Below, piece after piece: positions 1 to 64,000 of a stretch of DNA of 64,000 bases. Position numbers and translations under genes: made by a program. This DNA comes from Anaerohalosphaera lusitana (GTDB lineage: Bacteria > Planctomycetota > Phycisphaerae > Sedimentisphaerales > Anaerohalosphaeraceae), in the NCBI RefSeq assembly GCF_002007645.1, contig NZ_CP019791.1:1984001-2048000 (forward strand), given 5' to 3'. Below the pieces are notes generated by a model. The model ran no database searches and was not told where the DNA came from. It saw only the letters and a list, made by a program, of their open reading frames with translations. How positions within the stretch are numbered: position 1 is the stretch's first letter; each line of letters starts with the position of its first letter.

Positions 1-1
1 C

Positions 2-310
2 GAGGAGCCTGCGGCGCACAAATTCGTGCAGAGCTGCTATTCGACGCTGGGGCTGATCAGCTTTTTGACGGTCGGGCCCGACGAAGTGCGAGCATGGCCG
101 ATCGAGAAGGGCACTACTGCGTTGGATGCGGCAGGTAAGATACACAGTGACATCAAACGCGGTTTCATACGGGCAGAGACGATTGCGTATGAGGATCTCA
201 AAGAGCTTGGCAGCGAAAAGGAATGCAAGGCCAAGGGGAAGGCTCGGCTCGAGGGCAAGAACTACGTTGTTCAGGACGGCGATATTATCAACTTCCGTTT
301 CAATGTATAG
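2..310 (+). CDS. ychF: Obg-like ATPase YchF, C-terminal part (5' truncated by window edge)
   Basis: The last 102 residues are visible; the frame is open to the window edge, so the start lies upstream. The text matches the C-terminal TGS domain of the ribosome-associated ATPase/GTPase YchF (OLA1): residues like 'GLISFLTVGPDEVRAW', 'GFIRAETIAYEDL' and the ending 'VVQDGDIINFRFNV' are family signatures. YchF hydrolyses ATP and associates with ribosomes and stress responses; the P-loop and helical domains are outside the window. cinA follows after 15 bases on the same strand, so they may be co-transcribed. The family call is firm; nothing can be said about the N-terminal half. Confidence 0.93.
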   Translation, partial: EEPAAHKFVQSCYSTLGLISFLTVGPDEVRAWPIEKGTTALDAAGKIHSDIKRGFIRAETIAYEDLKELGSEKECKAKGKARLEGKNYVVQDGDIINFRFNV

Positions 311-325
311 GCAGGAAGATCGGGT

Positions 326-1564
326 ATGGCAAAAGCGTATCTGGTGAGTGTTGGCAATGAAATACTGGCGGGGCAGACGGCGGACACAAATGCTGCCTGG
401 CTGGCGGGCAGGCTGTTGGAAAAAGGTATTGCCGTGGTCGGGACCAGTGTTGTGCCCGACGATATCGATGCGATAAAAGAAGCACTCATTCTGGGTGGAC
501 GAAAGGCGGAGGTGGTTCTGGTTACCGGAGGGCTGGGGCCTACGGATGACGATATCACGCGGGATGCTCTTGCAGGATTTCTCAGGGTAGAGCTGGAATT
601 ACGCGAGGAGCTTGTCGAGAGGATACGCAGGTTTTTCGCAAAACGCGGGATCGAGATGGCCGAGACGAACAAACGGCAGGGCATTATGCCCGTGGGCACA
701 AAGGATATACCAAACGACCTCGGAACCGCGTGCGGGATACTTGCTGAAAAAGACGGGAAGATATTTGCCTGCATGCCGGGCGTGCCCGTGGAGATGAGGA
801 AGATGTTCGATGAGCAAATTTCCGGAGAACTCGCACAGTTGGATGGCGGAGAAGTCGTTGTCGTAAGAAAGCTCCGGTGTTTCGGCACGGGTGAATCGAC
901 GATCGCTGATTTGCTGGGCGATATGATGAAGCGGAATCGTGAGCCGCTGGTCAATTGTACGGTCAGAGGCGGGGTGATCACGCTGCACATGGTGGCAAGA
1001 GGGAAGACTGTTGCAGAGGCGGAGAAACTGATCGAGCCTGTAAGACAGGATATCCGTGAAAGGCTGGGAGAGCTGGTCTTTGGCGAGGATGATCAGACGC
1101 TGGGACAGGTGGTTGGAGAGTTGCTGGCAGAGAGGGGGATGACAATTACTGTCGCAGAGAGCTGTACGGGCGGGCTGGTGGCGAAGATGCTTACTGATAC
1201 GCCCGGATCGAGCAGATATTTCTTGAGCGGGTGGGTTACTTACAGCAACAATGCGAAGATCAGTGAGCTTGCGGTCGATGCGAGGCTGATCGAACAAAAA
1301 GGTGCGGTCAGCGCGGAGGTTGCGGCTGCGATGGCGCAGGGAGCACGAAAGCGGGCCGGGACCGATATCGGTATTGGGATAACGGGGATTGCGGGTCCTG
1401 GCGGCGGAACCGAACAAAAACCGGTGGGCCTAGTATATATCTCTGTCGATTTCCGTGGTGATTCTTACGTCGAGAGAAGGGTTTTTTCGCACACCCGTGA
1501 GCTGGTTCGCCAGAGGGCTGCGATGGTTGCATTGGATATTGTGCGTCGCAAACTGAACAGTTGA
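326..1564 (+). CDS. cinA: CinA family protein (competence/damage-inducible; nicotinamide-nucleotide amidase)
   Basis: 412 residues, the usual length of a two-domain CinA. The N-terminal MoCF-like (COG1058) domain shows 'GNEILAGQTADTN' and 'VTGGLGPTDDDITRDAL'. The C-terminal CinA/PncC domain (about residues 255-410) shows 'AESCTGGLVAKML', 'GSSRYFLSGWVTYSN' and 'GITGIAGPGGGTEQKPVG'. The C-terminal domain in this family deamidates nicotinamide mononucleotide for NAD salvage; the N-terminal domain can have ADP-ribose pyrophosphatase activity. The ATG at 326 follows a purine-rich stretch and lies 15 bases after ychF. The stop codon overlaps the -35 box of the promoter driving the secretion operon downstream. 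Confidence 0.95.
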   Translation: MAKAYLVSVGNEILAGQTADTNAAWLAGRLLEKGIAVVGTSVVPDDIDAIKEALILGGRKAEVVLVTGGLGPTDDDITRDALAGFLRVELELREELVERIRRFFAKRGIEMAETNKRQGIMPVGTKDIPNDLGTACGILAEKDGKIFACMPGVPVEMRKMFDEQISGELAQLDGGEVVVVRKLRCFGTGESTIADLLGDMMKRNREPLVNCTVRGGVITLHMVARGKTVAEAEKLIEPVRQDIRERLGELVFGEDDQTLGQVVGELLAERGMTITVAESCTGGLVAKMLTDTPGSSRYFLSGWVTYSNNAKISELAVDARLIEQKGAVSAEVAAAMAQGARKRAGTDIGIGITGIAGPGGGTEQKPVGLVYISVDFRGDSYVERRVFSHTRELVRQRAAMVALDIVRRKLNS

Positions 1565-1589
1565 CCGGGCGGGTAGAGGTTGGTATAAT
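1561..1589 (+). promoter_or_regulatory. Sigma-70-type promoter of the secretion/pilus operon
   Basis: TTGACC (1561-1566), a 17-base spacer and TATAAT (1584-1589) form a near-consensus vegetative promoter. It overlaps the cinA stop codon and lies about 100 bases upstream of the first ATPase gene. No experimental support; the fit to consensus is the evidence. Confidence 0.7.
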
Positions 1590-1691
1590 CAAAAATTTGT
1601 GATAACTTCGCCCTGAAATTGCGCCGAAGCTTTACTGGTGGTCGTTTGTATGGGCATTTTGTAAGAATTCCGACTTAGTTAATAGGTTAGC

Positions 1692-3425
1692 ATGTCTAAG
1701 AAACGCAAGAAACTAGGCGAGATACTCTACCGGAGTAAGCTGGTAGACAAAGAAACGCTGATCAAGGCTATCAAAGAGGCCAGGAAGAACGGGCGAAGGC
1801 TTGGTGAACAGCTAATAGAAACCGGCAAAGCCAGCGAGAGCCAGATAGCAAAAGCGCTTGCTCATCAATTCGGGTTCAAATATGTCAATCTCGACAAGGT
1901 TGATATACCCGACAGCGCGATGAAGCTCATTCCCGATGAGATACGCAAAAAGCATCAGGTGCTGCCTCTGGAGCAGAATAATGGGGCAATGCGAGTCATT
2001 ATCAGCGATCCAATGGATCTGGACCTGCTTGATATGCTGCGTTTCAGGTTGAATTGTGAGATCGAGCCCTGTCTTGCGGCGCCTTCTAAGATCAAGGACA
2101 GGCTCGAGGATGAGGAAGAGGATGAATTCAAGCACAGCATCGATGAGATCGCGAGCAGTATCGATGCTACAACCGCGGAACTCGAAGAAGCGGGTCAGTC
2201 GTTAGAGGCTACGATCCGCAAGGCTCAGGAGGATGAGGGCGACGACGGGCCAATTATTAAGCTCGTTAATCTGCTGATCGACGAAGCGGTTCGCATGAAC
2301 GCGAGTGATATTCACCTTGAGCCGTTGGGTGACAGGGTGAGGATCCGCTATCGTGTGGATGGTGTTTGTATCGAGCGGGACAATATTCCCAAGAATATGC
2401 AGGGGCCTCTGCTTGCTCGTATGAAGATTTTGTCGGGTATCGATATCGGTGAGCGAAGGCTGCCTCAGGACGGTCGTATCAAACGGCACATCGATAACAG
2501 CGATATCGACTTCCGTGTTTCGACTCTGCCTGCTTACCACGGTGAAAGTACGGTATTGCGTATTTTGCGGCCTGATTCGGTTAATATCGGTATTCAGGCA
2601 CTTGGTTTTGAGCAGGACAACTACGAACAGTTCCAGAATATAATCAAGCGTCCGAACGGTATTTTCCTGGTGACAGGCCCGACCGGTAGTGGTAAGACTA
2701 CGACGCTTTATTCGGCGCTTAAGGAGCTGAACCGGCCTGATACGAAGATCATCACGGCTGAGGATCCGGTTGAGTATAATGTTCAGGGAATCAACCAGTG
2801 CCAGGTTCGAACGGAGATCGGGCTTACTTTTGACAAGATCCTGCGTTCCATGCTGCGTCAGGCACCAAACGTAATTCTTGTGGGTGAGATTCGTGATGCT
2901 CTGGTGGCGGATATCGCTATTCAGGCGGCACTAACGGGTCACCTGGTGTTTAGTACGCTACATACCAACGATGCTCCCAGCGCGATCACCCGTCTGATCG
3001 ATATGGGTGTAAAGCCTTTCCTGGTGGCAAGTTCCATTCAGGCGATCATGGCTCAGCGGCTGGTCAGGGTTATATGTAAGAAGTGCAAGGCGGAAGACAA
3101 GGATCCTGATCCGCGTTTTCTGCGGCTGCTGGGCATCAAGCCTCAGGACATTAAAAACCATACGCTCTACAAGGGTAAGGGCTGTGCTGCATGCCAGGGG
3201 ACTGGTTATAAGGGGCGAATGGCTATTTTCGAAATGCTCGAGCTCAATAATCAGATCCGTGAACTGGCGTTTGCGAGGGCTCCGGCGAGTGAACTGCGAA
3301 AAGCGGCCAGGGCGGGCGGCATGAAAACCCTGCTCGATGACGGCAAAAGGAAGGTTTTCCGCGGCGTGACAACTCCTCAGGAAGTTGCACGTGTTGCCCA
3401 GAGTGAAGACCTTATCGACGAATAA
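1692..3425 (+). CDS. Type II secretion/type IV pilus assembly ATPase (GspE/PilB family), first copy
   Basis: 577 residues. An N-terminal T2SSE_N-type domain (about 1-150, 'RRLGEQLIETGKASESQIAKAL') is followed by the hexameric secretion ATPase. Walker A 'GPTGSGKTTT' sits near residue 328, the Asp box near 'TAEDPVEYNVQGINQ', Walker B 'VILVGEIRD' near 394, and two CxxC pairs (CKKC about 460, CAAC about 497) form the zinc site typical of GspE/PilB. It would power pseudopilus assembly at the cytoplasmic face of the inner membrane. It heads an operon with a PilT, a second GspE, GspF, pseudopilins and GspK. Whether it is better called GspE or PilB cannot be decided here. Confidence 0.93.
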   Translation: MSKKRKKLGEILYRSKLVDKETLIKAIKEARKNGRRLGEQLIETGKASESQIAKALAHQFGFKYVNLDKVDIPDSAMKLIPDEIRKKHQVLPLEQNNGAMRVIISDPMDLDLLDMLRFRLNCEIEPCLAAPSKIKDRLEDEEEDEFKHSIDEIASSIDATTAELEEAGQSLEATIRKAQEDEGDDGPIIKLVNLLIDEAVRMNASDIHLEPLGDRVRIRYRVDGVCIERDNIPKNMQGPLLARMKILSGIDIGERRLPQDGRIKRHIDNSDIDFRVSTLPAYHGESTVLRILRPDSVNIGIQALGFEQDNYEQFQNIIKRPNGIFLVTGPTGSGKTTTLYSALKELNRPDTKIITAEDPVEYNVQGINQCQVRTEIGLTFDKILRSMLRQAPNVILVGEIRDALVADIAIQAALTGHLVFSTLHTNDAPSAITRLIDMGVKPFLVASSIQAIMAQRLVRVICKKCKAEDKDPDPRFLRLLGIKPQDIKNHTLYKGKGCAACQGTGYKGRMAIFEMLELNNQIRELAFARAPASELRKAARAGGMKTLLDDGKRKVFRGVTTPQEVARVAQSEDLIDE

Positions 3426-3466
3426 CATTGCATATCGTATTTATTTGTATTTCATAGGATTGCAAG

Positions 3467-4585
3467 ATGGCTACAGTACATATTGACAGATTGCTTGAAG
3501 CGTGTATTAAAATGGGCGGCTCCGACCTTCATATCGTTACCGGCAGACCTCCCGTCCTGCGTATTCGAGGCCGGCTGCGTTCGCTGGACACGAAGGTTAT
3601 GGACCCCGATGATACGTCTGCTTTGATGAAGAGTATTACGCCTGACAAGAATCAGCAGGAGCTTCAGGAGACGGGAAGTACGGACTTTGGTTTTGCATTT
3701 GGCGATAAAGGGCGATTCAGGACCGCTATTTTTAAGCAAAGAAGCCATATTTCGATGGTTCTGCGTCTTATTCCGTACGAACTGCTCAGTTTCGAGCAGA
3801 TCGGTCTGCCCAAGGTCGCGGCGGCGCTTTGTCGACGTCCGAGAGGGCTTTTCCTGGTTACAGGGCCGACGGGTAGTGGTAAATCGACGACGCTGGCGAG
3901 CATGATCGACTACATCAACACTAATCTCGATGTGCATATTATCACGGTTGAAGAGCCGATCGAGTACTATCACTATCATAAGAAGGCCATCGTGAACCAG
4001 CGTGAGGTGGGAATCGATGTTACGAGCTTTGCCGAGGCGTTAAAGCGTGCTTTGCGTCAGGACCCTGATGTTATTCTGGTGGGTGAGCTTCGTGACCTGG
4101 AGACGATCGAAGCCGCTATTACGGCTGCTGAGACTGGACACCTTGTATTCGGGACACTTCACACCACGGGTTGCCAGGGTACGATTAACCGTTTGATCGA
4201 TGCGTTCCCGGTAAGTCAGCAGGAGCAGATCCGAGTTCAGCTCAGTACGAACCTGATCGCGGTGCTAAGTCAGACGCTTTGCCCGCTCAAGGGCGGCAAG
4301 GGTCGTGTGGCTGCTTATGAGTTTATGCTTGTGACGCCGGCTATTTCGAACCTGATCCGTGAGAATAAGACGTATCGTATCGAATCGAGCATTCAGACGG
4401 GTAAGAACGTAGGTATGCAGTTGCTGGATGATCACCTCTGGGACCTGTATGCCGAAGACAAGATCGAGCTTCAGGAGATGCTGGACAAGGCGCGCAACCC
4501 ATCCGAATTGAAAGAGAAGGCCGATGCCAAGGCTCGTCGAGAGGGCAAGCATCTTGAAGACATTCGTCCCATTATTGGTGCTTGA
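3467..4585 (+). CDS. pilT: PilT-family twitching/retraction ATPase
   Basis: 372 residues, the length of PilT. The N-terminal PAS-like domain begins 'LLEACIKMGGSDLHIVTGRPPVLRIRG', typical for PilT. Walker A 'GPTGSGKSTTLASMIDY' is near residue 131, Walker B 'VILVGELRD' near 201, and the PilT-like C-terminal stretch contains 'ISNLIREN' and 'SSIQTG'. There is no zinc tetracysteine, unlike the flanking GspE copies. PilT proteins depolymerise type IV pili; a PilT inside an otherwise T2SS-like operon suggests retractable or dynamic fibres. It lies 41 bases after the first ATPase and ends in a hairpin at 4618-4652. Confidence 0.93.
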   Translation: MATVHIDRLLEACIKMGGSDLHIVTGRPPVLRIRGRLRSLDTKVMDPDDTSALMKSITPDKNQQELQETGSTDFGFAFGDKGRFRTAIFKQRSHISMVLRLIPYELLSFEQIGLPKVAAALCRRPRGLFLVTGPTGSGKSTTLASMIDYINTNLDVHIITVEEPIEYYHYHKKAIVNQREVGIDVTSFAEALKRALRQDPDVILVGELRDLETIEAAITAAETGHLVFGTLHTTGCQGTINRLIDAFPVSQQEQIRVQLSTNLIAVLSQTLCPLKGGKGRVAAYEFMLVTPAISNLIRENKTYRIESSIQTGKNVGMQLLDDHLWDLYAEDKIELQEMLDKARNPSELKEKADAKARREGKHLEDIRPIIGA

Positions 4586-4617
4586 GCCGAAAAAGTTGTG
4601 CTTAATTAGTAAAAATC

Positions 4618-4652
4618 AAGCGTTGTTGCGTTATTTTTCAGCGGCAACGCTT
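4618..4652 (+). terminator. Hairpin after pilT (terminator or attenuator)
   Basis: AAGCGTTGTTGC pairs with GCGGCAACGCTT (12 bp with two G-U pairs) around an 11-base loop, followed by the T-rich GTTCTTTCT. It lies 33 bases after the pilT stop and before a separate promoter at 4794, so it probably divides the operon into two transcription units. The T-tract is weak. The rest of the 293-base gap shows no gene. Confidence 0.55.
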
Positions 4653-4793
4653 GTTCTTTCTGAGTTCAGGGTCCGATAAGAAATCCTGTTTTAGAGGGTA
4701 ATTTCTTCGGATTCTGGTGGATTTTGAGTCCTTCGAAGAAGGGCTGGCACCGGACAAGTGTCTTATTTACTAAGTGTCCATGCTCTTATGGGC

Positions 4794-4822
4794 TTGAAAT
4801 CGACGATTTAACGGTGTATGAT
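4794..4822 (+). promoter_or_regulatory. Candidate promoter of the second gspE-gspF-pseudopilin unit
   Basis: TTGAAA (4794-4799), a 17-base spacer and TATGAT (4817-4822), about 57 bases before the second gspE. Together with the upstream hairpin this suggests an internal transcription start. Confidence 0.5.
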
Positions 4823-4878
4823 GTAAATAGATTTGATATGCATGCTTTGAGCGTGCGGAATTCATTGGAGAGTTTCAA

Positions 4879-6630
4879 ATGGCCACAGTTCCTCCTGTAC
4901 GGCAGTTAAAAGGTCGTCAGCTCGGCCGAGTGCTTATTAAAATGGGGGTTTTGACTCGTGATAAAGTTCACGAGGCACTCAAGGTACAGAAAAAACAAGG
5001 GGGGGATAAAAAGCTTGGTGAGGTTCTCAAGGAACTTGATCTTATTACGGATCAGGATCTCAAAATTGCCCTGGCGGGCCAGAAAGGTCTGGAATTCTGC
5101 GAGTTGGGCAATGTCGCAGTTCCCGACAAAATCATCGAGAAACTCCCTTCTGAAACGGCTCGCAACTACCGGGCCATTCCCATCGAATTCAATGCCGGGC
5201 GCAACGAGCTTGTTGTGGTGGTAGACAATGCCGAGAATTTCAGGACCGCGGAGGATCTGGGTACGGTTACAGGCCATACTATAGTGACCAAGATAGCCGA
5301 TGAGTCCGAGGTCGAGGAAGCTCTGGAAAGGTATTACCCGGAACAGAACGAGAGCATGAGCGAGATTCTGGGTGAGATCGAGGCGGATGGTCAGTTGCTG
5401 GAGATGGACGGCCGGGACGCCAGTATCGATCTTGATGAGCTGCAGGAACTGGCTGATTCTAGTCCGGTTAAGCGTCTTCTTAACCTCGTACTGCTGCAGG
5501 CCATTCGTGACGGTGCTGCGGATATTCATTTTGAGCCGTTCGAGGACGAGTTCAAGATGCGTTATCGTATTGACGGCGTGCTGTATGAGATGGTTCCGCC
5601 GCCCAAGCATATCGCGGTGGCGCTGGCTTCACGTATTAAGGTTATGGCTGACCTGGATATCGCTGAGAGGCGGCTGCCGCAGGACGGTCGTATTCCGCTG
5701 ACGGTGGCAGGGCGGCCGGTCGACTTGCGTGTGAGTATTCTGCCCACGATGTTCGGCGAAAGCGTTGTGCTTCGTATTCTCGACCGGGCCCAGGTGAATC
5801 TGGATATTTCAAAACTCGGTTTCAGGGAGCGGGAAGAGAACGTTTTCCGTCAGTTGATCCATAAACCAAACGGTATCGTGGTTGTTACCGGTCCGACGGG
5901 CTGCGGTAAGACTACGACGCTTTATTCCGCTCTAAAAGACCTTAACACGGTCGGGACGAAGATAATCACGACCGAAGATCCGGTCGAATATGACATTGAC
6001 GGCTTGATGCAGGTGCAGATCAATTCAGATATCGGTCTGACGTTCCCACGTTGCCTGCGTTCCATTCTGCGTCAGGACCCGGATATCGTTATGGTCGGTG
6101 AAATTCGGGACTTGGATACGGCGAAGATTGCGATCGAGGCTTCGCTTACAGGTCACCTTGTACTTACTACTGTCCATACCAACGATGCTCCGAGTACTAT
6201 TGCCCGTCTGGTCGACCTGGGGCTGGAGCACTTCCTTGTTACGGCATCGCTCGAGGGCGTTGTTGCACAGAGACTGGTGCGAAAGGTATGTCTGAATTGC
6301 AAGACGCAATACGATCCGAGTGAAGAAGAGCTGATGGAACTGGACCTGACGCCTGAGGACGTGAAGGACAAGAAGTTCTTCTACGGCAAGGGATGTGAAA
6401 AATGTAACAAGACCGGTTTCAAGGGCCGTCTGGGTCTTTTCGAGATCATGTCGATGGATGACGAGCTCCGGGACCTGATAATGAACCAGGCCTCGACGAA
6501 TATTTTGCGTGACGCTGCCAGAAAGAGCGGCATGAAGCTTCTGCGTGAGAACGGTCTGGAGCTGATCTTTGACGGTCAGACGACGATAAGTGAAGTTGCC
6601 CGCGAGACGATGATCGGGGAAACCGGATAG
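4879..6630 (+). CDS. Type II secretion/type IV pilus assembly ATPase (GspE/PilB family), second copy
   Basis: 583 residues with the same architecture as the copy at 1692: N-terminal T2SSE_N domain ('GRVLIKMGVLTRDKVHEAL'), Walker A 'GPTGCGKTTT' near residue 337, Walker B 'IVMVGEIRD', and a zinc tetracysteine (CLNC near 471, CEKC near 504). The two copies are clearly diverged, with different N-terminal linkers and CxxC surroundings, so they are not a recent duplication. This copy lies 61 bases before gspF and is the better candidate for the partner of the downstream GspF and pseudopilins. ATG at 4879 follows a purine-rich GGAGAG. Confidence 0.93.
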   Translation: MATVPPVRQLKGRQLGRVLIKMGVLTRDKVHEALKVQKKQGGDKKLGEVLKELDLITDQDLKIALAGQKGLEFCELGNVAVPDKIIEKLPSETARNYRAIPIEFNAGRNELVVVVDNAENFRTAEDLGTVTGHTIVTKIADESEVEEALERYYPEQNESMSEILGEIEADGQLLEMDGRDASIDLDELQELADSSPVKRLLNLVLLQAIRDGAADIHFEPFEDEFKMRYRIDGVLYEMVPPPKHIAVALASRIKVMADLDIAERRLPQDGRIPLTVAGRPVDLRVSILPTMFGESVVLRILDRAQVNLDISKLGFREREENVFRQLIHKPNGIVVVTGPTGCGKTTTLYSALKDLNTVGTKIITTEDPVEYDIDGLMQVQINSDIGLTFPRCLRSILRQDPDIVMVGEIRDLDTAKIAIEASLTGHLVLTTVHTNDAPSTIARLVDLGLEHFLVTASLEGVVAQRLVRKVCLNCKTQYDPSEEELMELDLTPEDVKDKKFFYGKGCEKCNKTGFKGRLGLFEIMSMDDELRDLIMNQASTNILRDAARKSGMKLLRENGLELIFDGQTTISEVARETMIGETG

Positions 6631-6691
6631 CCGAAATAATTGAGAACCTTATTATCAGGCCGGCCGAGGGGCTTGCCGGGAGGTTTTAGGA

Positions 6692-7933
6692 ATGGCAAAA
6701 TTCAAGTATGAAGCATTGGACGCCAAGGGCAAGGAAGTAAAGGCCGAGATCGATGCGCTCAGTAGTGATGAAGCCATCAGTAAGCTGAAGAACAAGGGTC
6801 TTTTCCCGACCAAGGTCGAAGCCAAGGGTGGTTCTAAGAAAACCCAGGTCAAGAAGACCGGCCGGCAGAAGAAACGCCGAAGCGGTAAGGTCAAGACCAA
6901 GCAGATCTGTCAGTTCTCACGACAGCTTTCCACGCTTCAGGATGCGGGACTTGCGATCCTGCGCTCGCTGAGGATCCTGGAGCAGCAGCAGAAACCCGGA
7001 ACGCTCAAACGAGTCGTGGGATATCTCGCTGAAGATATCGAGGGCGGGGCGACTCTTTCCGAAGCTATGGCGAAACACCCGAAGTGCTTCAGTGAGCTGT
7101 TTGTTAACATGGTTGCTGCCGGTGAGGTTGGTGGTGTGCTTGACGTTATTCTCTCGCGTCTTGCGGACTTTCTGGAAAAGAGTGAACGGCTCAAGAGTAA
7201 GATCAAGGGTGCGATGGTTTATCCGGTCGTGGTTATGACCGCTGCGATCGCGATCGTTCTTGGTCTGATGATCTTTGTGATACCCACGTTTGCCGAAGTA
7301 CTGAGTGACATGGGTGACGGTGCGGATCTTCCGTGGCTTACGCAGAAGCTTCTGGATCTTAGTGACTGGCTGTGTAACTGGTGGAACGCCGGTATGGTCG
7401 TTGCGTCGCCTTTCGTTATTATCGCATTTGTCAAGTTCATAAAACAGTTCCGAAACGGACGTTACGTGGTGGACCAGGTCAAGCTGCACACGCCCGTTAT
7501 TAAGAAGATCGTTTATAAGACAGCCGTTGCCCGCTGGACGCGAACGCTGGGTACGCTGATCAGTGCGGGTGTTCCGATTCTCGAAGCGATCAACATTGCG
7601 CGGGATACATCCGGTAACGAAGTTTATGCGAGGATGCTCGAAAAGGTTCACCATTCGATCCGGCAGGGCGACAGCTTTGCGAATCCGCTGCGGGCCTCTA
7701 AGACGGTCGACTCTATCGTGGTGAATATGGTGGACGTTGGTGAAGAGACAGGTGACCTGGATAAGATGCTCGAGAAGGTTGCGAACAACTTTGACGAAGA
7801 GGCGGACGTGCTGGTAGGTTCGCTGATGTCGCTGCTCGAGCCTATTATGATCATCTTCCTGGGTGGTATGGTTGGTACCATCGTTCTGGCGATGTTCCTG
7901 CCGATGGTTAAGATCATCCAGGTTCTTATGTAG
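6692..7933 (+). CDS. Type II secretion GspF / PilC inner-membrane platform protein
   Basis: 413 residues, the standard length. The N-terminal start 'AKFKYEALDAKGKEVKAEIDA' is typical of GspF/PilC. Two T2SSF domains follow ('FSRQLSTLQDAGLAILRSLRIL' region and 'WTRTLGTLISAGVPILEAI'). Membrane segments are seen near residues 172-196, 231-250 and 385-411. A Lys/Arg-rich linker near 50-70 separates the N-terminal tail. The protein is the membrane platform that couples the ATPase to pseudopilin assembly. It is co-directional with the second gspE and followed by seven prepilin genes. Confidence 0.93.
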   Translation: MAKFKYEALDAKGKEVKAEIDALSSDEAISKLKNKGLFPTKVEAKGGSKKTQVKKTGRQKKRRSGKVKTKQICQFSRQLSTLQDAGLAILRSLRILEQQQKPGTLKRVVGYLAEDIEGGATLSEAMAKHPKCFSELFVNMVAAGEVGGVLDVILSRLADFLEKSERLKSKIKGAMVYPVVVMTAAIAIVLGLMIFVIPTFAEVLSDMGDGADLPWLTQKLLDLSDWLCNWWNAGMVVASPFVIIAFVKFIKQFRNGRYVVDQVKLHTPVIKKIVYKTAVARWTRTLGTLISAGVPILEAINIARDTSGNEVYARMLEKVHHSIRQGDSFANPLRASKTVDSIVVNMVDVGEETGDLDKMLEKVANNFDEEADVLVGSLMSLLEPIMIIFLGGMVGTIVLAMFLPMVKIIQVLM

Positions 7934-8021
7934 TAGTTGAATGTGGTCGGTGAAGTTGAGGGTGCTGGCCTTGAAAAGAAATGATACGATACAATATTTT
8001 GCAAGTGGAAAGGACAGATAA

Positions 8022-8984
8022 ATGAGAACTGAGAAAAAGTTTGCGAGCTTGAGGTCGGGCTTTTCGATCGTGGAGCTGCTGACAGTGATGGGCGTGATCG
8101 CGATTCTGATCGCGCTGCTGGTGCCGGCCCTTAATATGGTCAGGGACTACAGCAAAGAGATCCAGCAGAAGTCGCAGTTTCATGCTATCGAGGTCGGTGT
8201 CGAGTTATTCAAAAATGAGTTCGGCATGTATCCCGAGAGCGGCGACAACATGTATATGGATAAAGATGGTGACGGCGCTTTGGACGGTGCGGCTGAAACG
8301 TATGCTGGTGCTAACAAACTCGCTGAGGCAATGGTAGGCTGGGACCTACTTGGTGTTCATCCTAAGTCTGAGTTTATGAATGATGGATTGTCCCCTGACG
8401 ATTCGGTTACTATTTATGATACAAACCAGCAAAATCTGGAAGAACGCGAAGAGCAGTTTATAGAGCTTGAGAATGCGAATGCTTTTGAGCTTTGGGACAT
8501 CTACAAAACCAATGAAGGCGGTGAGTTTGATACGAATTTTGCCAACTATGTACTTTGTGATGTTTTCGCAAAAGGAAGATATTCCGGTGTAAAGACAGGT
8601 ATGCCAATACTGTACTTTAAGGCTCACAAGGATCGGTATGAACAGGATTCCGCTAACGATTTCACAGGCTCAGGAAGTAATATTGACGACGATATCTATG
8701 ATTACTCTGACAACTTCAATCTCGTAAATCTTGGAGATCCTGTGACCGGCAACGCGCATCCGCTGGCTGACGGCGAAGTTGGTGCAGGTACAAATATTGC
8801 GGCACTGTCTGGCGCCGTTAACGACACAAACGATATGGCTGATTTTGATGATATGATCGTCAATGACAAGATATCTGCCATCAGTTCTCCTTACAAGGCT
8901 AAGACTTATATCCTGATCTCAGCAGGTAAGGATGGTCTGTACGGCACAAGTGATGATATTACCAACTTCACAAAAGAGAATTAG
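8022..8984 (+). CDS. GspG-like pseudopilin, enlarged (paralogue 1)
   Basis: 320 residues. A short basic leader ends in Gly followed by 'FSIVELLTVMGVIAIL', the prepilin peptidase site and N-terminal helix with Glu at position +5. The C-terminus 'SAGKDGLYGTSDDITNF' resembles the calcium-binding tail of the major pseudopilin GspG. Between them lies a long insertion with 'KLAEAMVGWDLLGVHPKSEF', 'ENANAFELWDIY' and 'GMPILYFKAH' that is shared with the paralogues at 9739 and 10692. Classical GspG has about 140 residues, so this is more than twice that. It probably forms part of a periplasmic pseudopilus. Confidence 0.88.
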   Translation: MRTEKKFASLRSGFSIVELLTVMGVIAILIALLVPALNMVRDYSKEIQQKSQFHAIEVGVELFKNEFGMYPESGDNMYMDKDGDGALDGAAETYAGANKLAEAMVGWDLLGVHPKSEFMNDGLSPDDSVTIYDTNQQNLEEREEQFIELENANAFELWDIYKTNEGGEFDTNFANYVLCDVFAKGRYSGVKTGMPILYFKAHKDRYEQDSANDFTGSGSNIDDDIYDYSDNFNLVNLGDPVTGNAHPLADGEVGAGTNIAALSGAVNDTNDMADFDDMIVNDKISAISSPYKAKTYILISAGKDGLYGTSDDITNFTKEN

Positions 8985-9056
8985 CCAACTAGAAGTTTCG
9001 TGCCCCTTTGTTTTGCTTGTTGCTGTGTGCTGATGGCTTTGTTAGAAAGCGAGAAT

Positions 9057-9644
9057 ATGAGAGCTTGCGATAGAAAATCCGGTTTTACGCTGGTGGAGGC
9101 GCTTACGGTTATTGCCGTGATCGGCGTGCTCGTGTCGCTGGTTCTCGGGCTCGGCAAGAGTCTCAAAGAGCAGGCGGACGAAAGGCTCGCCAACAGTACG
9201 ATCGAAGTGCTTGTCACCGCGATCGAGCAGTACCTGGAGTTTACCAGTGAGTTTCCGTTCGAGGCCGATGTTTCATTTAATAATGCGTCCCTGGAGTCGG
9301 TGCTGGAATCTCAGCTAGGATTACCTGACGGGACTGTTACGGTGGATGCTGCCAATCCGCCGGAATATGCATCGAGCGAAGCTTTGTTTTATGTTCTGGA
9401 CAATTGCGCACGGAGCAAAGGATTTGTTGATTCGCTTAGCGGCGGAGTGACAACGAACAAAGACGCGGCGGGCAGTGCTCTTGTTGCTGAATACGGTGAC
9501 ATTAGAATCGATCTTGTTCGAATTGTCGATCCGTGGGGCAACGCTCTGCAGTACACATATTCGGCGGGGGATGTTTTTCCCGAACTGAGATTTGCAGGGC
9601 CTGATAAAGAGTTATTTACGCAGGACGACGTGACAAGTGAATAG
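9057..9644 (+). CDS. GspG-like pseudopilin (paralogue 2, short form)
   Basis: 195 residues from the ATG at 9057, chosen because it gives a short basic leader (MRACDRKSG) before 'FTLVEALTVIAVIGVL'; an upstream GTG at 9000 would add an implausible Cys-rich stretch. The segment 'RIVDPWGNALQYTYSAGD' matches the conserved DPWG block of GspG, and the end 'FAGPDKELFTQDDVTS' is a divergent form of the calcium-site tail seen in its neighbours. This is the member closest in size to classical GspG. It sits among three larger paralogues in one operon. Confidence 0.85.
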   Translation: MRACDRKSGFTLVEALTVIAVIGVLVSLVLGLGKSLKEQADERLANSTIEVLVTAIEQYLEFTSEFPFEADVSFNNASLESVLESQLGLPDGTVTVDAANPPEYASSEALFYVLDNCARSKGFVDSLSGGVTTNKDAAGSALVAEYGDIRIDLVRIVDPWGNALQYTYSAGDVFPELRFAGPDKELFTQDDVTSE

Positions 9645-9738
9645 ATGTATTGCATTGCTTCGGCTGTGATTCGGCTGTGGCGTGACAGGCTGCGGTAGTG
9701 ATCTTGCAGCAACCGTGATCCTAGTAGAGGATATAGAT

Positions 9739-10680
9739 ATGACTGCTGAAAGGCATTTGAGATATAAGGTTCGATCCGGTTTCAGTCTTATGGAACTGCT
9801 GGTCGTTATAGGCATAATCATGCTGCTTATCGGTGTGCTTGTGCCGGGTATGCACGCGTTCAGCAAGCGTGCGAAGGCGCTCAAGCAGAAGGCGCAGATA
9901 CACAGTATGGAAGTGGGGCTCGAGCTTTTCAAAAAAAGGCACGGCAGTCTGCCCGAATCGAAGGCAGTGCAGGATCCTGCTACCAGTAAATGGGTGTATG
10001 GCGCGCAGCATCTGGCAGAGGCGCTGGTGGGCAGGGACGAGCGGGGCTTTGATCCCAAGTCGAAGTGGCATGTCGGCGACGAGGCCAGTATCGCAAGTCT
10101 TTATCGCAATGACGAAACAACGGACATCGGCAGACGCAGTCTCAACAGGCGGTACCCGCCGTCTTTTCCGCTGGATGATTCGGTCGCGATCGAGGTTGAC
10201 GAGCTCTATGATACTTATGGAACTGGCAGCGGGACGGACGTAGTACATTGCAGTGATGAGGAATGGAACAGCGGGCCGGTACTGACGGACACGTTTGATC
10301 TCAGACGGATCACTTATGGCGGCGAGAAAGTGAAAGTCGGTACGCCGGTTCTGTATTATAAGGCAAATCGCGGTTCGAGCAGGCATGCAAAGGATGTGTC
10401 GGGGATAACCGACCCCACTATCTTTAACGATTGGATATACAACTACAATGATAATAGCGGGTTAATGCCGTTGGGTCATCTGGAAGCTACACAGGACCTT
10501 TTGAGCAATGACGACTATACCCACAAGCTGACCGCAGTGAAATTTTACGAAATGATAACCAATCCACGGTCGCGTGAAGACTATTACAGGCCGTACAATA
10601 AGGACGGCTATATTCTGTGGTCGGCTGGGTACGACGGTTTGTTCGGTACGAAGGACGACGTGACCAATTTTGACCGGTAA
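9739..10680 (+). CDS. GspG-like pseudopilin, enlarged (paralogue 3)
   Basis: 313 residues from the ATG at 9739, which has AGAGGA about 9 bases upstream. The leader ends in Gly before 'FSLMELLVVIGIIMLL'. Shared blocks with the gene at 8022 are 'HLAEALVGRDERGFDPKSKW', 'GTPVLYYKANRGS', 'IYNYNDNSGLMPLG' and the tail 'SAGYDGLFGTKDDVTNF'. The resemblance over the whole length argues for gene duplication followed by divergence. Role inferred as a pseudopilus subunit; no partner specificity can be deduced. Confidence 0.87.
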   Translation: MTAERHLRYKVRSGFSLMELLVVIGIIMLLIGVLVPGMHAFSKRAKALKQKAQIHSMEVGLELFKKRHGSLPESKAVQDPATSKWVYGAQHLAEALVGRDERGFDPKSKWHVGDEASIASLYRNDETTDIGRRSLNRRYPPSFPLDDSVAIEVDELYDTYGTGSGTDVVHCSDEEWNSGPVLTDTFDLRRITYGGEKVKVGTPVLYYKANRGSSRHAKDVSGITDPTIFNDWIYNYNDNSGLMPLGHLEATQDLLSNDDYTHKLTAVKFYEMITNPRSREDYYRPYNKDGYILWSAGYDGLFGTKDDVTNFDR

Positions 10681-10691
10681 TCGGGGCGGCA

Positions 10692-11624
10692 ATGTTAAAG
10701 CGAAAGCTTTTTGGAGTAGAGCAAATGTTTGCGAGAAGAAATAATAAACGGAATGTCGGTTTTACGCTGGTCGAAATGCTGGTAACGATCGGTATTATCG
10801 CAGTTGTGATTGGCATGCTCGTGCCGGCGCTGAGCATGGTGCGGGATACGGCCAACCGTGTCAAACAAAAGGCACAGTTCAGCACGCTCGAGGTGGGGCT
10901 GGAGGCGTTTAAAAACGATTTCGGTGATTATCCGCCGGATGTGCTTGTTGGTGGCGATGTATCTGGTACATATGAATATACGTCATATACGGGTGCGCAG
11001 AGGCTGGCTGAGGCGATCATTGGCCAGGACGGGTTTGGTGTTAATACAGGCAGTAGTTTCAATGGTGACATGAGTTTTTATGGAATGTACACGGATCCTG
11101 TCACTGATGAACAGCGGCCAATAGGTACCAGGCAGGGGCCTTACGTTGAAATCGAAAACGCAAATGCTACGCGTCTTTCCGCAATTTATCCCGATACTGC
11201 TTTAACGTCGACCAGTCTTAATCCAGCTACTTTTGTGCTTAGTGATGAGTATGGTTTAGTTAAGAGTCGAATATCCGGGGAACAAACCGGCATGCCGGTT
11301 CTTTATTATAAAGCCAATACGTCTAAATTTGGGCATTCAGAACTGGGTACAACTGACTATTTGTACTATAATACTGATAAGAATGTATACAATCCTATTT
11401 GCAATAGGGTGATATATGGGCTTGGTTCTGCTCCATCAGTTCAAGGTGCGAATATGTTGAACGGACCGGGTACATTTTGGGACTACTTTTTGAAAAAAAT
11501 CGAAAACCCGAATTTTTCTACTAACTCGAGGCCTTACCGGGCACAGTCGTTTATTCTGCACAGTGCCGGTGCTGACGGGCGTTATGGTACAAGTGATGAC
11601 ATTTATAATTTCGACAAGAAATAA
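10692..11624 (+). CDS. GspG-like pseudopilin, enlarged (paralogue 4)
   Basis: 310 residues from 10692 (GGGGCGG upstream); an alternative ATG at 10725 gives a shorter leader. The cleavage site is Gly before 'FTLVEMLVTIGIIAVVIG'. Shared blocks are 'RLAEAIIGQDGFGVNTGSSF', 'ENANATRLSAIY', 'GMPVLYYKANTSK' and the tail 'SAGADGRYGTSDDIYNF'. Some middle parts are more AT-rich than the ends. It lies 11 bases after the preceding paralogue and 21 before the GspH-like gene (start at 11646), consistent with one transcript. Confidence 0.87.
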   Translation: MLKRKLFGVEQMFARRNNKRNVGFTLVEMLVTIGIIAVVIGMLVPALSMVRDTANRVKQKAQFSTLEVGLEAFKNDFGDYPPDVLVGGDVSGTYEYTSYTGAQRLAEAIIGQDGFGVNTGSSFNGDMSFYGMYTDPVTDEQRPIGTRQGPYVEIENANATRLSAIYPDTALTSTSLNPATFVLSDEYGLVKSRISGEQTGMPVLYYKANTSKFGHSELGTTDYLYYNTDKNVYNPICNRVIYGLGSAPSVQGANMLNGPGTFWDYFLKKIENPNFSTNSRPYRAQSFILHSAGADGRYGTSDDIYNFDKK

Positions 11625-11645
11625 TCTTCGATGGGCGGGGCTTTG

Positions 11646-12473
11646 ATGGCACGTAAACAGCGCAAAATCGGTTATACGCTTACTGAGCTGCTCGTGGTGA
11701 TCGCGATCATCGCGGTGCTGGTGGCGATCGGTGTGCCCGCGGTCAAGTCTATTCAGGAGTCGTTCAATTCCGGCAGCAACGTAAAGACGGTGATCAGCAA
11801 GGCTCTGGGCAATGCCAGAGCGATAGCGCTGAAGGAGCAGACGTACGCAGGCGTGCGTTTTCAGCGGGCCCGCGACGGCAGACAGTATATGGTGCTGGTA
11901 ATTTATGATCCTGGCGCAACGGAGCTGGATGCAAATGGATTTAGAGCGGTGCCAGGTAGGAAACCCAACAAGTTGCCTGAGCAAGTGTTAGTATTAGATG
12001 GATATTCAAATATTGTACGGGAAAAAAAAGGTTTCAAAGTCGTTGTCAAAGAAGAGCACCGAGGTGGTGATAATGAAGCTTTTGATGAAAATGTTGAATT
12101 AAATGAAACCTCGACGTTTTCTGTAGTATTTGGCCCTTCTGGAAGATTGATTGCAAGATCTGTTCGTGTCAGGAATAGGGAAGGTATACCAAACACGGAA
12201 TCGAATGACCAACTTAGCGACGACAAGATATTTAACAAAAAAGCAGCAGTCGAATCTGGTGCCGCTCTTTTTTACCAAGATGGGTATTGTCTGACTGGAG
12301 CTGATTATTCACCCGATCTTGGTTACGGCCCTGAGACTTCGCGAAAGAGTTTTATTGTGTGTGATCGACTTGCGTTTGAAAAGGTGCCGCCAACTATGAG
12401 GTGGACGCGATATTTAAGAAATGCCGAAAACGTTTATATAAATTCGTACACGGGCGAAGTTGTTAATAAATGA
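11646..12473 (+). CDS. GspH/FimT-like minor pseudopilin
   Basis: 275 residues from ATG 11646, preferred over 11631 because it has GGCGGGG upstream and a short leader (MARKQRKIG) before 'YTLTELLVVIAIIAVLVAIG'. Downstream 'SKALGNARAIALKEQTYAGVRF' resembles the GspH/FimT pattern in which exposed residues follow the long helix. It occupies the H position in a G-H-I-J-K order. GspH-type proteins link the pseudopilus shaft to the tip. The second half has no recognisable domain. Confidence 0.8.
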   Translation: MARKQRKIGYTLTELLVVIAIIAVLVAIGVPAVKSIQESFNSGSNVKTVISKALGNARAIALKEQTYAGVRFQRARDGRQYMVLVIYDPGATELDANGFRAVPGRKPNKLPEQVLVLDGYSNIVREKKGFKVVVKEEHRGGDNEAFDENVELNETSTFSVVFGPSGRLIARSVRVRNREGIPNTESNDQLSDDKIFNKKAAVESGAALFYQDGYCLTGADYSPDLGYGPETSRKSFIVCDRLAFEKVPPTMRWTRYLRNAENVYINSYTGEVVNK

Positions 12474-12515
12474 TTTTTTGATCTTTCCGTGGATCGGGAT
12501 GGGAACAGAAGCTTG

Positions 12516-13550
12516 ATGAGCTTTGGATATAAAAACAAGGGGTTTTCGCTGCTGGAGGTTATGATCGCGGCGGGCATACTGGCGGTCGGCTTTATGCTGA
12601 TCGTGGCGATGTGGCCCGCGGCTATCAAGCTGACCGCGATGTCGACCGAAAGGACCATCGGCGCGGTCGCGGCGGATGAAGCGGCGGTGAAGATGCCGTT
12701 GTATGGCGTAGCTAACGTTGATCAAGAGACCGTTGATAATGCAAACATACGTTATCAAGCAGTGGCGGCAAGCGATAAGTATGCCTACATTGTGCCAAAT
12801 GATGTTGATGGAACTCTTGTCACGACGGGAGTTAATGATGTCTATGTAGACCTGGTGGATGTGACTGGTTGGCCGTGGGATCCTCTTGCTAAGGACGGCG
12901 AGGGTAATGATATATGGGATTTTTCCAACGAGACTGCTTACCCGTCCACTGAGACCTTTGACGGTCCCAAGCATTATCACTGGTCTGCTTTGTGTAAGTA
13001 TAATGATGATGTTGATAATTTTGCCGTCACGGATCGCACATTTGATGCTGTGGTATTCGTTTGCAGGCTGGGAATCGAAAACAAGGTTTATCCCTATGTA
13101 AATGTTTCCGGCAATCTCATTACAAGTCCATTGCCTCGGCCGATGAGGGTTTTTGTTGACTACAAAATTCAAGGTGGGTTGATTACGGGGTTCGAAGTTT
13201 CCTGGTTGACATCATCAGACCTGAGTTACGATAAAAAAGAAAACCTCAAGCTCGCGAAGTTTATGACTGAGAATGTTTCTGTCGTTGACGATAGGGCTGG
13301 TAGGTTGCTAGCAATATCTAATATTGAAATTACTGAAAGTGCAGATGATAAAAGTGACGCAGTTAAAGGTGATGTCTTGACTGCTATTCTAGCAAAGGAT
13401 TTTTCTATGACATATCCCAGTTGGGTTGATACCCCAGGGGAAGTAGAAGCCTATCTAAAAGATTGGCCTGTCTGGTTTATTCCTCATGCTATTGGTGGCG
13501 GCAAGAGTCCGTGCGTGGGCGTTTATCATAAGAATATGCTGCGGTTTTAA
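12516..13550 (+). CDS. GspI/PilV-like minor pseudopilin
   Basis: 344 residues from ATG 12516 (purine-rich GGGAACAGAAG upstream); an earlier start at 12489 lengthens the leader. After Lys-Gly comes 'FSLLEVMIAAGILAVGFMLI', the 'SLLEVMIA' pattern characteristic of GspI/PilV. The remainder, about 300 residues, is much longer than classical GspI (about 120) and not recognised. Its position, after the H-like and before the J-like gene, supports the assignment to the tip complex. Confidence 0.8.
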   Translation: MSFGYKNKGFSLLEVMIAAGILAVGFMLIVAMWPAAIKLTAMSTERTIGAVAADEAAVKMPLYGVANVDQETVDNANIRYQAVAASDKYAYIVPNDVDGTLVTTGVNDVYVDLVDVTGWPWDPLAKDGEGNDIWDFSNETAYPSTETFDGPKHYHWSALCKYNDDVDNFAVTDRTFDAVVFVCRLGIENKVYPYVNVSGNLITSPLPRPMRVFVDYKIQGGLITGFEVSWLTSSDLSYDKKENLKLAKFMTENVSVVDDRAGRLLAISNIEITESADDKSDAVKGDVLTAILAKDFSMTYPSWVDTPGEVEAYLKDWPVWFIPHAIGGGKSPCVGVYHKNMLRF

Positions 13551-13580
13551 TTGACTTTAAATTGGGCTGGTTTTCAGCTT

Positions 13581-14750
13581 ATGAGAAAAGGATTTACGAT
13601 AATTGAGCTCATGCTTGCCATGGCGCTGCTGCTGGCGTTGCTGGTCGGTTCTGGCGTGGTTTTCAGCGAGGCAATCAAGGCGCATCGGGCGGCCAAGGCG
13701 ACGTCGGAAGTGTCGAGCAAGCTGCGGGCGATCACACAGCAGCTAGAGGCGGATTTTCGCGGGCTGCAGGAGACCGGCGAGGTTGCGGTCGCATGGCAGG
13801 CGGTTCCGTTGGATCATGACGGCGACGGTACGACAGATGAGTACGTCCGGCTGGATCGGATCATGTTCTTCGCGGATGGAGATTTTGCGACGTATGGAAC
13901 ATGGCGAACCGACACGACTAGCACAGACGGTCAGATGCTCAATGGGAACCTGGCACGTGTCTGCTATGCACTTGCAAGTGATCCAGGAGGGAATTCTGCA
14001 ATTGATCTGATGCCTCAAAACAGAATTCTGGCCCGGTCACAGCATCTTTATACGGCCATGACTGTTTATGATAAGAATGATAATCCCGTGGATTTTCCCG
14101 ATCCTTCCGGCGGTACGCTTCAAGGTGCTACAGTTCCGTTCTCAGTGCCTAACAGCTTTTTTGAGTTTGATGCACTTACTATGTCCGGCTGGTTGAATTT
14201 GACATTCTCTGCAACCGGTGCCAGCGACAAGTCCGACCTTCTGGCACAGATATTTGCGATTGATCTGATGGGAAGTTCCGGCGATGAGGGTGGGCTGATA
14301 GTTTCGCCCAATTCCACGGTTGATCTTTTTGGCAATGCTACACCCGATGGGGCTCCTGTAGGTCTGCACCAGTTGTTGAGCCAGGGTGTTAGTGAATTTC
14401 GTGTTCAGGCATGGAGTGAAGTTGCTCAGGGCTGGTATCCACAGATTGATCCAAGCGGCGAATGGGATTTCGGTGATGACTATTCGGACAGATTCGTTGA
14501 TGCTGGAGGTTCTCCGCTTGATCCTACGTTAGGCATTTCTTCTGCTGATTCACCTGTGGTTCTATATCAACCCGGCGGTACGTATTTTACAGTCAGCGGT
14601 GCGGGGGCGGCGGACGCAAGCACTGGGACGTTGGCTTTGCAGGAAGCGCCGGGGCTGGGCAGGGCGTTGAAATTCACGTTTACGATCCATGACGAAAACG
14701 GTTTTTTCGAGAACGGCAAGAGATTCAGCTACATTGTTGAGCTGAACTGA
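13581..14750 (+). CDS. GspJ/PilW-like minor pseudopilin
   Basis: 389 residues from ATG 13581, which gives the minimal leader MRKG before 'FTIIELMLAMALLLALLVG'. The next part, 'AATSEVSSKLRAITQQLEADFRGLQ'-like in spirit (residues about 45-75), has the amphipathic pattern after which GspJ/PilW proteins list 'QLERDLR'. The end 'ALKFTFTIHDENG' resembles the C-terminal strand that compares calculated with measured values in GspJ. It is roughly twice the classical length. It would cap the pseudopilus together with the I- and K-like proteins. Confidence 0.8.
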   Translation: MRKGFTIIELMLAMALLLALLVGSGVVFSEAIKAHRAAKATSEVSSKLRAITQQLEADFRGLQETGEVAVAWQAVPLDHDGDGTTDEYVRLDRIMFFADGDFATYGTWRTDTTSTDGQMLNGNLARVCYALASDPGGNSAIDLMPQNRILARSQHLYTAMTVYDKNDNPVDFPDPSGGTLQGATVPFSVPNSFFEFDALTMSGWLNLTFSATGASDKSDLLAQIFAIDLMGSSGDEGGLIVSPNSTVDLFGNATPDGAPVGLHQLLSQGVSEFRVQAWSEVAQGWYPQIDPSGEWDFGDDYSDRFVDAGGSPLDPTLGISSADSPVVLYQPGGTYFTVSGAGAADASTGTLALQEAPGLGRALKFTFTIHDENGFFENGKRFSYIVELN

Positions 14751-14783
14751 TTTGTTCTTTTATAGCTTTGAAGCGGGGGAGCT

Positions 14784-17700
14784 ATGTTCAGGGGTATAAC
14801 CATGCATTCTAATGCAAATACAACGAATAATTGCAGGCGGGGGTCCGCTCTGCTGCTCGTGGTGGTCGTTACCGTTCTGCTGGCTGCGATCGGCGTGATC
14901 TTTCTGATGATGAGCCGGCTGGAAGAGATGGCGACTTCGTCGATAGCCGAAAACGAACAGCTAGACGCAGGTGCCCAGGCTGTTACGGCGCACATCGGCG
15001 AGGTGCTGGTGGACGATCTGTTCGATCCGGACGGCACGTGGAACGATGAGCCGACAGCGCAGCAGCCGTGGCTTGCGTCGGTTGAACCGGGATTGGACTC
15101 GGATAACGGCACGCCTTTTGATCCGGGTGATGACGAATTTCTGTGGGATCAGGTTAGCAGGTTGTATGAGGTTTTTCCTGGTTATGCGAACTTTAATGAT
15201 GTTGTTGCGGATGTTGTTTCCGACAATGAACCTATCAGCTTCGATTCTTTGCTGGCAGATGCAGACGGTGACGGTGTTTCCGATAGCATATGGATGATTG
15301 TGCCCGGCATAACAGGTACTCGCGGGGAAAATATATATGCGGCAGTGCGTATAGTTGATAATTGCGCGATGCTGAATCTGAACACCGCTCTTGAATGTCC
15401 GGGCGATAGTGAGGGGCGGTATTTATCGGCAGTTGATTACAACGGTTTCCTTCGAGGCTCAGATGCTGCTTTATTGGACAGTGGTGGTGGTTGGAATGAG
15501 GAGACGAATGACCCTAACAATCTTAAACGTGCAAGGTGGGTAGATTATGATACTAACTTTGATTCTTTGAATCCAGCTTTCTGGCATGATAATGTTATTC
15601 TAAATATTGAGCAACCTGGGCCAGCTTTTAATCTTTTTGACATAGCTGAGGAACTTGAAATCCGGAACAGATTTTTGCTCACAAGTAAGGTAGAGTCACG
15701 CTTTGAGCGTAAGGACGTTCTTAACTACACCCTTGATTCTGGCGGAGGTATTTACAGTACGTTAACTATACCGATTGAGGAAGGCAATTTTGAGGCAAGG
15801 AATCCGGGCACCGGTGCAACTGAGTATTTCGACAATTTCGGTCGGTGGTCATGGCGAATGGATAGCCGGAATTTTTCTGACCCCTTGCCAGATGGGTCTG
15901 ATCCTGCCAATCCTGCTCCATACAGGTATGACCGTCGGCATGTCTGCACTTTCTATAGTTTTGACAGGGAATTGGGCAAGCAGGCTTACCCTTATGTCAA
16001 TGGCGAGTTAGGTTTGCTGGACAGGGACAGAGCTGACGAGTTCCTTACGCCTGCCGGAGTGGTTGAGTGGTACATTGATAATATCGACGCTGATTACGAT
16101 GGGCCAGCGGCCGCGGACATTTTCATGCCGTACCGAGGTCCTGTGAATCTGCGTGAATTAAAGATGCTGCCACCCGATGCAACCGAGGAAGAGAAACTGG
16201 AAGTGCGCAAGACAGTGCTGCAGTCACTGTACGCATTCAGGGCTTACTATATTGAAAAGTATCCCGATGAAGATCCCCATGATGCTGCAGTACGAGCTGG
16301 ACAGGCGGTTGCGAATCTGATAGATAACATGGATGGCACCAATACCGATGGGCTGATCGGGCCGTTTGCTGATGCTGACTACGGCAGTCAACAGTCAGAA
16401 GACATCACCTATATCGATCGTGATATAGTTCAGCAGTTAATACTTGATGTTAGTCTTGATGCCTTGAATTTTGACGATACTACAAACTACCAGATAGACA
16501 TCACGGACGGTTCCGGCACTCTATTAGAGATTGAATTTGGGTTGGGAACTGATGTGGCCGACGAGGTGGTATTCGGCTATGAAAAGCAACCGTTTATTTC
16601 AGAGTTTTACATGGCCAGTTCGGATGTTGGCGGTACTTTTGAGATAACCTCGGTTGGGCTGGGTCTTTTGAATCCATATGATAAGTCCTTTTCACTTGAT
16701 GAATGGGGAGTACGAGTCGGTTCGACTGGTGAGGTTCGCAAACTTACACCTACATATGCAGGTACAGTGGTCGGTCCTTATAATGATAGCAATGCCGAGC
16801 CCTTCGGTCGGCAGAAGATCATGAATACAATGCTGGACGGGGATATAATTAGCGAGATAAAGTCTGCTTACGATCCTAATAGCCCGGACGGTGGAGATGT
16901 GGCAGTGTATCTGATGCGCCTCGACCCGACTACAAGCGAACTTTCGTCCGATCTACAAGAGTATGTGGCTGTCGACATGGTGCCTTCGGCAGATGTAAGT
17001 GAGTTGGTAGGCAGGATCGATCAGGCTGCTCAGAATTCCAGTGCAGGTCAGTTCTCGTGCGAGCGTGATGAAAGCGGCTGGAAGTTTGCTGATGCCGGGA
17101 GCTGTGAATATGTTGACGTTGCAGGTGATTGGGTTTTGACCCAGCCAAATACGGCTGCTCTTCCTGACGCTCACAGTTACCAGTTGCCTGTTGCGGATGA
17201 TGGTGAGGCGATAGAGACGCTGCTTGATCTTGAGAAAGTTGCGACTGGTTTGCGGGTTCATGTTGACGGTGATCCGAATACGCTGACGTCTCGTATAGCC
17301 GACAGTGCCGAATCGAACATTCGTTTCGATATTGAAGCTGCTGCGGCTGGGGATGTTTCGCTGCTGGATTATGTCTGTCTGCTGAATCGGCCCGAGGGTG
17401 ATCTGCCGGGCAGGATCAATGTCAATACAGCGACTAAGGAAGTCATTCGGGCTGCGATACCGGACAATGGTGACTGGGACAGGGATGCACTAGCGGCTGC
17501 GATCGTTGAGTCTCGTGATACTACCGGACCGTTTGCGAGTCTGGGTGATCTGCTTGAAGTGCCCGGTTTCAAGGCATTGGCTGAGGACAGTGAGGATCTT
17601 GCCGGCACGGATCCATTGATGAAGGACGATTTCGAGGAACGCGATTATATCCTTTCGCGGGTGGCGAATGTGTTTACGGTACGCAGTGACGTGTTCACCG

Positions 17701-17834
17701 CGTACATTACGGTCCGCTTGGGTGAGAACGGCCCTCAGAAGAGGATGATCGCAATTTACGACCGCAGCAACGTGTACAGCCCGGACGATGAGCCGGAGCT
17801 TGTGGCGCTGCACCCGGTACCAAATCCGCGGTAG
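14784..17834 (+). CDS. GspK-like protein, unusually large
   Basis: 1016 residues. The N-terminus has a basic stretch, then 'GSALLLVVVVTVLLAAIGVIF', an N-terminal helix without the usual Glu5, as in GspK. Near residue 870-935 a helix-hairpin-helix-like segment reads 'GRINVNTATKEVIRAAI' and 'FASLGDLLEVPGF', matching the SAM-like domain of GspK, and the end resembles GspK's final strands ('FTAYITVRLGE'). Classical GspK has about 320 residues; the extra mass lies between residues about 100 and 850 and contains Asp-rich stretches. GspK caps the pseudopilus tip. The start has GGGGGAG just upstream. Last gene of the operon, followed by a terminator. Confidence 0.85.
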   Translation: MFRGITMHSNANTTNNCRRGSALLLVVVVTVLLAAIGVIFLMMSRLEEMATSSIAENEQLDAGAQAVTAHIGEVLVDDLFDPDGTWNDEPTAQQPWLASVEPGLDSDNGTPFDPGDDEFLWDQVSRLYEVFPGYANFNDVVADVVSDNEPISFDSLLADADGDGVSDSIWMIVPGITGTRGENIYAAVRIVDNCAMLNLNTALECPGDSEGRYLSAVDYNGFLRGSDAALLDSGGGWNEETNDPNNLKRARWVDYDTNFDSLNPAFWHDNVILNIEQPGPAFNLFDIAEELEIRNRFLLTSKVESRFERKDVLNYTLDSGGGIYSTLTIPIEEGNFEARNPGTGATEYFDNFGRWSWRMDSRNFSDPLPDGSDPANPAPYRYDRRHVCTFYSFDRELGKQAYPYVNGELGLLDRDRADEFLTPAGVVEWYIDNIDADYDGPAAADIFMPYRGPVNLRELKMLPPDATEEEKLEVRKTVLQSLYAFRAYYIEKYPDEDPHDAAVRAGQAVANLIDNMDGTNTDGLIGPFADADYGSQQSEDITYIDRDIVQQLILDVSLDALNFDDTTNYQIDITDGSGTLLEIEFGLGTDVADEVVFGYEKQPFISEFYMASSDVGGTFEITSVGLGLLNPYDKSFSLDEWGVRVGSTGEVRKLTPTYAGTVVGPYNDSNAEPFGRQKIMNTMLDGDIISEIKSAYDPNSPDGGDVAVYLMRLDPTTSELSSDLQEYVAVDMVPSADVSELVGRIDQAAQNSSAGQFSCERDESGWKFADAGSCEYVDVAGDWVLTQPNTAALPDAHSYQLPVADDGEAIETLLDLEKVATGLRVHVDGDPNTLTSRIADSAESNIRFDIEAAAAGDVSLLDYVCLLNRPEGDLPGRINVNTATKEVIRAAIPDNGDWDRDALAAAIVESRDTTGPFASLGDLLEVPGFKALAEDSEDLAGTDPLMKDDFEERDYILSRVANVFTVRSDVFTAYITVRLGENGPQKRMIAIYDRSNVYSPDDEPELVALHPVPNPR

Positions 17835-17857
17835 TGTGAAAGTTTGAGTATCAAAAG

Positions 17858-17895
17858 AAAAAGACCTCGGCTCGTGATTGAGCCGAGGTCTTTTT
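17858..17895. terminator. Strong bidirectional intrinsic terminator
   Basis: A perfect stem AAGACCTCGGCTC / GAGCCGAGGTCTT around GTGATT, flanked by A-tracts on the left and T-tracts on the right. It separates the convergent gspK-like gene and the gene ending at 17920 and can serve both strands. Confidence 0.9.
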
Positions 17896-17919
17896 TATAT
17901 CGCTGTCAGTTGGTCAGTT

Positions 17920-20292
17920 TCAGTTCTGAATCTTGACCGTTATCTTGCCGTCCTGAATTGACTGGACCTCGCCGAATTCAATCTTCTCAGCGAAAGCGTT
18001 GATATCCTTTACGGGCGAAACGGTGTAGGTTGTCCTGCCGTTCATCGTGCTGCTGCCGATGGAGTGCCAGCTTGCATCTTGTTTGATGATCTTCTTAATG
18101 TCTTCACTAATGGCGTCCTTCTGTGCGTCCGAAAGCTCACCGACGATCTCGATGCTGACACTGTCCTGCTGCGAATCCATCTTGAACTCGATCTCAGCGT
18201 CCTCTGATCCGCCGAACGGCTCCATTTCAAAAGGTTCTGACTGTCCGCCCATTCCGTTCTGCTGAGGCATCTGCTGCATCTGCATTTGCATCATCTGCTG
18301 CTGGAACTGCATGAAGCCGGCCATGACTTCCATAAGGTGCTGCTTTGGATAGACTCCTGTTATGTTGACCTGTCCGTTGTCGATGCTGCCGCCGAAACCG
18401 AACGCGCTGTTGGTCGGCAAGTTAAAGCTTTCGGCGAACATGGTGCCCATTCCAGCGGCCGGGCCGAGTTGACCCTGCATTGACTGCATCATTTCACCGA
18501 GGCCGCTCATTATGCGGATTATATTTACGGATCCGATAAAGTCCGCTGAGCCGATGTTTTCTATGTTGTTGTAAGCTACCGCGATATCAGGGGCAAGCGC
18601 CATAGTGGTCATGCCGGTGACTTTGTCGATCAGTTGCTTCATCTGGGTCTCGCCCTCAGGACCCATCGTCAGCAGCATCACATCGTCAGTGGACGCTACA
18701 TTGTAAACCAGCGAATCACCATACATTGCATCGATGCTTTGCTGGAGCATCTGGGTGTCTTGTCCCTCCATTTCAGATTCGTCGAAAATAAGATTGAACA
18801 GGATCTTATCAACGGCGATATCTTTGTGGGTAAATTGGTCTTCTTGCAAAGAAATGTCAACAGACAGCGGAAGACCCATGGCTTCATACATCTGCGTAAT
18901 CAGTTCGCCTGAGCCTTGTGTTAGTTTCTTGAAAGCCGCAGTGTCGGCGTTCTTGATCACATATGCCAGCTCAAAAGGCGGCTGCCCGGACGTATAGCTG
19001 AATGTAAAGGCCAATTCATTGCCCATTGCCTGGGCAGAATCCACAGCCATCTGCTTGAGCTCTTCGGCAAGTTGAGAGTCATCCGCAAGAAGTGTTTCGC
19101 TGAGCATTTCGAGTATGCTGACGTTTATTTTTTCGAAAGTCTGCGGATTGTATTTAGCGGCCATTTTGACTGCCTGATCAGCCGGCAAATATTTCAGCAT
19201 TTTAAAGCCCGGCTCTACAGGCAGATTTTTTGTGAGCATCTCAGCGACATCTGAGCCCTGAAGAGCCGTGTATGTGATGTGCTTTTTCATGATGTCGGGA
19301 GTGAATTCCAGACCAAGTGTGATGCTGTCGCTCTGCTGGAGCAGTTTTTGTGCCATGTCGAAATACAGCTCTATAACCTTATCCGGCTGCACATTGGACA
19401 TACCTGGCTGCCCCGTCATATCCTTCTGCATTTCGGCGAGAGCCTGCTGTTTGAACATCTCGAGCATCGGCCCGAAGTTGCGGTTAATGGCCTGCATGTT
19501 CAGGTAGGCCCAGAGATTCTGAGATGTCGCGGTTTTCTGTTCACTGCCGGTCAGGTTTGATGCCAGCGACTCGCCGGACAGAGAGTTGACGAGGTCGAGC
19601 AGGGCCTGCTTTTCGGGAACGCCGATCGTCATCATTGCCATACTCTTGCCGGGCACCTGCATGACATAGATGGCACTGCCCTGCATCATGGGTGATGTTA
19701 TCTGTGCTATGCCGTTCTCGTCGGGTACGCCTGCGTTCTGATTAGCGTTGATGAATGCGTCATAAGTTGTTACTGGGACGAGTATGCCGAACTGCTGGTG
19801 AGCATTTACGAGCAGGGCAAAGTCGCCGTTGGTGTCGACTCCCTGCAGCATAGGCGTTCCGAGCAGCGAGCCAAGTTGCTGGCGAGCCATAGTGCCGACC
19901 GGAACGGGGGAGACACCCATCAGGTACTGATCGAGCATTGAAAGGGCGTTGTTGAAATTGTTGATCCGCAGACAGAACACACTGTCGGCAGGCAGCATGT
20001 TCAGCAGTTGATCGTCAGAGCTGACAACTTCTGGTTCCGCGTTGACTGGCTGCGGATCACGTGGAGCGGTTTCAGGTTCTTCCTGCTGCGGCTGTGCGAC
20101 TGCTGCGGTAGTCTGGCTGGTTCGTATTTTTTCGATATAAGAGTTTCGCGGCTGGGCCTCTTTCTTTTTCACCTGACGATCCCGCGCCAGCTTCAGCGTC
20201 TGATCGCTCAGGTAGTCTGCGACCGCGATTGACGAAATACAGACACACAGGGCTATCAACCCGATTAAAGTAGTTTTGATTTTGGGCATCAT
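17920..20292 (-). CDS. Secreted protein of unknown function (DUF3352-like)
   Basis: 790 residues with a signal peptide (about 1-26, 'IGLIALCVCISSIAVADY'), a Gln/Pro/Glu-rich linker to about residue 90, and then repeated blocks starting 'LPADSVFCLRINNFNNAL' and 'LKYLPADQAVKMAAKYN', a style seen in exported DUF3352-type proteins that begin 'LPADT..'. A Met/Gln-rich segment lies near residues 655-680. The C-terminal 100 residues form a separate small domain ('DAQKDAISEDIKKIIKQD'). I cannot assign a function. ATG at 20292 (or 20289) has CAGGAG about 7 bases upstream. It is transcribed toward the terminator at 17858. Confidence 0.8.
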   Translation of the reverse strand: MMPKIKTTLIGLIALCVCISSIAVADYLSDQTLKLARDRQVKKKEAQPRNSYIEKIRTSQTTAAVAQPQQEEPETAPRDPQPVNAEPEVVSSDDQLLNMLPADSVFCLRINNFNNALSMLDQYLMGVSPVPVGTMARQQLGSLLGTPMLQGVDTNGDFALLVNAHQQFGILVPVTTYDAFINANQNAGVPDENGIAQITSPMMQGSAIYVMQVPGKSMAMMTIGVPEKQALLDLVNSLSGESLASNLTGSEQKTATSQNLWAYLNMQAINRNFGPMLEMFKQQALAEMQKDMTGQPGMSNVQPDKVIELYFDMAQKLLQQSDSITLGLEFTPDIMKKHITYTALQGSDVAEMLTKNLPVEPGFKMLKYLPADQAVKMAAKYNPQTFEKINVSILEMLSETLLADDSQLAEELKQMAVDSAQAMGNELAFTFSYTSGQPPFELAYVIKNADTAAFKKLTQGSGELITQMYEAMGLPLSVDISLQEDQFTHKDIAVDKILFNLIFDESEMEGQDTQMLQQSIDAMYGDSLVYNVASTDDVMLLTMGPEGETQMKQLIDKVTGMTTMALAPDIAVAYNNIENIGSADFIGSVNIIRIMSGLGEMMQSMQGQLGPAAGMGTMFAESFNLPTNSAFGFGGSIDNGQVNITGVYPKQHLMEVMAGFMQFQQQMMQMQMQQMPQQNGMGGQSEPFEMEPFGGSEDAEIEFKMDSQQDSVSIEIVGELSDAQKDAISEDIKKIIKQDASWHSIGSSTMNGRTTYTVSPVKDINAFAEKIEFGEVQSIQDGKITVKIQN

Positions 20293-20369
20293 TGCAGTCT
20301 CCTGAATAGAATATTGAACTTTTCCTTTTTAATGACGCATTTGTTGCTCGGCCGTTACAGCCTTTATTT

Positions 20370-20388
20370 GCAAAAATAGTATTTTTGC
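20370..20388 (-). other. Perfect AT-rich inverted repeat after the phosphatase gene
   Basis: GCAAAAATAGTATTTTTGC is a 9-bp perfect inverted repeat with a one-base centre, starting one base after the stop codon of the gene at 20390 (minus strand) and about 80 bases before the next start. It could be a 3'-end hairpin or an operator; without a following T-tract I cannot decide. Confidence 0.4.
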
Positions 20389-20389
20389 T

Positions 20390-21199
20390 CTAATCTGAGA
20401 ACATATCCACAATTTCTTTGTGCACCTTGCCGTTCGAAGCAAGAATTGAAACTTCGGCAGGTTCGTACTTGTCCAGGTCCATCGGGAACAGCGGTTCTCC
20501 CGCAAGTGTCGTCACTTTGCCCCCTGCGCATTCGACGATCAGTGCCGCAGCCGCGATGTCCCATATCTTTGCCGTCGAAGCCAGCGCTGCAACCAGCCCT
20601 CCGTTCGCTACATAACTCAAATTCAGAGCCGCTGAACCCAATGCCCTGAATCTGGTGTTCTGCATGAGTTCGTTTATGGATGACAGGGCCGAGTCGGGAA
20701 AATGGCTGTCGATCGCAACGCTTGTAAATGACGACATCTTCTCCGAGCTTACGCCTATACGCGAATAATTAAGCTGAGCATAGTCATCCTTGACGGCTGT
20801 GAACATCGAGTCGGTCGAGGGTTCGAATACCGCTCCAACCACCGGCTCGCCGTTGTGCATTGCTGCCACGGAAACGGTGAAATGCAGTATGCCGTGCGAG
20901 AAATTCGCTGTGCCGTCGATGGGATCGATCACCCACCAGATCGGTTCGCGGGTTCGAGGGGCGAGAAAGAGCATGCTCCCGTCATCTCCTTCTTCGGCGA
21001 TAAATCCGTGGTCCGGGAAAGTCTCCTGTATGCGGTCGATGATAATTCGCTGGCAGAGTGGGTCGGCCGACGTTACTATCTCATTTTCGTTTTTGATGCT
21101 GGTCTTGGTGTACTTGATCTCTTCCATGGCACGCTGGCCCGCAAGTCGAGCCGCCACTGTTGCCACTTCAAGGAGCCTGCTGAGATACGCGTGTTCCAT
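20390..21199 (-). CDS. Inositol-monophosphatase family enzyme
   Basis: 269 residues from the ATG at 21199, selected because GAAAGGA lies about 8 bases upstream; the longer reading from 21274 crosses into the divergent gene. The family signatures are present: the metal-binding 'AEEGDDG', 'WVIDPIDGTANF' and the second motif 'WDIAAAALIVECAGG'. Such enzymes are Mg-dependent, lithium-sensitive phosphatases acting on inositol phosphates, histidinol phosphate or 3'-phosphoadenosine phosphates (CysQ); sequence alone does not tell which. Divergent from the DUF2752 gene across 57 bases. Confidence 0.92.
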   Translation of the reverse strand: MEHAYLSRLLEVATVAARLAGQRAMEEIKYTKTSIKNENEIVTSADPLCQRIIIDRIQETFPDHGFIAEEGDDGSMLFLAPRTREPIWWVIDPIDGTANFSHGILHFTVSVAAMHNGEPVVGAVFEPSTDSMFTAVKDDYAQLNYSRIGVSSEKMSSFTSVAIDSHFPDSALSSINELMQNTRFRALGSAALNLSYVANGGLVAALASTAKIWDIAAAALIVECAGGKVTTLAGEPLFPMDLDKYEPAEVSILASNGKVHKEIVDMFSD

Positions 21200-21256
21200 G
21201 CGTCGGAATCCTTTCAACTTGACTTTGATTAGCTGATTACCTATGTTAACGCAAGA

Positions 21257-21721
21257 ATGAGCCCAAGCCAACACACAAATTTAATAAAAAGGTTCTCAAA
21301 AGCTTCAATAGGTGAAAGGATTGCCGCTGCGGCGGTGTTTTTCGCGGTTATTGGAGGGTTCTACCTGCTATGGCTCGGTGCGACCGATCGAATCGAGGTC
21401 GGCGCCATCACCGGCGTTTGCGGTTTCAAGCAAAAGTTCGGCATACCGTGCCCTGGCTGCTATATTACCCGCTCGGGTGAAGCATTTGTGCAAGGGCATA
21501 TACTCGAAGCCTTTAGGGTCCAGCCTGCGGGAGGGGTTCTGTTCAGCTTTGCGGCCTTAATAGGCGGAATTTCTTTGATTATTGCTGTTTTGGGGATAAA
21601 ATTCAGGCTGCTCGATACAAACACCTTCGGTCGACTGGTTTCGTATTCGGTTCTGTTTCTGGTTTTCGTGCTGGCCTGCGGCTGGGCCGTGACGCTGGCC
21701 CGGGACCTGGCGAATCGATGA
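21257..21721 (+). CDS. DUF2752 membrane protein
   Basis: 154 residues with three likely membrane segments (about 22-42, 90-112, 125-148). Between the first two is the family motif 'GVCGFKQKFGIPCPGCYITRS', i.e. the PCPGC-x-TR signature of DUF2752, followed by the usual 'G..leAfr.qPaG' pattern. The function of the family is not established. The gene lies upstream of a lipoprotein gene on the same strand. Confidence 0.82.
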   Translation: MSPSQHTNLIKRFSKASIGERIAAAAVFFAVIGGFYLLWLGATDRIEVGAITGVCGFKQKFGIPCPGCYITRSGEAFVQGHILEAFRVQPAGGVLFSFAALIGGISLIIAVLGIKFRLLDTNTFGRLVSYSVLFLVFVLACGWAVTLARDLANR

Positions 21722-21786
21722 CAAGAGCGGCGGTTATGTGTTTTTGAAAGTGTAGAGGAATTTAGTTTATAGTGAATGAGGTCTAT

Positions 21787-22452
21787 ATGAGAACTGCCTC
21801 AACAATCTGTTTGTGCCTGTTGCTCGCGGTCATTGCGATACCTAACGGCGGCTGCACTATACTAGGTTTTCTGGCGTCGCCAACGTGGCATGAGCAGAAA
21901 ATACCCGCGGAATACAGGATCAAGGATCAGCAGGACCGCAAAATACTCGTTTTCGTAGACGAGGTCAGCGGAGCCAACGTCGGCCTGACCTTCCGAAGGA
22001 GCGTTGCCCAGACATTCGAGAATTATCTGATAGGCCGAACCGGGGTAAAATCAACAAACATAGTCTCTCGCCGGGGTATAGATTATTTGAGACAGAATCG
22101 GGACGATTTCAGCCTCATGACGCCAGCCGAAGTTGGCAAGGAGCTCGGTGCGGGGCTCGTTTTATACGTGCTTATCGAGGATTATGAGCTTTACGGGATG
22201 ACTGAAGAGAGTTATTATAGGGGCTCTCTGCTTTCACGCAGTGTCCTGTTCGACAGCGATACCGGAACCATTGTCTGGCCTGACAAAAAAGGCGAGCCCG
22301 TGGACGCGATCGTGGAACTGGACACCAACAGGGATTCCGCAGTACAAAGGCTGGCAGCCGCTACGGCCCGGACAATAACGAACCGGCTCTTTGATTGCCC
22401 AAGGGACGAAATGAAAGTAAGTGACATACGAGATGAAGCGTATAACTGGTAA
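21787..22452 (+). CDS. Predicted lipoprotein, unknown function
   Basis: 221 residues from ATG 21787, which has GAGG six bases upstream; a GTG at 21772 is an alternative. The signal segment 'ICLCLLLAVIAIPNGGC' ends in a lipobox-like NGGC. The mature part contains 'KILVFVDEVSGANVGLTFRRSV' and 'AAEVGKELGAG'-like text ('TPAEVGKELGAGLVLYVLIEDYEL'-region, residues about 110-140), reminiscent of small envelope lipoproteins that assemble by an ABC-type CsgG-like fold, but I do not claim homology. serA follows after 30 bases. Confidence 0.75.
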   Translation: MRTASTICLCLLLAVIAIPNGGCTILGFLASPTWHEQKIPAEYRIKDQQDRKILVFVDEVSGANVGLTFRRSVAQTFENYLIGRTGVKSTNIVSRRGIDYLRQNRDDFSLMTPAEVGKELGAGLVLYVLIEDYELYGMTEESYYRGSLLSRSVLFDSDTGTIVWPDKKGEPVDAIVELDTNRDSAVQRLAAATARTITNRLFDCPRDEMKVSDIRDEAYNW

Positions 22453-22482
22453 TTTTATTAATGATGTTTTTCGGAGTTGATA

Positions 22483-23442
22483 ATGGTAAAAATTCTCATT
22501 GCTGACAAGTTGGCGCAAGAAGGTATCGATCTTCTGGAATCAATCGATGGAATCAAACCTGTCGTCAAAACAGGCATGAGTGAAGATGAGTTGTGTGAAT
22601 GTATCTCAGAGTACGATGGAATTATCGTAAGAAGTGCCACCAAGGTCACCGCCAGGGTCCTCGAGTGTGCCGATAAGCTTCGCGGTGTCGCAAGGGCCGG
22701 GGTCGGTGTAGACAACATCGATATCCCTGCTGCCACAAACAATGGCGTGCTTGTAATGAATACCCCCGGCGGCAACACGATCGCTGCTGCTGAGCAGACA
22801 ATGACGCTGATGCTGGCGCTGAGCCGTAACACCGTTCCTGCCTGCAACAGCCTCAAAGCCGGTGCGTGGGATCGTAAGAAATATATGGGTAACCAGCTTT
22901 ACCAGAAGACGCTGGGTGTGATCGGACTTGGCAGGATCGGCATGGCGGTTGTAAAGATGTCGACCGGTTTCGACATGAAGGTTCTCGGTTACGATCCGAT
23001 CGCGGTGCCGAATGAAGCGAAAGAACTGGGTGTCCAGGTAGTTGATGACCTTGACAATATCTTCAAGGAAGCGGATTATATTTCTGTCCATGTGCCAAGG
23101 AATGAGCACACTACAGATATGATCGCCAAAGATCAGTTTGAGATGATGAAGCCCACCGCACGGGTAGTGAACTGTGCTCGCGGCGGCATCATAAACGAAA
23201 ATGATCTGTATGACGCGCTTGAAGCGGGTAAGATCGCAGGTGCCGCACTCGACGTATTTGAGCAGGAGCCGCCTGAGAACAAGCGTTTCCAGGATATTGA
23301 CAATTGTCTGGTTACGCCTCACCTCGGCGCAAGTGCTGCAGAGGCACAGGTTCAGGTTGCAGTTGAGGCTGCACAAATTCTCGCGGACGCTCTGACAGGC
23401 GGCGAGATCAAGAACGCCCTGAACCAGGTACGCGATCAGTAA
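22483..23442 (+). CDS. serA: D-3-phosphoglycerate dehydrogenase-like 2-hydroxyacid dehydrogenase, short form
   Basis: 319 residues from ATG 22483 (CGGAG six bases upstream). The Rossmann motif 'GLGRIG' is near residue 147, the catalytic Arg in 'NCARGGIINE', Glu in 'ALDVFEQEPP' and His in 'TPHLG'. The substrate half ('VRSATKVTARVLECADKLRGVARAG') matches PGDH. It ends directly after the catalytic domains, so the ASB and ACT regulatory domains of the 525-residue form are missing. It would make 3-phosphohydroxypyruvate for serine synthesis; another 2-hydroxyacid dehydrogenase role is possible. Confidence 0.9.
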   Translation: MVKILIADKLAQEGIDLLESIDGIKPVVKTGMSEDELCECISEYDGIIVRSATKVTARVLECADKLRGVARAGVGVDNIDIPAATNNGVLVMNTPGGNTIAAAEQTMTLMLALSRNTVPACNSLKAGAWDRKKYMGNQLYQKTLGVIGLGRIGMAVVKMSTGFDMKVLGYDPIAVPNEAKELGVQVVDDLDNIFKEADYISVHVPRNEHTTDMIAKDQFEMMKPTARVVNCARGGIINENDLYDALEAGKIAGAALDVFEQEPPENKRFQDIDNCLVTPHLGASAAEAQVQVAVEAAQILADALTGGEIKNALNQVRDQ

Positions 23443-23452
23443 AAGATCACAT

Positions 23453-23488
23453 CGGCTGGGCTCTCAGGAGTCCGGCCGTTTTTATTTT
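23453..23488 (+). terminator. Intrinsic terminator after serA
   Basis: CGGCTGG pairs with CCGGCCG (one G-U pair) with an inner CTC/GAG extension, followed by TTTTTATTTTT. It lies 10 bases after the serA stop. Confidence 0.8.
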
Positions 23489-23561
23489 TGACTGGCCTGT
23501 AAAACCTTGATTGTTAATAGTATGCCGGAAGGGCTGATCGTCCGGTCAGGAGTCAGAAGCT

Positions 23562-25274
23562 ATGTCGGCAAAAGGAAGTGCTGCAAAGGAACAAATGAAT
23601 TTCAATTTCGGAAGCGAAGAGACTGCCGTTGAGCAGCAACAGGATGTTGCGCAAAAACCCAAGACCAAGCGACGCGGCAGAAAAAGCAAACAAAGCGTTG
23701 CGGCCACCGCTGAGAGCATGGCGACCAAGCAGCGCGATATCAGCATCAGTGAATTTTTTGCCAAGAACAGGCACCTGCTCGGATTTGACAATCCGCGTAA
23801 GGCGCTTCTGACGGCCGTGAAGGAAGCTGTCGATAACGCATTGGATGCCTGCGAAGAAGGCCATATTCTCCCTTCGATCAGGGTTACCATCGAGCAGGTG
23901 GAGAATTACGACAATCGATTCGTACTCAAGGTTACCGACAACGGGCCTGGTATCGTCAAAAAGCAGGTGCCGAATATTTTCGCAAGGCTTCTCTACGGAA
24001 GTAAGTTCCATCGGCTGAAGATGAGCCGCGGCCAGCAGGGTATCGGTATCAGTGCCGCGGGTATGTATGGCCTGATCACCACGGGTGAGCCTGTGCAGGT
24101 TGTCAGCCGAACCAACAAGAACAAGCCCGCCTATCACTGCCATGTGCAGATCGATACGTCAAAGAATCGCCCTGATATTGTGTATGACGAGGAATGTGAT
24201 TTCGAATTGCCCACCGGCACAGCGGTTTCGATAACCATGGAAGGGCGATATCTGCGGGGCAAGCAGTCCGTTGACGAGTACATCGAACAGACCGCGATGG
24301 CGAATCCCCACGTGAGTTTTGTTTATAACGCTCCGGACGGCAATACATACGAGTTCCCGCGAAAAACGGACGAGCTGCCTTTTATGCCTGTCGAGATCAA
24401 GCCTCACCCGTATGGCGTCGAGTTGGGTATGCTTTATAAAATGGCGCGAGACACGAAGGGCAAAAGTCTGCCTGAATTTCTGAACAAGGATTTCAGCAGG
24501 GTGAGCAAGCCCCTTTCACGAAAGATATGCAAGAATGCGAAGCTGCTCAGCGTTAAACCCTCTAAAATAACCCTGCAGCAGGCTGAGAAGCTGCACAAGG
24601 AGATCGGGCAGACCAAGATCATGGCCCCGCCCACCGACTGTATCGGACCGATCGGTGAAGAGAACCTTATCGAAGGTCTCGAGCGTGTAGTGGACGCAGA
24701 CTTCTACGCAAGCTGCACACGAAAGCCAGCAGTTTACCGCGGCAATCCTTTCATCATCGAAGCCGCACTTGCCTACGGTTTCAAGGGTGAGACCGACGAC
24801 AGTGACGACGATGACAAGCAGCCGATCATGCAGCTCAAGCGCATCGCCAACCGAGTTCCGCTGCTGTATCAGCAGTCTGCGGGTGCCGTGTTCAAGTCCG
24901 TGGTTGAGACGAACTGGCGCAATTACGGTTTGAGCCAGAGCAAAGGTGCATTGCCAAGGGGGCCTCTGGTTCTGATGGTACACATCGCGTCCGTCTGGGT
25001 GCCGTTCACTTCCGAGAGTAAGGAGGCGATAGCCCATTACCCGGAAATAATCAAGGAAATCAAACTGGCGGTCCAGGAGTGCGGCCGAAAGCTTGGCACG
25101 CATATCCGTAAGCAGCGTCGGATCAAGCAGGAACTGAAAAAACAGAGCTACATCAAGACATATCTGCCGCCCATCGGCGAGGCATTGCAGGAAATCCTTT
25201 CACTCAAGGACAGCGAAGTTGAGGATCTTGTGGGTAAGCTGGCGGATGTGCTGGAGAAATCACGTAAATTCTGA
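23562..25274 (+). CDS. top6B: DNA topoisomerase VI subunit B (no subunit A adjacent)
   Basis: 570 residues. After a basic low-complexity N-terminus (about 1-55) comes the GHKL ATPase: N-box 'AVKEAVDNALDAC', G1 'VTDNGPGI', 'LLYGSKFHRLK' and the lid 'GQQGIGISAAGMYG'. The H2TH segment 'PPTDCIGPIGEENLIEGLE' and the transducer domain with the switch-Lys context 'VPFTSESKEAIA' follow. This is Top6B of archaea and plants rather than GyrB or MutL. Length agrees with Sulfolobus-type Top6B plus the N-terminal tail. Top6B normally acts with the cleaving subunit Top6A, usually encoded next to it; here the next gene, 8 bases on, is a phosphohexomutase. Confidence 0.93.
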   Translation: MSAKGSAAKEQMNFNFGSEETAVEQQQDVAQKPKTKRRGRKSKQSVAATAESMATKQRDISISEFFAKNRHLLGFDNPRKALLTAVKEAVDNALDACEEGHILPSIRVTIEQVENYDNRFVLKVTDNGPGIVKKQVPNIFARLLYGSKFHRLKMSRGQQGIGISAAGMYGLITTGEPVQVVSRTNKNKPAYHCHVQIDTSKNRPDIVYDEECDFELPTGTAVSITMEGRYLRGKQSVDEYIEQTAMANPHVSFVYNAPDGNTYEFPRKTDELPFMPVEIKPHPYGVELGMLYKMARDTKGKSLPEFLNKDFSRVSKPLSRKICKNAKLLSVKPSKITLQQAEKLHKEIGQTKIMAPPTDCIGPIGEENLIEGLERVVDADFYASCTRKPAVYRGNPFIIEAALAYGFKGETDDSDDDDKQPIMQLKRIANRVPLLYQQSAGAVFKSVVETNWRNYGLSQSKGALPRGPLVLMVHIASVWVPFTSESKEAIAHYPEIIKEIKLAVQECGRKLGTHIRKQRRIKQELKKQSYIKTYLPPIGEALQEILSLKDSEVEDLVGKLADVLEKSRKF

Positions 25275-25282
25275 GGAGAACT

Positions 25283-26653
25283 ATGGCTAGAGAACTTATA
25301 CTTGGCATCAGCGGTATGAGGGGTATCATTGGAGAAAACCTCAACGCCAACACAGCAGTGGATTACGGCTGCGCATTCGGGACATTTCTGCAGGAAAAGT
25401 TTGACAGGGATGACATGAAGGTTTGTATCGGCCGGGACAGCAGAGTTTCGGGCTCGATGATTTTCAGTGCGGTCGCCTCGGGCCTGTGTTCGGTCGGCAT
25501 CGATGTGATCGATCTTGGTATCGTCACCACGCCGGGCGTTGGGCTGATGGTTCGCCACCTGGAATGTGTGGGCGGTGTTGTCATAACAGCGTCACACAAT
25601 CCAATAGAATACAACGGCATAAAGCTTTTGACCTCCGAAGGCGTCGCGCCGCCCAAGGATATGGCTGAAAGCATAATTGAAGTTTACAAAAAGCAGCAGT
25701 TCAATCTGGTCGACAGTATCGCATGCGGTGCGGTAAGTCGTAACGTGCAAACTCATGATCTGCACGTAGGTAAGGTGCTGGATATCGTGGACACCGATGC
25801 GATCGCAACCCGCAATTTCAAGGCAGTGCTGGACAGTGTGAACGGCGCCGGCGGAACGGCTGGCCGAATGCTGCTGGATAAATTGGGCTGTGAGGTTACG
25901 GCGATCAACGCGGAACCGACCGGCATCTTCGCTCATACGCCAGAACCTACGAAAGAGAATCTTGTCGGCTTGTGCGACGAGATCACCAAAGCCGGCGCGG
26001 ATATCGGGTTCGCGCAGGACCCCGACGCGGACAGACTCGCGATCGTAGACGAAAATGGTGTTTACATCGGCGAAGAGTATACGCTGGCCCTTTGTGCGAA
26101 GCAGGTGCTCGGCAAGATGAAGGGCAAGACGGCCGCGAATCTCTCCACTTCCCGCATGATAGACGACGTGGCAGGTGAGCTCGGTTGCGAGGTGATCCGT
26201 ACCGCAGTGGGCGAGGCGAATGTTGCCGACGCTATGATAAAGAACAACTGCATAATAGGCGGTGAGGGCAACGGCGGCATTATAGACCTGCGCGTTGGAC
26301 CGATTCGCGACAGTCTGGTCGGTATGGCGCTGGTGCTGCAATTGATGGCTGATTCCGGTAAGACCGTAAGTGAGCTGGTTGGGGAAATCGGCGCTTATCA
26401 CGTCGAAAAGAGTAAATTTGAGGCTGACAAACAGCAGGCAGCCGCTATCATTGAAGAAGCCAAAAAGGCGTTTCCGGACGCAGAGATAAACACGGTTGAT
26501 GGCTGCAGATTCGATTTCAGCGACGGCTGGGTACACCTGCGGACAAGCAACACCGAACCTGTCATGCGACTGATCGTGGAGACCGAGACACCTGAAGCGG
26601 CAAAGAGATATGTAGAAAAGGTGGACGCTATCAGAGATAAGATCGTTGGTTAA
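25283..26653 (+). CDS. glmM: Phosphoglucosamine mutase / phosphomannomutase family (GlmM-like)
   Basis: 456 residues. The start 'LILGISGMRGIIGENL', the phosphoserine loop 'VITASHNPIEYNGIK', the metal loop 'DPDADRLAIVDENG', the sugar-binding 'GEGNGGIID' and the phosphate-binding 'RTSNTEPVMRLIVE' are all present in order. The enzyme interconverts hexosamine or hexose 6- and 1-phosphates; GlmM feeds UDP-GlcNAc synthesis. The overall style (SGMRG, short loops) is nearer to the archaeal-type phosphoglucosamine/phosphomannomutases than to E. coli GlmM, so the precise substrate is open. GAGGAG overlaps the end of top6B, implying coupling. Confidence 0.9.
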   Translation: MARELILGISGMRGIIGENLNANTAVDYGCAFGTFLQEKFDRDDMKVCIGRDSRVSGSMIFSAVASGLCSVGIDVIDLGIVTTPGVGLMVRHLECVGGVVITASHNPIEYNGIKLLTSEGVAPPKDMAESIIEVYKKQQFNLVDSIACGAVSRNVQTHDLHVGKVLDIVDTDAIATRNFKAVLDSVNGAGGTAGRMLLDKLGCEVTAINAEPTGIFAHTPEPTKENLVGLCDEITKAGADIGFAQDPDADRLAIVDENGVYIGEEYTLALCAKQVLGKMKGKTAANLSTSRMIDDVAGELGCEVIRTAVGEANVADAMIKNNCIIGGEGNGGIIDLRVGPIRDSLVGMALVLQLMADSGKTVSELVGEIGAYHVEKSKFEADKQQAAAIIEEAKKAFPDAEINTVDGCRFDFSDGWVHLRTSNTEPVMRLIVETETPEAAKRYVEKVDAIRDKIVG

Positions 26654-27564
26654 TGGACGCGCACAAGATCAACAGTGCTAATGCGAGCATCCGCAAGGTC
26701 ACCTGGGGTGGTATATGGGCAAACCTCGGACTTGCAATAGTTAAAGTCTCCATTGGCTGGATAGGCGGTTCGCTCGCTCTTGTTGCTGACGGCGTGCATT
26801 CAGTTTCAGACATGGTTACCGACTTTGCTGTCTTGCTAGGTGCCCACTTCGGGGCCAAAGAACCGGATCCCAAACACCCTTATGGTCACGGCAGACTTGA
26901 GACTTTTTCCGCGATGTTTGTTGCGATTTTTCTGGCACTTGTCGGTGCGGGAATGATCTATCAGGCCAGCGTTGTGATAAACCGTGTGCATCTGGGTCAT
27001 GAAAATATCGAGCCGATAGGCATTTCTGTTATGTGGGCGGCCATCCTTTCCGTCATTGCTAAGGAACTGCTCTATCGGATCACCCGGAAGGTTGCCCGGA
27101 GAGTTCACAGCCCTGCATTGTACGCAAATGCCTGGCACCATCGCAGCGATGCGCTCAGCTCGATCGCGGTGGTTATTGGTTTTGTCGCGTTTCGAGCGGG
27201 CTACGAGTACGCCGACCAGGTCGCAACTATCGCGGTGGGTCTGATGATCATCTGGGTTGCTGCGAAAGTGATCAGGGACTGCCTCGAAGAGTTTGCTGAA
27301 AGGGCGGTTGACGGTGAAACCATTAAGCAGATAGAACATGTGGTCAGTTCGGATGAGCGGGTGAAGGGCTATCACAAGCTCCGAACGAGAAATGTCGGCA
27401 GAGAGATATTCCTGGACATGCATATCCTGATCGACCCAAACATGAACGTCGAACAAGCGCATGACATTGCAGACGAGCTTGAAGCCGACATGCACGAACA
27501 GATCAGTCGACCGGTCAACATCATGGTGCACATCGAGCCGGACATCCCGAAGTTCAGAAAGTAG
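26653..27564 (+). CDS. Cation diffusion facilitator (CDF) family metal transporter
   Basis: 303 residues. Six membrane segments are expected; the two metal sites are visible as 'ADGVHSVSDMVTDF' in TM2 and 'WHHRSDALSSIAVV' in TM5. The cytoplasmic C-terminal domain ('GREIFLDMHILIDPNMNVEQAHDIAD') has the CDF ferredoxin-like fold. Such proteins export Zn, Fe, Mn, Co or Ni in exchange for protons. The His-Asp motifs would fit zinc or iron; I cannot be more exact. The start codon overlaps the glmM stop (TAATG). The 3' end abuts the convergent phosphoesterase gene. Confidence 0.93.
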   Translation: MDAHKINSANASIRKVTWGGIWANLGLAIVKVSIGWIGGSLALVADGVHSVSDMVTDFAVLLGAHFGAKEPDPKHPYGHGRLETFSAMFVAIFLALVGAGMIYQASVVINRVHLGHENIEPIGISVMWAAILSVIAKELLYRITRKVARRVHSPALYANAWHHRSDALSSIAVVIGFVAFRAGYEYADQVATIAVGLMIIWVAAKVIRDCLEEFAERAVDGETIKQIEHVVSSDERVKGYHKLRTRNVGREIFLDMHILIDPNMNVEQAHDIADELEADMHEQISRPVNIMVHIEPDIPKFRK

Positions 27565-27945
27565 CTAACGTCCCGGGCCCAGCCTCTTCAAGAGCCAGCG
27601 ATCATCTTCCTGTCTGCGAAGCTCAAACTGTCCATCTAACAGTTCCCCGTGCAATTCGAAAGAAATAAGGCCGGCTCGATTTTCGTGAAACAAGCATGTC
27701 CCTGCCTCTTCGATCTTGACATCTCCCGTACCCTGATTCACAGGCCCTTCATAAGTCAGGAACCGGAGCGGATGGTCGAATATTTTCACGGCAGGGCAGT
27801 CAGGTGACTTTGCCAGCTCGGCGGGGCACTCAGGCAGCCTCCACGTAAGAAGCGACTGGCCAGATTCAAGCATGAAATCCCAATGTGTATCGCCGGGACG
27901 GGTGTGTTTCTGGATGACGAATCGACGAAGCTCGTCGGCAGGCAT
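27565..27945 (-). CDS. Stand-alone LigD-type DNA 3'-phosphoesterase
   Basis: 126 residues, the size of the isolated phosphoesterase (PE) domain found at the N-terminus of bacterial LigD. It begins 'RRFVIQKHTRPGDTHWDFMLES', corresponding to the conserved 'FVvQkH.a...HyDlRLE' block, with the metal-binding His and Asp retained, and later shows 'SFELHGELLDGQFELRR'. PE domains trim 3'-phosphates and ribonucleotides at DNA ends. No ligase, polymerase or Ku gene is nearby. It starts 6 bases after pta on the same strand and may be co-transcribed with it. Confidence 0.85.
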   Translation of the reverse strand: MPADELRRFVIQKHTRPGDTHWDFMLESGQSLLTWRLPECPAELAKSPDCPAVKIFDHPLRFLTYEGPVNQGTGDVKIEEAGTCLFHENRAGLISFELHGELLDGQFELRRQEDDRWLLKRLGPGR

Positions 27946-27951
27946 GGATGA

Positions 27952-28944
27952 TCAGCCCTCGGCCTGGATTGCGGTTATCGCCGCAGTCGCCACGATGTCG
28001 TCCGCAGTGCAGCCGCGCGAAAGATCGTTGACGGGCTTGTCCAGTCCCTGCAGGACGGGGCCGTATGCATCAGCGCCGGCCATCCTCTGTGTGAGCTTGT
28101 AGCAGATATTGCCCGCACCCAGATCAGGGAAGATGAACACATTGGCCTCTCCATTGAGCGGGCTGTCTGGTGCTTTCTTTTCGGCTACCGATGGAACGAA
28201 TGCCGCATCGAACTGCAGCTCTCCGTCGATCGCGACTTTGTCGCCGAATCTTTCTTTGATCGCGGCATTGGCAAGCTTCGTCGCTTCTACGACCTTTTCC
28301 GCTCCCTGGCCGGTTCCCGATCCTTTAGTAGAATAGGAAAGCATAGCCACCTTCGGATCGAAACCGAACTGCAGGCCCGTCTGAGCGGTCGCAACCGCGA
28401 TATCGGCAAGCTGCTCAGCGTTGGGGTCCTGGTTCAGCCCGCAATCCGAGAACAGATAAGTCGCGTCCGGGAAGACCATGAAAAACATGCTCGAAACAGT
28501 CTTCACGCCTTCGCGAGCCTTGATGATCTGCAAAGCGGGGCGGATCGTGTCGGCAGAGGAATGTGCGGCACCTGCCACCAGGCCGTCCGCATCGCCAGCC
28601 TTAACCATCATTGTAGCAAAATAAATTTCATCCTGGATGATCTCTGCCGCCTTATCCGCGGTCATGCCCTTGTGTTTTCGCAGTTCGTGGAACAGTTCTG
28701 CATACTGCTCTTTCTTTGGGCTGGTTGCGGGGTCAACCACGGTGATAAATTCCGTATCTGCGCCCATTTCTTTGAGCTTTGCGGTGACCTTATCAACGTT
28801 TCCGATCAGTACGGGTTTGACAAATTTCTTTTCAGAGATAGTTTTCGCTGCCTGGAGTGTTCTTTCATCGCTAGCTTCGGGCAGAACGACTGTTTTGTTT
28901 AGTGATGCTGCCCGATCGAGAATTGACTGCAAGAAATCTGCCAT
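27952..28944 (-). CDS. pta: Phosphate acetyltransferase
   Basis: 330 residues from the ATG at 28944 (GAAAGG upstream), the length of single-domain Pta. Conserved blocks: 'VVLPEASDERTLQAAK', 'GLVAGAAHSSADTIRPALQI', 'SSMFFMVFPDATYLFSDCGLNQDP', 'VAMLSYSTKGSGTG' and the end 'ANVFIFPDLGAGNICYKLTQRM'. It interconverts acetyl-CoA and acetyl phosphate, the step before acetate kinase. No ackA is in the window. Its presence suits a fermentative or acetate-handling metabolism. Confidence 0.94.
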   Translation of the reverse strand: MADFLQSILDRAASLNKTVVLPEASDERTLQAAKTISEKKFVKPVLIGNVDKVTAKLKEMGADTEFITVVDPATSPKKEQYAELFHELRKHKGMTADKAAEIIQDEIYFATMMVKAGDADGLVAGAAHSSADTIRPALQIIKAREGVKTVSSMFFMVFPDATYLFSDCGLNQDPNAEQLADIAVATAQTGLQFGFDPKVAMLSYSTKGSGTGQGAEKVVEATKLANAAIKERFGDKVAIDGELQFDAAFVPSVAEKKAPDSPLNGEANVFIFPDLGAGNICYKLTQRMAGADAYGPVLQGLDKPVNDLSRGCTADDIVATAAITAIQAEG

Positions 28945-28991
28945 TTTAACCTTTCGTCCCCACTGAACCACACACATGACTAAAGAAGAAC

Positions 28992-29064
28992 GCGTCTGTC
29001 AGGATTCGAACCTGAAACCTTCGGTTTCGTAGACCGATGCTCTATCCAGTTGAGCTACAGACGC
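28992..29064 (-). tRNA. tRNA-Arg (anticodon ACG)
   Basis: 73 bases folding into a complete cloverleaf on the minus strand: acceptor GCGTCTG/CAGACGC, D-stem GCTC/GAGC, anticodon stem TCGGT/ACCGA with loop CTACGAA, T-stem TCAGG/CCTGA with TTCGAAT. Anticodon ACG, normally edited to ICG, reads CGU, CGC and CGA. No CCA is encoded. The remaining sequence from 29065 to 29302 shows no gene that I can support. Confidence 0.97.
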
Positions 29065-29302
29065 CTGATCAATATTATATATCGCTGAATACAGCGTTAA
29101 AACGGCTTGGATTTGAATAGATGGGTAAAATACTAGGAAAGTTGGGCTATTGCAAGGGGATAAATCCAAGAATTACCCACATTTTGCTAAAATGCCCGCA
29201 GGTTTGACACACCCAGGCAGTAGCGGGGCACGTAAGAACAGATGTAAATAGGTATGTATAGCTAGGAAGTGGCCTATTGCCCAGTTAGAGTGATTTTTTT
29301 GT

Positions 29303-29330
29303 TTGACTTGACTTTCATTTGGGCTAAACT
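29303..29330 (+). promoter_or_regulatory. Candidate promoter of etfBA
   Basis: TTGACT (29303-29308), a 16-base spacer and TAAACT (29325-29330), 65 bases before the etfB start. The -35 region is doubled (TTGACTTGACTTT), as in the dnaG promoter at 34170. Confidence 0.6.
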
Positions 29331-29394
29331 AACGCGACTCAGCAGGAAAAAATTGTGTATATAGGATGTAATTTGTCAGACAAGGAGATGTCCG

Positions 29395-30306
29395 GTGGCA
29401 TATAATTGTGTAGTACTTGTTAAGCAGGTGCCCGATACGACACGTATCACGGGTGAGGCCATGAATCCAGACGGTACTGTAAATCGCGGCGCGTTGCCGG
29501 CGATTTTCAACCCAGAGGATCTCAACGCCCTGGAGCTTGCTCTAGATATTAAGGATAAGTTCGGCGGCAAGGTGACCGCTATAACCATGGGCCTTCCCAC
29601 GGCCAGCACTGTTCTCAAAGAAGCACTCTATCGCGGAGCCGACGAGGCTATACTCGTAACCGATAGAAGGTGTGCGGCCAGTGACACGCTGGCGACCAGC
29701 TACATTCTCAGTTGTGCGGTCAAAAAGCTCGACCCGGATATCATTCTCTGCGGCAGACAGGCGATTGACGGTGACACCGCGCAGGTCGGTCCTCAGCTTG
29801 CTGAAAAGCTGGGCGTCGCACAGATCACATACGTTGAAAAGCTTCTCCAGCTTGAAGAGGACCGCATAGCTGCAAAGCGTTCCTTTGGAAACGGTTGGCA
29901 GGAAGTACGCGGCAAACTGCCCGTACTGCTGACGGTTGTCGAAGAAGCCAACGAACCCCGCGTCAACGTGGCTCATCGCATGATGAAATACAAGAACGCC
30001 ATGAGCAAGGCAGACGTCGAAAAGCAGATCCGTGCCGAGAATCCCGATATGGACGACGAAGCGTTCAATAATGCTGTGAACGCCGAGGTCACCAAGCTTG
30101 AAAACAAGGGCATTCTTATCAAGCAGTGGGATCTGGATTTCCTCGCTGCGGACCTGCAGTGGTGCGGCCGAGACGGTTCTCCGACAAAGGTTCACAGAAT
30201 ACAAAGCGTTGTGCTGGCGGCCAAAGGCGCAAAAGATGTCGAGGCCACCGACCAGGGCATTACTGATATGGTACACGAACTCATCGAAGATAACACGATC
30301 GCCTAG
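29395..30306 (+). CDS. etfB: Electron transfer flavoprotein beta subunit
   Basis: 303 residues from a GTG start with AAGGAGATG upstream. Conserved blocks: 'VVLVKQVPDTTRI', 'NPEDLNALELALDIKD', 'ITMGLPTASTVLKEALYRGADEAILVTDR' (in parts), 'LCGRQAIDGDTAQVGPQLAE' and 'PVLLTVVEEANEPR'. EtfB binds AMP and forms the electron carrier heterodimer with EtfA. It is longer than mitochondrial EtfB (about 255) because of a helical insertion near residues 205-245. It forms an operon with etfA and an acyl-CoA dehydrogenase. Confidence 0.95.
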   Translation: MAYNCVVLVKQVPDTTRITGEAMNPDGTVNRGALPAIFNPEDLNALELALDIKDKFGGKVTAITMGLPTASTVLKEALYRGADEAILVTDRRCAASDTLATSYILSCAVKKLDPDIILCGRQAIDGDTAQVGPQLAEKLGVAQITYVEKLLQLEEDRIAAKRSFGNGWQEVRGKLPVLLTVVEEANEPRVNVAHRMMKYKNAMSKADVEKQIRAENPDMDDEAFNNAVNAEVTKLENKGILIKQWDLDFLAADLQWCGRDGSPTKVHRIQSVVLAAKGAKDVEATDQGITDMVHELIEDNTIA

Positions 30307-30404
30307 CTGAGGAGCAGCAGGCTTTCACGGCAGCGAATGCAAACTATTATAAAGGATGCAGGCTGCCTCGTTATTGATAAATGCATGACAATAAGGATAC
30401 AGGC

Positions 30405-31436
30405 ATGATACAAGTTAATAGAAGCGGAGAAGTCTGGGTCTTTGCAGAACAGCGCGAAGGCGATCTGGAGGATGTAGCAATTGAGCTGCTGAGTAAGGGC
30501 AGGGAACTTGCCGATCAGCTCGGCGTAAAGCTGGCAGCGGTTCTGCTTGGCGATAAAAAGGCCGAGGGTCTGACCGAGAAGCTCGGCCATTTCGGCGCCG
30601 ATAAGGTGTATCTGGTTGTGAACCCGCTGCTGGAACATTACCAGACCAACAGCTATACGAAAGTTATCCATGATCTGATACACAAGTATGAGCCCCAGGT
30701 ATTCCTTTGCGGTGCGACAGTTTGCGGACGGGACTTGGCTCCGCGTGTTGCAAGCGCCACCAAAGCTGGTCTAACCGCTGATTGTACCGATCTGCAGATC
30801 GGCGACCACGAGATCAGACGCACGGGCGAGGTTCACAAGGACCTTCTGTTCCAGATCAGACCCGCATTCGGCGGAAACATTATCGCTACGATTATCAACT
30901 ACGACCGCTGGCCGCAGATGGCGACGGTTCGCGAAGGCGTTATGCCCATGCCAGAACCCGACGGCAACCGCAAGGTGGAAGTAGTTCGCGACGAGGCTCA
31001 CCTGGGCACGCAGGATCTGGCTCTTGAGATCATCAACCAGCACATTGAAGAGAAGAAGGTCAATCTCAAAGGCGCAAGAGTGATCGTTACCGGCGGCGCA
31101 GGCGTAGGCAGCAAGGCGAATTTCAAGAAGATCTGGGACCTGGCACACTGTCTTGGTGCTGCACCCGGAGCTACCCGTGCGGCAGTCGACCTTGGCTTCA
31201 TCGACCACGATCACCAGATCGGCCAGACAGGTACGACTGTAAGGCCGAGCCTTTATATCGCTGTCGGAGTCAGCGGCGCGGTCCAGCACGTTGCGGGTAT
31301 GAGCGACAGCAAAAAGATCATCGCTATCAATAAGGATCCTAACGCTCCGATCTTCAAGGTTGCACACTACAAGATCGTTGGTGATCTCAATCAGGTAGTG
31401 CCCAGGATGATCGATTCGATTCGCGAGAAAGTGTAG
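30405..31436 (+). CDS. etfA: Electron transfer flavoprotein alpha subunit
   Basis: 343 residues from ATG 30405, which has AAGGA seven bases upstream; an ATG at 30381 is the alternative. The N-terminal domain starts 'GEVWVFAEQREGDLEDVAIELL'. The C-terminal FAD-binding domain shows 'RVIVTGGAGVGSK', 'GATRAAVDLGFI', 'QIGQTGTTVRPSLYIAVG' and 'GAVQHVAGMSDSKKIIAINK'. There is no extra N-terminal ferredoxin domain as found in some bifurcating EtfA. It delivers electrons from the adjacent dehydrogenase to an ETF:quinone oxidoreductase not encoded here. Confidence 0.95.
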   Translation: MIQVNRSGEVWVFAEQREGDLEDVAIELLSKGRELADQLGVKLAAVLLGDKKAEGLTEKLGHFGADKVYLVVNPLLEHYQTNSYTKVIHDLIHKYEPQVFLCGATVCGRDLAPRVASATKAGLTADCTDLQIGDHEIRRTGEVHKDLLFQIRPAFGGNIIATIINYDRWPQMATVREGVMPMPEPDGNRKVEVVRDEAHLGTQDLALEIINQHIEEKKVNLKGARVIVTGGAGVGSKANFKKIWDLAHCLGAAPGATRAAVDLGFIDHDHQIGQTGTTVRPSLYIAVGVSGAVQHVAGMSDSKKIIAINKDPNAPIFKVAHYKIVGDLNQVVPRMIDSIREKV

Positions 31437-31510
31437 TCAACAGTCTTATAGTGACGGTTGAATATAAACGGATTACTAGACGAAAAGTCATTTAGAAACG
31501 GAATTGAAGC

Positions 31511-33301
31511 ATGGCTAATTTTTATAAAGACAATGACGACATCCGGTTTCTTTTCAAGCACCTGGCCCTGGAAGAAGTGGCCGAATTGAAAGAAGAAGGA
31601 TTTCGGTTTGCAAAAGAGTATGAGCACGCACCTGTAGACAGTGAAGACGCGATCAAAAACTATGAAATGGTGCTCGATGCGGTAGGTCAGCTCAGCGGCG
31701 ATTTCATCGATCCGCGCAGCGAGGACATCGATCGCGAAGGTACGACCCTGACCGAAGAGGGCGAAGTCATCTATGCGGAGGGCATTTCCGAATCACTTGA
31801 AGCGCTGTCAAAGGCAGGCGTGATGGGCTTTACGCTGCCGCATCGGTTCGGTGGTCTGAATTTTCCGCAAGCTGTTTACTCCATAGCTACTGAAATAGTC
31901 TCGCGGGCCGACGCTTCGCTGATGAACATTTTCGGCCTGCAGGGTATCGCCGAAACGATAAACGCTTTTGCTTCCGAAGAGATCAAGCAGAAGTATCTGC
32001 ACCAGTTCTCGACCGGCGAAGTCACAGGTGCGATGGTTCTTACCGAACCTGACGCAGGCTCGGATCTGCAGTCCTGTCAGCTCCAGGCATATCAGGACGA
32101 TGACGGCAACTGGTATCTGGACGGCGTAAAGCGGTTCATTACCAACGGCTGCGGCGAAGTGCTGCTGGTTCTCGCAAGGAGTGAGGATCGTACCGGCGGT
32201 CTCGGCCTGAGTCTGTTCGTTTGCAATAACGGCCCGACGGTACACGTGCGAAGGATCGAGGACAAGCTCGGTATTCACGGCTCTCCCACATGCGAACTGT
32301 TCTTCGACAAGACGCCTTGTGAGCTCGTCGGTGAGCGTCAGCGAGGGCTCGTTACGTACGTTATGGCACTTATGAACGGCGCACGTGTCGGTATCGCCGC
32401 TCAGTCGCAGGGTATCGCAGAAGCCACATACAGAGTTGCAAGAGATTATGCGGCAAGTCGCGAACAATTCGGCGGCCCAATCGAAAAGCTACCAGCGGTT
32501 CGTGATATGGTCATCGACATGAAAATGGAGATTGAGGCCAGCAGGGCCCTGTTATATGAGGGCAGTAAAATGGTCGACCTTGAAATAGGCTATACTGTCT
32601 CTCTCGAGAACGGCATTGAGGACGCTCAGAAAAAGAAGGACATAAAGAAGAGAGTTCGTTTCCTCAAGAGGCTAAACGGTCTTCTCACGCCGCTCAGCAA
32701 ATACTACGGTTCTGAAATGTCTAATTCCGTCGCTTATGACTCCATTCAGGTGCTCGGCGGCAGCGGCTTCATGCGAGATTACCCGTGCGAAAGATACGCC
32801 CGCGACGCCAGGATCACGACGATCTACGAAGGCACGAGTCAGTTGCAGGTTGTTGCAGCGGTCAGAGGCGTTTGCGGCGGTACGTTTGATAAGTATGTCA
32901 CTGAGCTGGCTGGCAAGGAATATGACAGTTCTGTCAAGGACCTCGTCAGTACGCTGGGCGACTGCATGGAGCAGGCTCGCAAGGCTATCGCTTTTGCAAA
33001 AGAGCAGGGCGTCGACTATATGGATCTGTACGGCAGGCAGCTTGTAGATATCGCCTCATATATCATTAACGGTTATCTTCTTTGCGGCCAGGCGAGCAGC
33101 CCGGTAGAGATGGAAGTAGCTGTTGCTGGTGCTGACGGCGAAAAGATCAGTATGAAAGATCGCAAGAGAATGGTTGCAAGACGCTATGTAAGCAAGAACG
33201 CTCCGAAGATCAAAGCACTGGCAGAGCAGGTTTGCACTGGCGATACCGCGACCTTCAGTGAATATGAAGCAATGGTCGGACCAGTACCTGAGCTTGGATA
33301 A
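31511..33301 (+). CDS. Acyl-CoA dehydrogenase with C-terminal extension
   Basis: 596 residues. The standard ACAD core (about residues 90-460) shows 'GAMVLTEPDAGSDLQS', 'FITNGCGEVLLVLARS', 'GQRRGLVTYVMALMNGARVGIA'-type text, 'SREQFGGPIEKLPAVRDM' and 'IQVLGGSGFMRDYPCERYARD'. The catalytic Glu lies in 'TTIYEGTSQLQ'. An extra C-terminal domain of about 130 residues resembles that of long ACADs such as DmdC or very-long-chain types. It oxidises an acyl-CoA and passes electrons to the ETF encoded just upstream. The natural substrate cannot be read from the sequence. Confidence 0.93.
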   Translation: MANFYKDNDDIRFLFKHLALEEVAELKEEGFRFAKEYEHAPVDSEDAIKNYEMVLDAVGQLSGDFIDPRSEDIDREGTTLTEEGEVIYAEGISESLEALSKAGVMGFTLPHRFGGLNFPQAVYSIATEIVSRADASLMNIFGLQGIAETINAFASEEIKQKYLHQFSTGEVTGAMVLTEPDAGSDLQSCQLQAYQDDDGNWYLDGVKRFITNGCGEVLLVLARSEDRTGGLGLSLFVCNNGPTVHVRRIEDKLGIHGSPTCELFFDKTPCELVGERQRGLVTYVMALMNGARVGIAAQSQGIAEATYRVARDYAASREQFGGPIEKLPAVRDMVIDMKMEIEASRALLYEGSKMVDLEIGYTVSLENGIEDAQKKKDIKKRVRFLKRLNGLLTPLSKYYGSEMSNSVAYDSIQVLGGSGFMRDYPCERYARDARITTIYEGTSQLQVVAAVRGVCGGTFDKYVTELAGKEYDSSVKDLVSTLGDCMEQARKAIAFAKEQGVDYMDLYGRQLVDIASYIINGYLLCGQASSPVEMEVAVAGADGEKISMKDRKRMVARRYVSKNAPKIKALAEQVCTGDTATFSEYEAMVGPVPELG

Positions 33302-33302
33302 G

Positions 33303-33319
33303 GTGAACTTGAAGTTCAC
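33303..33319. other. Palindrome GTGAACTTGAAGTTCAC
   Basis: A 17-base inverted repeat (8-bp arms, one-base centre) right after the acyl-CoA dehydrogenase stop and about 90 bases before the HAD gene. The length and symmetry fit a dimeric repressor operator, but a hairpin at the transcript end is equally possible; there is no T-tract. Confidence 0.4.
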
Positions 33320-33410
33320 TGGCTGATAATATGATTTGATTTTGAATTAGAACTTGTTGCCCGGCATTTACGTTTGTATGCTGGGCAACAGTCTGTTTGG
33401 AGTTAGCGAG

Positions 33411-34094
33411 ATGCTTAAAGCAGTAATATTTGATTTTGATGGCGTAATGGTTGATTCGGAACCGTTGCATTTCAAGGCCTTTCAGCAGGTCCTGGCTGAT
33501 AAGGGCGTGAAGCTGTCCAAAGAACAGTATTACACGACTTATCTTGGCTACAGTGATTACGACTGTGTTGCCGAGGTCAGCAGGGATTTTGAGCTCGAAC
33601 TGACCGATTCCGAAGTCGAAGACCTGATAAAGCTCAAGACAGTCGCATTTGAGGACCTAGCCCGCCAGGACGGGTGCTTGATCGAGGGTGTACGCGAGTT
33701 TGTCAGTATGCTTTGTGACAAAGGTATTCGAATGGCTATCTGCTCCGGTGCTCTGCGAAGTGATATTGATCTGTTGCTGCGCAGCACCGAGCTTACCGCG
33801 GACTTTGAGACCATAGTCACTGCTGACGATGTCGTTCGCAGCAAGCCGGACCCGGAAAGCTATCATAAGGTTCTTGAAGGTCTAAAAGCAGCAAAAACTA
33901 TCGATTCCGATGAGTGTGTCGTGATCGAAGATTCTCACTGGGGATTGGCAGCGGCCAGGGCTGCAGGACTCAAGTGCATCGGCGTTACTAATACATATTC
34001 TGCCGAAGCACTGGATGGAAATGCGGATATCATTGTAGATAATCTGCAGGATCTCAAGCTGGACGAACTTAACAAGCTTTGCTCCGAGGACTAG
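33411..34094 (+). CDS. HAD-superfamily hydrolase, beta-phosphoglucomutase-like subfamily
   Basis: 227 residues from ATG 33411 (GGAGTTAGCGAG upstream), giving 'MLKAVIFDFDGVMVDSEP' with both catalytic Asp residues of HAD motif I. Motif III is 'RSKPDPESYHKVL' and motif IV 'VVIEDSHWGLAAARAAG'. The helical cap is of the beta-phosphoglucomutase/phosphoglycolate phosphatase kind. The substrate is probably a small phosphorylated metabolite. An upstream ATG at 33354 would add a Cys-containing stretch without SD support. Confidence 0.9.
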   Translation: MLKAVIFDFDGVMVDSEPLHFKAFQQVLADKGVKLSKEQYYTTYLGYSDYDCVAEVSRDFELELTDSEVEDLIKLKTVAFEDLARQDGCLIEGVREFVSMLCDKGIRMAICSGALRSDIDLLLRSTELTADFETIVTADDVVRSKPDPESYHKVLEGLKAAKTIDSDECVVIEDSHWGLAAARAAGLKCIGVTNTYSAEALDGNADIIVDNLQDLKLDELNKLCSED

Positions 34095-34174
34095 CTGTCT
34101 TATTTTCCTAAGTGTCCTCTAGCGGGTTCTGTGGGCTTTACAATGCTGAAAAGGGGATTTTGGGGCGGGTTGAC

Positions 34175-34202
34175 TTGACTTTTGCGCAAGTACTTCTATA
34201 CT
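34175..34202 (+). promoter_or_regulatory. Candidate promoter of dnaG-rpoD
   Basis: TTGACT (34175-34180), 16-base spacer, TATACT (34197-34202). The -35 box is preceded by another TTGACT (34170-34175). About 92-125 bases upstream of the dnaG start candidates. Confidence 0.65.
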
Positions 34203-34293
34203 CTACTGGTTAACACTGTTTTTCGGTAATAAGACATTTTTATTCGGCTTGTCGGTAGTTGCGCTGATGTGAGTACGGGCGGCCGATTATTTT

Positions 34294-36129
34294 TTGCGGG
34301 TTGGGCCGCGAAGTTCGGGTGCGGTATTGAGATTTGACGGAAACCTAAAAGATCGGATCCAGCAGGCTAACGATATTGTTGATGTGATATCGGAGCACCT
34401 GCGTCTTGAACGCAAAGGCAAGGAACTGGCTGGGTTGTGTCCTTTTCACCAGGACCACAGGCCCAGCATGATGGTCAGCCCGGAAAAGCAGATATTCAAA
34501 TGCTTTGCCTGCGGAGCCGGTGGAGATGTCATAAAATTTGTTCAGCTCAGAGAAAATCTCAGTTTTCCGGAGGCTCTGGAGCGATTGGCTGAACGTGCTA
34601 ATATTCCGATCGAGCGAAACCGGGGCCAAAGCGATCGATCGGATTCGGCCCAGTCCGGACCTGGTAAAAAAGTACTAGTGCGGGCTAATGGATGGGCCCT
34701 AAAGTTATGGCAGCGCAATATTTGGGATGAACAGAAAGGCGAAATCGCCCGTAATTATGTGCACGGGCGCGAGATAAGCGAAAGTACGGCTCGGGAATGG
34801 GGCCTGGGTTTTGCCCTCGACAGTTGGGACGATCTTTGCAGGGCAGCGAAGGTTTCTAAGGTCCCCGAACAGGTTTTGATCGAAGGTGGACTAGCTGTAG
34901 AACGTGACAGCGGTGGAATTTACGATAAATTTCGCAATCGTTTGATGTTTCCTATTGCGGATGTTACGGGCAGAGTGATTGGTTTTGGCGGCCGAACCCT
35001 GGGGGACGCGCCTGCCAAGTACATGAATTCGCCCGCGACGGCGCTCTTTGACAAAAGCAATAGTGTCTACGGCCTGGACAAGGCAAGGCATGAAATAGTC
35101 CAAACCGGCACCGCAGTCGTTGTCGAGGGCTACACAGACGTGATCATGTGTCATCAGTTCGGCTGCAAAAATGTGATAGCTACCCTGGGCACCAGCTTTA
35201 CCAGCGGGCATGCCAGGCTCCTGCAACGCTATGCAAAGCAGATAGTGCTCGTTTTCGACAGCGATGTTGCAGGGATGGAAGCGGCGAACAGGGCACTGGA
35301 AGTGTGTCTGGCACAGAAAATAGACATCAAACTGGCCTTCGTGGAAGAGGGCAAGGACCCGTGCGACTACCTGCTCACTGCCGGCAAAGAAGCCTTCTTG
35401 CAGGTGATAGAAAACGCCCGTGACGTCATGGAGTTCAAGTGGGACCGCCTTGTAAAAGGGCTCGAAAACAGCGATAACCTGGCGGACAGGCGAGCGGCTG
35501 CAGAAGAGTATCTTCGCTCGTTCGCTGCTGCACTGGACAGCGGCAAAATAGACTCCATAAGTCGTGGACTGCTCGTGAATAAGCTCTCACGCATAATCGG
35601 GCTAAGTGTAGCCGATATAAACGCGGAAATTGGCAAAATGACCGGAAGAATTCGAAAAGGAGGAAGTTTTTCCGTCAAAAATCAGCAGGTTCGAAATGTT
35701 AGTATAGGGGAAGGGCTAAAAGCCAGGGCGCAGGCTGAAATGCTGGAAGTTCTCTTGAACGAACCGAAGCTGATTGAAGAGGCCCAAAGTCGCGTGGGTA
35801 TTGATGTATTTGACGTGCCGGTCATGAGGGAAATAGCCGGCAAGGTGTTCGCAAAGCATGGTAAAGGACAAACTGGCGTTTCCACGGTGATCGCTGAGAT
35901 CGAATCGCCCGAAGTCAGTGGACTGGTTTTGAAACTGCAGGAAGCAGGTGAAAGAAAGGGTAATTACAGGGTCCGGTTTGAAGAGGCAGTAGAGGCGATC
36001 GAATACTGTCGTCAGCAACGTGAGAAAGAACAGATAAAGGCATCGATGGCCGAAGATGACCGCCTGCGTGAGCTGGCTAAAATGTTAGGCAAAAAAAATC
36101 ACAGAAATCCGGGACTAACTTCCGGATAG
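34294..36129 (+). CDS. dnaG: DNA primase
   Basis: About 600-611 residues. Zinc-binding CHC2 domain 'LCPFHQDHRPSM...CFACGAGG' near residues 49-75; RNA-polymerase/TOPRIM core with 'MNSPATALFDKS', 'VVEGYTDVIMCHQFG', 'TLGTSFTSGHARLL' and 'IVLVFDSDVAGMEAA' (residues about 230-350); the C-terminal part would bind DnaB. It makes RNA primers for replication. The start is uncertain: no ATG lies in the right place, and TTG at 34294 or TTG at 34327 are the candidates. It is followed by rpoD, as in the classical macromolecular synthesis operon. Confidence 0.93.
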   Translation: MRVGPRSSGAVLRFDGNLKDRIQQANDIVDVISEHLRLERKGKELAGLCPFHQDHRPSMMVSPEKQIFKCFACGAGGDVIKFVQLRENLSFPEALERLAERANIPIERNRGQSDRSDSAQSGPGKKVLVRANGWALKLWQRNIWDEQKGEIARNYVHGREISESTAREWGLGFALDSWDDLCRAAKVSKVPEQVLIEGGLAVERDSGGIYDKFRNRLMFPIADVTGRVIGFGGRTLGDAPAKYMNSPATALFDKSNSVYGLDKARHEIVQTGTAVVVEGYTDVIMCHQFGCKNVIATLGTSFTSGHARLLQRYAKQIVLVFDSDVAGMEAANRALEVCLAQKIDIKLAFVEEGKDPCDYLLTAGKEAFLQVIENARDVMEFKWDRLVKGLENSDNLADRRAAAEEYLRSFAAALDSGKIDSISRGLLVNKLSRIIGLSVADINAEIGKMTGRIRKGGSFSVKNQQVRNVSIGEGLKARAQAEMLEVLLNEPKLIEEAQSRVGIDVFDVPVMREIAGKVFAKHGKGQTGVSTVIAEIESPEVSGLVLKLQEAGERKGNYRVRFEEAVEAIEYCRQQREKEQIKASMAEDDRLRELAKMLGKKNHRNPGLTSG

Positions 36130-36217
36130 TTTTGCATAGATTAAGAGAGATAGTAAGTTTTATGGGGAATGTGGTTGCAAATCCGACCACGTAAGCCTGA
36201 AAGAGAAAGAGGCACAG

Positions 36218-38083
36218 ATGGCAGGGAAAAAGAAATCTACTATGAAGAAAGAGACCATGGAAAAGACAACGGCTGAATTGCTCGAATCTTCTGAGGAATC
36301 GGTTGCGACTAAGGCCTCGGACGTAGACGAAAAGGTCAATTTTGAGGAGGTCGATCCGGACGCCGTAGACGAGGACGAAGATTTCTCGAAAGATGATGAG
36401 GAAGAAGAAACACCCGAGATGAAGGCTGCCAAGCTCAAAAAGGCCGAGGAGACCATCGCAGCCATAATTGACAAGGGTAAGGAAGCTGGATTTCTCACTT
36501 ATGAGCAGTTGAATGACCAATTGCCTGATGAGGCGATCAGTCCCAACAGGCTCGATCAGTTGCTCATGACGCTGGACGAAATGGGTATCAAGCTCCTCGA
36601 CGAGGCTGACATCAAGAAGTCACCCGAGGATTTCGATGAGAGCGACAGTGACCGCGATCTCGAGGAAAAGGACGATATACTCGAGAAGACACTTGCCGAC
36701 GGCAAACGCATCGACGATCCGGTTCGCATGTATCTGACCCAGATGGGCGAGATACCGCTGCTTTCGCGAGACGAAGAGATAAGCCTGGCAAGAAAGATCG
36801 AGCTGACCCGGCTTGCTTTCAGGCGTAAGGTCCTCGAAAACGATTATTGCGCACGTGCAGCGGTTGAAATTCTTCAGCAGGTCCATGACGGCACCCTGCC
36901 GTTCGATCGAACAATGAAGATGAGCACCACGGAGAATCTTGTCCGGGCCGTGGTCAAGAATCGCCTGCCTCAGAACATCGAGACCGTAAACAAACTCCTC
37001 GATGAGAACTATGATCTGTTTGCGAAAATCCGTGATGCCGGTGATGTGGACAAGGTCAAGGCGGAGCTCAAGCAGCTTCATCGCAATCGCCGCAAGATCG
37101 CGACCCTTCTCGAAGAGCTGAGTCTGCGAACCAGCAGAATCCAGCCGATGATGAAGAAGCTCCAGTCGATGCAGAACAAGATGCATCAACTGATGAAAAT
37201 AATCGACGGCGGACCAAGCCGTGACTATGCCGAGGAAGATATCGCGGCCATGAAGCAGGAACTTACAGGTCTTGAGGACCTGGTCGCTGAAACGCCCAAG
37301 CAGCTCGACAAACGCCTGCGGATGATCGAGTCGGTCTACGCACAGTACGAAGAAGCCAAGCGAATGCTCTCCGGCGGTAACCTGCGTCTTGTCGTCTCCA
37401 TAGCAAAGAAATATCGTAACCGCGGGCTCAGTTTCCTGGACATCATTCAGGAAGGCAACACCGGACTCATGCGTGCGGTCGACAAATACGAATACCGTCG
37501 CGGTTACAAGTTCAGCACCTATGCGACATGGTGGATCAGACAGGCTATCACCCGTGCCATCGCCGACCACGCCAGGACCATTCGCATACCGGTCCACATG
37601 ATCGAGACGATGAGCAAGCTGCGTACGATCAGCAAGAACCTGCTCCAGAAGCTCGGCCGCGAACCCACGATCGAAGAGATCGCAAAAAAGGCCGAGATGA
37701 GCGTATCCGAGGCCCGCAGGGTCATGAAGATATCCAAGCATCCGTTCAGCCTGGACAGACCAATCGGCGAGAGCGAAGACAGCTACTTCGGCGATTTCAT
37801 CGAAGACGAAACAGTCGAATCGCCCGTACAGTCCGCGACGCAGGAGATGCTCAAGGAACGCATCGACGACGTGCTCAAGACACTCACCTATCGCGAGCGT
37901 GAGATCATAAAGCTGCGTTACGGCATCGGCGACGGCTACACCTATACGCTCGAAGAGGTCGGTCGTATCTTCAAGGTCACCCGCGAGCGTGTCCGTCAGG
38001 TCGAAGCGAAAGCGATCCGCAAGCTGCAGCACCCGGTCCGGTCACGCAAGCTCGAAGGCTTCGTCGACCAGAAAAGCGCTTGA
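36218..38083 (+). CDS. rpoD: Primary RNA polymerase sigma factor RpoD (sigma-70)
   Basis: 621 residues. An acidic, lineage-specific N-terminus (about 1-75) precedes region 1.1; region 1.2 begins '[19 protein letters not shown]'; region 2 includes '[19 protein letters not shown]' and '[15 protein letters not shown]'; region 3 '[14 protein letters not shown]'; region 4.2 '[20 protein letters not shown]'. A non-conserved region between 1.2 and 2 is present, as in group 1 sigma factors. It directs vegetative transcription, in agreement with the TTGACN-TAnAnT promoters seen in this window. The 3' end is separated by one base from a convergent gene. Confidence 0.97.
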
Positions 38084-38084
38084 A

Positions 38085-39023
38085 TTATAGCTGCTGACAA
38101 GGTTTGAATTTATGATCGGGACGTTGGCCCACAAGATTGGTCAGCGTCCCGATTTTTTCTATGCTGCACTCGATCTCATCCCCCGGCTGCAGGAAGACGC
38201 CGCTAGCCATTCCCACGCCCTCCGGCGTTCCCGTCGCGATGCAGTCCCCCGGCTCTAGCGTCATGATGTGGCTCAGAAATGACACAGTATCAGCGACCGT
38301 GAAGATCATGTCTTTTGTGTTGGCTTTTTGGCGGACCTCTCCGTTCACCTTCAGCTCGAGGTCCAGCTTCTGCGGATCGCCGATCTCATCCGCTGTAACC
38401 AGGCATGGCCCCATCGGAAAGAACGCGTCCGACCACTTGCCGTTTAGCCAGTCGAAGAATTCATCCCACGGACGTTCGCTCCGGTCCTCTTTGAACGTGA
38501 CGGTTCGAGCTGAGATGTCATTGCCGATCGTATAGCCCGCAACATATTCCAGCGCCTCTTCAGGCGAAACGCATTTAGCGGTTCGGCCCATGACGACGGT
38601 CAGCTCGATCTCGTAGTCAACAGTCTCGCTGTAGCACGGCAGGGGAATGGTTGTATTGGTTGCGGTCAGCACATTGGGCGGCATCAGGAACGGCCGTGGC
38701 ACGGTCGTTTTCCGCGGCGACTCGGACAGACCAAGCTTTTTACCTGCCTCGACAATGTGCTTGACATAGTTTCCCGCAAGAGCCAGCAGTTTGCCCGGTC
38801 GCGTGATTGGAGCCAGCAGTTCCACATCGGACAGCGGTATCACCTCGGACGCCTGCTGAGCGATATCTCCAAGCCTTGAGACCGCATCAGGCCTTTCGAG
38901 CATCGCAAGAAGAGTCTCGGGCGGCTGCGGACCCGTGAGCATTTTCGGAACATCGACTACGCCCCGCTCATTCAGCACGCCGTAACTTTCACTGCCGTCT
39001 TGTCGAAATGATACCAGTTTCAT
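38085..39023 (-). CDS. Fumarylacetoacetate hydrolase family protein
   Basis: 312 residues from ATG 39023 (GAAGGGGC upstream). The FAH-like catalytic domain (about 95-310) shows 'LALAGNYVKHIVEAG', the metal ligands in 'SETVDYEIELTVVMG' and 'AGYTIGNDISAR', and the C-terminal 'CIATGTPEGVGMASGVFLQPGD'. The family includes fumarylpyruvate hydrolase, acylpyruvase and 2-oxo-hepta-enedioate isomerase/decarboxylase; the actual reaction is unknown here. No catabolic neighbours are encoded. Confidence 0.92.
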   Translation of the reverse strand: MKLVSFRQDGSESYGVLNERGVVDVPKMLTGPQPPETLLAMLERPDAVSRLGDIAQQASEVIPLSDVELLAPITRPGKLLALAGNYVKHIVEAGKKLGLSESPRKTTVPRPFLMPPNVLTATNTTIPLPCYSETVDYEIELTVVMGRTAKCVSPEEALEYVAGYTIGNDISARTVTFKEDRSERPWDEFFDWLNGKWSDAFFPMGPCLVTADEIGDPQKLDLELKVNGEVRQKANTKDMIFTVADTVSFLSHIMTLEPGDCIATGTPEGVGMASGVFLQPGDEIECSIEKIGTLTNLVGQRPDHKFKPCQQL

Positions 39024-39179
39024 TGCCGAGCCCCTTCTCATTTAATAATATGCGGAGTAAATATCTTTAGCACACCCATCGCCGCTTTACAATCGAAAAG
39101 TGCTGGCTGCCCAGGAATCAGCGTGACCACAAGATGTTGTAGCCGCAGGAACCTTTTTGAGATTTATGGTGTTTTTCTC

Positions 39180-39212
39180 TTGCCATGCCAGGACTTCTGT
39201 GCTATGTATACT
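39180..39212 (+). promoter_or_regulatory. Candidate promoter for the riboswitch operon
   Basis: TTGCCA (39180-39185) with TATGTA (39203-39208, 17-base spacer) or the better box TATACT (39207-39212, 21-base spacer). It is the only promoter-like pair shortly upstream of the aptamer. Between 39024 and 39179 I see no other feature. Confidence 0.4.
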
Positions 39213-39239
39213 CTCGTTCTTTTGGAAATTTGAATACGC

Positions 39240-39477
39240 AACTGCAGGTCGAAAGTCATACAAGGCTTTCGGTTAAATGCAAGGGAACGCGGTGAAAATC
39301 CGCGACGGTCGCGCCGCTGTGAGCGTCCGACACGGCCCGCAAGGGTTGTGAGTCCGTCAGACATTATCCCACTATTTCTGTTTAGAATGGGAAGGGGTCT
39401 GATGGTAGGATGCGAGTCAGAAAACCTGCCTGGAGTTGAATATAGTTTTGCGTTCTCGCGGCATGGAACAACAAAAC
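39240..39477 (+). promoter_or_regulatory. Cobalamin (vitamin B12) riboswitch with kissing-loop hairpin
   Basis: All parts of the Rfam cobalamin class are visible: GCAGGT (39244-39249) paired to ACCTGC (39424-39429); the core 'AAGGGAA', 'GGTGAAAATCC' and 'GCCGCTGTGAG' (39281-39324); the P7-P8 arm between 39357 and 39404; and the B12 box 'GTCAGAAAACCTGCC' (39416-39430). A downstream hairpin with stems GTTTTG/CAAAAC and GTTC/GAAC (39445-39477) displays GCGGC in its loop, complementary to GCCGC of loop L5, the expected kissing interaction. Binding of cobalamin should switch off the genes downstream. These are a PEP-CTERM protein, a beta-propeller and a prepilin, not classic B12 genes. Confidence 0.95.
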
Positions 39478-39545
39478 GGTACACGGATATAGTGTAACTG
39501 CAGGCAATCTCTGCAGCCTATACGAAGTTCGTGAATGGAATTTAT

Positions 39546-39582
39546 AACCGTCGTTCTCTGTTCGAGGACGGCGGTTTTTTTT
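39546..39582 (+). terminator. Intrinsic terminator, probable expression platform of the B12 riboswitch
   Basis: AACCGTCGTTCT pairs with AGGACGGCGGTT (12 bp with two G-U pairs) over a 7-base loop, followed by eight T. The 7-mer CGTTCTC in its 5' arm (39552-39558) also occurs in the kissing-loop hairpin (39451-39457), so that hairpin's 5' arm could pair with the terminator's 3' arm and act as antiterminator. Confidence 0.85.
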
Positions 39583-39700
39583 ATGCCGTTTTCACCAACG
39601 CCTCCGTTAGATCAGATTGTGCACAGACGGAGCAAAGTGTCGGCATTTGTCAGGGCCCGCGTAAAGGTCCGTTTAATGAATTATGTAAATAAGGTGATTT

Positions 39701-39798
39701 CCATTTCCATGTTAAGCCCACGGGCTTGCGGCAGGGTTGTTTCGTCGCGGTCGCTTTGCAAAAGCGGCTGCGACGAGAGCTGTCGCGACAGCAAATGG
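39701..39798 (+). other. Candidate structured RNA in the leader of the PEP-CTERM gene
   Basis: CCATTT (39701-39706) can close with AAATGG (39793-39798) around three hairpins: AGCC/GGCT (39715-39726), a long stem CGTCGCGGTCGCTT with AAGCGGCTGCGACG (39743-39775) and the palindrome GCTGTCGCGACAGC (39779-39792). It ends 26 bases before the ATG at 39825. I do not recognise a known riboswitch class. The fold was drawn by eye. Confidence 0.45.
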
Positions 39799-39824
39799 AT
39801 AAATTGTATGAAAGGTGATGATCG

Positions 39825-40613
39825 ATGAAGAAGTCATTGACAGCAGTAGTTTTGATATTAGCGGTATCAGCAGGCACGGTGCAGGCCGGTACTTCGTTTG
39901 CAGGCAGGGTCGTTTCTTATGATCCCAGTACCGCGTCGGAGTCTGGTTATACGAATCCTGAGGCAGCATTGGGGCAGATTGCCGTTGATACGGGGTGGGG
40001 TGCTACAACGCCGTTCAATATGCCATTTACTTCAGATGATTTTGTGACGATCGGTGAGGGAGGTCATCTTACGCTTGAGCTTGAGAATTACCTTTTGCCA
40101 GGGGACGGCTTCGAACTGGGAGTATTCAGCTATCAGATGTTTTATCAGGACGGCTGGCCCGACGGAGGGACGACGGATCCGGTGGATCTGTTTCGCCCGA
40201 CTCAGATGGCGGTCGTGGAGGTAAGCGAGGGTGGTTCTGATTGGTATGCTCTCAACGGAGGCGACAGAATTCAGATGGATATGCCAGCGGCAGCTTACAG
40301 TGATGCTGAAGCAACAATAGAGTCAGATTTTAGCAAGCCTTTTACTGTGAGTCTCAGTGATTTTGACGGGCTTGGTAGTGTGCAGGAGGTTTTGGATGTA
40401 TTTGACGGTTCAGCGGGCGGCACTTGGCTGGATGTGTCCGAAGCGGGGCTTGATCGTATAGGCTATGTTCGATTCACCGTGCCTTACGGTGATGCTTTTG
40501 AGCTGGAAGCCGTTTCGATCGCAAGCGGTGCGATCGGTGCCGCAGTTCCTGAGCCGCTGAGCATCCTTCTGCTCGGAACCGGCGCATGCTTCTTGCGAAG
40601 AAGATCCAGCTAG
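39825..40613 (+). CDS. PEP-CTERM-anchored surface protein, first gene under B12 riboswitch
   Basis: 262 residues. Signal peptide about 1-21 ('KSLTAVVLILAVSAGTVQAG'). The body contains 'VVSYDPSTASESGYTNPEAA', 'DDFVTIGEGGHLTLELEN' and a long beta-rich middle, a pattern shared by a family of exported proteins often labelled only as cell surface proteins. The C-terminus 'AVPEPLSILLLGTGACFLRRR' is a textbook PEP-CTERM signal: VPEP, a hydrophobic helix and a basic end, recognised by an exosortase. The enzyme is not in the window. Control by cobalamin suggests a role in B12 capture or replacement; this is inference. AAAGGTGATG precedes the ATG. Confidence 0.9.
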   Translation: MKKSLTAVVLILAVSAGTVQAGTSFAGRVVSYDPSTASESGYTNPEAALGQIAVDTGWGATTPFNMPFTSDDFVTIGEGGHLTLELENYLLPGDGFELGVFSYQMFYQDGWPDGGTTDPVDLFRPTQMAVVEVSEGGSDWYALNGGDRIQMDMPAAAYSDAEATIESDFSKPFTVSLSDFDGLGSVQEVLDVFDGSAGGTWLDVSEAGLDRIGYVRFTVPYGDAFELEAVSIASGAIGAAVPEPLSILLLGTGACFLRRRSS

Positions 40614-40630
40614 GAATCTCGCTTAACTTC

Positions 40631-40661
40631 GGCAGGGCGGTTATTTCCGTCCCTGCCTTTT
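40631..40661 (+). terminator. Hairpin between the PEP-CTERM and propeller genes
   Basis: GGCAGGG-CGG pairs with CCG-CCCTGCC (one bulged T) around TTATTT, followed by TTTTC. It lies 18 bases after the stop and 13 before the next start, so it may act as an attenuator or mRNA-stabilising structure rather than a full stop. Confidence 0.55.
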
Positions 40662-40673
40662 CAGGATAATCGA

Positions 40674-42215
40674 ATGAGTAGAATTGCCCTGACAATTGGA
40701 TTTGCTGTTGTATCAGCCTTCGCGGGTCTGTGTACTGCAGGCAGCACGGCTATCAATTCATGGCTGAACTACGGCGGCAATTCGTCGCGGACCCCGATCG
40801 CGGTCGACGGGCCTGATACGGTCAGCTCTTCGAATCTCGCATGGGTTGCCGGGACCGATCCATGGGACCCGGTTTACGCGATCGATTTCGAATGGGCCAG
40901 CACACCGGTTCTGCATGCCGGCAAAGTATTTGCATATGCACATTACTATGACAGCAGCGGTTCACACGTCAGCAATCAGGTAATCGCTTTCGACTGTCAA
41001 ACCGGCGATGTGGCCTGGGCGACGGTCGTCGACAAGGCATACATGGATTCGTGGTCGAGCCCAGCAATAGACACAGAACATAACCTCGTACTTATCGGCT
41101 CGGGCACCAACGTTTATGCACTGGATATTATCACAGGCCAGATACAGTGGCAGACCGCATTGCAGGCACCGGTCGTTAACGCTTCCGTCTGCATTGCGGA
41201 TGACCTCGACAACGGCAGGGCCTACATAACCGATTACACAGGCTATAGCGACGGCGGCCGACTGTATTGCATTAACCTCGATCCGAATGACGTTGACACA
41301 AATCCTTACGAGCCGGGCGAAATAGTCTGGTCCGATTCGATAGGTGCGACCAGCGGCAACAGCCCTGCCTATAAGGACGGTACCGTTTACGTCGCCTGCG
41401 TATCCCAGAACAGTTGGGATGGCGAAGGGTCGGACAATGGAGCGGTATTCGCATACGACGCTGACGCGGATCAGCCGGTGCGAGTATGGCAGACGAGCAG
41501 TTCGCAGTTCGAGGGCTTCTTCGGGGCGGTCACGGTAACCAAAGAAGGCTTTCTCTATGCGGCCAATTATGATTTCTACGGCACCGGCGACAACTCCGCC
41601 CTGTGCAAGATCGATTGTGCGGATGGTTCGATCGTCTGGGTCACACAAACCGAAAGAACCAACTCGACGCCGGTGGTGGTCGCTGACACGGTCTACATCT
41701 GCGGCGGAGTTAACGGGTATGGATCTAGGCCCAAAGTGCAGGCTTTCAGGGACCAGGGAAGCAACGCTGTCAAACTCTGGGAGACGCCCGAGACAATGTC
41801 GATCGGCGGCAGCACGAACCAGGTAGTTTACGCCAATGGCAAATTATACGTCGGCGGCAGGCAGGCGGATGAATACAGCTTCGATCCCTACTCGCAGTTA
41901 TTCATTCTCGACGCTGATAAAACCCCTGCTGACCCCGGTTTTATTATAAGCCGGTATTCCGGTTGCGGCAGCAGCTCTGCGGCGACTTACGACAGCGTTT
42001 ACAGCATCGGCTACGATGGTCTGCACAAATTCTATCAGCCCGGCTATGCGGGTGATATCAATGATGACGGCACACTGGATCACGCGGATATATTGCTTCT
42101 CGCCGAGGAATGGACGTACGACGGGGCGGTTGGCCTCAAAAGGTCTGACCTGAATCTGGACGGCCGGGTCGATATGAAGGATCAGGCCCTGATAGCTGGT
42201 GAATGGAACAGGTGA
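40674..42215 (+). CDS. Secreted PQQ-like beta-propeller protein with C-terminal dockerin-type repeats
   Basis: 513 residues. Signal peptide about 1-22. Residues about 30-455 consist of repeated PQQ/YWTD-like blades, e.g. 'STPVLHAGKVFAYAHY', 'VIAFDCQTGDVAWATV', 'VYALDIITGQIQWQTAL', 'SPAYKDGTVYVACVS', 'STPVVVADTVYICGG'. The last 60 residues hold two EF-hand-like dockerin repeats, 'GDINDDGTLDHADILLLAEEW' and 'DLNLDGRVDMKDQALIAGEW', which bind calcium and usually dock onto cohesins. No PQQ-enzyme active site is evident, so it is probably a binding protein. It is second in the B12-riboswitch operon. Confidence 0.88.
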   Translation: MSRIALTIGFAVVSAFAGLCTAGSTAINSWLNYGGNSSRTPIAVDGPDTVSSSNLAWVAGTDPWDPVYAIDFEWASTPVLHAGKVFAYAHYYDSSGSHVSNQVIAFDCQTGDVAWATVVDKAYMDSWSSPAIDTEHNLVLIGSGTNVYALDIITGQIQWQTALQAPVVNASVCIADDLDNGRAYITDYTGYSDGGRLYCINLDPNDVDTNPYEPGEIVWSDSIGATSGNSPAYKDGTVYVACVSQNSWDGEGSDNGAVFAYDADADQPVRVWQTSSSQFEGFFGAVTVTKEGFLYAANYDFYGTGDNSALCKIDCADGSIVWVTQTERTNSTPVVVADTVYICGGVNGYGSRPKVQAFRDQGSNAVKLWETPETMSIGGSTNQVVYANGKLYVGGRQADEYSFDPYSQLFILDADKTPADPGFIISRYSGCGSSSAATYDSVYSIGYDGLHKFYQPGYAGDINDDGTLDHADILLLAEEWTYDGAVGLKRSDLNLDGRVDMKDQALIAGEWNR

Positions 42216-42220
42216 AACTG

Positions 42221-43087
42221 ATGTCACATGATCGAACAATCAAGCGAACGGGCAATGAAGGCTTTACGCTTATAGAGCTTCTTGTGGTTATCGCTGTGAT
42301 AAGCATGCTCATGGCTGTCATGCTTCCCGCGCTCGGTGCGGTCAAGCAGAAAGCAAAGGGTCTGGTCTGCATGAGCAAGCTCAAACAAATGGGTATCGCA
42401 TTCTGGGCCTATGCAGCCGACAACAATGACTATTCCATACCCACCTATGATCCCGATGATAACACTTATTGGTGGGGGCAGATCAAATCCGACGGCATCG
42501 ATCACAAGGCTGGTTTTCTGTACCCATACATGCAGAGCAGTCTGGAAGAGGGCGGTATCTACGAATGCCCCTCCCAGCCGTTCGGCAGTTACGAGCTTCA
42601 AGCCAAACCCGCTGACGAGTCCGTTTCGCCCGATTGGATCACAAGCACCTATGGATATAACGGCTACTACCTCGCTCCGCCAAGCAGTCCCTGGCAGAAT
42701 ATTCATGACAAACCCTGGCAGAGACTTGCCGGCGTATCAAATAGCGGAAAGGTGATAGCTTTCGCCGACAGCATGCTCGATTGGAACATCCGGCCCGACC
42801 AGGCAGAGCTGTCAAACAACGCAATGATAGACCCGCCGATGATACTCTCTGCTGACAAAACCGGATGGCAAAAGAATCCGTGTCCAACGACCAGCTTCAG
42901 ACACGACGACCGCACAAGTGTCGTATTCGTCGACGGACATTGCGAAACCAAACCTGTCGAGGACGGTCAATACACCAGCCCCAGCGCAAAAATAGGCTCC
43001 ATCACCGCGACCAACGGCCCATACTATGTGCCCGATTACGAAAGCTGGCCTACCGGTGAACGCAGACGCAGGCGGGCCGCGAACTAG
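42221..43087 (+). CDS. Prepilin-like protein of the H-X9-DG type
   Basis: 288 residues from ATG 42221, preceded by AGGTGA; an ATG at 42203 overlaps the propeller gene. The leader ends 'GNEG' before 'FTLIELLVVIAVISMLMAV'. Typical planctomycete features follow: 'KAKGLVCMSKLKQMGIAFWAYAADNND' region (residues about 45-75) and, near residue 235, 'RHDDRTSVVFVDGH', i.e. His-x9-Asp-Gly. An Arg-rich tail ends the protein. Such prepilins are abundant in planctomycetes and of unknown function. Tight spacing with the propeller gene (5 bases) ties it to the cobalamin-controlled unit. Confidence 0.88.
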   Translation: MSHDRTIKRTGNEGFTLIELLVVIAVISMLMAVMLPALGAVKQKAKGLVCMSKLKQMGIAFWAYAADNNDYSIPTYDPDDNTYWWGQIKSDGIDHKAGFLYPYMQSSLEEGGIYECPSQPFGSYELQAKPADESVSPDWITSTYGYNGYYLAPPSSPWQNIHDKPWQRLAGVSNSGKVIAFADSMLDWNIRPDQAELSNNAMIDPPMILSADKTGWQKNPCPTTSFRHDDRTSVVFVDGHCETKPVEDGQYTSPSAKIGSITATNGPYYVPDYESWPTGERRRRRAAN

Positions 43088-43139
43088 ATCTAAAAAAATA
43101 CTCCGCTTTTCTCATTAAATCTGGTAGAATTCTGCTCCT

Positions 43140-43922
43140 ATGAGGAGCTTTACTGCCAGTTTAATATCACAAACTCGTTGCTTTGCCGGATCTCTCAGAA
43201 AAGGACTGAGCGATCTGCTCTGGCCGGGCGTCTGTTGCCATTGCGGAACTCATCTTCCCGGCAACGAGGAATTCCTTTGCAAAAAATGCTGGGATGACTT
43301 CCAGGTATGTACCGCCGGCGATTATTGTCCTCATTGCGGCCGAGACGCAAGCGGCTACGGCTTGCTCGACGGTCAGTGCGGCAATTGCTTGGACCGCGAG
43401 ATCATGTTCGACAGCATTGCACGGGTCGGCATATACGACGGCCTGCTGCGAAATCTCATCCTCAAATTCAAGTTCCATGACGGCTGTGAACTGGCACCCA
43501 GATTGGGCGAATTGGCCGGTGCTTCACTCTGTACCGCTGAATTTGCCCATGAAATCGACTATTTCGTGCCCGTCCCCCTGTTCTGGCTGCGGCGATTCGG
43601 ACGCGGTTATAACCAGAGCGAGCTGATATGCAAAAAACTCCCAGCCCGCCGGGCTCCGATCAACAACGACCTTGTCCGCATACGCGACACACAAAGACAG
43701 TGGAACCTCACGTCCAGCAAGCGAAAAAAGAACGTCGCCGGAGCCTTCGCCGTACGAAAGGGCCACGATTTTGCAGGCAAGAGAATCTGCCTGGTTGACG
43801 ATATAATAACCAGCGGCGCGACATTGAACGAATGCGCCGCCGTACTGAAGTCAGCCGGTGCCGAGCAGGTTCATGCTCTTGTGCTCGCCGTGGCCGCCCA
43901 GGATTCACGTACCTCGGCCTGA
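43140..43922 (+). CDS. comF: ComF family phosphoribosyltransferase-like protein
   Basis: 260 residues. The N-terminal zinc finger has CxxC pairs 'CCHCG', 'CKKC', 'CPHCG' and 'CGNC' (residues about 32-85); the C-terminal PRTase domain shows 'PVPLFWLRRFGRGYNQSELI' and the PRPP loop 'ICLVDDIITSGATLNEC'. ComF proteins act in DNA uptake during transformation in several bacteria, probably with PriA. A pilus system and cinA are elsewhere in this window, but physical linkage to competence is not shown. The next gene, murJ, starts 41 bases later. Confidence 0.92.
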   Translation: MRSFTASLISQTRCFAGSLRKGLSDLLWPGVCCHCGTHLPGNEEFLCKKCWDDFQVCTAGDYCPHCGRDASGYGLLDGQCGNCLDREIMFDSIARVGIYDGLLRNLILKFKFHDGCELAPRLGELAGASLCTAEFAHEIDYFVPVPLFWLRRFGRGYNQSELICKKLPARRAPINNDLVRIRDTQRQWNLTSSKRKKNVAGAFAVRKGHDFAGKRICLVDDIITSGATLNECAAVLKSAGAEQVHALVLAVAAQDSRTSA

Positions 43923-43963
43923 ATGCTTGCAAGTTCTCGATTAAACGGTTAAAACTGCCCTCC

Positions 43964-45550
43964 ATGATCAAGGGTTTCAAACAAATTGCTGTTTTGACGG
44001 TCTTCAGCCGTATATTCGGCCTCATCAGAGATATGGCGTACAGCTATTTCCTCGGTGCAGGCGGTCTTATGGATGCCTGGACGATCGCTTTTCGCATACC
44101 CAACCTCGCCAGACGGCTCTTCGGCGAAGGTGCGGCCTCCGCTTCGTTCATACCCGTATACAGCGAGGAACTCGCCAATGACCGCGAGTCTGCCGCACGT
44201 CTTGCCAACACCGTGGTGACCAGCGTATTCATAATCCTTGCGGCCCTGGTTCTCATCGGTTGGATGCTAATGGGCGGGTACTGGCTGCTCGCCGACGGCA
44301 CGCAGGATACCAGGCTGATCCTCTCGCTCAGTTCGATCATGCTCCCGTACGCTCTCATGGTCTGCCTGGTCGCGATAATGGCCGGCGTGCTAAACGTCCA
44401 CAAACACTTCGCGGCCCCGGCAGCCGCCCCCATAGTCTTGAATTTTTGCATAATCGGTGCACTGATCATCACCGGCACCGTCATGGGTCTTGACGGCAGG
44501 ATACAGGTCTTCGGTGTCGCAGCAGCCGTCCTGCTTGCCGGCGTATTACAGATATGGATGCAGCGTTCCGCCTTGCGAAAAAGCGGCGTGAAACTGAGCA
44601 TCGGCTGGGATACTAATTCCGCCGCATTCAAAAAGATCATCGTTCTTATGGGACCTATGATCATCGGCCTCACCGTGACGCAGCTCAACACGCTGGCCGA
44701 CGACCTGATCGCGTGGTTCTTTTCCGGGTCCGAAGCAAAGGGCGACTATTTCATGTTGCTCGGCAGACAGCTCGAATATCCCCTCTGGCGCGGTTCCGTT
44801 TCGCACCTTTATTATTCACAAAGGCTTTACCAGTTCCCGCTTGGCGTGCTCGGCATTTCCCTCGCGACAGCCATCTTCCCCCTCATGAGCGAAAGTGCCG
44901 CCAAACGCGATTACGACTCTCTGTGCCTGACCATCGGCAGGGGAGTAAAAGGTGCACTCTTCATCGCAATGCCCGCAACGGTCGGCCTCTGGCTGGTGGC
45001 GGACCCGCTGGTCGCAGCCCTCTTCGAGCACGGCGAGTTCCAGTCCGCCGACACCGGCGCCACCTCATGGACGCTGATCTTCTACGCCCTCGGGCTTTGC
45101 GGCTACTTCTCCCAGCAGATACTCACCCGCGCATTCTACTCCGTTCAGGACTCGAAAACCCCCATGCGAAGTGCCGTCTTCGCGGTCTGCGTTAATATAG
45201 TCCTGAATCTCACCCTGATCTGGTTCATGGGCACCGCGGGCCTGGCATTCTCCACCGCCTTCTGCAGTTATCTGCAGGTAGCTATCCTGATCCTCGCCAT
45301 GCGACACCGCTTCGAACGCAAACTGTTCGACAAACTGGGAATTAACCTGTTCCGCACAACGACCGCTACATGCGTTATGGCGATTGTCGGCTGGGCAGCG
45401 ATAAAGCTGATGGCTGATCTGCCGAACACTACGTTCTACCAGGTCGTCCGACTCGCCGTAATGGTCCCGCTTGCAGGTGGAACATACTATATCTGCTCGG
45501 CAGTACTCAAAAATGAAATGCTGTCGCTTTTCAAAGCCGCTAAAAAGTAG
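43964..45550 (+). CDS. murJ: Lipid II flippase MurJ (MviN)
   Basis: 528 residues from ATG 43964; the frame is open further upstream but that part overlaps comF and is not MurJ-like. The start 'QIAVLTVFSRIFGLIRDMAY' and 'FRIPNLARRLFGEGAASASFIPVYSEE' (in parts) are MurJ signatures, with the conserved Arg and Asp residues of the central cavity. About 14 hydrophobic segments follow. MurJ flips the peptidoglycan precursor lipid II across the inner membrane; its presence supports a peptidoglycan wall in this planctomycete. No good ribosome-binding site is visible. Confidence 0.94.
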   Translation: MIKGFKQIAVLTVFSRIFGLIRDMAYSYFLGAGGLMDAWTIAFRIPNLARRLFGEGAASASFIPVYSEELANDRESAARLANTVVTSVFIILAALVLIGWMLMGGYWLLADGTQDTRLILSLSSIMLPYALMVCLVAIMAGVLNVHKHFAAPAAAPIVLNFCIIGALIITGTVMGLDGRIQVFGVAAAVLLAGVLQIWMQRSALRKSGVKLSIGWDTNSAAFKKIIVLMGPMIIGLTVTQLNTLADDLIAWFFSGSEAKGDYFMLLGRQLEYPLWRGSVSHLYYSQRLYQFPLGVLGISLATAIFPLMSESAAKRDYDSLCLTIGRGVKGALFIAMPATVGLWLVADPLVAALFEHGEFQSADTGATSWTLIFYALGLCGYFSQQILTRAFYSVQDSKTPMRSAVFAVCVNIVLNLTLIWFMGTAGLAFSTAFCSYLQVAILILAMRHRFERKLFDKLGINLFRTTTATCVMAIVGWAAIKLMADLPNTTFYQVVRLAVMVPLAGGTYYICSAVLKNEMLSLFKAAKK

Positions 45551-45656
45551 CTGTTGAGTCACGCCCGCTTTGCCGATATAACTGAATACACATGTATCTA
45601 TTTGACTGACGCCAATGTCACAACAACAACCGTCATACAAATTGGAGAATACGCTG

Positions 45657-47996
45657 ATGAATTTCAGAAAATCCACGATTTCGCTTGTCGCTTTATTTCT
45701 TCTGAACGGCTTTTGCCTCGACAATGCTCATGCCGCTGAAAAGGCTGAACTCGCGTCTCCCCTCTGCGCAAAGGCTCTGGCCGATAATGCTAGAAGTTTG
45801 CATATAGCCGCTGAGGACAACCCGGAGCTCTCTCAGGTCGCTATGGTACTTATTGAGGCCGCCATGGAACTGGACCCCCGAGCGGATTATCTCGCTCCTC
45901 TGGCACTGGAGATCAGCAGTCGGGCAAGCGACGGCTTTACGGTCCCTCGCTTAACGCAGATACTGCGAGGCTACGTGACTGACGAGTCCGACCTGGTAGT
46001 TGTCCACAAAGCAGTAGCGAAAACTCTCGACCAACTGGATTCCTGGGAACAACGCGAGGAGTTCCTCGGCAAGCTGTTCCGCGTTCTCAGAAAACAGAAC
46101 TCTGTTCTTGCCTCCGAATTGGCTGCGGAGCTCGGTACGATGTGGTTCGAGAAAGCCGAAACCCAAAGGGCTGCAAACTATTTCTCACAGGCTTACGACC
46201 TCAACCCCTACAATCAGAAAGCTTTTCAAAAACTTGACGCACTTCTACGAAGCGGGGGAGGCGGTTTCAACAGGGCCGGCGTCGCTGTCAACATGCGATA
46301 CCGTCTCACCGAGAACCCATTCTCTTTAAGCCGCGCTCTTGATCTTGCCGGCTTCCTTGAAGGTCTTGCGTCTTTCGACCAGGCTTCCAAAGCCTATGCA
46401 TATTCGGCAGAATTGTTCGACTACCTCAACGAAGACAGCGAGCTGCCTTCGATGATCTACCTGCAATGGATGCTCTGCGCTTACAATGCCGATATGCCCG
46501 ATATCTGCAGCGAAATTGCCGATCGCGTCCAGAAGGAGACAGGTTTCGACCTCGTCACCCAGGCACTCGCGATCAAGGCCGCTGTTAACGCTGGAACAAA
46601 AGACACTTCAGCTCTCGCCGAGCTTGGCAAAAAAGCGGAGCAGATGCTCGAAAACGAAAACGCAGGCAAGCTGCTGGACCCACTGACGATCGCCTGGTAT
46701 TACAGCTTCGTGCTGCCGGATTTCGACAAGGCATTGACATGGGCCAACCGAGCCCTCTCCGCAGAGCCCGACCGTGAAGAGGTCAAAGCGATCCTCGCAT
46801 ACGCTATGGCAAATAATGGCGATGGACAAGGCGAGACAGTCAAAGAGTTAGCCGCTGATATCGCTGAATTCAACCAGACTGCGCGTCTTGCGGTCACATT
46901 GTCTGAAATTTCGGATCCCTCACAGCAGCAGGACGATGCAGCAGTCACGGAAAAACTCAATGCCGTCGTCCTCATGTCACCCAGCTCACTTGCCGCCCAA
47001 AAGGCCCGAGCGATAATGCAGCAGCGAAACGAAGACTACCAGCCCGCATTGGATCCCGAGCCGGTGATAAGTGAGCTGAAAACCCGTTTCGATAACGTCG
47101 TCGTGCCCGCATTCAAGCCGGTCGATCAGCTCGTGGACATCAAGCTGAAAACTTCAAGTGATAAGGTCTCGCAAAACAGCGACCTTTGGGCAAAGATCCT
47201 GATAACCAATAACAGCAATCAGGATCTGGTCATATCGGATGACAGCTTTCTGACCGGCAGCATCCTGGTCAATGCAAAGATCTCAGGAGATGTGAATGTC
47301 TCGCTGGGCGAACTGATCAGTCAAAATATCCAGCCGGGCGAACCAATCGCTCCCGGCGATTATGCATCTCTTGATCTCCACCTCAGCGTCGGCCAAATGA
47401 ACCGTATACTGACCATCTACCCCCAGGCCGACCTCACGCTGGAGTTTGAGTGCATCCTGGAGCCCTCCGTTCCCCAAGACGGCAAGATAACCAGCTCGTT
47501 GGGTTCCACCGGTGTGCTCACCAAAAAGATTACCCGCCCCGGCGTATTCCTCAGCAGGGCATATTTCTCGCAGAGACTCAAGGCCCTCAGCCGCGGACAG
47601 GCAAAACAGCGGGTTGTAACTGTCGAGCTTTTGGCCAACCTGCTCGCCGAACAGTACGCATTCGAGGCGATCGAGCCTCTTTATAAAGCTGTGAAAGTGG
47701 AGCGGTCAACGCTCGTCCGGGGCCTGAAAAAGGGACTGCAGGACGAGAATTGGATCGTCAAAACAGCCACTCTCAATGCTATAGTAAACGCTGTTGGTGC
47801 TGGAAACGCCGATTTGCTAAGCAGCGTCTCTGCACATGTCAATGATCAGCAATGGCCCGTCAGATTGATGGCGATTTATCTTTTGGACATGCAAGAAGGC
47901 AAAGAGTTCGATAAGGTTATGACCTGGTTCGCCAAAGAGGATAGCAATAGATTAGTACGCAATTTGGCCCAATCGCTTAAAAATTTGAGTGATTAG
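45657..47996 (+). CDS. Secreted TPR/HEAT-repeat protein of unknown function
   Basis: 779 residues from ATG 45657 (GGAGA upstream). Signal peptide about 1-27 ending 'NAHAA'. Residues about 40-420 are helical and repeat-like, with TPR-style stretches such as 'ANYFSQAYDLNPYNQKAFQKLDALL' (in part) and 'DKALTWANRALSAEPDREEV'. A beta-rich domain occupies about 480-620 ('SDLWAKILITNNSNQDLVIS'). The last 110 residues look like HEAT repeats ('LLSSVSAHVNDQQWPVRLMAIYLL' region). This combination suggests a periplasmic scaffold. I do not recognise the family. Confidence 0.75.
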   Translation: MNFRKSTISLVALFLLNGFCLDNAHAAEKAELASPLCAKALADNARSLHIAAEDNPELSQVAMVLIEAAMELDPRADYLAPLALEISSRASDGFTVPRLTQILRGYVTDESDLVVVHKAVAKTLDQLDSWEQREEFLGKLFRVLRKQNSVLASELAAELGTMWFEKAETQRAANYFSQAYDLNPYNQKAFQKLDALLRSGGGGFNRAGVAVNMRYRLTENPFSLSRALDLAGFLEGLASFDQASKAYAYSAELFDYLNEDSELPSMIYLQWMLCAYNADMPDICSEIADRVQKETGFDLVTQALAIKAAVNAGTKDTSALAELGKKAEQMLENENAGKLLDPLTIAWYYSFVLPDFDKALTWANRALSAEPDREEVKAILAYAMANNGDGQGETVKELAADIAEFNQTARLAVTLSEISDPSQQQDDAAVTEKLNAVVLMSPSSLAAQKARAIMQQRNEDYQPALDPEPVISELKTRFDNVVVPAFKPVDQLVDIKLKTSSDKVSQNSDLWAKILITNNSNQDLVISDDSFLTGSILVNAKISGDVNVSLGELISQNIQPGEPIAPGDYASLDLHLSVGQMNRILTIYPQADLTLEFECILEPSVPQDGKITSSLGSTGVLTKKITRPGVFLSRAYFSQRLKALSRGQAKQRVVTVELLANLLAEQYAFEAIEPLYKAVKVERSTLVRGLKKGLQDENWIVKTATLNAIVNAVGAGNADLLSSVSAHVNDQQWPVRLMAIYLLDMQEGKEFDKVMTWFAKEDSNRLVRNLAQSLKNLSD

Positions 47997-48105
47997 CCCC
48001 TGTCTCGAGTGTCGTAAGTCCCTGTAAAGGCTTTGCTTATGTGATTATGCACGGCAATTTCGGGGTGTTGCCGTTAATATGTGGCAAAATTTTTTGAAAA
48101 AAGTG

Positions 48106-48134
48106 TTGTAAAGCCTGCTGAAATTATGTATTCT
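48106..48134 (+). promoter_or_regulatory. Candidate promoter of the ferredoxin gene
   Basis: TTGTAA (48106-48111), 17-base spacer, TATTCT (48129-48134), about 43 bases before the ATG. Confidence 0.45.
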
Positions 48135-48176
48135 CTCGGCCTCAGTTGAACGATGATCTTTTTGAAAGGGGATTTT

Positions 48177-48350
48177 ATGCCAGCTAAGGTAGATGCAGAT
48201 AAGTGTACAGGCTGTGGTGCTTGCCTTGATTCTTGCCCCAGCGAAGCAATCAGCATGGACGGCGGCGTTGCAGTAATCGACGCTGACGCATGTGTAGACT
48301 GTGGTGTTTGCGTGGATGATTGCCCCGTAGAGGCGATCAGCATGGAATAG
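48177..48350 (+). CDS. 2[4Fe-4S] ferredoxin
   Basis: 57 residues from ATG 48177, with AAAGGGG eight bases upstream. Two CxxCxxCxxxCP clusters are complete: 'CTGCGACLDSCP' style (residues 10-20; sequence CTGCGACLDSCP) and 'CVDCGVCVDDCP'. The spacing is that of clostridial-type ferredoxins, with pseudo-twofold symmetry ('SEAISMD', 'VEAISME'). It is a low-potential electron carrier, expected in an anaerobe. It is acidic and stands alone, between the TPR protein and tRNA-Glu. Confidence 0.95.
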   Translation: MPAKVDADKCTGCGACLDSCPSEAISMDGGVAVIDADACVDCGVCVDDCPVEAISME

Positions 48351-48362
48351 CACCATGAAAGT

Positions 48363-48437
48363 GGTCCCATCGTCTAGTCAGGTCTAGGACACCGGGTTTT
48401 CAACCCGGCAACAGGGGTTCGAATCCCCTTGGGACTA
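48363..48437 (+). tRNA. tRNA-Glu (anticodon TTC)
   Basis: 75 bases: acceptor GGTCCCA paired to TGGGACT (first pair G-U), anticodon stem CCGGG/CCCGG with loop TTTTCAA (anticodon TTC), T-stem AGGGG/CCCCT with TTCGAAT, discriminator A. No CCA encoded. An accessory patch begins right after it. Confidence 0.96.
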
Positions 48438-48443
48438 TCTACT

Positions 48444-48476
48444 AACCCGCTTTACGGCAGCGTAAGGCGGGTTTTT
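48444..48476 (+). terminator. Intrinsic terminator after tRNA-Glu
   Basis: AACCCGCTTTACG pairs with CGTAAGGCGGGTT (one G-U pair) around GCAG, followed by TTTTT. Positioned six bases after the tRNA. From 48477 to 48659 I see no gene. Confidence 0.88.
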
Positions 48477-48659
48477 CTATGCGCAAATCATAGCCAGCTC
48501 AGTTCCGATGACATCACTCAGAATTAGCCGTAAACCGCAAATCCGTACTTGTACACACGCCCACAACTGTATATACTGAACATCCCCTGTTTGAAATCGC
48601 TTAATTGGGTGTGGCGTTTGCTTGCTCCCTCTGACACGAGAAGTAAACATTGGAAGTAG

Positions 48660-49028
48660 ATGACTCCCCAAACCAGATTCATAATCAAAGGCGCAGTGGC
48701 TGGTTTTATTCTAGGCTGTATTTTCTTTGGCCATACGTTCGAGACAAGCACTCAGCCTGAGACACTCCGCGTATTTACGGAAGATGGTCAATTAATACAG
48801 TCTTTGACCTACGAAACGCTTGTAAGAACGTTGGTGATCAGCCCTTCTGGCATCTTGTTTGGCGGCGGTGCTTTGGCCGCAGTATCTGCATTCATTGCTT
48901 TTCTTGTAATTGAAAGCTGGTCTGGCATCACCTACCGGGAACTGTTTAAAAAGCTGACTGCACACACTGTGTTCAAAAGAATCGTTCGTAGCAAAAGTAA
49001 TGAAAAAGTTTTTTTCAAAATGCTATAA
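48660..49028 (+). CDS. Small membrane protein, unknown
   Basis: 122 residues with two likely membrane helices (about 8-25 and 62-85, 'GILFGGGALAAVSAFIAFLVI') and a basic C-terminus. GGAAG precedes the ATG. Base composition is more AT-rich than in the flanking core genes. No family recognised. It lies between tRNA-Glu and Rhs remnants, a place where accessory genes collect. Confidence 0.6.
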   Translation: MTPQTRFIIKGAVAGFILGCIFFGHTFETSTQPETLRVFTEDGQLIQSLTYETLVRTLVISPSGILFGGGALAAVSAFIAFLVIESWSGITYRELFKKLTAHTVFKRIVRSKSNEKVFFKML

Positions 49029-49164
49029 GTACAAACTAACTGGCTTTAATTCCAATTCGGCTTGGTGTCAGGCACTTAAAAAGTGCGGGCATGATTATAA
49101 TCCTCCTGGAATACAACCCGGAATGAATGAAGATTTATCAAAGGCAAAGACATGTTTAAATTAA
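49000..49164 (+). pseudogene. Possible remnant of an Rhs C-terminal segment
   Basis: A reading frame of 54 codons overlaps the ends of both neighbours. Its text 'KLTGFNSNSAWCQALKKCGH' and 'NPPGIQPG' resembles the 'GxNSNS...L..aG....P....PG' end found in some Rhs-associated C-terminal domains. It has no convincing start signal. With an Rhs-core fragment 470 bases on, it may be what is left of an Rhs tip. Low confidence. Confidence 0.35.
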
Positions 49165-49601
49165 AATTTGATATCATACTTATGTTGCCCATATTTTGTT
49201 TAACGCTATTTGGTTGCAACGATTCACGAGATACTGTTCAACCAAATGATAGACTTCCTGCCCACCTTGTTGGGGTTTGGGCCAGCGAAGACGCTGTAAT
49301 GGAGGGTTCTGCTCTATTTGAAGGTGTAGCTGTCTATCTCGGAGCCGATGGTGTCGGAGCTATCGTGGGTGGTCCGCCTGCTATTGGGTGTCAGATCATT
49401 GCAAAATTTGAAAGTAGTAATGATACTATTTTATATGAGATGACAGAAAACGGAAAGACTGTTGAGAAAGGCAAATTGCTTTACGATCCTGATCACCGTA
49501 CACTCACTCTAATTCAAGATACCTGTGTGGTGCTCACGCGACGTTTTGATGAACTAGATGATAACACTCTTACGGATTTGGGATTGGAAGAAGAAAACTA
49601 A
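49152..49601 (+). CDS. Predicted lipoprotein, unknown; possible former immunity partner
   Basis: 149 residues. Signal sequence 'DIILMLPIFCLTLFGC' ends in a lipobox (LFGC) near residue 22. The mature part, starting 'NDSRDTVQPNDRLPAHLVGVWASED', has a lipocalin-like 'GVWASED...' opening and simple beta-strand pattern. AT-rich relative to the core genes. It stands between two Rhs-like fragments, the place where an immunity gene would be in an Rhs locus, but this is only position-based inference. Confidence 0.65.
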   Translation: MFKLKFDIILMLPIFCLTLFGCNDSRDTVQPNDRLPAHLVGVWASEDAVMEGSALFEGVAVYLGADGVGAIVGGPPAIGCQIIAKFESSNDTILYEMTENGKTVEKGKLLYDPDHRTLTLIQDTCVVLTRRFDELDDNTLTDLGLEEEN

Positions 49602-49629
49602 ATATATGAATGCCAGATACTCGCGTTAG

Positions 49630-49857
49630 TTTTGGGCGTTTGATTACGACGCGCTCGGCCAGCGTGTCCGCAATCCCGACCACAAAACGCCAGCGAACAC
49701 ACGTATCTACTACTACGACAACTGGCAGTTGCCGGCCGAAAACCACAACATCAACAACTTCAAACGCCCCTCCGACCGCGACAACCACATCTACGAGCCT
49801 CACACGCTCCAAGCCCCTAATCAGCCTCCGCCAACTCACTTTCGATTGTCGCCTTGA
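49630..49857 (+). pseudogene. Rhs/YD-repeat core fragment
   Basis: A stop at 49627-49629 precedes an open stretch that reads 'FDYDALGQRVRNPDHKTPAN' and then 'TRIYYYDNWQLPAENHN', the typical 'YDALGRRI...YYYDGWQ' sequence of Rhs repeats. It has no start codon and ends at a TGA overlapping the convergent UvrC-like gene. This is a relic of a large Rhs protein gene, cut at both ends. Confidence 0.7.
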
Positions 49858-50968
49858 TTATCCCCACATCAGGAATACCTCGCGAGCAGTCCAGCCACAG
49901 CCCCTTTTTCTTGCTTCTAAAAAGAAAATACGAAAGTATGCCGATCCGCTCGTTTGCCTGTCGGCTGTCCTCTACCGGAGTCTGCTTTGAAACTTCGGCT
50001 TCCAGATTCTCCAGTTCCCCCAACTCGTCACTCAGCAGGAAGTCCGAAAACTCCACCGTCCTGTCCAGCCGAACAAGAAAAGCACTGTACGTCTGTACCT
50101 TCTTCTTGCTCCCCTCTACCGCGACTCTCGCGGACCTGTCGACATGCAGCACAGCCAGCTTTTCCGTATCATTCACCCACTGATAATCAGCCTTCTTAAG
50201 CTGCTCCAGCTTCCCCAGCTTCTTCTTGCAATCGGCAGCCTGCTCGAATTCCAGTCGCTTGGATTGCTCCCGCATCAGCGACTCGAACTCCTTCACAACC
50301 CCGTCTAAACCACCTGAGGCCGTCCGTATCGCCTTATCAACCGACTCACGGTAATCATCAGCCGATATTCGCCCATCGCATGGAGCGGGGCACGTATGCA
50401 TCTGCAGATAAGGACACGTTTTATGACTGCCTTCCCGTATCAGGTCAGGCCGTCGGCAAAGGCAGAAAACCTCGTTGAGTATCTGCACAAAATCGTTCGC
50501 TGCCCGGCGAGACGGAAAGGGCCCAAACACTTTCTGCTTATCCTGAGCGATCGGCGAGGTGGAGGTGGCAAAATAGGGCCAGATAAAATCCAGACCCACG
50601 CTCGCATAAGTTTGCTTCGGAAGGGCGACCAGGCTCCTGTATTCGTCCGGAAATATCGTCCGGGCACTGAGGTAATAATACAGCATCGCCCGAAAATCAT
50701 TATAACAGCACGTATAGTACACCTTGTCAGTGACTGGAGAAATGTCAGGCGTCTTCGTGATCTCTTCTTCGTCATCCGAAGAAACCAGCTTCGCCCTTGC
50801 CTGCCGTCTGATATCGCCGGCTATCTGCAGCTTGATAGCTTGGCCCTGCCCATTCGCAAAACAGATGATCCCTTTGCAGGCGGGCAGCTCCTTGAGCTGA
50901 TCAAAAAAAACGGCTGTCTGCTCACTGGTATCCAGTTGCAAACAGCCGTCGAATAGCTCATCTAGCAA
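49817..50968 (-). CDS. UvrC-like protein lacking the C-terminal nuclease, GIY-YIG motif degenerate
   Basis: 383 residues. Residues about 145-260 match the middle of UvrC: 'FGPFPSRRAANDFVQILNEV', the Cys block 'TCPYLQMHTCPAPCDGRIS', 'YRESVDKAI' and the UvrB-binding UVR motif 'EQSKRLEFEQAADCKKKLG'. The N-terminal GIY-YIG region is present in outline ('LPACKGIICFANG', 'GDIRRQARA'), but the Tyr residues and the YIG-GK text are lost; the Arg of the helix remains. The C-terminal RNase H-like and HhH domains of UvrC are missing. It may bind UvrB without incising, or be a repurposed regulator. Starts four bases after the FabZ-like gene. Confidence 0.82.
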   Translation of the reverse strand: MLDELFDGCLQLDTSEQTAVFFDQLKELPACKGIICFANGQGQAIKLQIAGDIRRQARAKLVSSDDEEEITKTPDISPVTDKVYYTCCYNDFRAMLYYYLSARTIFPDEYRSLVALPKQTYASVGLDFIWPYFATSTSPIAQDKQKVFGPFPSRRAANDFVQILNEVFCLCRRPDLIREGSHKTCPYLQMHTCPAPCDGRISADDYRESVDKAIRTASGGLDGVVKEFESLMREQSKRLEFEQAADCKKKLGKLEQLKKADYQWVNDTEKLAVLHVDRSARVAVEGSKKKVQTYSAFLVRLDRTVEFSDFLLSDELGELENLEAEVSKQTPVEDSRQANERIGILSYFLFRSKKKGLWLDCSRGIPDVGIIKATIESELAEAD

Positions 50969-50972
50969 TTTC

Positions 50973-51443
50973 TCAGACCTTCATACCTGAAACAACAGTA
51001 TCGAAGACGATTTTCCCGTTCACGACCCCTTGGACCATGGCGCTGAACTGTCTGCTTCTGACCTTGTGAATATGTCCGAGCATATACAGTCTGTCGCCGG
51101 GTACTACCGTGCCGCGAAACTTCGTTTTATCGATGCCCGAAAAACCTATAAAACCCTCAAGCCCGTGAATCCTTTTCATATAAAAACTACTGAGCTGAGC
51201 TGCCGCTTCGATCATAATAACGCCCGGCATTATGGGCCGGCCCGGTATATGACCCCGAACCCAGAACTCATTTTCAGTGATGTCTTTATATCCTATCGCT
51301 CGCATGCTGTCCTTGTCATACCAGACAATGGCATCGAGCTGTTCCATCTCATAGGATTGTGGGTTTACTTCCGCGATCTGCTCACGGCCAAACTCAATGT
51401 TGTCAAGATCAATGTCGGAAATATCAAATAACAACTCTGGCAT
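50973..51443 (-). CDS. fabZ: FabZ-like 3-hydroxyacyl-ACP dehydratase
   Basis: 156 residues, hotdog fold. The active-site block 'GHIPGRPIMPGVIMIEAAAQ' carries the catalytic His and Glu of FabZ (the usual text is GHFPG.PVMPGV...EA.AQ). Later 'GIDKTKFRGTVVPGDRL' is also FabZ-like. AAAGAGG lies eight bases before the ATG. It dehydrates 3-hydroxyacyl-ACP in fatty acid synthesis; a FabA-like or specialised dehydratase cannot be excluded. Unexpected partner: the UvrC-like gene follows after four bases. Confidence 0.88.
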   Translation of the reverse strand: MPELLFDISDIDLDNIEFGREQIAEVNPQSYEMEQLDAIVWYDKDSMRAIGYKDITENEFWVRGHIPGRPIMPGVIMIEAAAQLSSFYMKRIHGLEGFIGFSGIDKTKFRGTVVPGDRLYMLGHIHKVRSRQFSAMVQGVVNGKIVFDTVVSGMKV

Positions 51444-51543
51444 CGAAATCCTCTTTCGGTACTAATATCGACAGCGATTCTTAAGCAATCCGTATTAAAT
51501 GAACGCTGTCGGGCTGCTGAAGTCTTTTTTTAAATTAAGACAC

Positions 51544-51717
51544 TTAGTCAGTCGAGCGAAGCTCGAGAACCCTGTTACGTACTTCCTGTGCAGCCTGCTT
51601 GATTGTCTGCATCTGCTTACGAACCCGTGTGCCTGCAGCTTTGTTGCCGCCTTCTGCCTTGTTTACGTCGTCTTCGATTTCTGAAACAAGTTGCTTTAGC
51701 TGATCATATTCTTGCAT
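51544..51717 (-). CDS. Histone H1-like Hc1 protein, short form
   Basis: 57 residues from ATG 51717 (GGAGAGGAAA upstream). 'MQEYDQLKQLVSEIEDDVNK' and 'GNKAAGTRVRKQMQTIKQAA' match the N-terminal domain of the chlamydial Hc1 family (HctA). The Lys-rich DNA-binding tail of Hc1 is absent, so the protein is a nearly bare helical hairpin. Comparable short forms occur in planctomycetes. A nucleoid role is plausible but not shown. It has its own strong promoter at 51773. Confidence 0.85.
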   Translation of the reverse strand: MQEYDQLKQLVSEIEDDVNKAEGGNKAAGTRVRKQMQTIKQAAQEVRNRVLELRSTD

Positions 51718-51772
51718 GGAATTTCCTCTCCAAAAAATAAGACAGTAATACTCTTTATTTGTATGATTCGAA

Positions 51773-51801
51773 AGTTTACCAGCGGGCTGGTGTTTTGTCA
51801 A
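51773..51801 (-). promoter_or_regulatory. Strong promoter of the Hc1-like gene
   Basis: On the minus strand TTGACA (51801-51796), 17-base spacer, TAAACT (51778-51773), about 56 bases before the ATG. The -35 is perfect consensus. Confidence 0.75.
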
Positions 51802-51832
51802 ATTAAATACTGCAAAGCTGCTGGATACCTTA

Positions 51833-52309
51833 CTAGCCAAACAGCTTTATTGTGAGTTCAGCGATCCTTTTGCCGCGTCTCTTGCACTGGTTGATCACTC
51901 TGTCGTCCGGCTTGCCTATAGACACGGGACCATAATGGTCGCCCTGAGGGTCTCCCTGGATCACCATTCCGTGGACCAGCAGGGTGTTGACTATATTCAA
52001 AACAGTCGTTTCGTTGCCTCCGCCGATATTAGCTGAACTGCTGAATGCCGCACCTACTTTGCCGTCGAGCTTGCCGTGCTTGCTTACCGATTCATCAAAC
52101 AGGTTAGCCACCGCGCCGGCCATACGACCATAATAAGTCGGTGAGCCAACAACGATCGCATCAGCCTTGACTAGCTCGTCAAGCTTAACATCTTCGATGC
52201 TTTTGCATTTGGTCGGCAGCGAAGCTTCGTTCATGGCCTCTGAGATTATCTCAGCCATTTGCTTCGTGTTGCCGCTTCTTGAATGATAAATTACCAGGCC
52301 AGTTGCCAT
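51833..52309 (-). CDS. Flavodoxin-like / NAD(P)H:quinone oxidoreductase family protein
   Basis: 158 residues from ATG 52309 (GGAGGG upstream). The FMN phosphate loop is 'YHSRSGNTKQMAE', followed by 'DAIVVGSPTYYGRMAG' and 'AAFSSSANIGGGNETTV', the pattern of WrbA/flavodoxin-like proteins. It would bind FMN and reduce quinones or transfer electrons. It is the last gene of a minus-strand unit with the LolA-like gene 17 bases upstream, downstream of the IS insertion. Confidence 0.9.
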   Translation of the reverse strand: MATGLVIYHSRSGNTKQMAEIISEAMNEASLPTKCKSIEDVKLDELVKADAIVVGSPTYYGRMAGAVANLFDESVSKHGKLDGKVGAAFSSSANIGGGNETTVLNIVNTLLVHGMVIQGDPQGDHYGPVSIGKPDDRVINQCKRRGKRIAELTIKLFG

Positions 52310-52326
52310 TTTGCCCTCCATGATAT

Positions 52327-53178
52327 CTAGTTTTGCTTTAACGGTTCCCTATTTTTACTGAAACTGGAGGGGTGTTCAACGCTAAAGATGCTGTTTTCTA
52401 TTTTTTTATTCACCTTTGCATCCAAAAGCGTGATATCGTATATGTCGTCTTCCACTGAAACTGATCGTATGCGTTTGGGCAAAAACAGTTTCTTGTCGAC
52501 CCAGAAGTCGATCAGCTTGTAGTCTTCTTCATATACGGAACCTTCTTTGACCTTCATCCGCAGATGAATGGTGTCTTCCATCTTTTTATCATCCGAATCT
52601 GTCGGCTTGGTATCTGAATCGATCAGCTCGATTTCAAATTGCTTCCGCAAATCCTTGGCATGCGAAAATCCTACCATCGGGAAATTCTGGCTCACAAAAT
52701 CGAAAGCATCTACCGGTTTGTCCTCCGGGACCTGTTGATAGGAATTAACTGTTTCGTTCCGGTAATCTATGCGGGTGAGCCACACGCCGTCAAAAAACAG
52801 TTCTTCTTTTCTCTTTTCTTCAGGTGCATCGTCCTGCTTGACTGTGCTGAACTCGATCTTAAGACCTGATCCGTCTTTTGTCTTTTTGTAATACAACTTT
52901 CCTTTTTGCAGACGCCTGGAATCTAGAAGCTCGGGATCCTGTATGAACAGGTAATTGATGTTGGCCTTGTAGGTGTCCAGTTTGCTGGTGCGGTCTCGAA
53001 GTTTCTCTATTATGCCATCCACAGTGGTGGGAATTTTTTGGCTGGTTTTGTCCTGCTTTTGCTCATTTTTTATAGCACTTTGCTCGTTTTTACCCCCTTT
53101 TTCCTTAGTTTCTGCGGGTGAAAAAGCGGCAAATATGCATGTAAACAGAACCGCGAGAGTCGTGATATGTCTATTCAT
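52327..53178 (-). CDS. Exported LolA-like protein of unknown function
   Basis: 283 residues. Signal peptide about 1-22 ('ITTLAVLFTCIFAAFSPA'), a Lys/Gln-rich low-complexity stretch to about 50, then a beta-rich domain with 'GIIEKLRDRTSKLDTYKANI', 'KGKLYYKKTKDGSGLKIEFS', 'ELFFDGVWLTRIDYRNETVN' and 'DFWVDKKLFLPKRIRSVSVE'. The arrangement (helix followed by a half-barrel, F-x-D-G, fixed strand pairs) resembles LolA-type outer membrane lipoprotein-sorting folds. Lipid or lipoprotein binding is inferred. ATG is three bases after the stop of the original HAD frame, suggesting former translational coupling. Confidence 0.75.
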   Translation of the reverse strand: MNRHITTLAVLFTCIFAAFSPAETKEKGGKNEQSAIKNEQKQDKTSQKIPTTVDGIIEKLRDRTSKLDTYKANINYLFIQDPELLDSRRLQKGKLYYKKTKDGSGLKIEFSTVKQDDAPEEKRKEELFFDGVWLTRIDYRNETVNSYQQVPEDKPVDAFDFVSQNFPMVGFSHAKDLRKQFEIELIDSDTKPTDSDDKKMEDTIHLRMKVKEGSVYEEDYKLIDFWVDKKLFLPKRIRSVSVEDDIYDITLLDAKVNKKIENSIFSVEHPSSFSKNREPLKQN

Positions 53179-53181
53179 ACG

Positions 53182-53269
53182 TCAATTTCCTTCCGTAGAG
53201 CCAATACCATCTATGATTTCCAGTATCTCATTAATCGAGCTGATGGTCAAGTCTGCGTATTCACGGAAC
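53182..53269 (-). pseudogene. Detached 3' end of the IS-interrupted HAD gene
   Basis: The minus strand reads 'REYADLTISSINEILEIIDG' and a short tail to a TGA at 53184-53182. Joined to base 54552 after removing the IS and one copy of the 4-base duplication it continues the HAD frame exactly (total 603 bases, 200 residues). It has no start of its own. Confidence 0.88.
53266..53269. repeat. Target-site duplication GAAC, left copy
   Basis: GAAC immediately outside the left IS end; the identical copy is at 54552-54555. Four bases is the duplication length of IS407-group elements. Confidence 0.85.
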
Positions 53270-53284
53270 TGACCTGCCCCCGAA

Positions 53285-54115
53285 TTATGTACCAGCTACT
53301 GTTAGAGAGTTGTCCTTCTCATCTGTCGTGTATTGCTGTAGCTGAGCCGTAGGCGAAGCGGAAGCAATACACGAGGCGGCGAACTCGGCCGGGGTTGCGT
53401 AGTCCAGCCCGCTGTGCGGTCGATGGTTATTATATTCCATCCGCCACTGTTCGACAATCACTTTCGCTTCCTTAACCGAATAAAACAGCTCACGATTGAG
53501 CACCTCATCTCTGAACTTGCCGTTGAACGATTCTATAAAGCCATTTTCCCACGGCTGACCCTTCTCGATATAAAGCGTTTCGACGTTCTTTTTGCCGAGC
53601 TTCTTCTTGATCGCACTAGCCACAAATTCCGGCCCGTTGTCGCTGCGTATAAATCCAGGCACGCCTCGGACCGCAAACAGGTATTCCAGCGTTTCAACCA
53701 CATCGCCCGACTTGATCGACCTGCCTACTTCTATCGTAAGCGACTCACGCGTGAACTCATCGAGCACCGTGAGAAACTTCAGACTGCGACCGTCCTCGCT
53801 CTGGTCGCTGACGAAATCATACGTCCAGACATGATCCTTGTAGTCGGCTTTTTGCACGCTGCAGCTGTTGTCGCTGTTGCCTTTCGTTTTTCGTCCTTTG
53901 CGTCTGTGAGGCACCTGTAATGCTTCCTTTCGCCATATTCGTTGAACTCGTTTGTGATTCACACGCCAGCCATGCTGACGAAGCTTGGCCGTTATAAACC
54001 TGTAGCCGTAGCTTTGGTGTTCCTTTGCCAGCTCGATTATCTTGCTGGTCAGTGCCGTGTTCGTTGGCTGCTGCTGAGATTTATACCGCTGGCTCGCTCG
54101 CGGCTGACCTATCAC
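53285..54115 (-). CDS. IS3-family transposase OrfB (DDE integrase)
   Basis: 276 residues from the first ATG; the frame stays open upstream to 54193 and beyond, adding 'LSPARRRKAARHLQKSLAVS', so the natural product is probably the OrfAB fusion made by -1 frameshifting. The HTH_21-like segment 'EHQSYGYRFITAKLRQHGW' and 'VNHKRVQRIWRKEAL' precede the rve core with catalytic Asp in 'TYDFVSD', Asp in 'GFIRSDNGPEF' and Glu in 'NGFIESFNGKFRDE'. It cuts and joins the IS ends. Stop lies inside the left inverted repeat. Confidence 0.94.
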   Translation of the reverse strand: MIGQPRASQRYKSQQQPTNTALTSKIIELAKEHQSYGYRFITAKLRQHGWRVNHKRVQRIWRKEALQVPHRRKGRKTKGNSDNSCSVQKADYKDHVWTYDFVSDQSEDGRSLKFLTVLDEFTRESLTIEVGRSIKSGDVVETLEYLFAVRGVPGFIRSDNGPEFVASAIKKKLGKKNVETLYIEKGQPWENGFIESFNGKFRDEVLNRELFYSVKEAKVIVEQWRMEYNNHRPHSGLDYATPAEFAASCIASASPTAQLQQYTTDEKDNSLTVAGT

Positions 54116-54189
54116 CTTGCATGCCCGACGCTCGGATACGGCCAGACTCTTTTGAAGATGCCTGGCCGCCTTGCGTCTCCGGGCCGGGC

Positions 54190-54468
54190 TCAGTAATTTC
54201 CCGAAAGCGCCTCCTTGAGGATGGCGTTGTCCAGTGCCTGGTCGGCAACGAGCTTTTTGAGCTGGGCGTTCTCTTTTTGCAGGGCCTTGAGCTGCTTGAC
54301 CTGGTCGAGCTTCATGCGGCCGTATTGCTTGCGCCAGTTGTAGTAGGTCGCCTCGCTGATGCCCAGCTCACGGCAGGCCTGCTGGACCGTACCGCCGGAG
54401 CCGATTACAGCATCCGCCTGGCGGAGCATCTTGACAATCTGTTCGGGACTGTGATTCTTGCGTTTCAT
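54190..54468 (-). CDS. IS3-family transposase OrfA (helix-turn-helix)
   Basis: 92 residues: 'MKRKNHSPEQIVKMLRQADA', the HTH 'QQACRELGISEATYYNWRKQ' and the coiled-coil 'LKALQKENAQLKKLVADQAL', typical of IS3 OrfA in the IS407 group. The stop TGA overlaps the start of the OrfB frame. The heptamer GGGAAAT at 54202-54196 (minus strand) in frame G GGA AAT is a canonical -1 slippery site two codons before the stop. OrfA binds the IS ends. Confidence 0.93.
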   Translation of the reverse strand: MKRKNHSPEQIVKMLRQADAVIGSGGTVQQACRELGISEATYYNWRKQYGRMKLDQVKQLKALQKENAQLKKLVADQALDNAILKEALSGNY

Positions 54469-54518
54469 AAGAGCATCCTTTCCATAAAAACTAACAAATT
54501 ATAACGGATACTCTCTAA

Positions 54519-55070
54519 TCAGCAACGGTACAGTTTTTCGGGGTCAAGCCAGAACTTATCCGCATCTTTATGGGTTTCGATTAGTATCGCAGTTACATCA
54601 GCAGCTTTTGCAGTGAGCAGATCGTGCAGATAATCACCCACAAGTATAGTTTCACGGGGGGATGTGCCGAATTCTTTGCACAATGCCAATACCCCGTGCG
54701 GATCCGGCTTTGCAGGGCCGTCTTCGCGGGCAATCACAGCATCAAAGTGCAGTCCATGCTTGTCTCGTACCGCGATCGCGTTGGTGCGTTTGTTGCGCGT
54801 CAGAATGCCCACTTTAATGCCGCGGTCGCACAGCTCTTCAATCGTTTCTTTGGCACCATTGTTCAGGCAAGATTCCACCGCAGCCTGATCCTCGTGCCGT
54901 TCAAGGATGGTTTCAGCCTGCTTGCGGTCATCTGGCGGCATATTTTCCAGGTATTCCAGGATCGGCCCTGCGTCTTCGGCAAGTCCCATTTCCTGTCTGA
55001 TGAGGTCAAAATCCAGGCAAGGCTGTGTTATTGTCCCGTCGAGGTCAAATATTACGGCTTTTATTGGCAT
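54519..55070 (-). pseudogene. HAD-family phosphatase, C-terminus replaced by IS insertion
   Basis: 183 residues from ATG 55070, overlapping the lysR end by 26 bases. HAD motif I 'VIFDLDGTITQPCLDFD' and motifs III/IV 'KPDPHGVLALCKEFG' and 'ETILVGDYLHDLLTAKAADV' are intact. The last native residues are 'THKDADKF'; the final ten, 'WLDPEKLYRC', come from the IS end, and 27 native C-terminal residues are lost (see 53182-53269). The catalytic core survives, so residual activity is possible. The phosphoglycolate-phosphatase-like family has broad substrates. Second gene of the lysR unit. Confidence 0.85.
54552..54555. repeat. Target-site duplication GAAC, right copy
   Basis: Identical to 53266-53269 and directly outside the right IS end. 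Confidence 0.85.
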
Positions 55071-55956
55071 GATTTCGTACCTGTCCGTTTCCAAGAAGCT
55101 CCAGTAGGTATTTCATTGCTTTGGTCGTCGATCTATTCTTACGTACGATTATGCCGGTAGGGCGGAAAAAGTTTTCGTTCGTGAATGCTATTGTTGCAAG
55201 TTTCTGTTCACGCAGTTCTGTATTTATCGTTGTTTCGGGCAGGATGCTAATACCTGAGTTGATCTCCACGGCTCGCTTGATCGTTTCGATATTGTCGAAC
55301 TCCATGACGGTTTTAGGCATCACATCATAGCGGTCGAGGATGTTGTCTATGAACTTGCGGCTGGGCAGTCCCTTTTCGAATGCTATGAAGTCCTTGCCCT
55401 GCAGTTTATGGATATCTATTACCGGTTCTTTAGCCAGGGGGTTATCCGGACTGCAAACCATAACAAGCGGTTCATCCACGAATGGTACAAGGTTCAGGCT
55501 GCGGCTTTCGATCGGGACGGCGACTGCGCCGAGGTCCAGGTCGCCTCGCAGGATGCCGTCATATATCTGCTTGGCGTCCATATAGTCGATCCGCAGGTTG
55601 ATCTGAGGGAATCTGGCCATGAATCTTTTGACGTACGGCTGGAGCGTGTGCATTCCGATGCTGAATATGGCAGCGAATCGGATGGTGGTGTGACTGCGGG
55701 AGAGGTTTTTGAGCTCGCTGACCAGTTTGTCGTACCTGTCGAGGATGTCCTGGCAGGCGTGATAGAAGCATTGTCCTTGTTCAGTAAGTGTGAGCGGCCT
55801 TGTCTTGCGGTTGATCAGTTGGCAGTTGTGGTCCATTTCCAGTTGAGCCAATTGTTGCGAAATGGCTGACTGGCTTAATCCGTGTTTTTCCGCAGTGCGC
55901 GAAAAGTTCTTTAATTCAACAAGGTCACAAAATATCCTTATTGTGTCAATTTGCAT
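55045..55956 (-). CDS. LysR-family transcriptional regulator
   Basis: 303 residues. The N-terminal winged HTH reads 'MQIDTIRIFCDLVELKNFSR' and 'AEKHGLSQSAISQQLAQLE', the LysR signature. The effector-binding domain follows ('DLDLGAVAVPIESRSLNLVP', 'PLVMVCSPDNPLAKE', 'GISILPETTI'). The gene is divergent from gdhA over 222 bases that contain a T-N11-A palindrome at 55972, so gdhA and its own promoter are likely targets, as for GltC of Bacillus; effector unknown. Downstream it overlaps the HAD gene, forming lysR-HAD-LolA-like-flavodoxin. Confidence 0.93.
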   Translation of the reverse strand: MQIDTIRIFCDLVELKNFSRTAEKHGLSQSAISQQLAQLEMDHNCQLINRKTRPLTLTEQGQCFYHACQDILDRYDKLVSELKNLSRSHTTIRFAAIFSIGMHTLQPYVKRFMARFPQINLRIDYMDAKQIYDGILRGDLDLGAVAVPIESRSLNLVPFVDEPLVMVCSPDNPLAKEPVIDIHKLQGKDFIAFEKGLPSRKFIDNILDRYDVMPKTVMEFDNIETIKRAVEINSGISILPETTINTELREQKLATIAFTNENFFRPTGIIVRKNRSTTKAMKYLLELLGNGQVRNHANKSRNI

Positions 55957-55971
55957 TATAAGAAAGCCTTA

Positions 55972-55984
55972 TTGATAGTATCAA
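55972..55984. promoter_or_regulatory. Candidate LysR-type operator TTGATAGTATCAA
   Basis: A perfect 13-base palindrome TTGATA-G-TATCAA with the T-N11-A form of LysR recognition sites, 16 bases upstream of the lysR start in the lysR-gdhA intergenic region. Confidence 0.65.
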
Positions 55985-56029
55985 CTTGATTTGTTTCCAT
56001 TTTGTTTGTTGCTCCGCTAATATGTTCTG

Positions 56030-56048
56030 TTGTTCTGCGGAGGAACAA
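56030..56048. other. Inverted repeat in the lysR-gdhA gap
   Basis: TTGTTC and GAACAA separated by TGCGGAG, about 130 bases before gdhA. It could be a second regulator site or a leader hairpin of gdhA. Nothing further is recognisable in this 222-base gap. Confidence 0.3.
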
Positions 56049-56169
56049 ATTCAGCTATTTTTTTGTCGCGGCACGGCATCTGATGCTTTTCTACTATGCT
56101 TTTTACCTTGTTCATGCCGTTTTGTGTAGAAGAAATTTGGAAGTTACCATAAGAAATATTTATTTTTAG

Positions 56170-57519
<1,350 letters not shown>

Positions 57520-57543
57520 AAGCATTTTTCAACTTAGAAACAC

Positions 57544-57575
57544 AAAAGGCTCTTCCCTTCGGGGAGGGGCCTTTT
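57544..57575 (+). terminator. Intrinsic terminator after gdhA
   Basis: AAAAGGCTCTTCCC pairs with GGGAGGGGCCTTTT (two G-U pairs) around a TTCG tetraloop, with the T-tract continuing to 57576. It isolates gdhA from the second dehydrogenase. Confidence 0.92.
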
Positions 57576-57726
57576 TCTTTGTAATGGCTCCAACTGTTTT
57601 GTTACATATTTATTTATGGAGCTTGTCTTGAAGTTGCTTTCGGAATTTTTGGCCGCTAGAATCGGTTTATGCTTCTGCTTTCAGAGCAGATAAATATTCT
57701 GGTGGTTCCAACGAAAGGAATGCGGA

Positions 57727-58986
57727 ATGAGTCAGGCGGCAAACAGTTTGCTGAGCACCTCTGTCTACAATTTTGACAAGGCAGCCGAGCGGTTGGGTCT
57801 GGAGGCGGGGATAAAGAGAAGGCTGCTTGGGCCCAAAGAGAAGATCGAGCTTGATATCAATCCTATTCTGCCTTGCGGAAAACTGATCAATGCCAAGGTT
57901 TTCGTCGTCAGACACCATGACGCTCTGGGTCCTGCCAAGGGCGGTATCAGAATGACCCCGACTGTCACACTTGACGATGTGTGCGGTCTGGCGATGGAGA
58001 TGACCTGGAAGACGTCGCTGATCGGGGTTCCATTCGGCGGGGGCAAAAGCGGGATACGGCTGGACCCGTCAAAGCTCAGTGAGACTGATAAGGAAGTGGT
58101 GGTGCGAGCGTTCGCGCGGGGGGCGAGTCATCATATCGGGCCTGAATGGTATGTGCCCGCTCCGGACATGGGTACGAACGAGATGGATATGGCGCATATA
58201 CGTGACTGCATATCATACTCGCAGGGCGTTTCTATCACGAGGGGTTGTTTCGTTACGGGCAAGCCGGTGATCCTCGGGGGTATAGTAGGCAGGCGTGAAG
58301 CGACTGGGAAGGGGGTTGTGTATACGGTTGCAGCTCTTTGTGAGCGGATAGGCAGGAATCTGGAGGGGCTGCGGGTTGCAGTGCAGGGCTTTGGTAATGT
58401 TGGATCGGTCGCTGCGGCCGAGATAGGCAGGCTCGGTGCCAAAGTGGTGGGGATCTCGGATATTGGTGGCGGAATCGTGAATGATAAAGGCATTGATGTG
58501 CAATCGCTTGTTGGGTATGCTAAAGAAACAGGTTCTATTCAGGGATTTGAGGGATGCGCTGATGTCGATCGTGATGATATATTAGAGATCCCCTGTGATG
58601 TGCTGATACCGGCTGCTGCCCAGTCGCAGATCAGAAGTGATAATGTTGACAAAATAGCTGCGGATATTATAGCCGAGGGTGCGAATGCTCCTATTACGCC
58701 GGAAGCTGACGAAGTGCTGAAAGAAAAGGGCGTGAGGATCATCCCCGACATATTGTGCAATGCCGGCGGTGTTTTCGTATCTTATCTTGAATATACTCAG
58801 GAAACGCAGAGAGATCAGTGGACGCTGCGGGAAGTTGAGGGTAGACTGCGTGACAGAATGAGTGAGCGGTTCAACGAAGTTTATGACTATTCCCGCGAAA
58901 AGAACCTGAGTATGAGAGAGGCGGCTATGGATCTTGCGGTTGGGCACGTTGCAGAAGGTGTTTATGCTCGCGGGTTGCTGCCTTAG
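57727..58986 (+). CDS. Glu/Leu/Phe/Val dehydrogenase family, archaeal/Bacillus-type glutamate dehydrogenase
   Basis: 419 residues, the usual size of NAD-type GDH such as RocG/GudB or the archaeal enzymes. Blocks: 'GPAKGGIRMTPTVTLDDVCG', 'GVPFGGGKSGIRLDP', 'WYVPAPDMGTNEMDM', 'VAVQGFGNVGSVAAAEI' and 'IIAEGANAPITPEADEVL'. Only remote similarity to the gdhA product 200 bases upstream, so the two are not a tandem duplication. It may run in the catabolic direction. AAAGGAATGCGGA precedes the ATG. Confidence 0.93.
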   Translation: MSQAANSLLSTSVYNFDKAAERLGLEAGIKRRLLGPKEKIELDINPILPCGKLINAKVFVVRHHDALGPAKGGIRMTPTVTLDDVCGLAMEMTWKTSLIGVPFGGGKSGIRLDPSKLSETDKEVVVRAFARGASHHIGPEWYVPAPDMGTNEMDMAHIRDCISYSQGVSITRGCFVTGKPVILGGIVGRREATGKGVVYTVAALCERIGRNLEGLRVAVQGFGNVGSVAAAEIGRLGAKVVGISDIGGGIVNDKGIDVQSLVGYAKETGSIQGFEGCADVDRDDILEIPCDVLIPAAAQSQIRSDNVDKIAADIIAEGANAPITPEADEVLKEKGVRIIPDILCNAGGVFVSYLEYTQETQRDQWTLREVEGRLRDRMSERFNEVYDYSREKNLSMREAAMDLAVGHVAEGVYARGLLP

Positions 58987-59010
58987 TTTGGTTAAGAATC
59001 AAGGATGTAA

Positions 59011-59736
59011 ATGAGTGCCGAGAATTTGAAACGCGCATTGGAGCAGCATGTCGCGCTGGATGCTTTTTTGACGGGTGATTTCGGGCTGAAAGGTGATCTG
59101 CCCATGCCTGCGGCATTTGAACAGGCAGAGCCGGAATTGGTGGATAAGGCCGGTAAGCTGGAAGAAATCGCCGAGCAGATCAGACAGTGCTGTAAATGCG
59201 GGCTGAACGAAACACGCAAGAATGCTGTTATTGGTGAGGGCAATCCGGATGCGGAGCTGGTTTTCGTTGGTGAGGCTCCGGGTGCTGACGAGGATGAGCA
59301 GGGCAGGCCGTTCGTGGGCAGGTCGGGCAAGCTGCTGACGAAAATAATCGCAGCGATGGGGCTTAGCAGGGACGATGTTTTCATCTGCAACATTCTCAAG
59401 TGCAGGCCTCCTGAGAATCGCGATCCGAAGCCGGACGAAATTGTTGACTGTATGGGTTATTTGCAGCAGCAGTTGGATATCATTCGGCCGCAGGTGATCG
59501 TGGCTTTGGGTGCCCATGCTGCGAGGACTTTGCTTAGTACCAATCAAGGGATCGGCAAGCTTCGCGGAAGGTTCCATGAGTATACTTTCAGTGATGAAGA
59601 ACCCCCGGTAAAGCTGATGCCGACCTATCATCCATCATATCTACTGCGTAATTATTCGCAGGATAACCGGCGCAGGGTATGGGAGGATATGCAGAAGGTT
59701 ATGCAGGAGCTTGGTTTGGAACTGCCTGGTAAGTAG
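59011..59736 (+). CDS. Family 4 uracil-DNA glycosylase (Fe-S type)
   Basis: 241 residues. The core has motif 1 'GEAPGADEDEQGRPF' and motif 2 in 'MPTYHPSYLLRN'. Four Cys of the [4Fe-4S] cluster lie in 'CCKCGL' and 'CNILKCRPPENRDP'. An N-terminal extension of about 55 residues, not conserved, precedes the domain. It removes uracil from DNA in base excision repair. Close behind the dehydrogenase (24 bases), convergent with the membrane-protein gene. Confidence 0.94.
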   Translation: MSAENLKRALEQHVALDAFLTGDFGLKGDLPMPAAFEQAEPELVDKAGKLEEIAEQIRQCCKCGLNETRKNAVIGEGNPDAELVFVGEAPGADEDEQGRPFVGRSGKLLTKIIAAMGLSRDDVFICNILKCRPPENRDPKPDEIVDCMGYLQQQLDIIRPQVIVALGAHAARTLLSTNQGIGKLRGRFHEYTFSDEEPPVKLMPTYHPSYLLRNYSQDNRRRVWEDMQKVMQELGLELPGK

Positions 59737-59745
59737 TGCCGGGTT

Positions 59746-60768
59746 TTACAGCCAGTGGTCCGTGAGGTGCATCGCATGGCAGATCATGTCGGCAGCTAAG
59801 GCAGTGAAGAGTATGGGTTTGACTATTGACTTTTGGGGTCGGCCGGTCCAGGTGCTTATGATGATCAGGGCAATGATGCAGGCCGTGACGGACAGCCGAA
59901 GGATTGCGTAAGGGGTATGGAGCAGGGTGGCTGCGTTTGAGGCTGTGGTGACAGCGATGGGGATCAGAAGGAGCAATGTGAACCATTTTTCCTTTTTCGA
60001 CGATTTGCCCTGGGCCGTGAGTGTGTCAAAGGCTGTCGCTGTCAGCAGGCACAGGACGGCGATCGGGATCGCACGCCAGATGACGGGTGATATTGCCAGA
60101 ATCGGGTCGGACATCGAGAGCAGAAGGCCTGCGGTTGCGGCGGATACCAGCAATGGGGGCAGATCGAGTATGTGTCTGCAGAACGCATAGAGGGCGATGA
60201 CTGAGCCGATGTGGTACAGGTTGAACGAGAACAGCGTGGGGGAATTTACAGGCAGGGAAACTAGTTCATGAAGCGGCTGCAGGCCGGTGTGGAGGTGCAC
60301 GGGTGCGGGGTAGAATGAGAGGGATTCCGTGTATGCGAAAAAGGCCCAGGTTACAAGGGCCAGCAGGCAGATCGCGATTATCTGGCGGATCGTTCTCTGG
60401 GGCAGGGCGGCTGTGAAGCCCAGGCAGAGGATCCACGGTACGCAGGTGAAGATGAGCATTGCAGCGGGGTGCAAGGTGAGTAGGCTCAGGCTGTATGGGG
60501 AGAATGCGTAGAGCAGGCCGGCGAGGAAACTTGCCGACCTGGAGCTGAAAGAGGTGGTAAACAGGAAGGCACCTGCTGCGGCGATGGTGAGTGAGAAGGG
60601 GATCAGCAGTTGTGTCGGGCCGAATTTCCAGAAATACGGGGCCAGGAGGAGGATGCTCAGGAATGCGTACGCGGCGATTGAGAATGCAAGGGCGGGGATA
60701 TTATTCAATGAGCTATCCGGGCAGTCGAGTTCGGGGCTGCCGGCTTTGCTATCCAAAATATCGTTCAT
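59746..60768 (-). CDS. Polytopic membrane protein, unknown
   Basis: 340 residues with about nine hydrophobic segments, e.g. 'ALAFSIAAYAFLSILLLAPY', 'LIPFSLTIAAAGAFLF', 'IIAICLLALVTWAFFAY' and 'LSVTACIIALIIIST'. The short hydrophilic N-terminus is cytoplasmic by charge. No transporter or enzyme motif is recognised; the pattern is vaguely like that of eight-to-ten-helix planctomycete membrane proteins with no known role. The stop of purM's neighbour leaves eight bases to purM, so the gene is last in purF-purM-orf. Confidence 0.65.
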   Translation of the reverse strand: MNDILDSKAGSPELDCPDSSLNNIPALAFSIAAYAFLSILLLAPYFWKFGPTQLLIPFSLTIAAAGAFLFTTSFSSRSASFLAGLLYAFSPYSLSLLTLHPAAMLIFTCVPWILCLGFTAALPQRTIRQIIAICLLALVTWAFFAYTESLSFYPAPVHLHTGLQPLHELVSLPVNSPTLFSFNLYHIGSVIALYAFCRHILDLPPLLVSAATAGLLLSMSDPILAISPVIWRAIPIAVLCLLTATAFDTLTAQGKSSKKEKWFTLLLLIPIAVTTASNAATLLHTPYAILRLSVTACIIALIIISTWTGRPQKSIVKPILFTALAADMICHAMHLTDHWL

Positions 60769-60776
60769 CAGCTCGC

Positions 60777-61853
60777 TTATTTAAGTATGACTTTACCGCT
60801 GCCGCCGACTATTTCACCTATGCGGTAGACGTTTTCGCCGGATTCGCTGAGGTTTTGCATGACCGCGTCTGCGTGGGCCGGGTCGACGATCAGTGTGAAG
60901 CCGATGCCCATGTTGAAGACGCGGAACATTTCGGATTCTTCGACGGGGCCCGCCTGGGCGAGATAGTCGAAAATCGGCGGGACTTGCCAGGCGTTTTTGT
61001 CTATGGATGCATCGCAGTCGCTGGGCAGTACGCGGGGTATGTTGCCCACGAGGCCGCCGCCTGTGATGTGGGCCATGCCGTGGACGGGCCGGGTGTCTGC
61101 GAAATCCTCGAGGAGTTTGACGACCGGGCGGACGTAGATTTTGGTCGGATCGAGCAGGGCGTCACCGATGGCTCGGCCGTTGAGTGAGTCGATCTTGTCC
61201 GTTACATTCAACTTTTGCTGTTTGAAGCAGATGGTTCGTGCAAGTGAGAAGCCGTTGCTGTGGACGCCGTTTGAACCGAGGCCGATTATGATGTCGCCTT
61301 GGCGTACTTTTTCGCCTGTGATGATGCGGTCCTTTTCGACGACGCCTACCGCGAAGCCTGCCATGTCGAATTCGTCCTGGCCGTAGATGTCGGGCATTTC
61401 CGCGGTTTCGCCGCCGATGAGCGAGCAGTTGGCCTGGCGGCAGCCCTCGGCGATGCTTTCGACCATGACAGCGACGTTTTCGGGGTCGAGTTTGTTGACT
61501 GCGAGATAGTCCAGGAAGAACAGCGGGTCGGCACCCTGTACGAGCATGTCGTTTACGCTCATTGCGACGAGATCGATGCCGACGGTGTCGAATTTTTTCA
61601 TTTGCTGGGCGATCAGGATCTTCGTGCCGACGCCATCGGTGCATGCAACCAGGACAGGGTGATCGTAGTTCTTTTTGAAGAGCTTTGAGTCGCTGTCAAG
61701 GCTGAACAGGCCGGCGAAGCCGTTTTTGAGGTCCATGACGCGGGGGCCGAAGGTGCTTTTCACGGAGGAGCTGATACGGTCAACCATCTGGTCGTTAGCG
61801 TCGATGTTGACGCCGGATTCGGCGTAGCTGATGTATTTCTTTTCCTGGCTCAT
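60777..61853 (-). CDS. purM: Phosphoribosylformylglycinamidine cyclo-ligase (AIR synthetase)
   Basis: 358 residues from ATG 61853; the open frame extends further but overlaps purF and is not PurM-like. The start 'ISYAESGVNIDANDQMVDRI', 'LVACTDGVGTKILIAQQM', 'GADPLFFLDYLAVNKLDPE', 'SLIGGETAEMPDIYGQDEFD' and 'IIGLGSNGVHSNGFSLAR' are all PurM signatures. It closes the imidazole ring to give AIR in purine synthesis. 31 bases after purF, probably the same transcript. Confidence 0.95.
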   Translation of the reverse strand: MSQEKKYISYAESGVNIDANDQMVDRISSSVKSTFGPRVMDLKNGFAGLFSLDSDSKLFKKNYDHPVLVACTDGVGTKILIAQQMKKFDTVGIDLVAMSVNDMLVQGADPLFFLDYLAVNKLDPENVAVMVESIAEGCRQANCSLIGGETAEMPDIYGQDEFDMAGFAVGVVEKDRIITGEKVRQGDIIIGLGSNGVHSNGFSLARTICFKQQKLNVTDKIDSLNGRAIGDALLDPTKIYVRPVVKLLEDFADTRPVHGMAHITGGGLVGNIPRVLPSDCDASIDKNAWQVPPIFDYLAQAGPVEESEMFRVFNMGIGFTLIVDPAHADAVMQNLSESGENVYRIGEIVGGSGKVILK

Positions 61854-61884
61854 ATTGTGGTTCGCTTGGGGTTGAATTGGGTTA

Positions 61885-63330
61885 TCAGTCGATATTGTCG
61901 AAAAGCTGCATCTGGTGGCGTTCCAGCGACAGTTTGTTGAAGGCGGTGTTGACGGGCATTTTGTAATCGCCGCTCCAGCACGCAGTGCAGTAATGGTCAC
62001 CCGGCAGGGAGGCACAGGAGAGGAGGCCGTCGAGTGAGATGTAGCCGAGGCTGTCGACCTTGAGGAAGTCGCGGATCTCTTCGAGCGTGCGGTTGTTGGC
62101 GATCAGTTCTTCTTTGGTCGGGAAGTCGACGCCGAAATAGCAGGGGCTCACTAAGGGCGGGCATGCTACACGCATGTGGATCTCTTTTGCGCCTGCTTCA
62201 CGCAGGGAGTTGATCTTGCCCTTGGTGGTTGTGCCGCGGACGACGGAATCGTCGACTACGACGACGCGCTTGCCTGCGACGGCTTCTTTGACGACTGCGA
62301 GTTTCATTTTGACAGCGAGGTCGCGCAGTTCCTGCGAGGGGGCGAGGAAGGTTCTGCCGACGTAGTGGCTTCGTACGAATCCCATGTCGAAGGGGATGCC
62401 GCTCTCGCTTGCGTAGCCTACGGCGGCGGACGTTCCGGAGTCGGGTACGGGTGTGACGATGTCGGCATCGACGGGGTGTTCCTGTGCGAGGACGCGGCCG
62501 GATTGTTTTCTGAATTCGTGGACGCTGTCGCCGAATATGCGGCTGCTTTGTTTTGCGAAATAAACGTGTTCGAAGATGCAGTGGCCGGGTGTGACGGTGC
62601 CGGGTTCTACGAAGAACCTGCTGCTGAGGCCTGTTTTGTCGATGGTGACTATTTCGCCGGGCTCTACGTCTCGGATGTACTCGGCTTCGATGGCGTCAAA
62701 GGCACAGGTTTCGCTGGCGACGCAGTATTTGCCGGCTTTGGTTTTGCCGAGACATAGCGGTCTGAAGCCGAACGGGTCGCGGGCAGCTTCGATCCTGTCG
62801 GGGAAGAGGAAAAGTATCGAAAATGCGCCGTGAAGATGGTTTAGCACGTGTGCGAGGGGGTCGGGTTTGCTGACGTGGGTGGGCTTTGCGAGCAGGTGGA
62901 CGACTACTTCGGTATCGTTTGAAGATTTGAAGATGTGGCCGTATGCTTCGTACTCGTCGCGAAGGAGGTTGGCGTTGATGAGGTTGCCGTTGTGGGCTAC
63001 GGCGATCTGGCCTTGTGAGTATTCGCTGAGGAAGGGCTGAGCATTCAGGGGATTGCTTGAGCCTGTAGTGGAATATCTTAAATGGCCGATCGCGGTGGGG
63101 TTTTCGAGTTTCTCGAGGAAACCTTTGCTGGGGCGGAAAACTCGCCCGACCTGGCCCATTCCGGTGTAGCATTTTATGTATTCGCCGTCGCTTGAGGCGA
63201 TGCCTGCGGATTCCTGGCCGCGATGTTGAAGACTGTGTAAGCCGAAATATGTTTTTTTAACTGCCTCGGCATCGTCAAAAATGCCGAAAACGCCGCATTC
63301 TTCTTTGATTTCAGACATACCTTTGTCCAT
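61885..63330 (-). CDS. purF: Amidophosphoribosyltransferase
   Basis: 481 residues from ATG 63330, giving an 11-residue propeptide before the nucleophile Cys in 'EECGVFGIFDD', the same length as in Bacillus PurF; an ATG at 63318 is possible but has its SD too near. Glutaminase motifs 'HRGQESAGIASSDG' and 'AHNGNLINA' are followed by the PRTase 'VVVDDSVVRGTTTKG'. Cys residues in 'PGHCIFEH', 'ACPPLVSPCYFG' and 'HYCTACWSGD' are the Fe-S ligands of the Bacillus-type enzyme, which is oxygen-labile. First committed step of purine synthesis. Confidence 0.95.
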   Translation of the reverse strand: MDKGMSEIKEECGVFGIFDDAEAVKKTYFGLHSLQHRGQESAGIASSDGEYIKCYTGMGQVGRVFRPSKGFLEKLENPTAIGHLRYSTTGSSNPLNAQPFLSEYSQGQIAVAHNGNLINANLLRDEYEAYGHIFKSSNDTEVVVHLLAKPTHVSKPDPLAHVLNHLHGAFSILFLFPDRIEAARDPFGFRPLCLGKTKAGKYCVASETCAFDAIEAEYIRDVEPGEIVTIDKTGLSSRFFVEPGTVTPGHCIFEHVYFAKQSSRIFGDSVHEFRKQSGRVLAQEHPVDADIVTPVPDSGTSAAVGYASESGIPFDMGFVRSHYVGRTFLAPSQELRDLAVKMKLAVVKEAVAGKRVVVVDDSVVRGTTTKGKINSLREAGAKEIHMRVACPPLVSPCYFGVDFPTKEELIANNRTLEEIRDFLKVDSLGYISLDGLLSCASLPGDHYCTACWSGDYKMPVNTAFNKLSLERHQMQLFDNID

Positions 63331-63358
63331 TAGAATTATGTTTGGAATTGAAAGAGGT

Positions 63359-63387
63359 AGTTTAGTCAAAAGGATATGGCAAGTCAA
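63359..63387 (-). promoter_or_regulatory. Candidate promoter of purF-purM
   Basis: On the minus strand TTGACT (63387-63382), 17-base spacer, TAAACT (63364-63359), about 29 bases from the start codon. The -10 box is the same as for etfB and the Hc1-like gene. Confidence 0.7.
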
Positions 63388-63528
63388 TTTGATTTTGTGG
63401 TTATTGCGCGGGTCATACGTGTGTATCTGCTGTGATGTTCCTGCAGGGCAGCTAATAAAGCGGCGGATTTGGGAGTTTTATTGTTGCATGGTGTCGAGAA
63501 CATAGATACTTATGTTGCGTATTGGGTA

Positions 63529-63557
63529 TTGACTTGAGCGTTGAGGGGGAATAAAAT
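63529..63557 (+). promoter_or_regulatory. Candidate promoter of tatA
   Basis: TTGACT (63529-63534), 17-base spacer, TAAAAT (63552-63557), 38 bases before the ATG. The -35 box again continues as TTGACTTG. Confidence 0.7.
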
Positions 63558-63594
63558 AGTGTTTTGACAATTTGTGTTATTAAAGGGTGTATAA

Positions 63595-63858
63595 ATGTTA
63601 GATAGCATTTCGCATTTGCAGGCATTTTTCGGTCTTCCTGGTGGTATAGAGTGGATCGTCGTTCTTGTCATTGCCGTACTGTTGTTCGGCCGTCGCCTTC
63701 CTGAGATCGCACGGGGTATGGGTAAAAGCATCACCGAGTTCAAGAAGGGCGTAAAAGAGGGCCATGATGACATTACCAAGGCCATCGAAGATGCGGACGA
63801 GGAAGAGCCGGTCGTAGATTCTGAAGAAAAGACTGAAGAAGCCAAGAAGACCGAATAG
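63595..63858 (+). CDS. tatA: Sec-independent translocase component TatA/TatE
   Basis: 87 residues. A single N-terminal membrane helix ('GGIEWIVVLVIAVLLFG') is followed by the hinge and amphipathic helix with 'FGRRLPEIARGMGKSITEF', and a Glu-rich tail with 'DADEEEPVVDSEEKTEEAKK'. This is the TatA layout; it oligomerises to form the pathway for folded twin-arginine substrates. TatC is not in the window. AAAGGGTG lies seven bases before the ATG. Own promoter at 63529. Confidence 0.94.
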   Translation: MLDSISHLQAFFGLPGGIEWIVVLVIAVLLFGRRLPEIARGMGKSITEFKKGVKEGHDDITKAIEDADEEEPVVDSEEKTEEAKKTE

Positions 63859-63918
63859 CCGTTCAAGTCTGCATATAACTACTGCTCTAAATTGCCATGT
63901 CCGCTTGGCTTGATGTTC

Positions 63919-63941
63919 AAACCATTGTGGACGGTGGTTTT
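63919..63941 (+). terminator. Weak hairpin after tatA
   Basis: AAACCATT pairs with GGTGGTTT (two G-U pairs) around GTGGAC, with four T at the end. About 60 bases after the stop. Weak but the only terminator-like element before the window ends. Confidence 0.35.
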
Positions 63942-64000
63942 GTGCGCATTTACAGCCCACCCGTTGACGCAATAAATCTTTTGCATGCCTGAAGTTTCAT

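Follow-up and report, generated by a model that had tools for sequence, protein, structure and literature searches.

A cobalamin riboswitch precedes a candidate surface system for B12 capture in Anaerohalosphaera lusitana

Introduction

What does a cobalamin riboswitch control when the genes behind it encode three exported proteins? The question is raised by a locus in the 64,000-nucleotide stretch of the Anaerohalosphaera lusitana genome analysed here (the window), in which such a riboswitch is followed on the same strand by genes for a PEP-CTERM protein, a dockerin-tagged beta-propeller and an H-X9-DG prepilin. According to the available parts of PMC8941943 and PMC12751083, the Bacteroides lipoproteins BtuG, BtuH, BtuGH and BtuJ are likewise riboswitch-controlled exported binders, and the available parts of PMC13398666 report B12 binding by DUF4465 proteins, tested on eight distant members. 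Additionally, PMC1796856 reports a transcobalamin-like SLBB clade in planctomycetes and suggests B12 scavenging; its passages available to us mention no riboswitch, pilin or protein of the F2 family defined below in connection with that clade. In the open-licence literature we found no description of how B12 passes through the envelope of planctomycetes and their relatives, and nothing relevant that joined PEP-CTERM, pilin or dockerin with cobalamin.

Our analysis suggests a hitherto undescribed system that captures B12 at the surface. We consider it probable that the locus is a B12-repressed operon for the capture of cobamides at the surface, with the propeller as main binder, gene 1 as a BtuH-like partner and a matched pilin. 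Plentiful cobalamin would bind the leader RNA and halt transcription at 39,546-39,582, and scarce cobalamin would allow the three exported proteins to be produced. The dockerin-tagged propeller would then act as the main binder, in the slot held in relatives by a DUF4465 or transcobalamin-fold protein, and the PEP-CTERM protein as a divergent BtuH-like partner. The prepilin, as the binder's matched partner, would display it or aid the inward passage of the vitamin. Import would be completed by a BtuFCD-type transporter whose genes lie at another place in the genome.

Results and Discussion

The leader RNA and its linkage to the operon

The aptamer lies at 39,229-39,447 on the + strand and matches RF00174 over the complete model (positions 1-189; 79.2 bits against a gathering threshold of 31.5, E 7.3e-18), in agreement with the sequence-only reading, which had called a complete riboswitch before same-strand genes. 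It is the only RF00174 site in the whole 4.25 Mb genome at E <= 0.001. The intrinsic terminator that this reading had placed after the aptamer was also found (39,546-39,582, + strand): a 13-bp hairpin at 39,546-39,576 is followed by T's that reach 39,582, within a leader segment (39,420-39,600) whose folding z was -4.1. The weight of this terminator comes from its conservation in cassette leaders, since the scan itself found 4 sites overall against 3.3 in shuffles. A hairpin of -12 kcal/mol or lower with a T run was present in 42 of 45 leaders of related cassettes, the window's counted, compared to 5.4% of shuffled leaders in which base composition alone was preserved. The same scan, with its near-chance site count, gave a possible attenuator in the interval between genes 1 and 2, a hairpin with a short T run (40,635-40,652, + strand).

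The leader also bears on whether riboswitch and genes are coupled at all. The riboswitch transcript could stop at 39,582 and the three genes could be driven by their own B12-independent promoter, for which the gap of about 240 nt between terminator and gene 1 leaves room; evidence of internal promoters in B. theta operons is given in the available part of PMC12751083. We regard such decoupling as very improbable. The terminator is kept in nearly all cassette leaders, as given above, and linkage is retained at every locus with a propeller of the window's type. Furthermore, the only promoter-like site on the + strand was at 39,185-39,212, immediately 5' of the aptamer, and none fell between terminator and gene 1; the scan was weak and covered a single type of promoter (4 sites found against 3.6 by chance).

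Three exported proteins

The expectation of three exported proteins with three display systems was borne out, as the PEP-CTERM, dockerin and prepilin segments all scored over their Pfam cut-offs. Gene 1 (39,825-40,613), gene 2 (40,674-42,215) and gene 3 (42,203-43,087) all lie on the + strand, with 60 bp between genes 1 and 2 and a 13 bp overlap between genes 2 and 3; their starts are uncertain because ORFs were called by length. Gene 1 ends in a PEP-CTERM sorting signal (residues 240-260, 40,542-40,604; PF07589, 21.1 bits against a cut-off of 20.7). Gene 2 encodes a PQQ_2-type propeller (65.7 bits) with a C-terminal type I dockerin (residues 459-507, 42,048-42,194; PF00404, 25.6 bits against 22.9). 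Gene 3 carries the prepilin cleavage/methylation segment (residues 18-41, 42,254-42,325; PF07963, 29.7 bits against 21.2), and the H-X9-DG motif is present in its translation (HDDRTSVVFVDG). This N-terminal segment and motif are shared with other planctomycete H-X9-DG prepilins.

Related cassettes and the binder slot

A search for the gene trio beside RF00174 in relatives, as the sequence-only reading had proposed, found related cassettes across the order. Fifty-nine genomes, including that of the window, held 65 RF00174 sites distributed over 54 genomes. One or more exported proteins with an H-X9-DG prepilin at the end stood behind 38 of the 48 riboswitches that were followed by 3 kb or more of sequence, a count that omits the 17 of 65 with less than 3 kb. 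By HMMs for BtuF/C/D, DUF4465, F1, F2, pilin and propeller that were built from these very loci, the binder slot of the 38 cassettes was held by the exported family F1 in 19, DUF4465 in 14, a propeller in 3 and something else in 2, and BtuF/C/D ran on from the cassette in 5. Pfam gave a DUF4465 match for 15 of 38 first-gene proteins, in a slightly different set of 38. The DUF4465 cassettes usually had a PEP-CTERM signal. One F1 protein (L111) also matched the DUF4465 HMM weakly (5e-8).

The F1 family had no strong counterpart in NCBIfam. Its model resembled the beta domain of transcobalamin and intrinsic factor (Z 12.0), and the first 14 rows of the comparison were all B12 carriers. F1 in the sister cassettes thus models as the same fold as the transcobalamin-like SLBB proteins (PMC1796856, available passages); none of these is in the window. 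DUF4465, the family of Bacteroides BtuJ (PF14717; PMC13398666, available part), fills the slot in sister cassettes, and the host genome gave 0 matches to PF14717. Gene 1 was accordingly rejected as a DUF4465 protein, being a member of F2.

These cassettes bear on a second alternative, that the operon has a function required only at low B12, such as a substitute pathway or adhesion, and that B12 capture is not involved. Two relatives' riboswitches (L075 and L078) precede genes that read, by eye, as nrdD/nrdG/metE, which are classic substitutes; genes called cob behind riboswitches were likewise identified by eye. Nevertheless, a published B12-binding family and a family with a transcobalamin-like model occupy the slot in the 14 and 19 cassettes mentioned, BtuF/C/D follow some of them, and no enzyme family scored over its cut-off for any of the three proteins of the window. 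We therefore consider a substitute function improbable.

The propeller as predicted main binder

A survey of 161 genomes from the order turned up propellers of the window's type in 8, and all 8 lie in a cassette behind RF00174 with the prepilin next. The sequence-only reading had named the absence of any such linkage among homologues as evidence against itself; the opposite was found. Together with the Pfam matches, this linkage suggests that gene 2 encodes the main cobamide binder. The many functions of PQQ_2 propellers count against this reading, as does the lack of a match to BtuG's family.

The BtuG family PF16819 did not match gene 2 up to E 1, and an identification of gene 2 as BtuG by sequence was rejected. 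The sequence-only reading had rightly claimed no homology to BtuG. Unlike Bacteroides BtuG (PF16819), the propeller of the window is PQQ_2-type; a further difference from the Bacteroides system is that gene 1 has diverged from the rest of its family. In Bacteroides BtuGH a propeller and a BtuH-type domain are fused, whereas here the propeller and a domain whose predicted fold may be BtuH-type are encoded by neighbouring genes. The window also differs from the Bacteroides Btu lipoproteins in its PEP-CTERM tail, dockerin tail and prepilin, and in having no BtuB gene at the locus.

Gene 1 and the F2 family

Gene 1 matched the HMM of F2, a family defined in this analysis, at E 6e-47, and the predicted beta-sandwich domain spans residues 20-220 (39,882-40,484). 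Two F2 subfamilies matched each other at E 2.3e-18 in a profile-profile comparison. Among the best 80 of 250 F2 loci, RF00174 lay 5' of the gene in 65, and 6 had upstream sequence yet no riboswitch; judged by length, 8 or more of these 80 are contigs already counted among the relatives.

Structural comparison suggests a BtuH-like fold for this family. For the F2 part of a model of an F1-F2 fusion, the nearest solved folds were BtuH 7biz (Z 7.7, 25% identity) and BtuGH 8blw (Z 7.1, 23%), followed by a next row at 5.9, although Z values below 8 may signify a common arrangement alone. The model of gene 1 had a mean pLDDT of about 87 across mature residues 1-200. Foldseek ranked 8blw first (E 1.1e-6; runner-up 6.2e-4), and VIA gave 7biz at Z 10.3 (rmsd 3.3, 143 aligned) and 8blw at 10.1, with PAPP-A tied at 10.3 and F-lectins at 9.3. 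The link to BtuH is a structural one: four F2-containing profiles, run against PDB sequences with E values up to 10, did not pick up BtuH; the F1 and F2 profiles found no true relative there, only one antibody chain at E 0.72. In NCBIfam, 13 of 22 F2 members showed weak similarity to LIC_13355, a lipoprotein of Leptospira (best value 8.7e-7). Judged by these predicted folds, some bacterial proteins encoded behind cobalamin riboswitches combine a transcobalamin-type domain with a BtuH-type one.

Gene 1 differed from the rest of F2 at 13 of the 34 conserved columns, the GN motif included, while the 40 other members deviated at no more than 4 each; the columns were picked on members other than gene 1 and are biased against it. 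In addition, 5 of the 8 propeller loci gave no F2 match. Both the divergence of gene 1 and the missing F2 are expected if the propeller took over, although the lost conserved positions also weigh against the capture reading.

A pilin lineage that follows the binder

The genome contains 56 prepilin-like matches, gene 3 among them. The pilin HMM alone is no proof of family, because it also matched own-genome paralogues (87-122 bits, one at 183). A tree was built that included 20 own-genome paralogues, drawn from the 55 prepilin-like places besides gene 3, and excluded the long-branch pilin L105. In it the cassette pilins formed a single clade (97/93), and 19 of the 20 paralogues fell outside it. 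Within this clade the F1 type formed one clade (100/99) and the propeller type another (100/99), with host families intermixed. Furthermore, the tail VPDYxxW...RRR (43,022-43,084 in gene 3) was present at 8 of 8 propeller loci and in none of 108 other cassette pilins, some of which end at contig ends, nor in any of the 20 own-genome paralogues. The cassette pilins are therefore a lineage apart from other planctomycete H-X9-DG prepilins, with binder-specific branches behind riboswitches. An orphan paralogue (L225) groups inside the DUF4465-type pilins and has no binder nearby.

Neither the membership of gene 1 in a putatively BtuH-like family nor the distinct lineage of the cassette pilins had been noticed in the earlier reading of this DNA.

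Host B12 supply and the route inward

A search of the host genome found neither CbiC nor CobS, and PF02310, typical of corrinoid proteins, gave 4 matches, 3 of them over the cut-off. From these gene contents the host seems unable to make B12 and appears to depend on imported B12. One FecCD permease scored over the cut-off, in a BtuFCD-type set located away from the operon. The sequence-only reading had offered two proposals: that the locus is a planctomycete counterpart of the Bacteroides binders, assembled from other parts, or that it encodes proteins whose job is replaced at plentiful B12. The first finds good support in the RF00174-linked cassettes, in DUF4465 and BtuF/C/D in some of them and in this apparent dependence on import.

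How captured cobamide would cross the outer membrane is a separate matter. In a conventional step, the cassette would only bind cobamides at the surface and pass them to a TonB-dependent receptor whose gene lies at another locus, and the pilin would do no more than anchor or export the binder. This is a narrower form of the capture reading and competes with the pilin-assisted step alone. Two TonB plug matches occur in the genome, a TonB receptor adjoins F2 and PQQ propellers in two WOR-3-type loci, and BtuB partners Bacteroides binders according to the available part of PMC10404256. On the other hand, none of the three operon genes or their two neighbours encodes a TonB-dependent receptor, and neither receptor in the genome is a clear BtuB (the 669-aa one reached 90 bits, where the cut-off for BtuB is 599.7) or is linked to the single riboswitch. 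The pilin lineage, moreover, follows the binder type. We give this conventional route somewhat less than an even chance.

A bolder form of the capture reading is a pilus-assisted importer, in which a pseudopilus that extends or retracts would carry the loaded binder over the surface layer or outer membrane and replace BtuB/TonB. Each cassette would pair a cobamide binder with a pilin lineage of its own. Binder and pilin would have passed together from one host family to another, and one machine would have taken up three binding folds unrelated to each other (the BtuJ jelly roll, the transcobalamin beta-grasp and the PQQ propeller). We hold this to be unlikely, although it raises the possibility that a pilin participates in small-molecule uptake. 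For the surface-capture operon as a whole, the analysis gives testable functions to F2, F1, the window's propeller and the pilin clade, protein groups that had no assigned role. Sets of a B12-binding-type protein and a pilin behind a B12 riboswitch were seen in several bacterial phyla.

Riboswitch and gene content of the locus

A full-length cobalamin riboswitch (RF00174, covariance-model match) lies at 39229-39447 on the forward strand and is the only one found in the genome (4.25 Mb, 99.96% complete). It is followed by a terminator hairpin (39546-39582, forward strand; 13 bp plus a T run) and, on the same strand, by genes for three exported proteins: a 262-residue protein with a PEP-CTERM tail (gene 1, 39825-40613), a 513-residue PQQ_2-type propeller with a dockerin (gene 2, 40674-42215) and a 294-residue prepilin with the H-X9-DG motif (gene 3, 42203-43087). 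The sequence-only reading had described such a riboswitch, terminator and gene trio, and on these points correctly. Additionally, a GC-rich hairpin with TTTT lies between genes 1 and 2 (40629-40660), possibly an attenuator lowering genes 2 and 3.

That reading had also proposed looking for the same gene trio beside RF00174 in other Phycisphaerae, and related cassettes were found there. Among 59 genomes drawn from the family and the order, the own one included, RF00174 was present in 54, at 65 places, and we took the surroundings of all of them. When the count was restricted to the 48 switches with at least 3 kb behind them, 38 led a cassette of one or more exported proteins followed by an H-X9-DG prepilin. 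The remaining ten, whose targets were read mostly by eye, precede cobalamin genes (4), apparent nrdD, nrdG or metE (2), radical-SAM enzymes (3) and opposite-strand genes (1). A hairpin resembling a terminator, spaced similarly from the aptamer, was found in 42 of 45 cassette leaders, compared to 5.4% of shuffled leaders; the other three have short measured leaders, perhaps due to wrong start calls.

Two other target classes were seen in relatives. A radical-SAM peptide-modifying enzyme stands behind the switch at L080:9759-11165 and in two further loci (L087, L093), oriented divergently to what appears to be a cob gene cluster; the L080 enzyme, the one tested, is CbpB (TIGR04163, 728.7 bits). 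In addition, two genomes that also carry the cassette (G016, G024; loci L075, L078) have a further riboswitch ahead of what appear by eye to be nrdD, nrdG and metE, which are B12-independent isozymes.

Presumed binder types and the F2 family

The exported partner in the 38 cassettes is a short protein of family F1 in 19, a DUF4465 (BtuJ family) protein in 14, a window-type propeller in three and another protein in two. Eight distant DUF4465 members are reported to bind B12, one of those chosen for testing coming from the planctomycete Mucisphaera, and the same source ties DUF4465 to B12 transporters in general by genome-neighbourhood analysis (PMC13398666). For F1 we used the AlphaFold model of a planctomycete F1-F2 fusion (L145, pLDDT 73), whose F1 part superposes on the beta domain of transcobalamin/intrinsic factor (Z up to 12.0, rmsd 2.2-2.8 over 100-106 residues), the first 14 structural matches all being B12 carriers. 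The occurrence of transcobalamin-like domains in planctomycetes had been reported in 2007 (PMC1796856).

The second cassette gene in most relatives encodes an F2 protein; many of these carry a dockerin, Dockerin_1 matching 21 of the 39 proteins encoded by second genes. Searching behind the 65 switches recovered F2 at 41, window gene 1 included (E 6e-47), and among 80 public-genome loci 18 show F2 fused to F1. The closest structures to F2 in the fusion model are the BtuH domain that binds B12 (7biz, Z 7.7, 25% identity across 159 residues) and the BtuH portion of BtuGH (8blw, Z 7.1, 23%), with the next match at 5.9; both values lie below the Z of 8 under which a match can mean a common arrangement. 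The B12-binding part of BtuH is reported to be its C-terminal domain (PMC8941943). The predicted structure of gene 1 itself (pLDDT 78, pTM 0.78) retrieved 8blw first with Foldseek (E 1.1e-6, next 6.2e-4); by VIA scores BtuH-type structures tied with PAPP-A, and no profile in the sequence searches found BtuH. A BtuH-like fold is likely for the gene 1 model, and the protein is a possible member of that family.

Of 250 F2 loci found in public genomes we examined the best 80, at least eight of which are contigs that also belong to the relatives set. RF00174 precedes 65 of the 80 in the same orientation (9/15, 13/14, 13/15, 11/14, 12/15 and 7/7 by batch); at the density found in the family and order (65 switches, 59 genomes, each roughly 3 Mb), well under one would be expected by chance in the 797 kb scanned. 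The riboswitch-positive loci are labelled Planctomycetota, Armatimonadetes, Verrucomicrobia, Kiritimatiellae and Lentisphaerae. In nine of the 15 loci without a match the contig runs out no more than 300 nt from the cassette. Six real misses remain (L173, L178, L180, L181, L189, L194); BtuC/D-type genes are near the cassette in L173 and L181, and a TonB receptor in L180 and L189. Five loci, several labelled Armatimonadetes, show the order switch-pilin-F2-F1 instead of binder-F2-pilin (L185, L195, L203, L209, L213); L209 is truncated by the start of its contig, and no switch is seen there.

The window F2 departs at 13 of 34 conserved columns and the other 40 members at four or fewer. In a second alignment the departures were 19 of 38 for the window, 15 for G041, which carries another dockerin protein, 9 for G036 and five or fewer for the rest; although choosing the columns on the remaining members biases them against these three, the gap is wide all the same. 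The pattern resembles relaxed constraint in loci that have another binder, and the F2 of the window may therefore have lost B12 binding.

Propeller and pilin

Of the order's 161 genomes, eight, representing eight genera, have a relative of the window propeller (E <= 1e-20), at one place per genome, and all eight stand behind RF00174 and ahead of a prepilin. Five of these cassettes open with the propeller, and F2 was not found in them; in the other three (the window, G036 and G101) the propeller is preceded by an F2 protein bearing a PEP-CTERM-like tail.

The genome has 56 prepilin-like places, gene 3 among them; the next best match is 36% identical to it. The cassette-pilin HMM was unspecific (19 of 20 own-genome paralogues at 87-122 bits, one at 183, gene 3 at 302), and a maximum-likelihood tree of 42 cassette pilins and the 20 paralogues was the better test. 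The cassette pilins formed one clade (97/93) that shut out 19 of the paralogues, and within it F1-type and propeller-type pilins were each one clade (100/99 each). The exception, an orphan prepilin (L225, C1:3575510; C1:3575408-3576223 of the own genome, L258:5909-6724), grouped with DUF4465-type pilins; no binder, F2 or riboswitch was found near it and DUF4465 is absent from the genome, and it is perhaps the relic of a replaced cassette. On the 43-row pilin tree binder labels need 4 changes versus 19.9 for shuffles, and more than one binder type occurs within each of the host families f1, f2, f4, f5 and f7. Furthermore, the tail VP[DN]YxxW is present in 8/8 propeller loci, 0/108 other cassette pilins and 0/20 paralogues. 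Pilin and binder thus go together as matched pairs, a pairing that could stem from contact or simply from common inheritance. In 23 of 43 loci of the order, covering all binder types, comF comes directly after the cassette, which suggests a common exchange site; in the window comF (43140-43922) is 52 nt from the cassette.

Host B12 metabolism and proposed mechanism

The host probably depends on imported cobamide, since its genome holds four B12-binding-domain matches (three over the cut-off, one a corrinoid protein) and searches for CbiC and CobS found neither. Its one FecCD permease above the cut-off lies in a BtuFCD-type set (C1:3512388-3515178) whose best NCBI vitamin-B12 models score below their cut-offs.

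Surface B12 binders under riboswitches are described in Bacteroides (PMC12751083, PMC8941943), with btuH homologues mentioned in three Firmicutes (PMC8941943); our searches of the open-licence literature found no account of the cassette, nor of any pilin taking part in B12 uptake. Starting from what was directly established here (switch, terminator, gene content, linkage, pairing and the absence of two key B12 genes), we propose that B12 would close the operon and that in scarcity the surface proteins would be displayed, the propeller as putative cobamide binder and the pilin as its presumed partner, with BtuFCD completing uptake. A bolder reading, pilus-assisted B12 uptake, seems to us rather improbable. 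No TonB receptor was found among the three genes of the operon and both neighbours, and the genome has only two TonB plug matches (C1:477707-479716, L217; C1:2315589-2318624, L218), neither a clear BtuB and one TOL_0244-like. A receptor encoded elsewhere for the outer-membrane step is the sober expectation, because two WOR-3-type loci (L180 and L189, one labelled WOR-3 and one a bin labelled just 'bacterium'), both lacking an RF00174 match, encode side by side PQQ propellers, F2, a TonB-dependent receptor and additional exported proteins, which recalls a Bacteroides B12 locus. In the relatives, BtuF/C/D genes lie directly behind the cassette in 5 of 38 cases and CobT in one.
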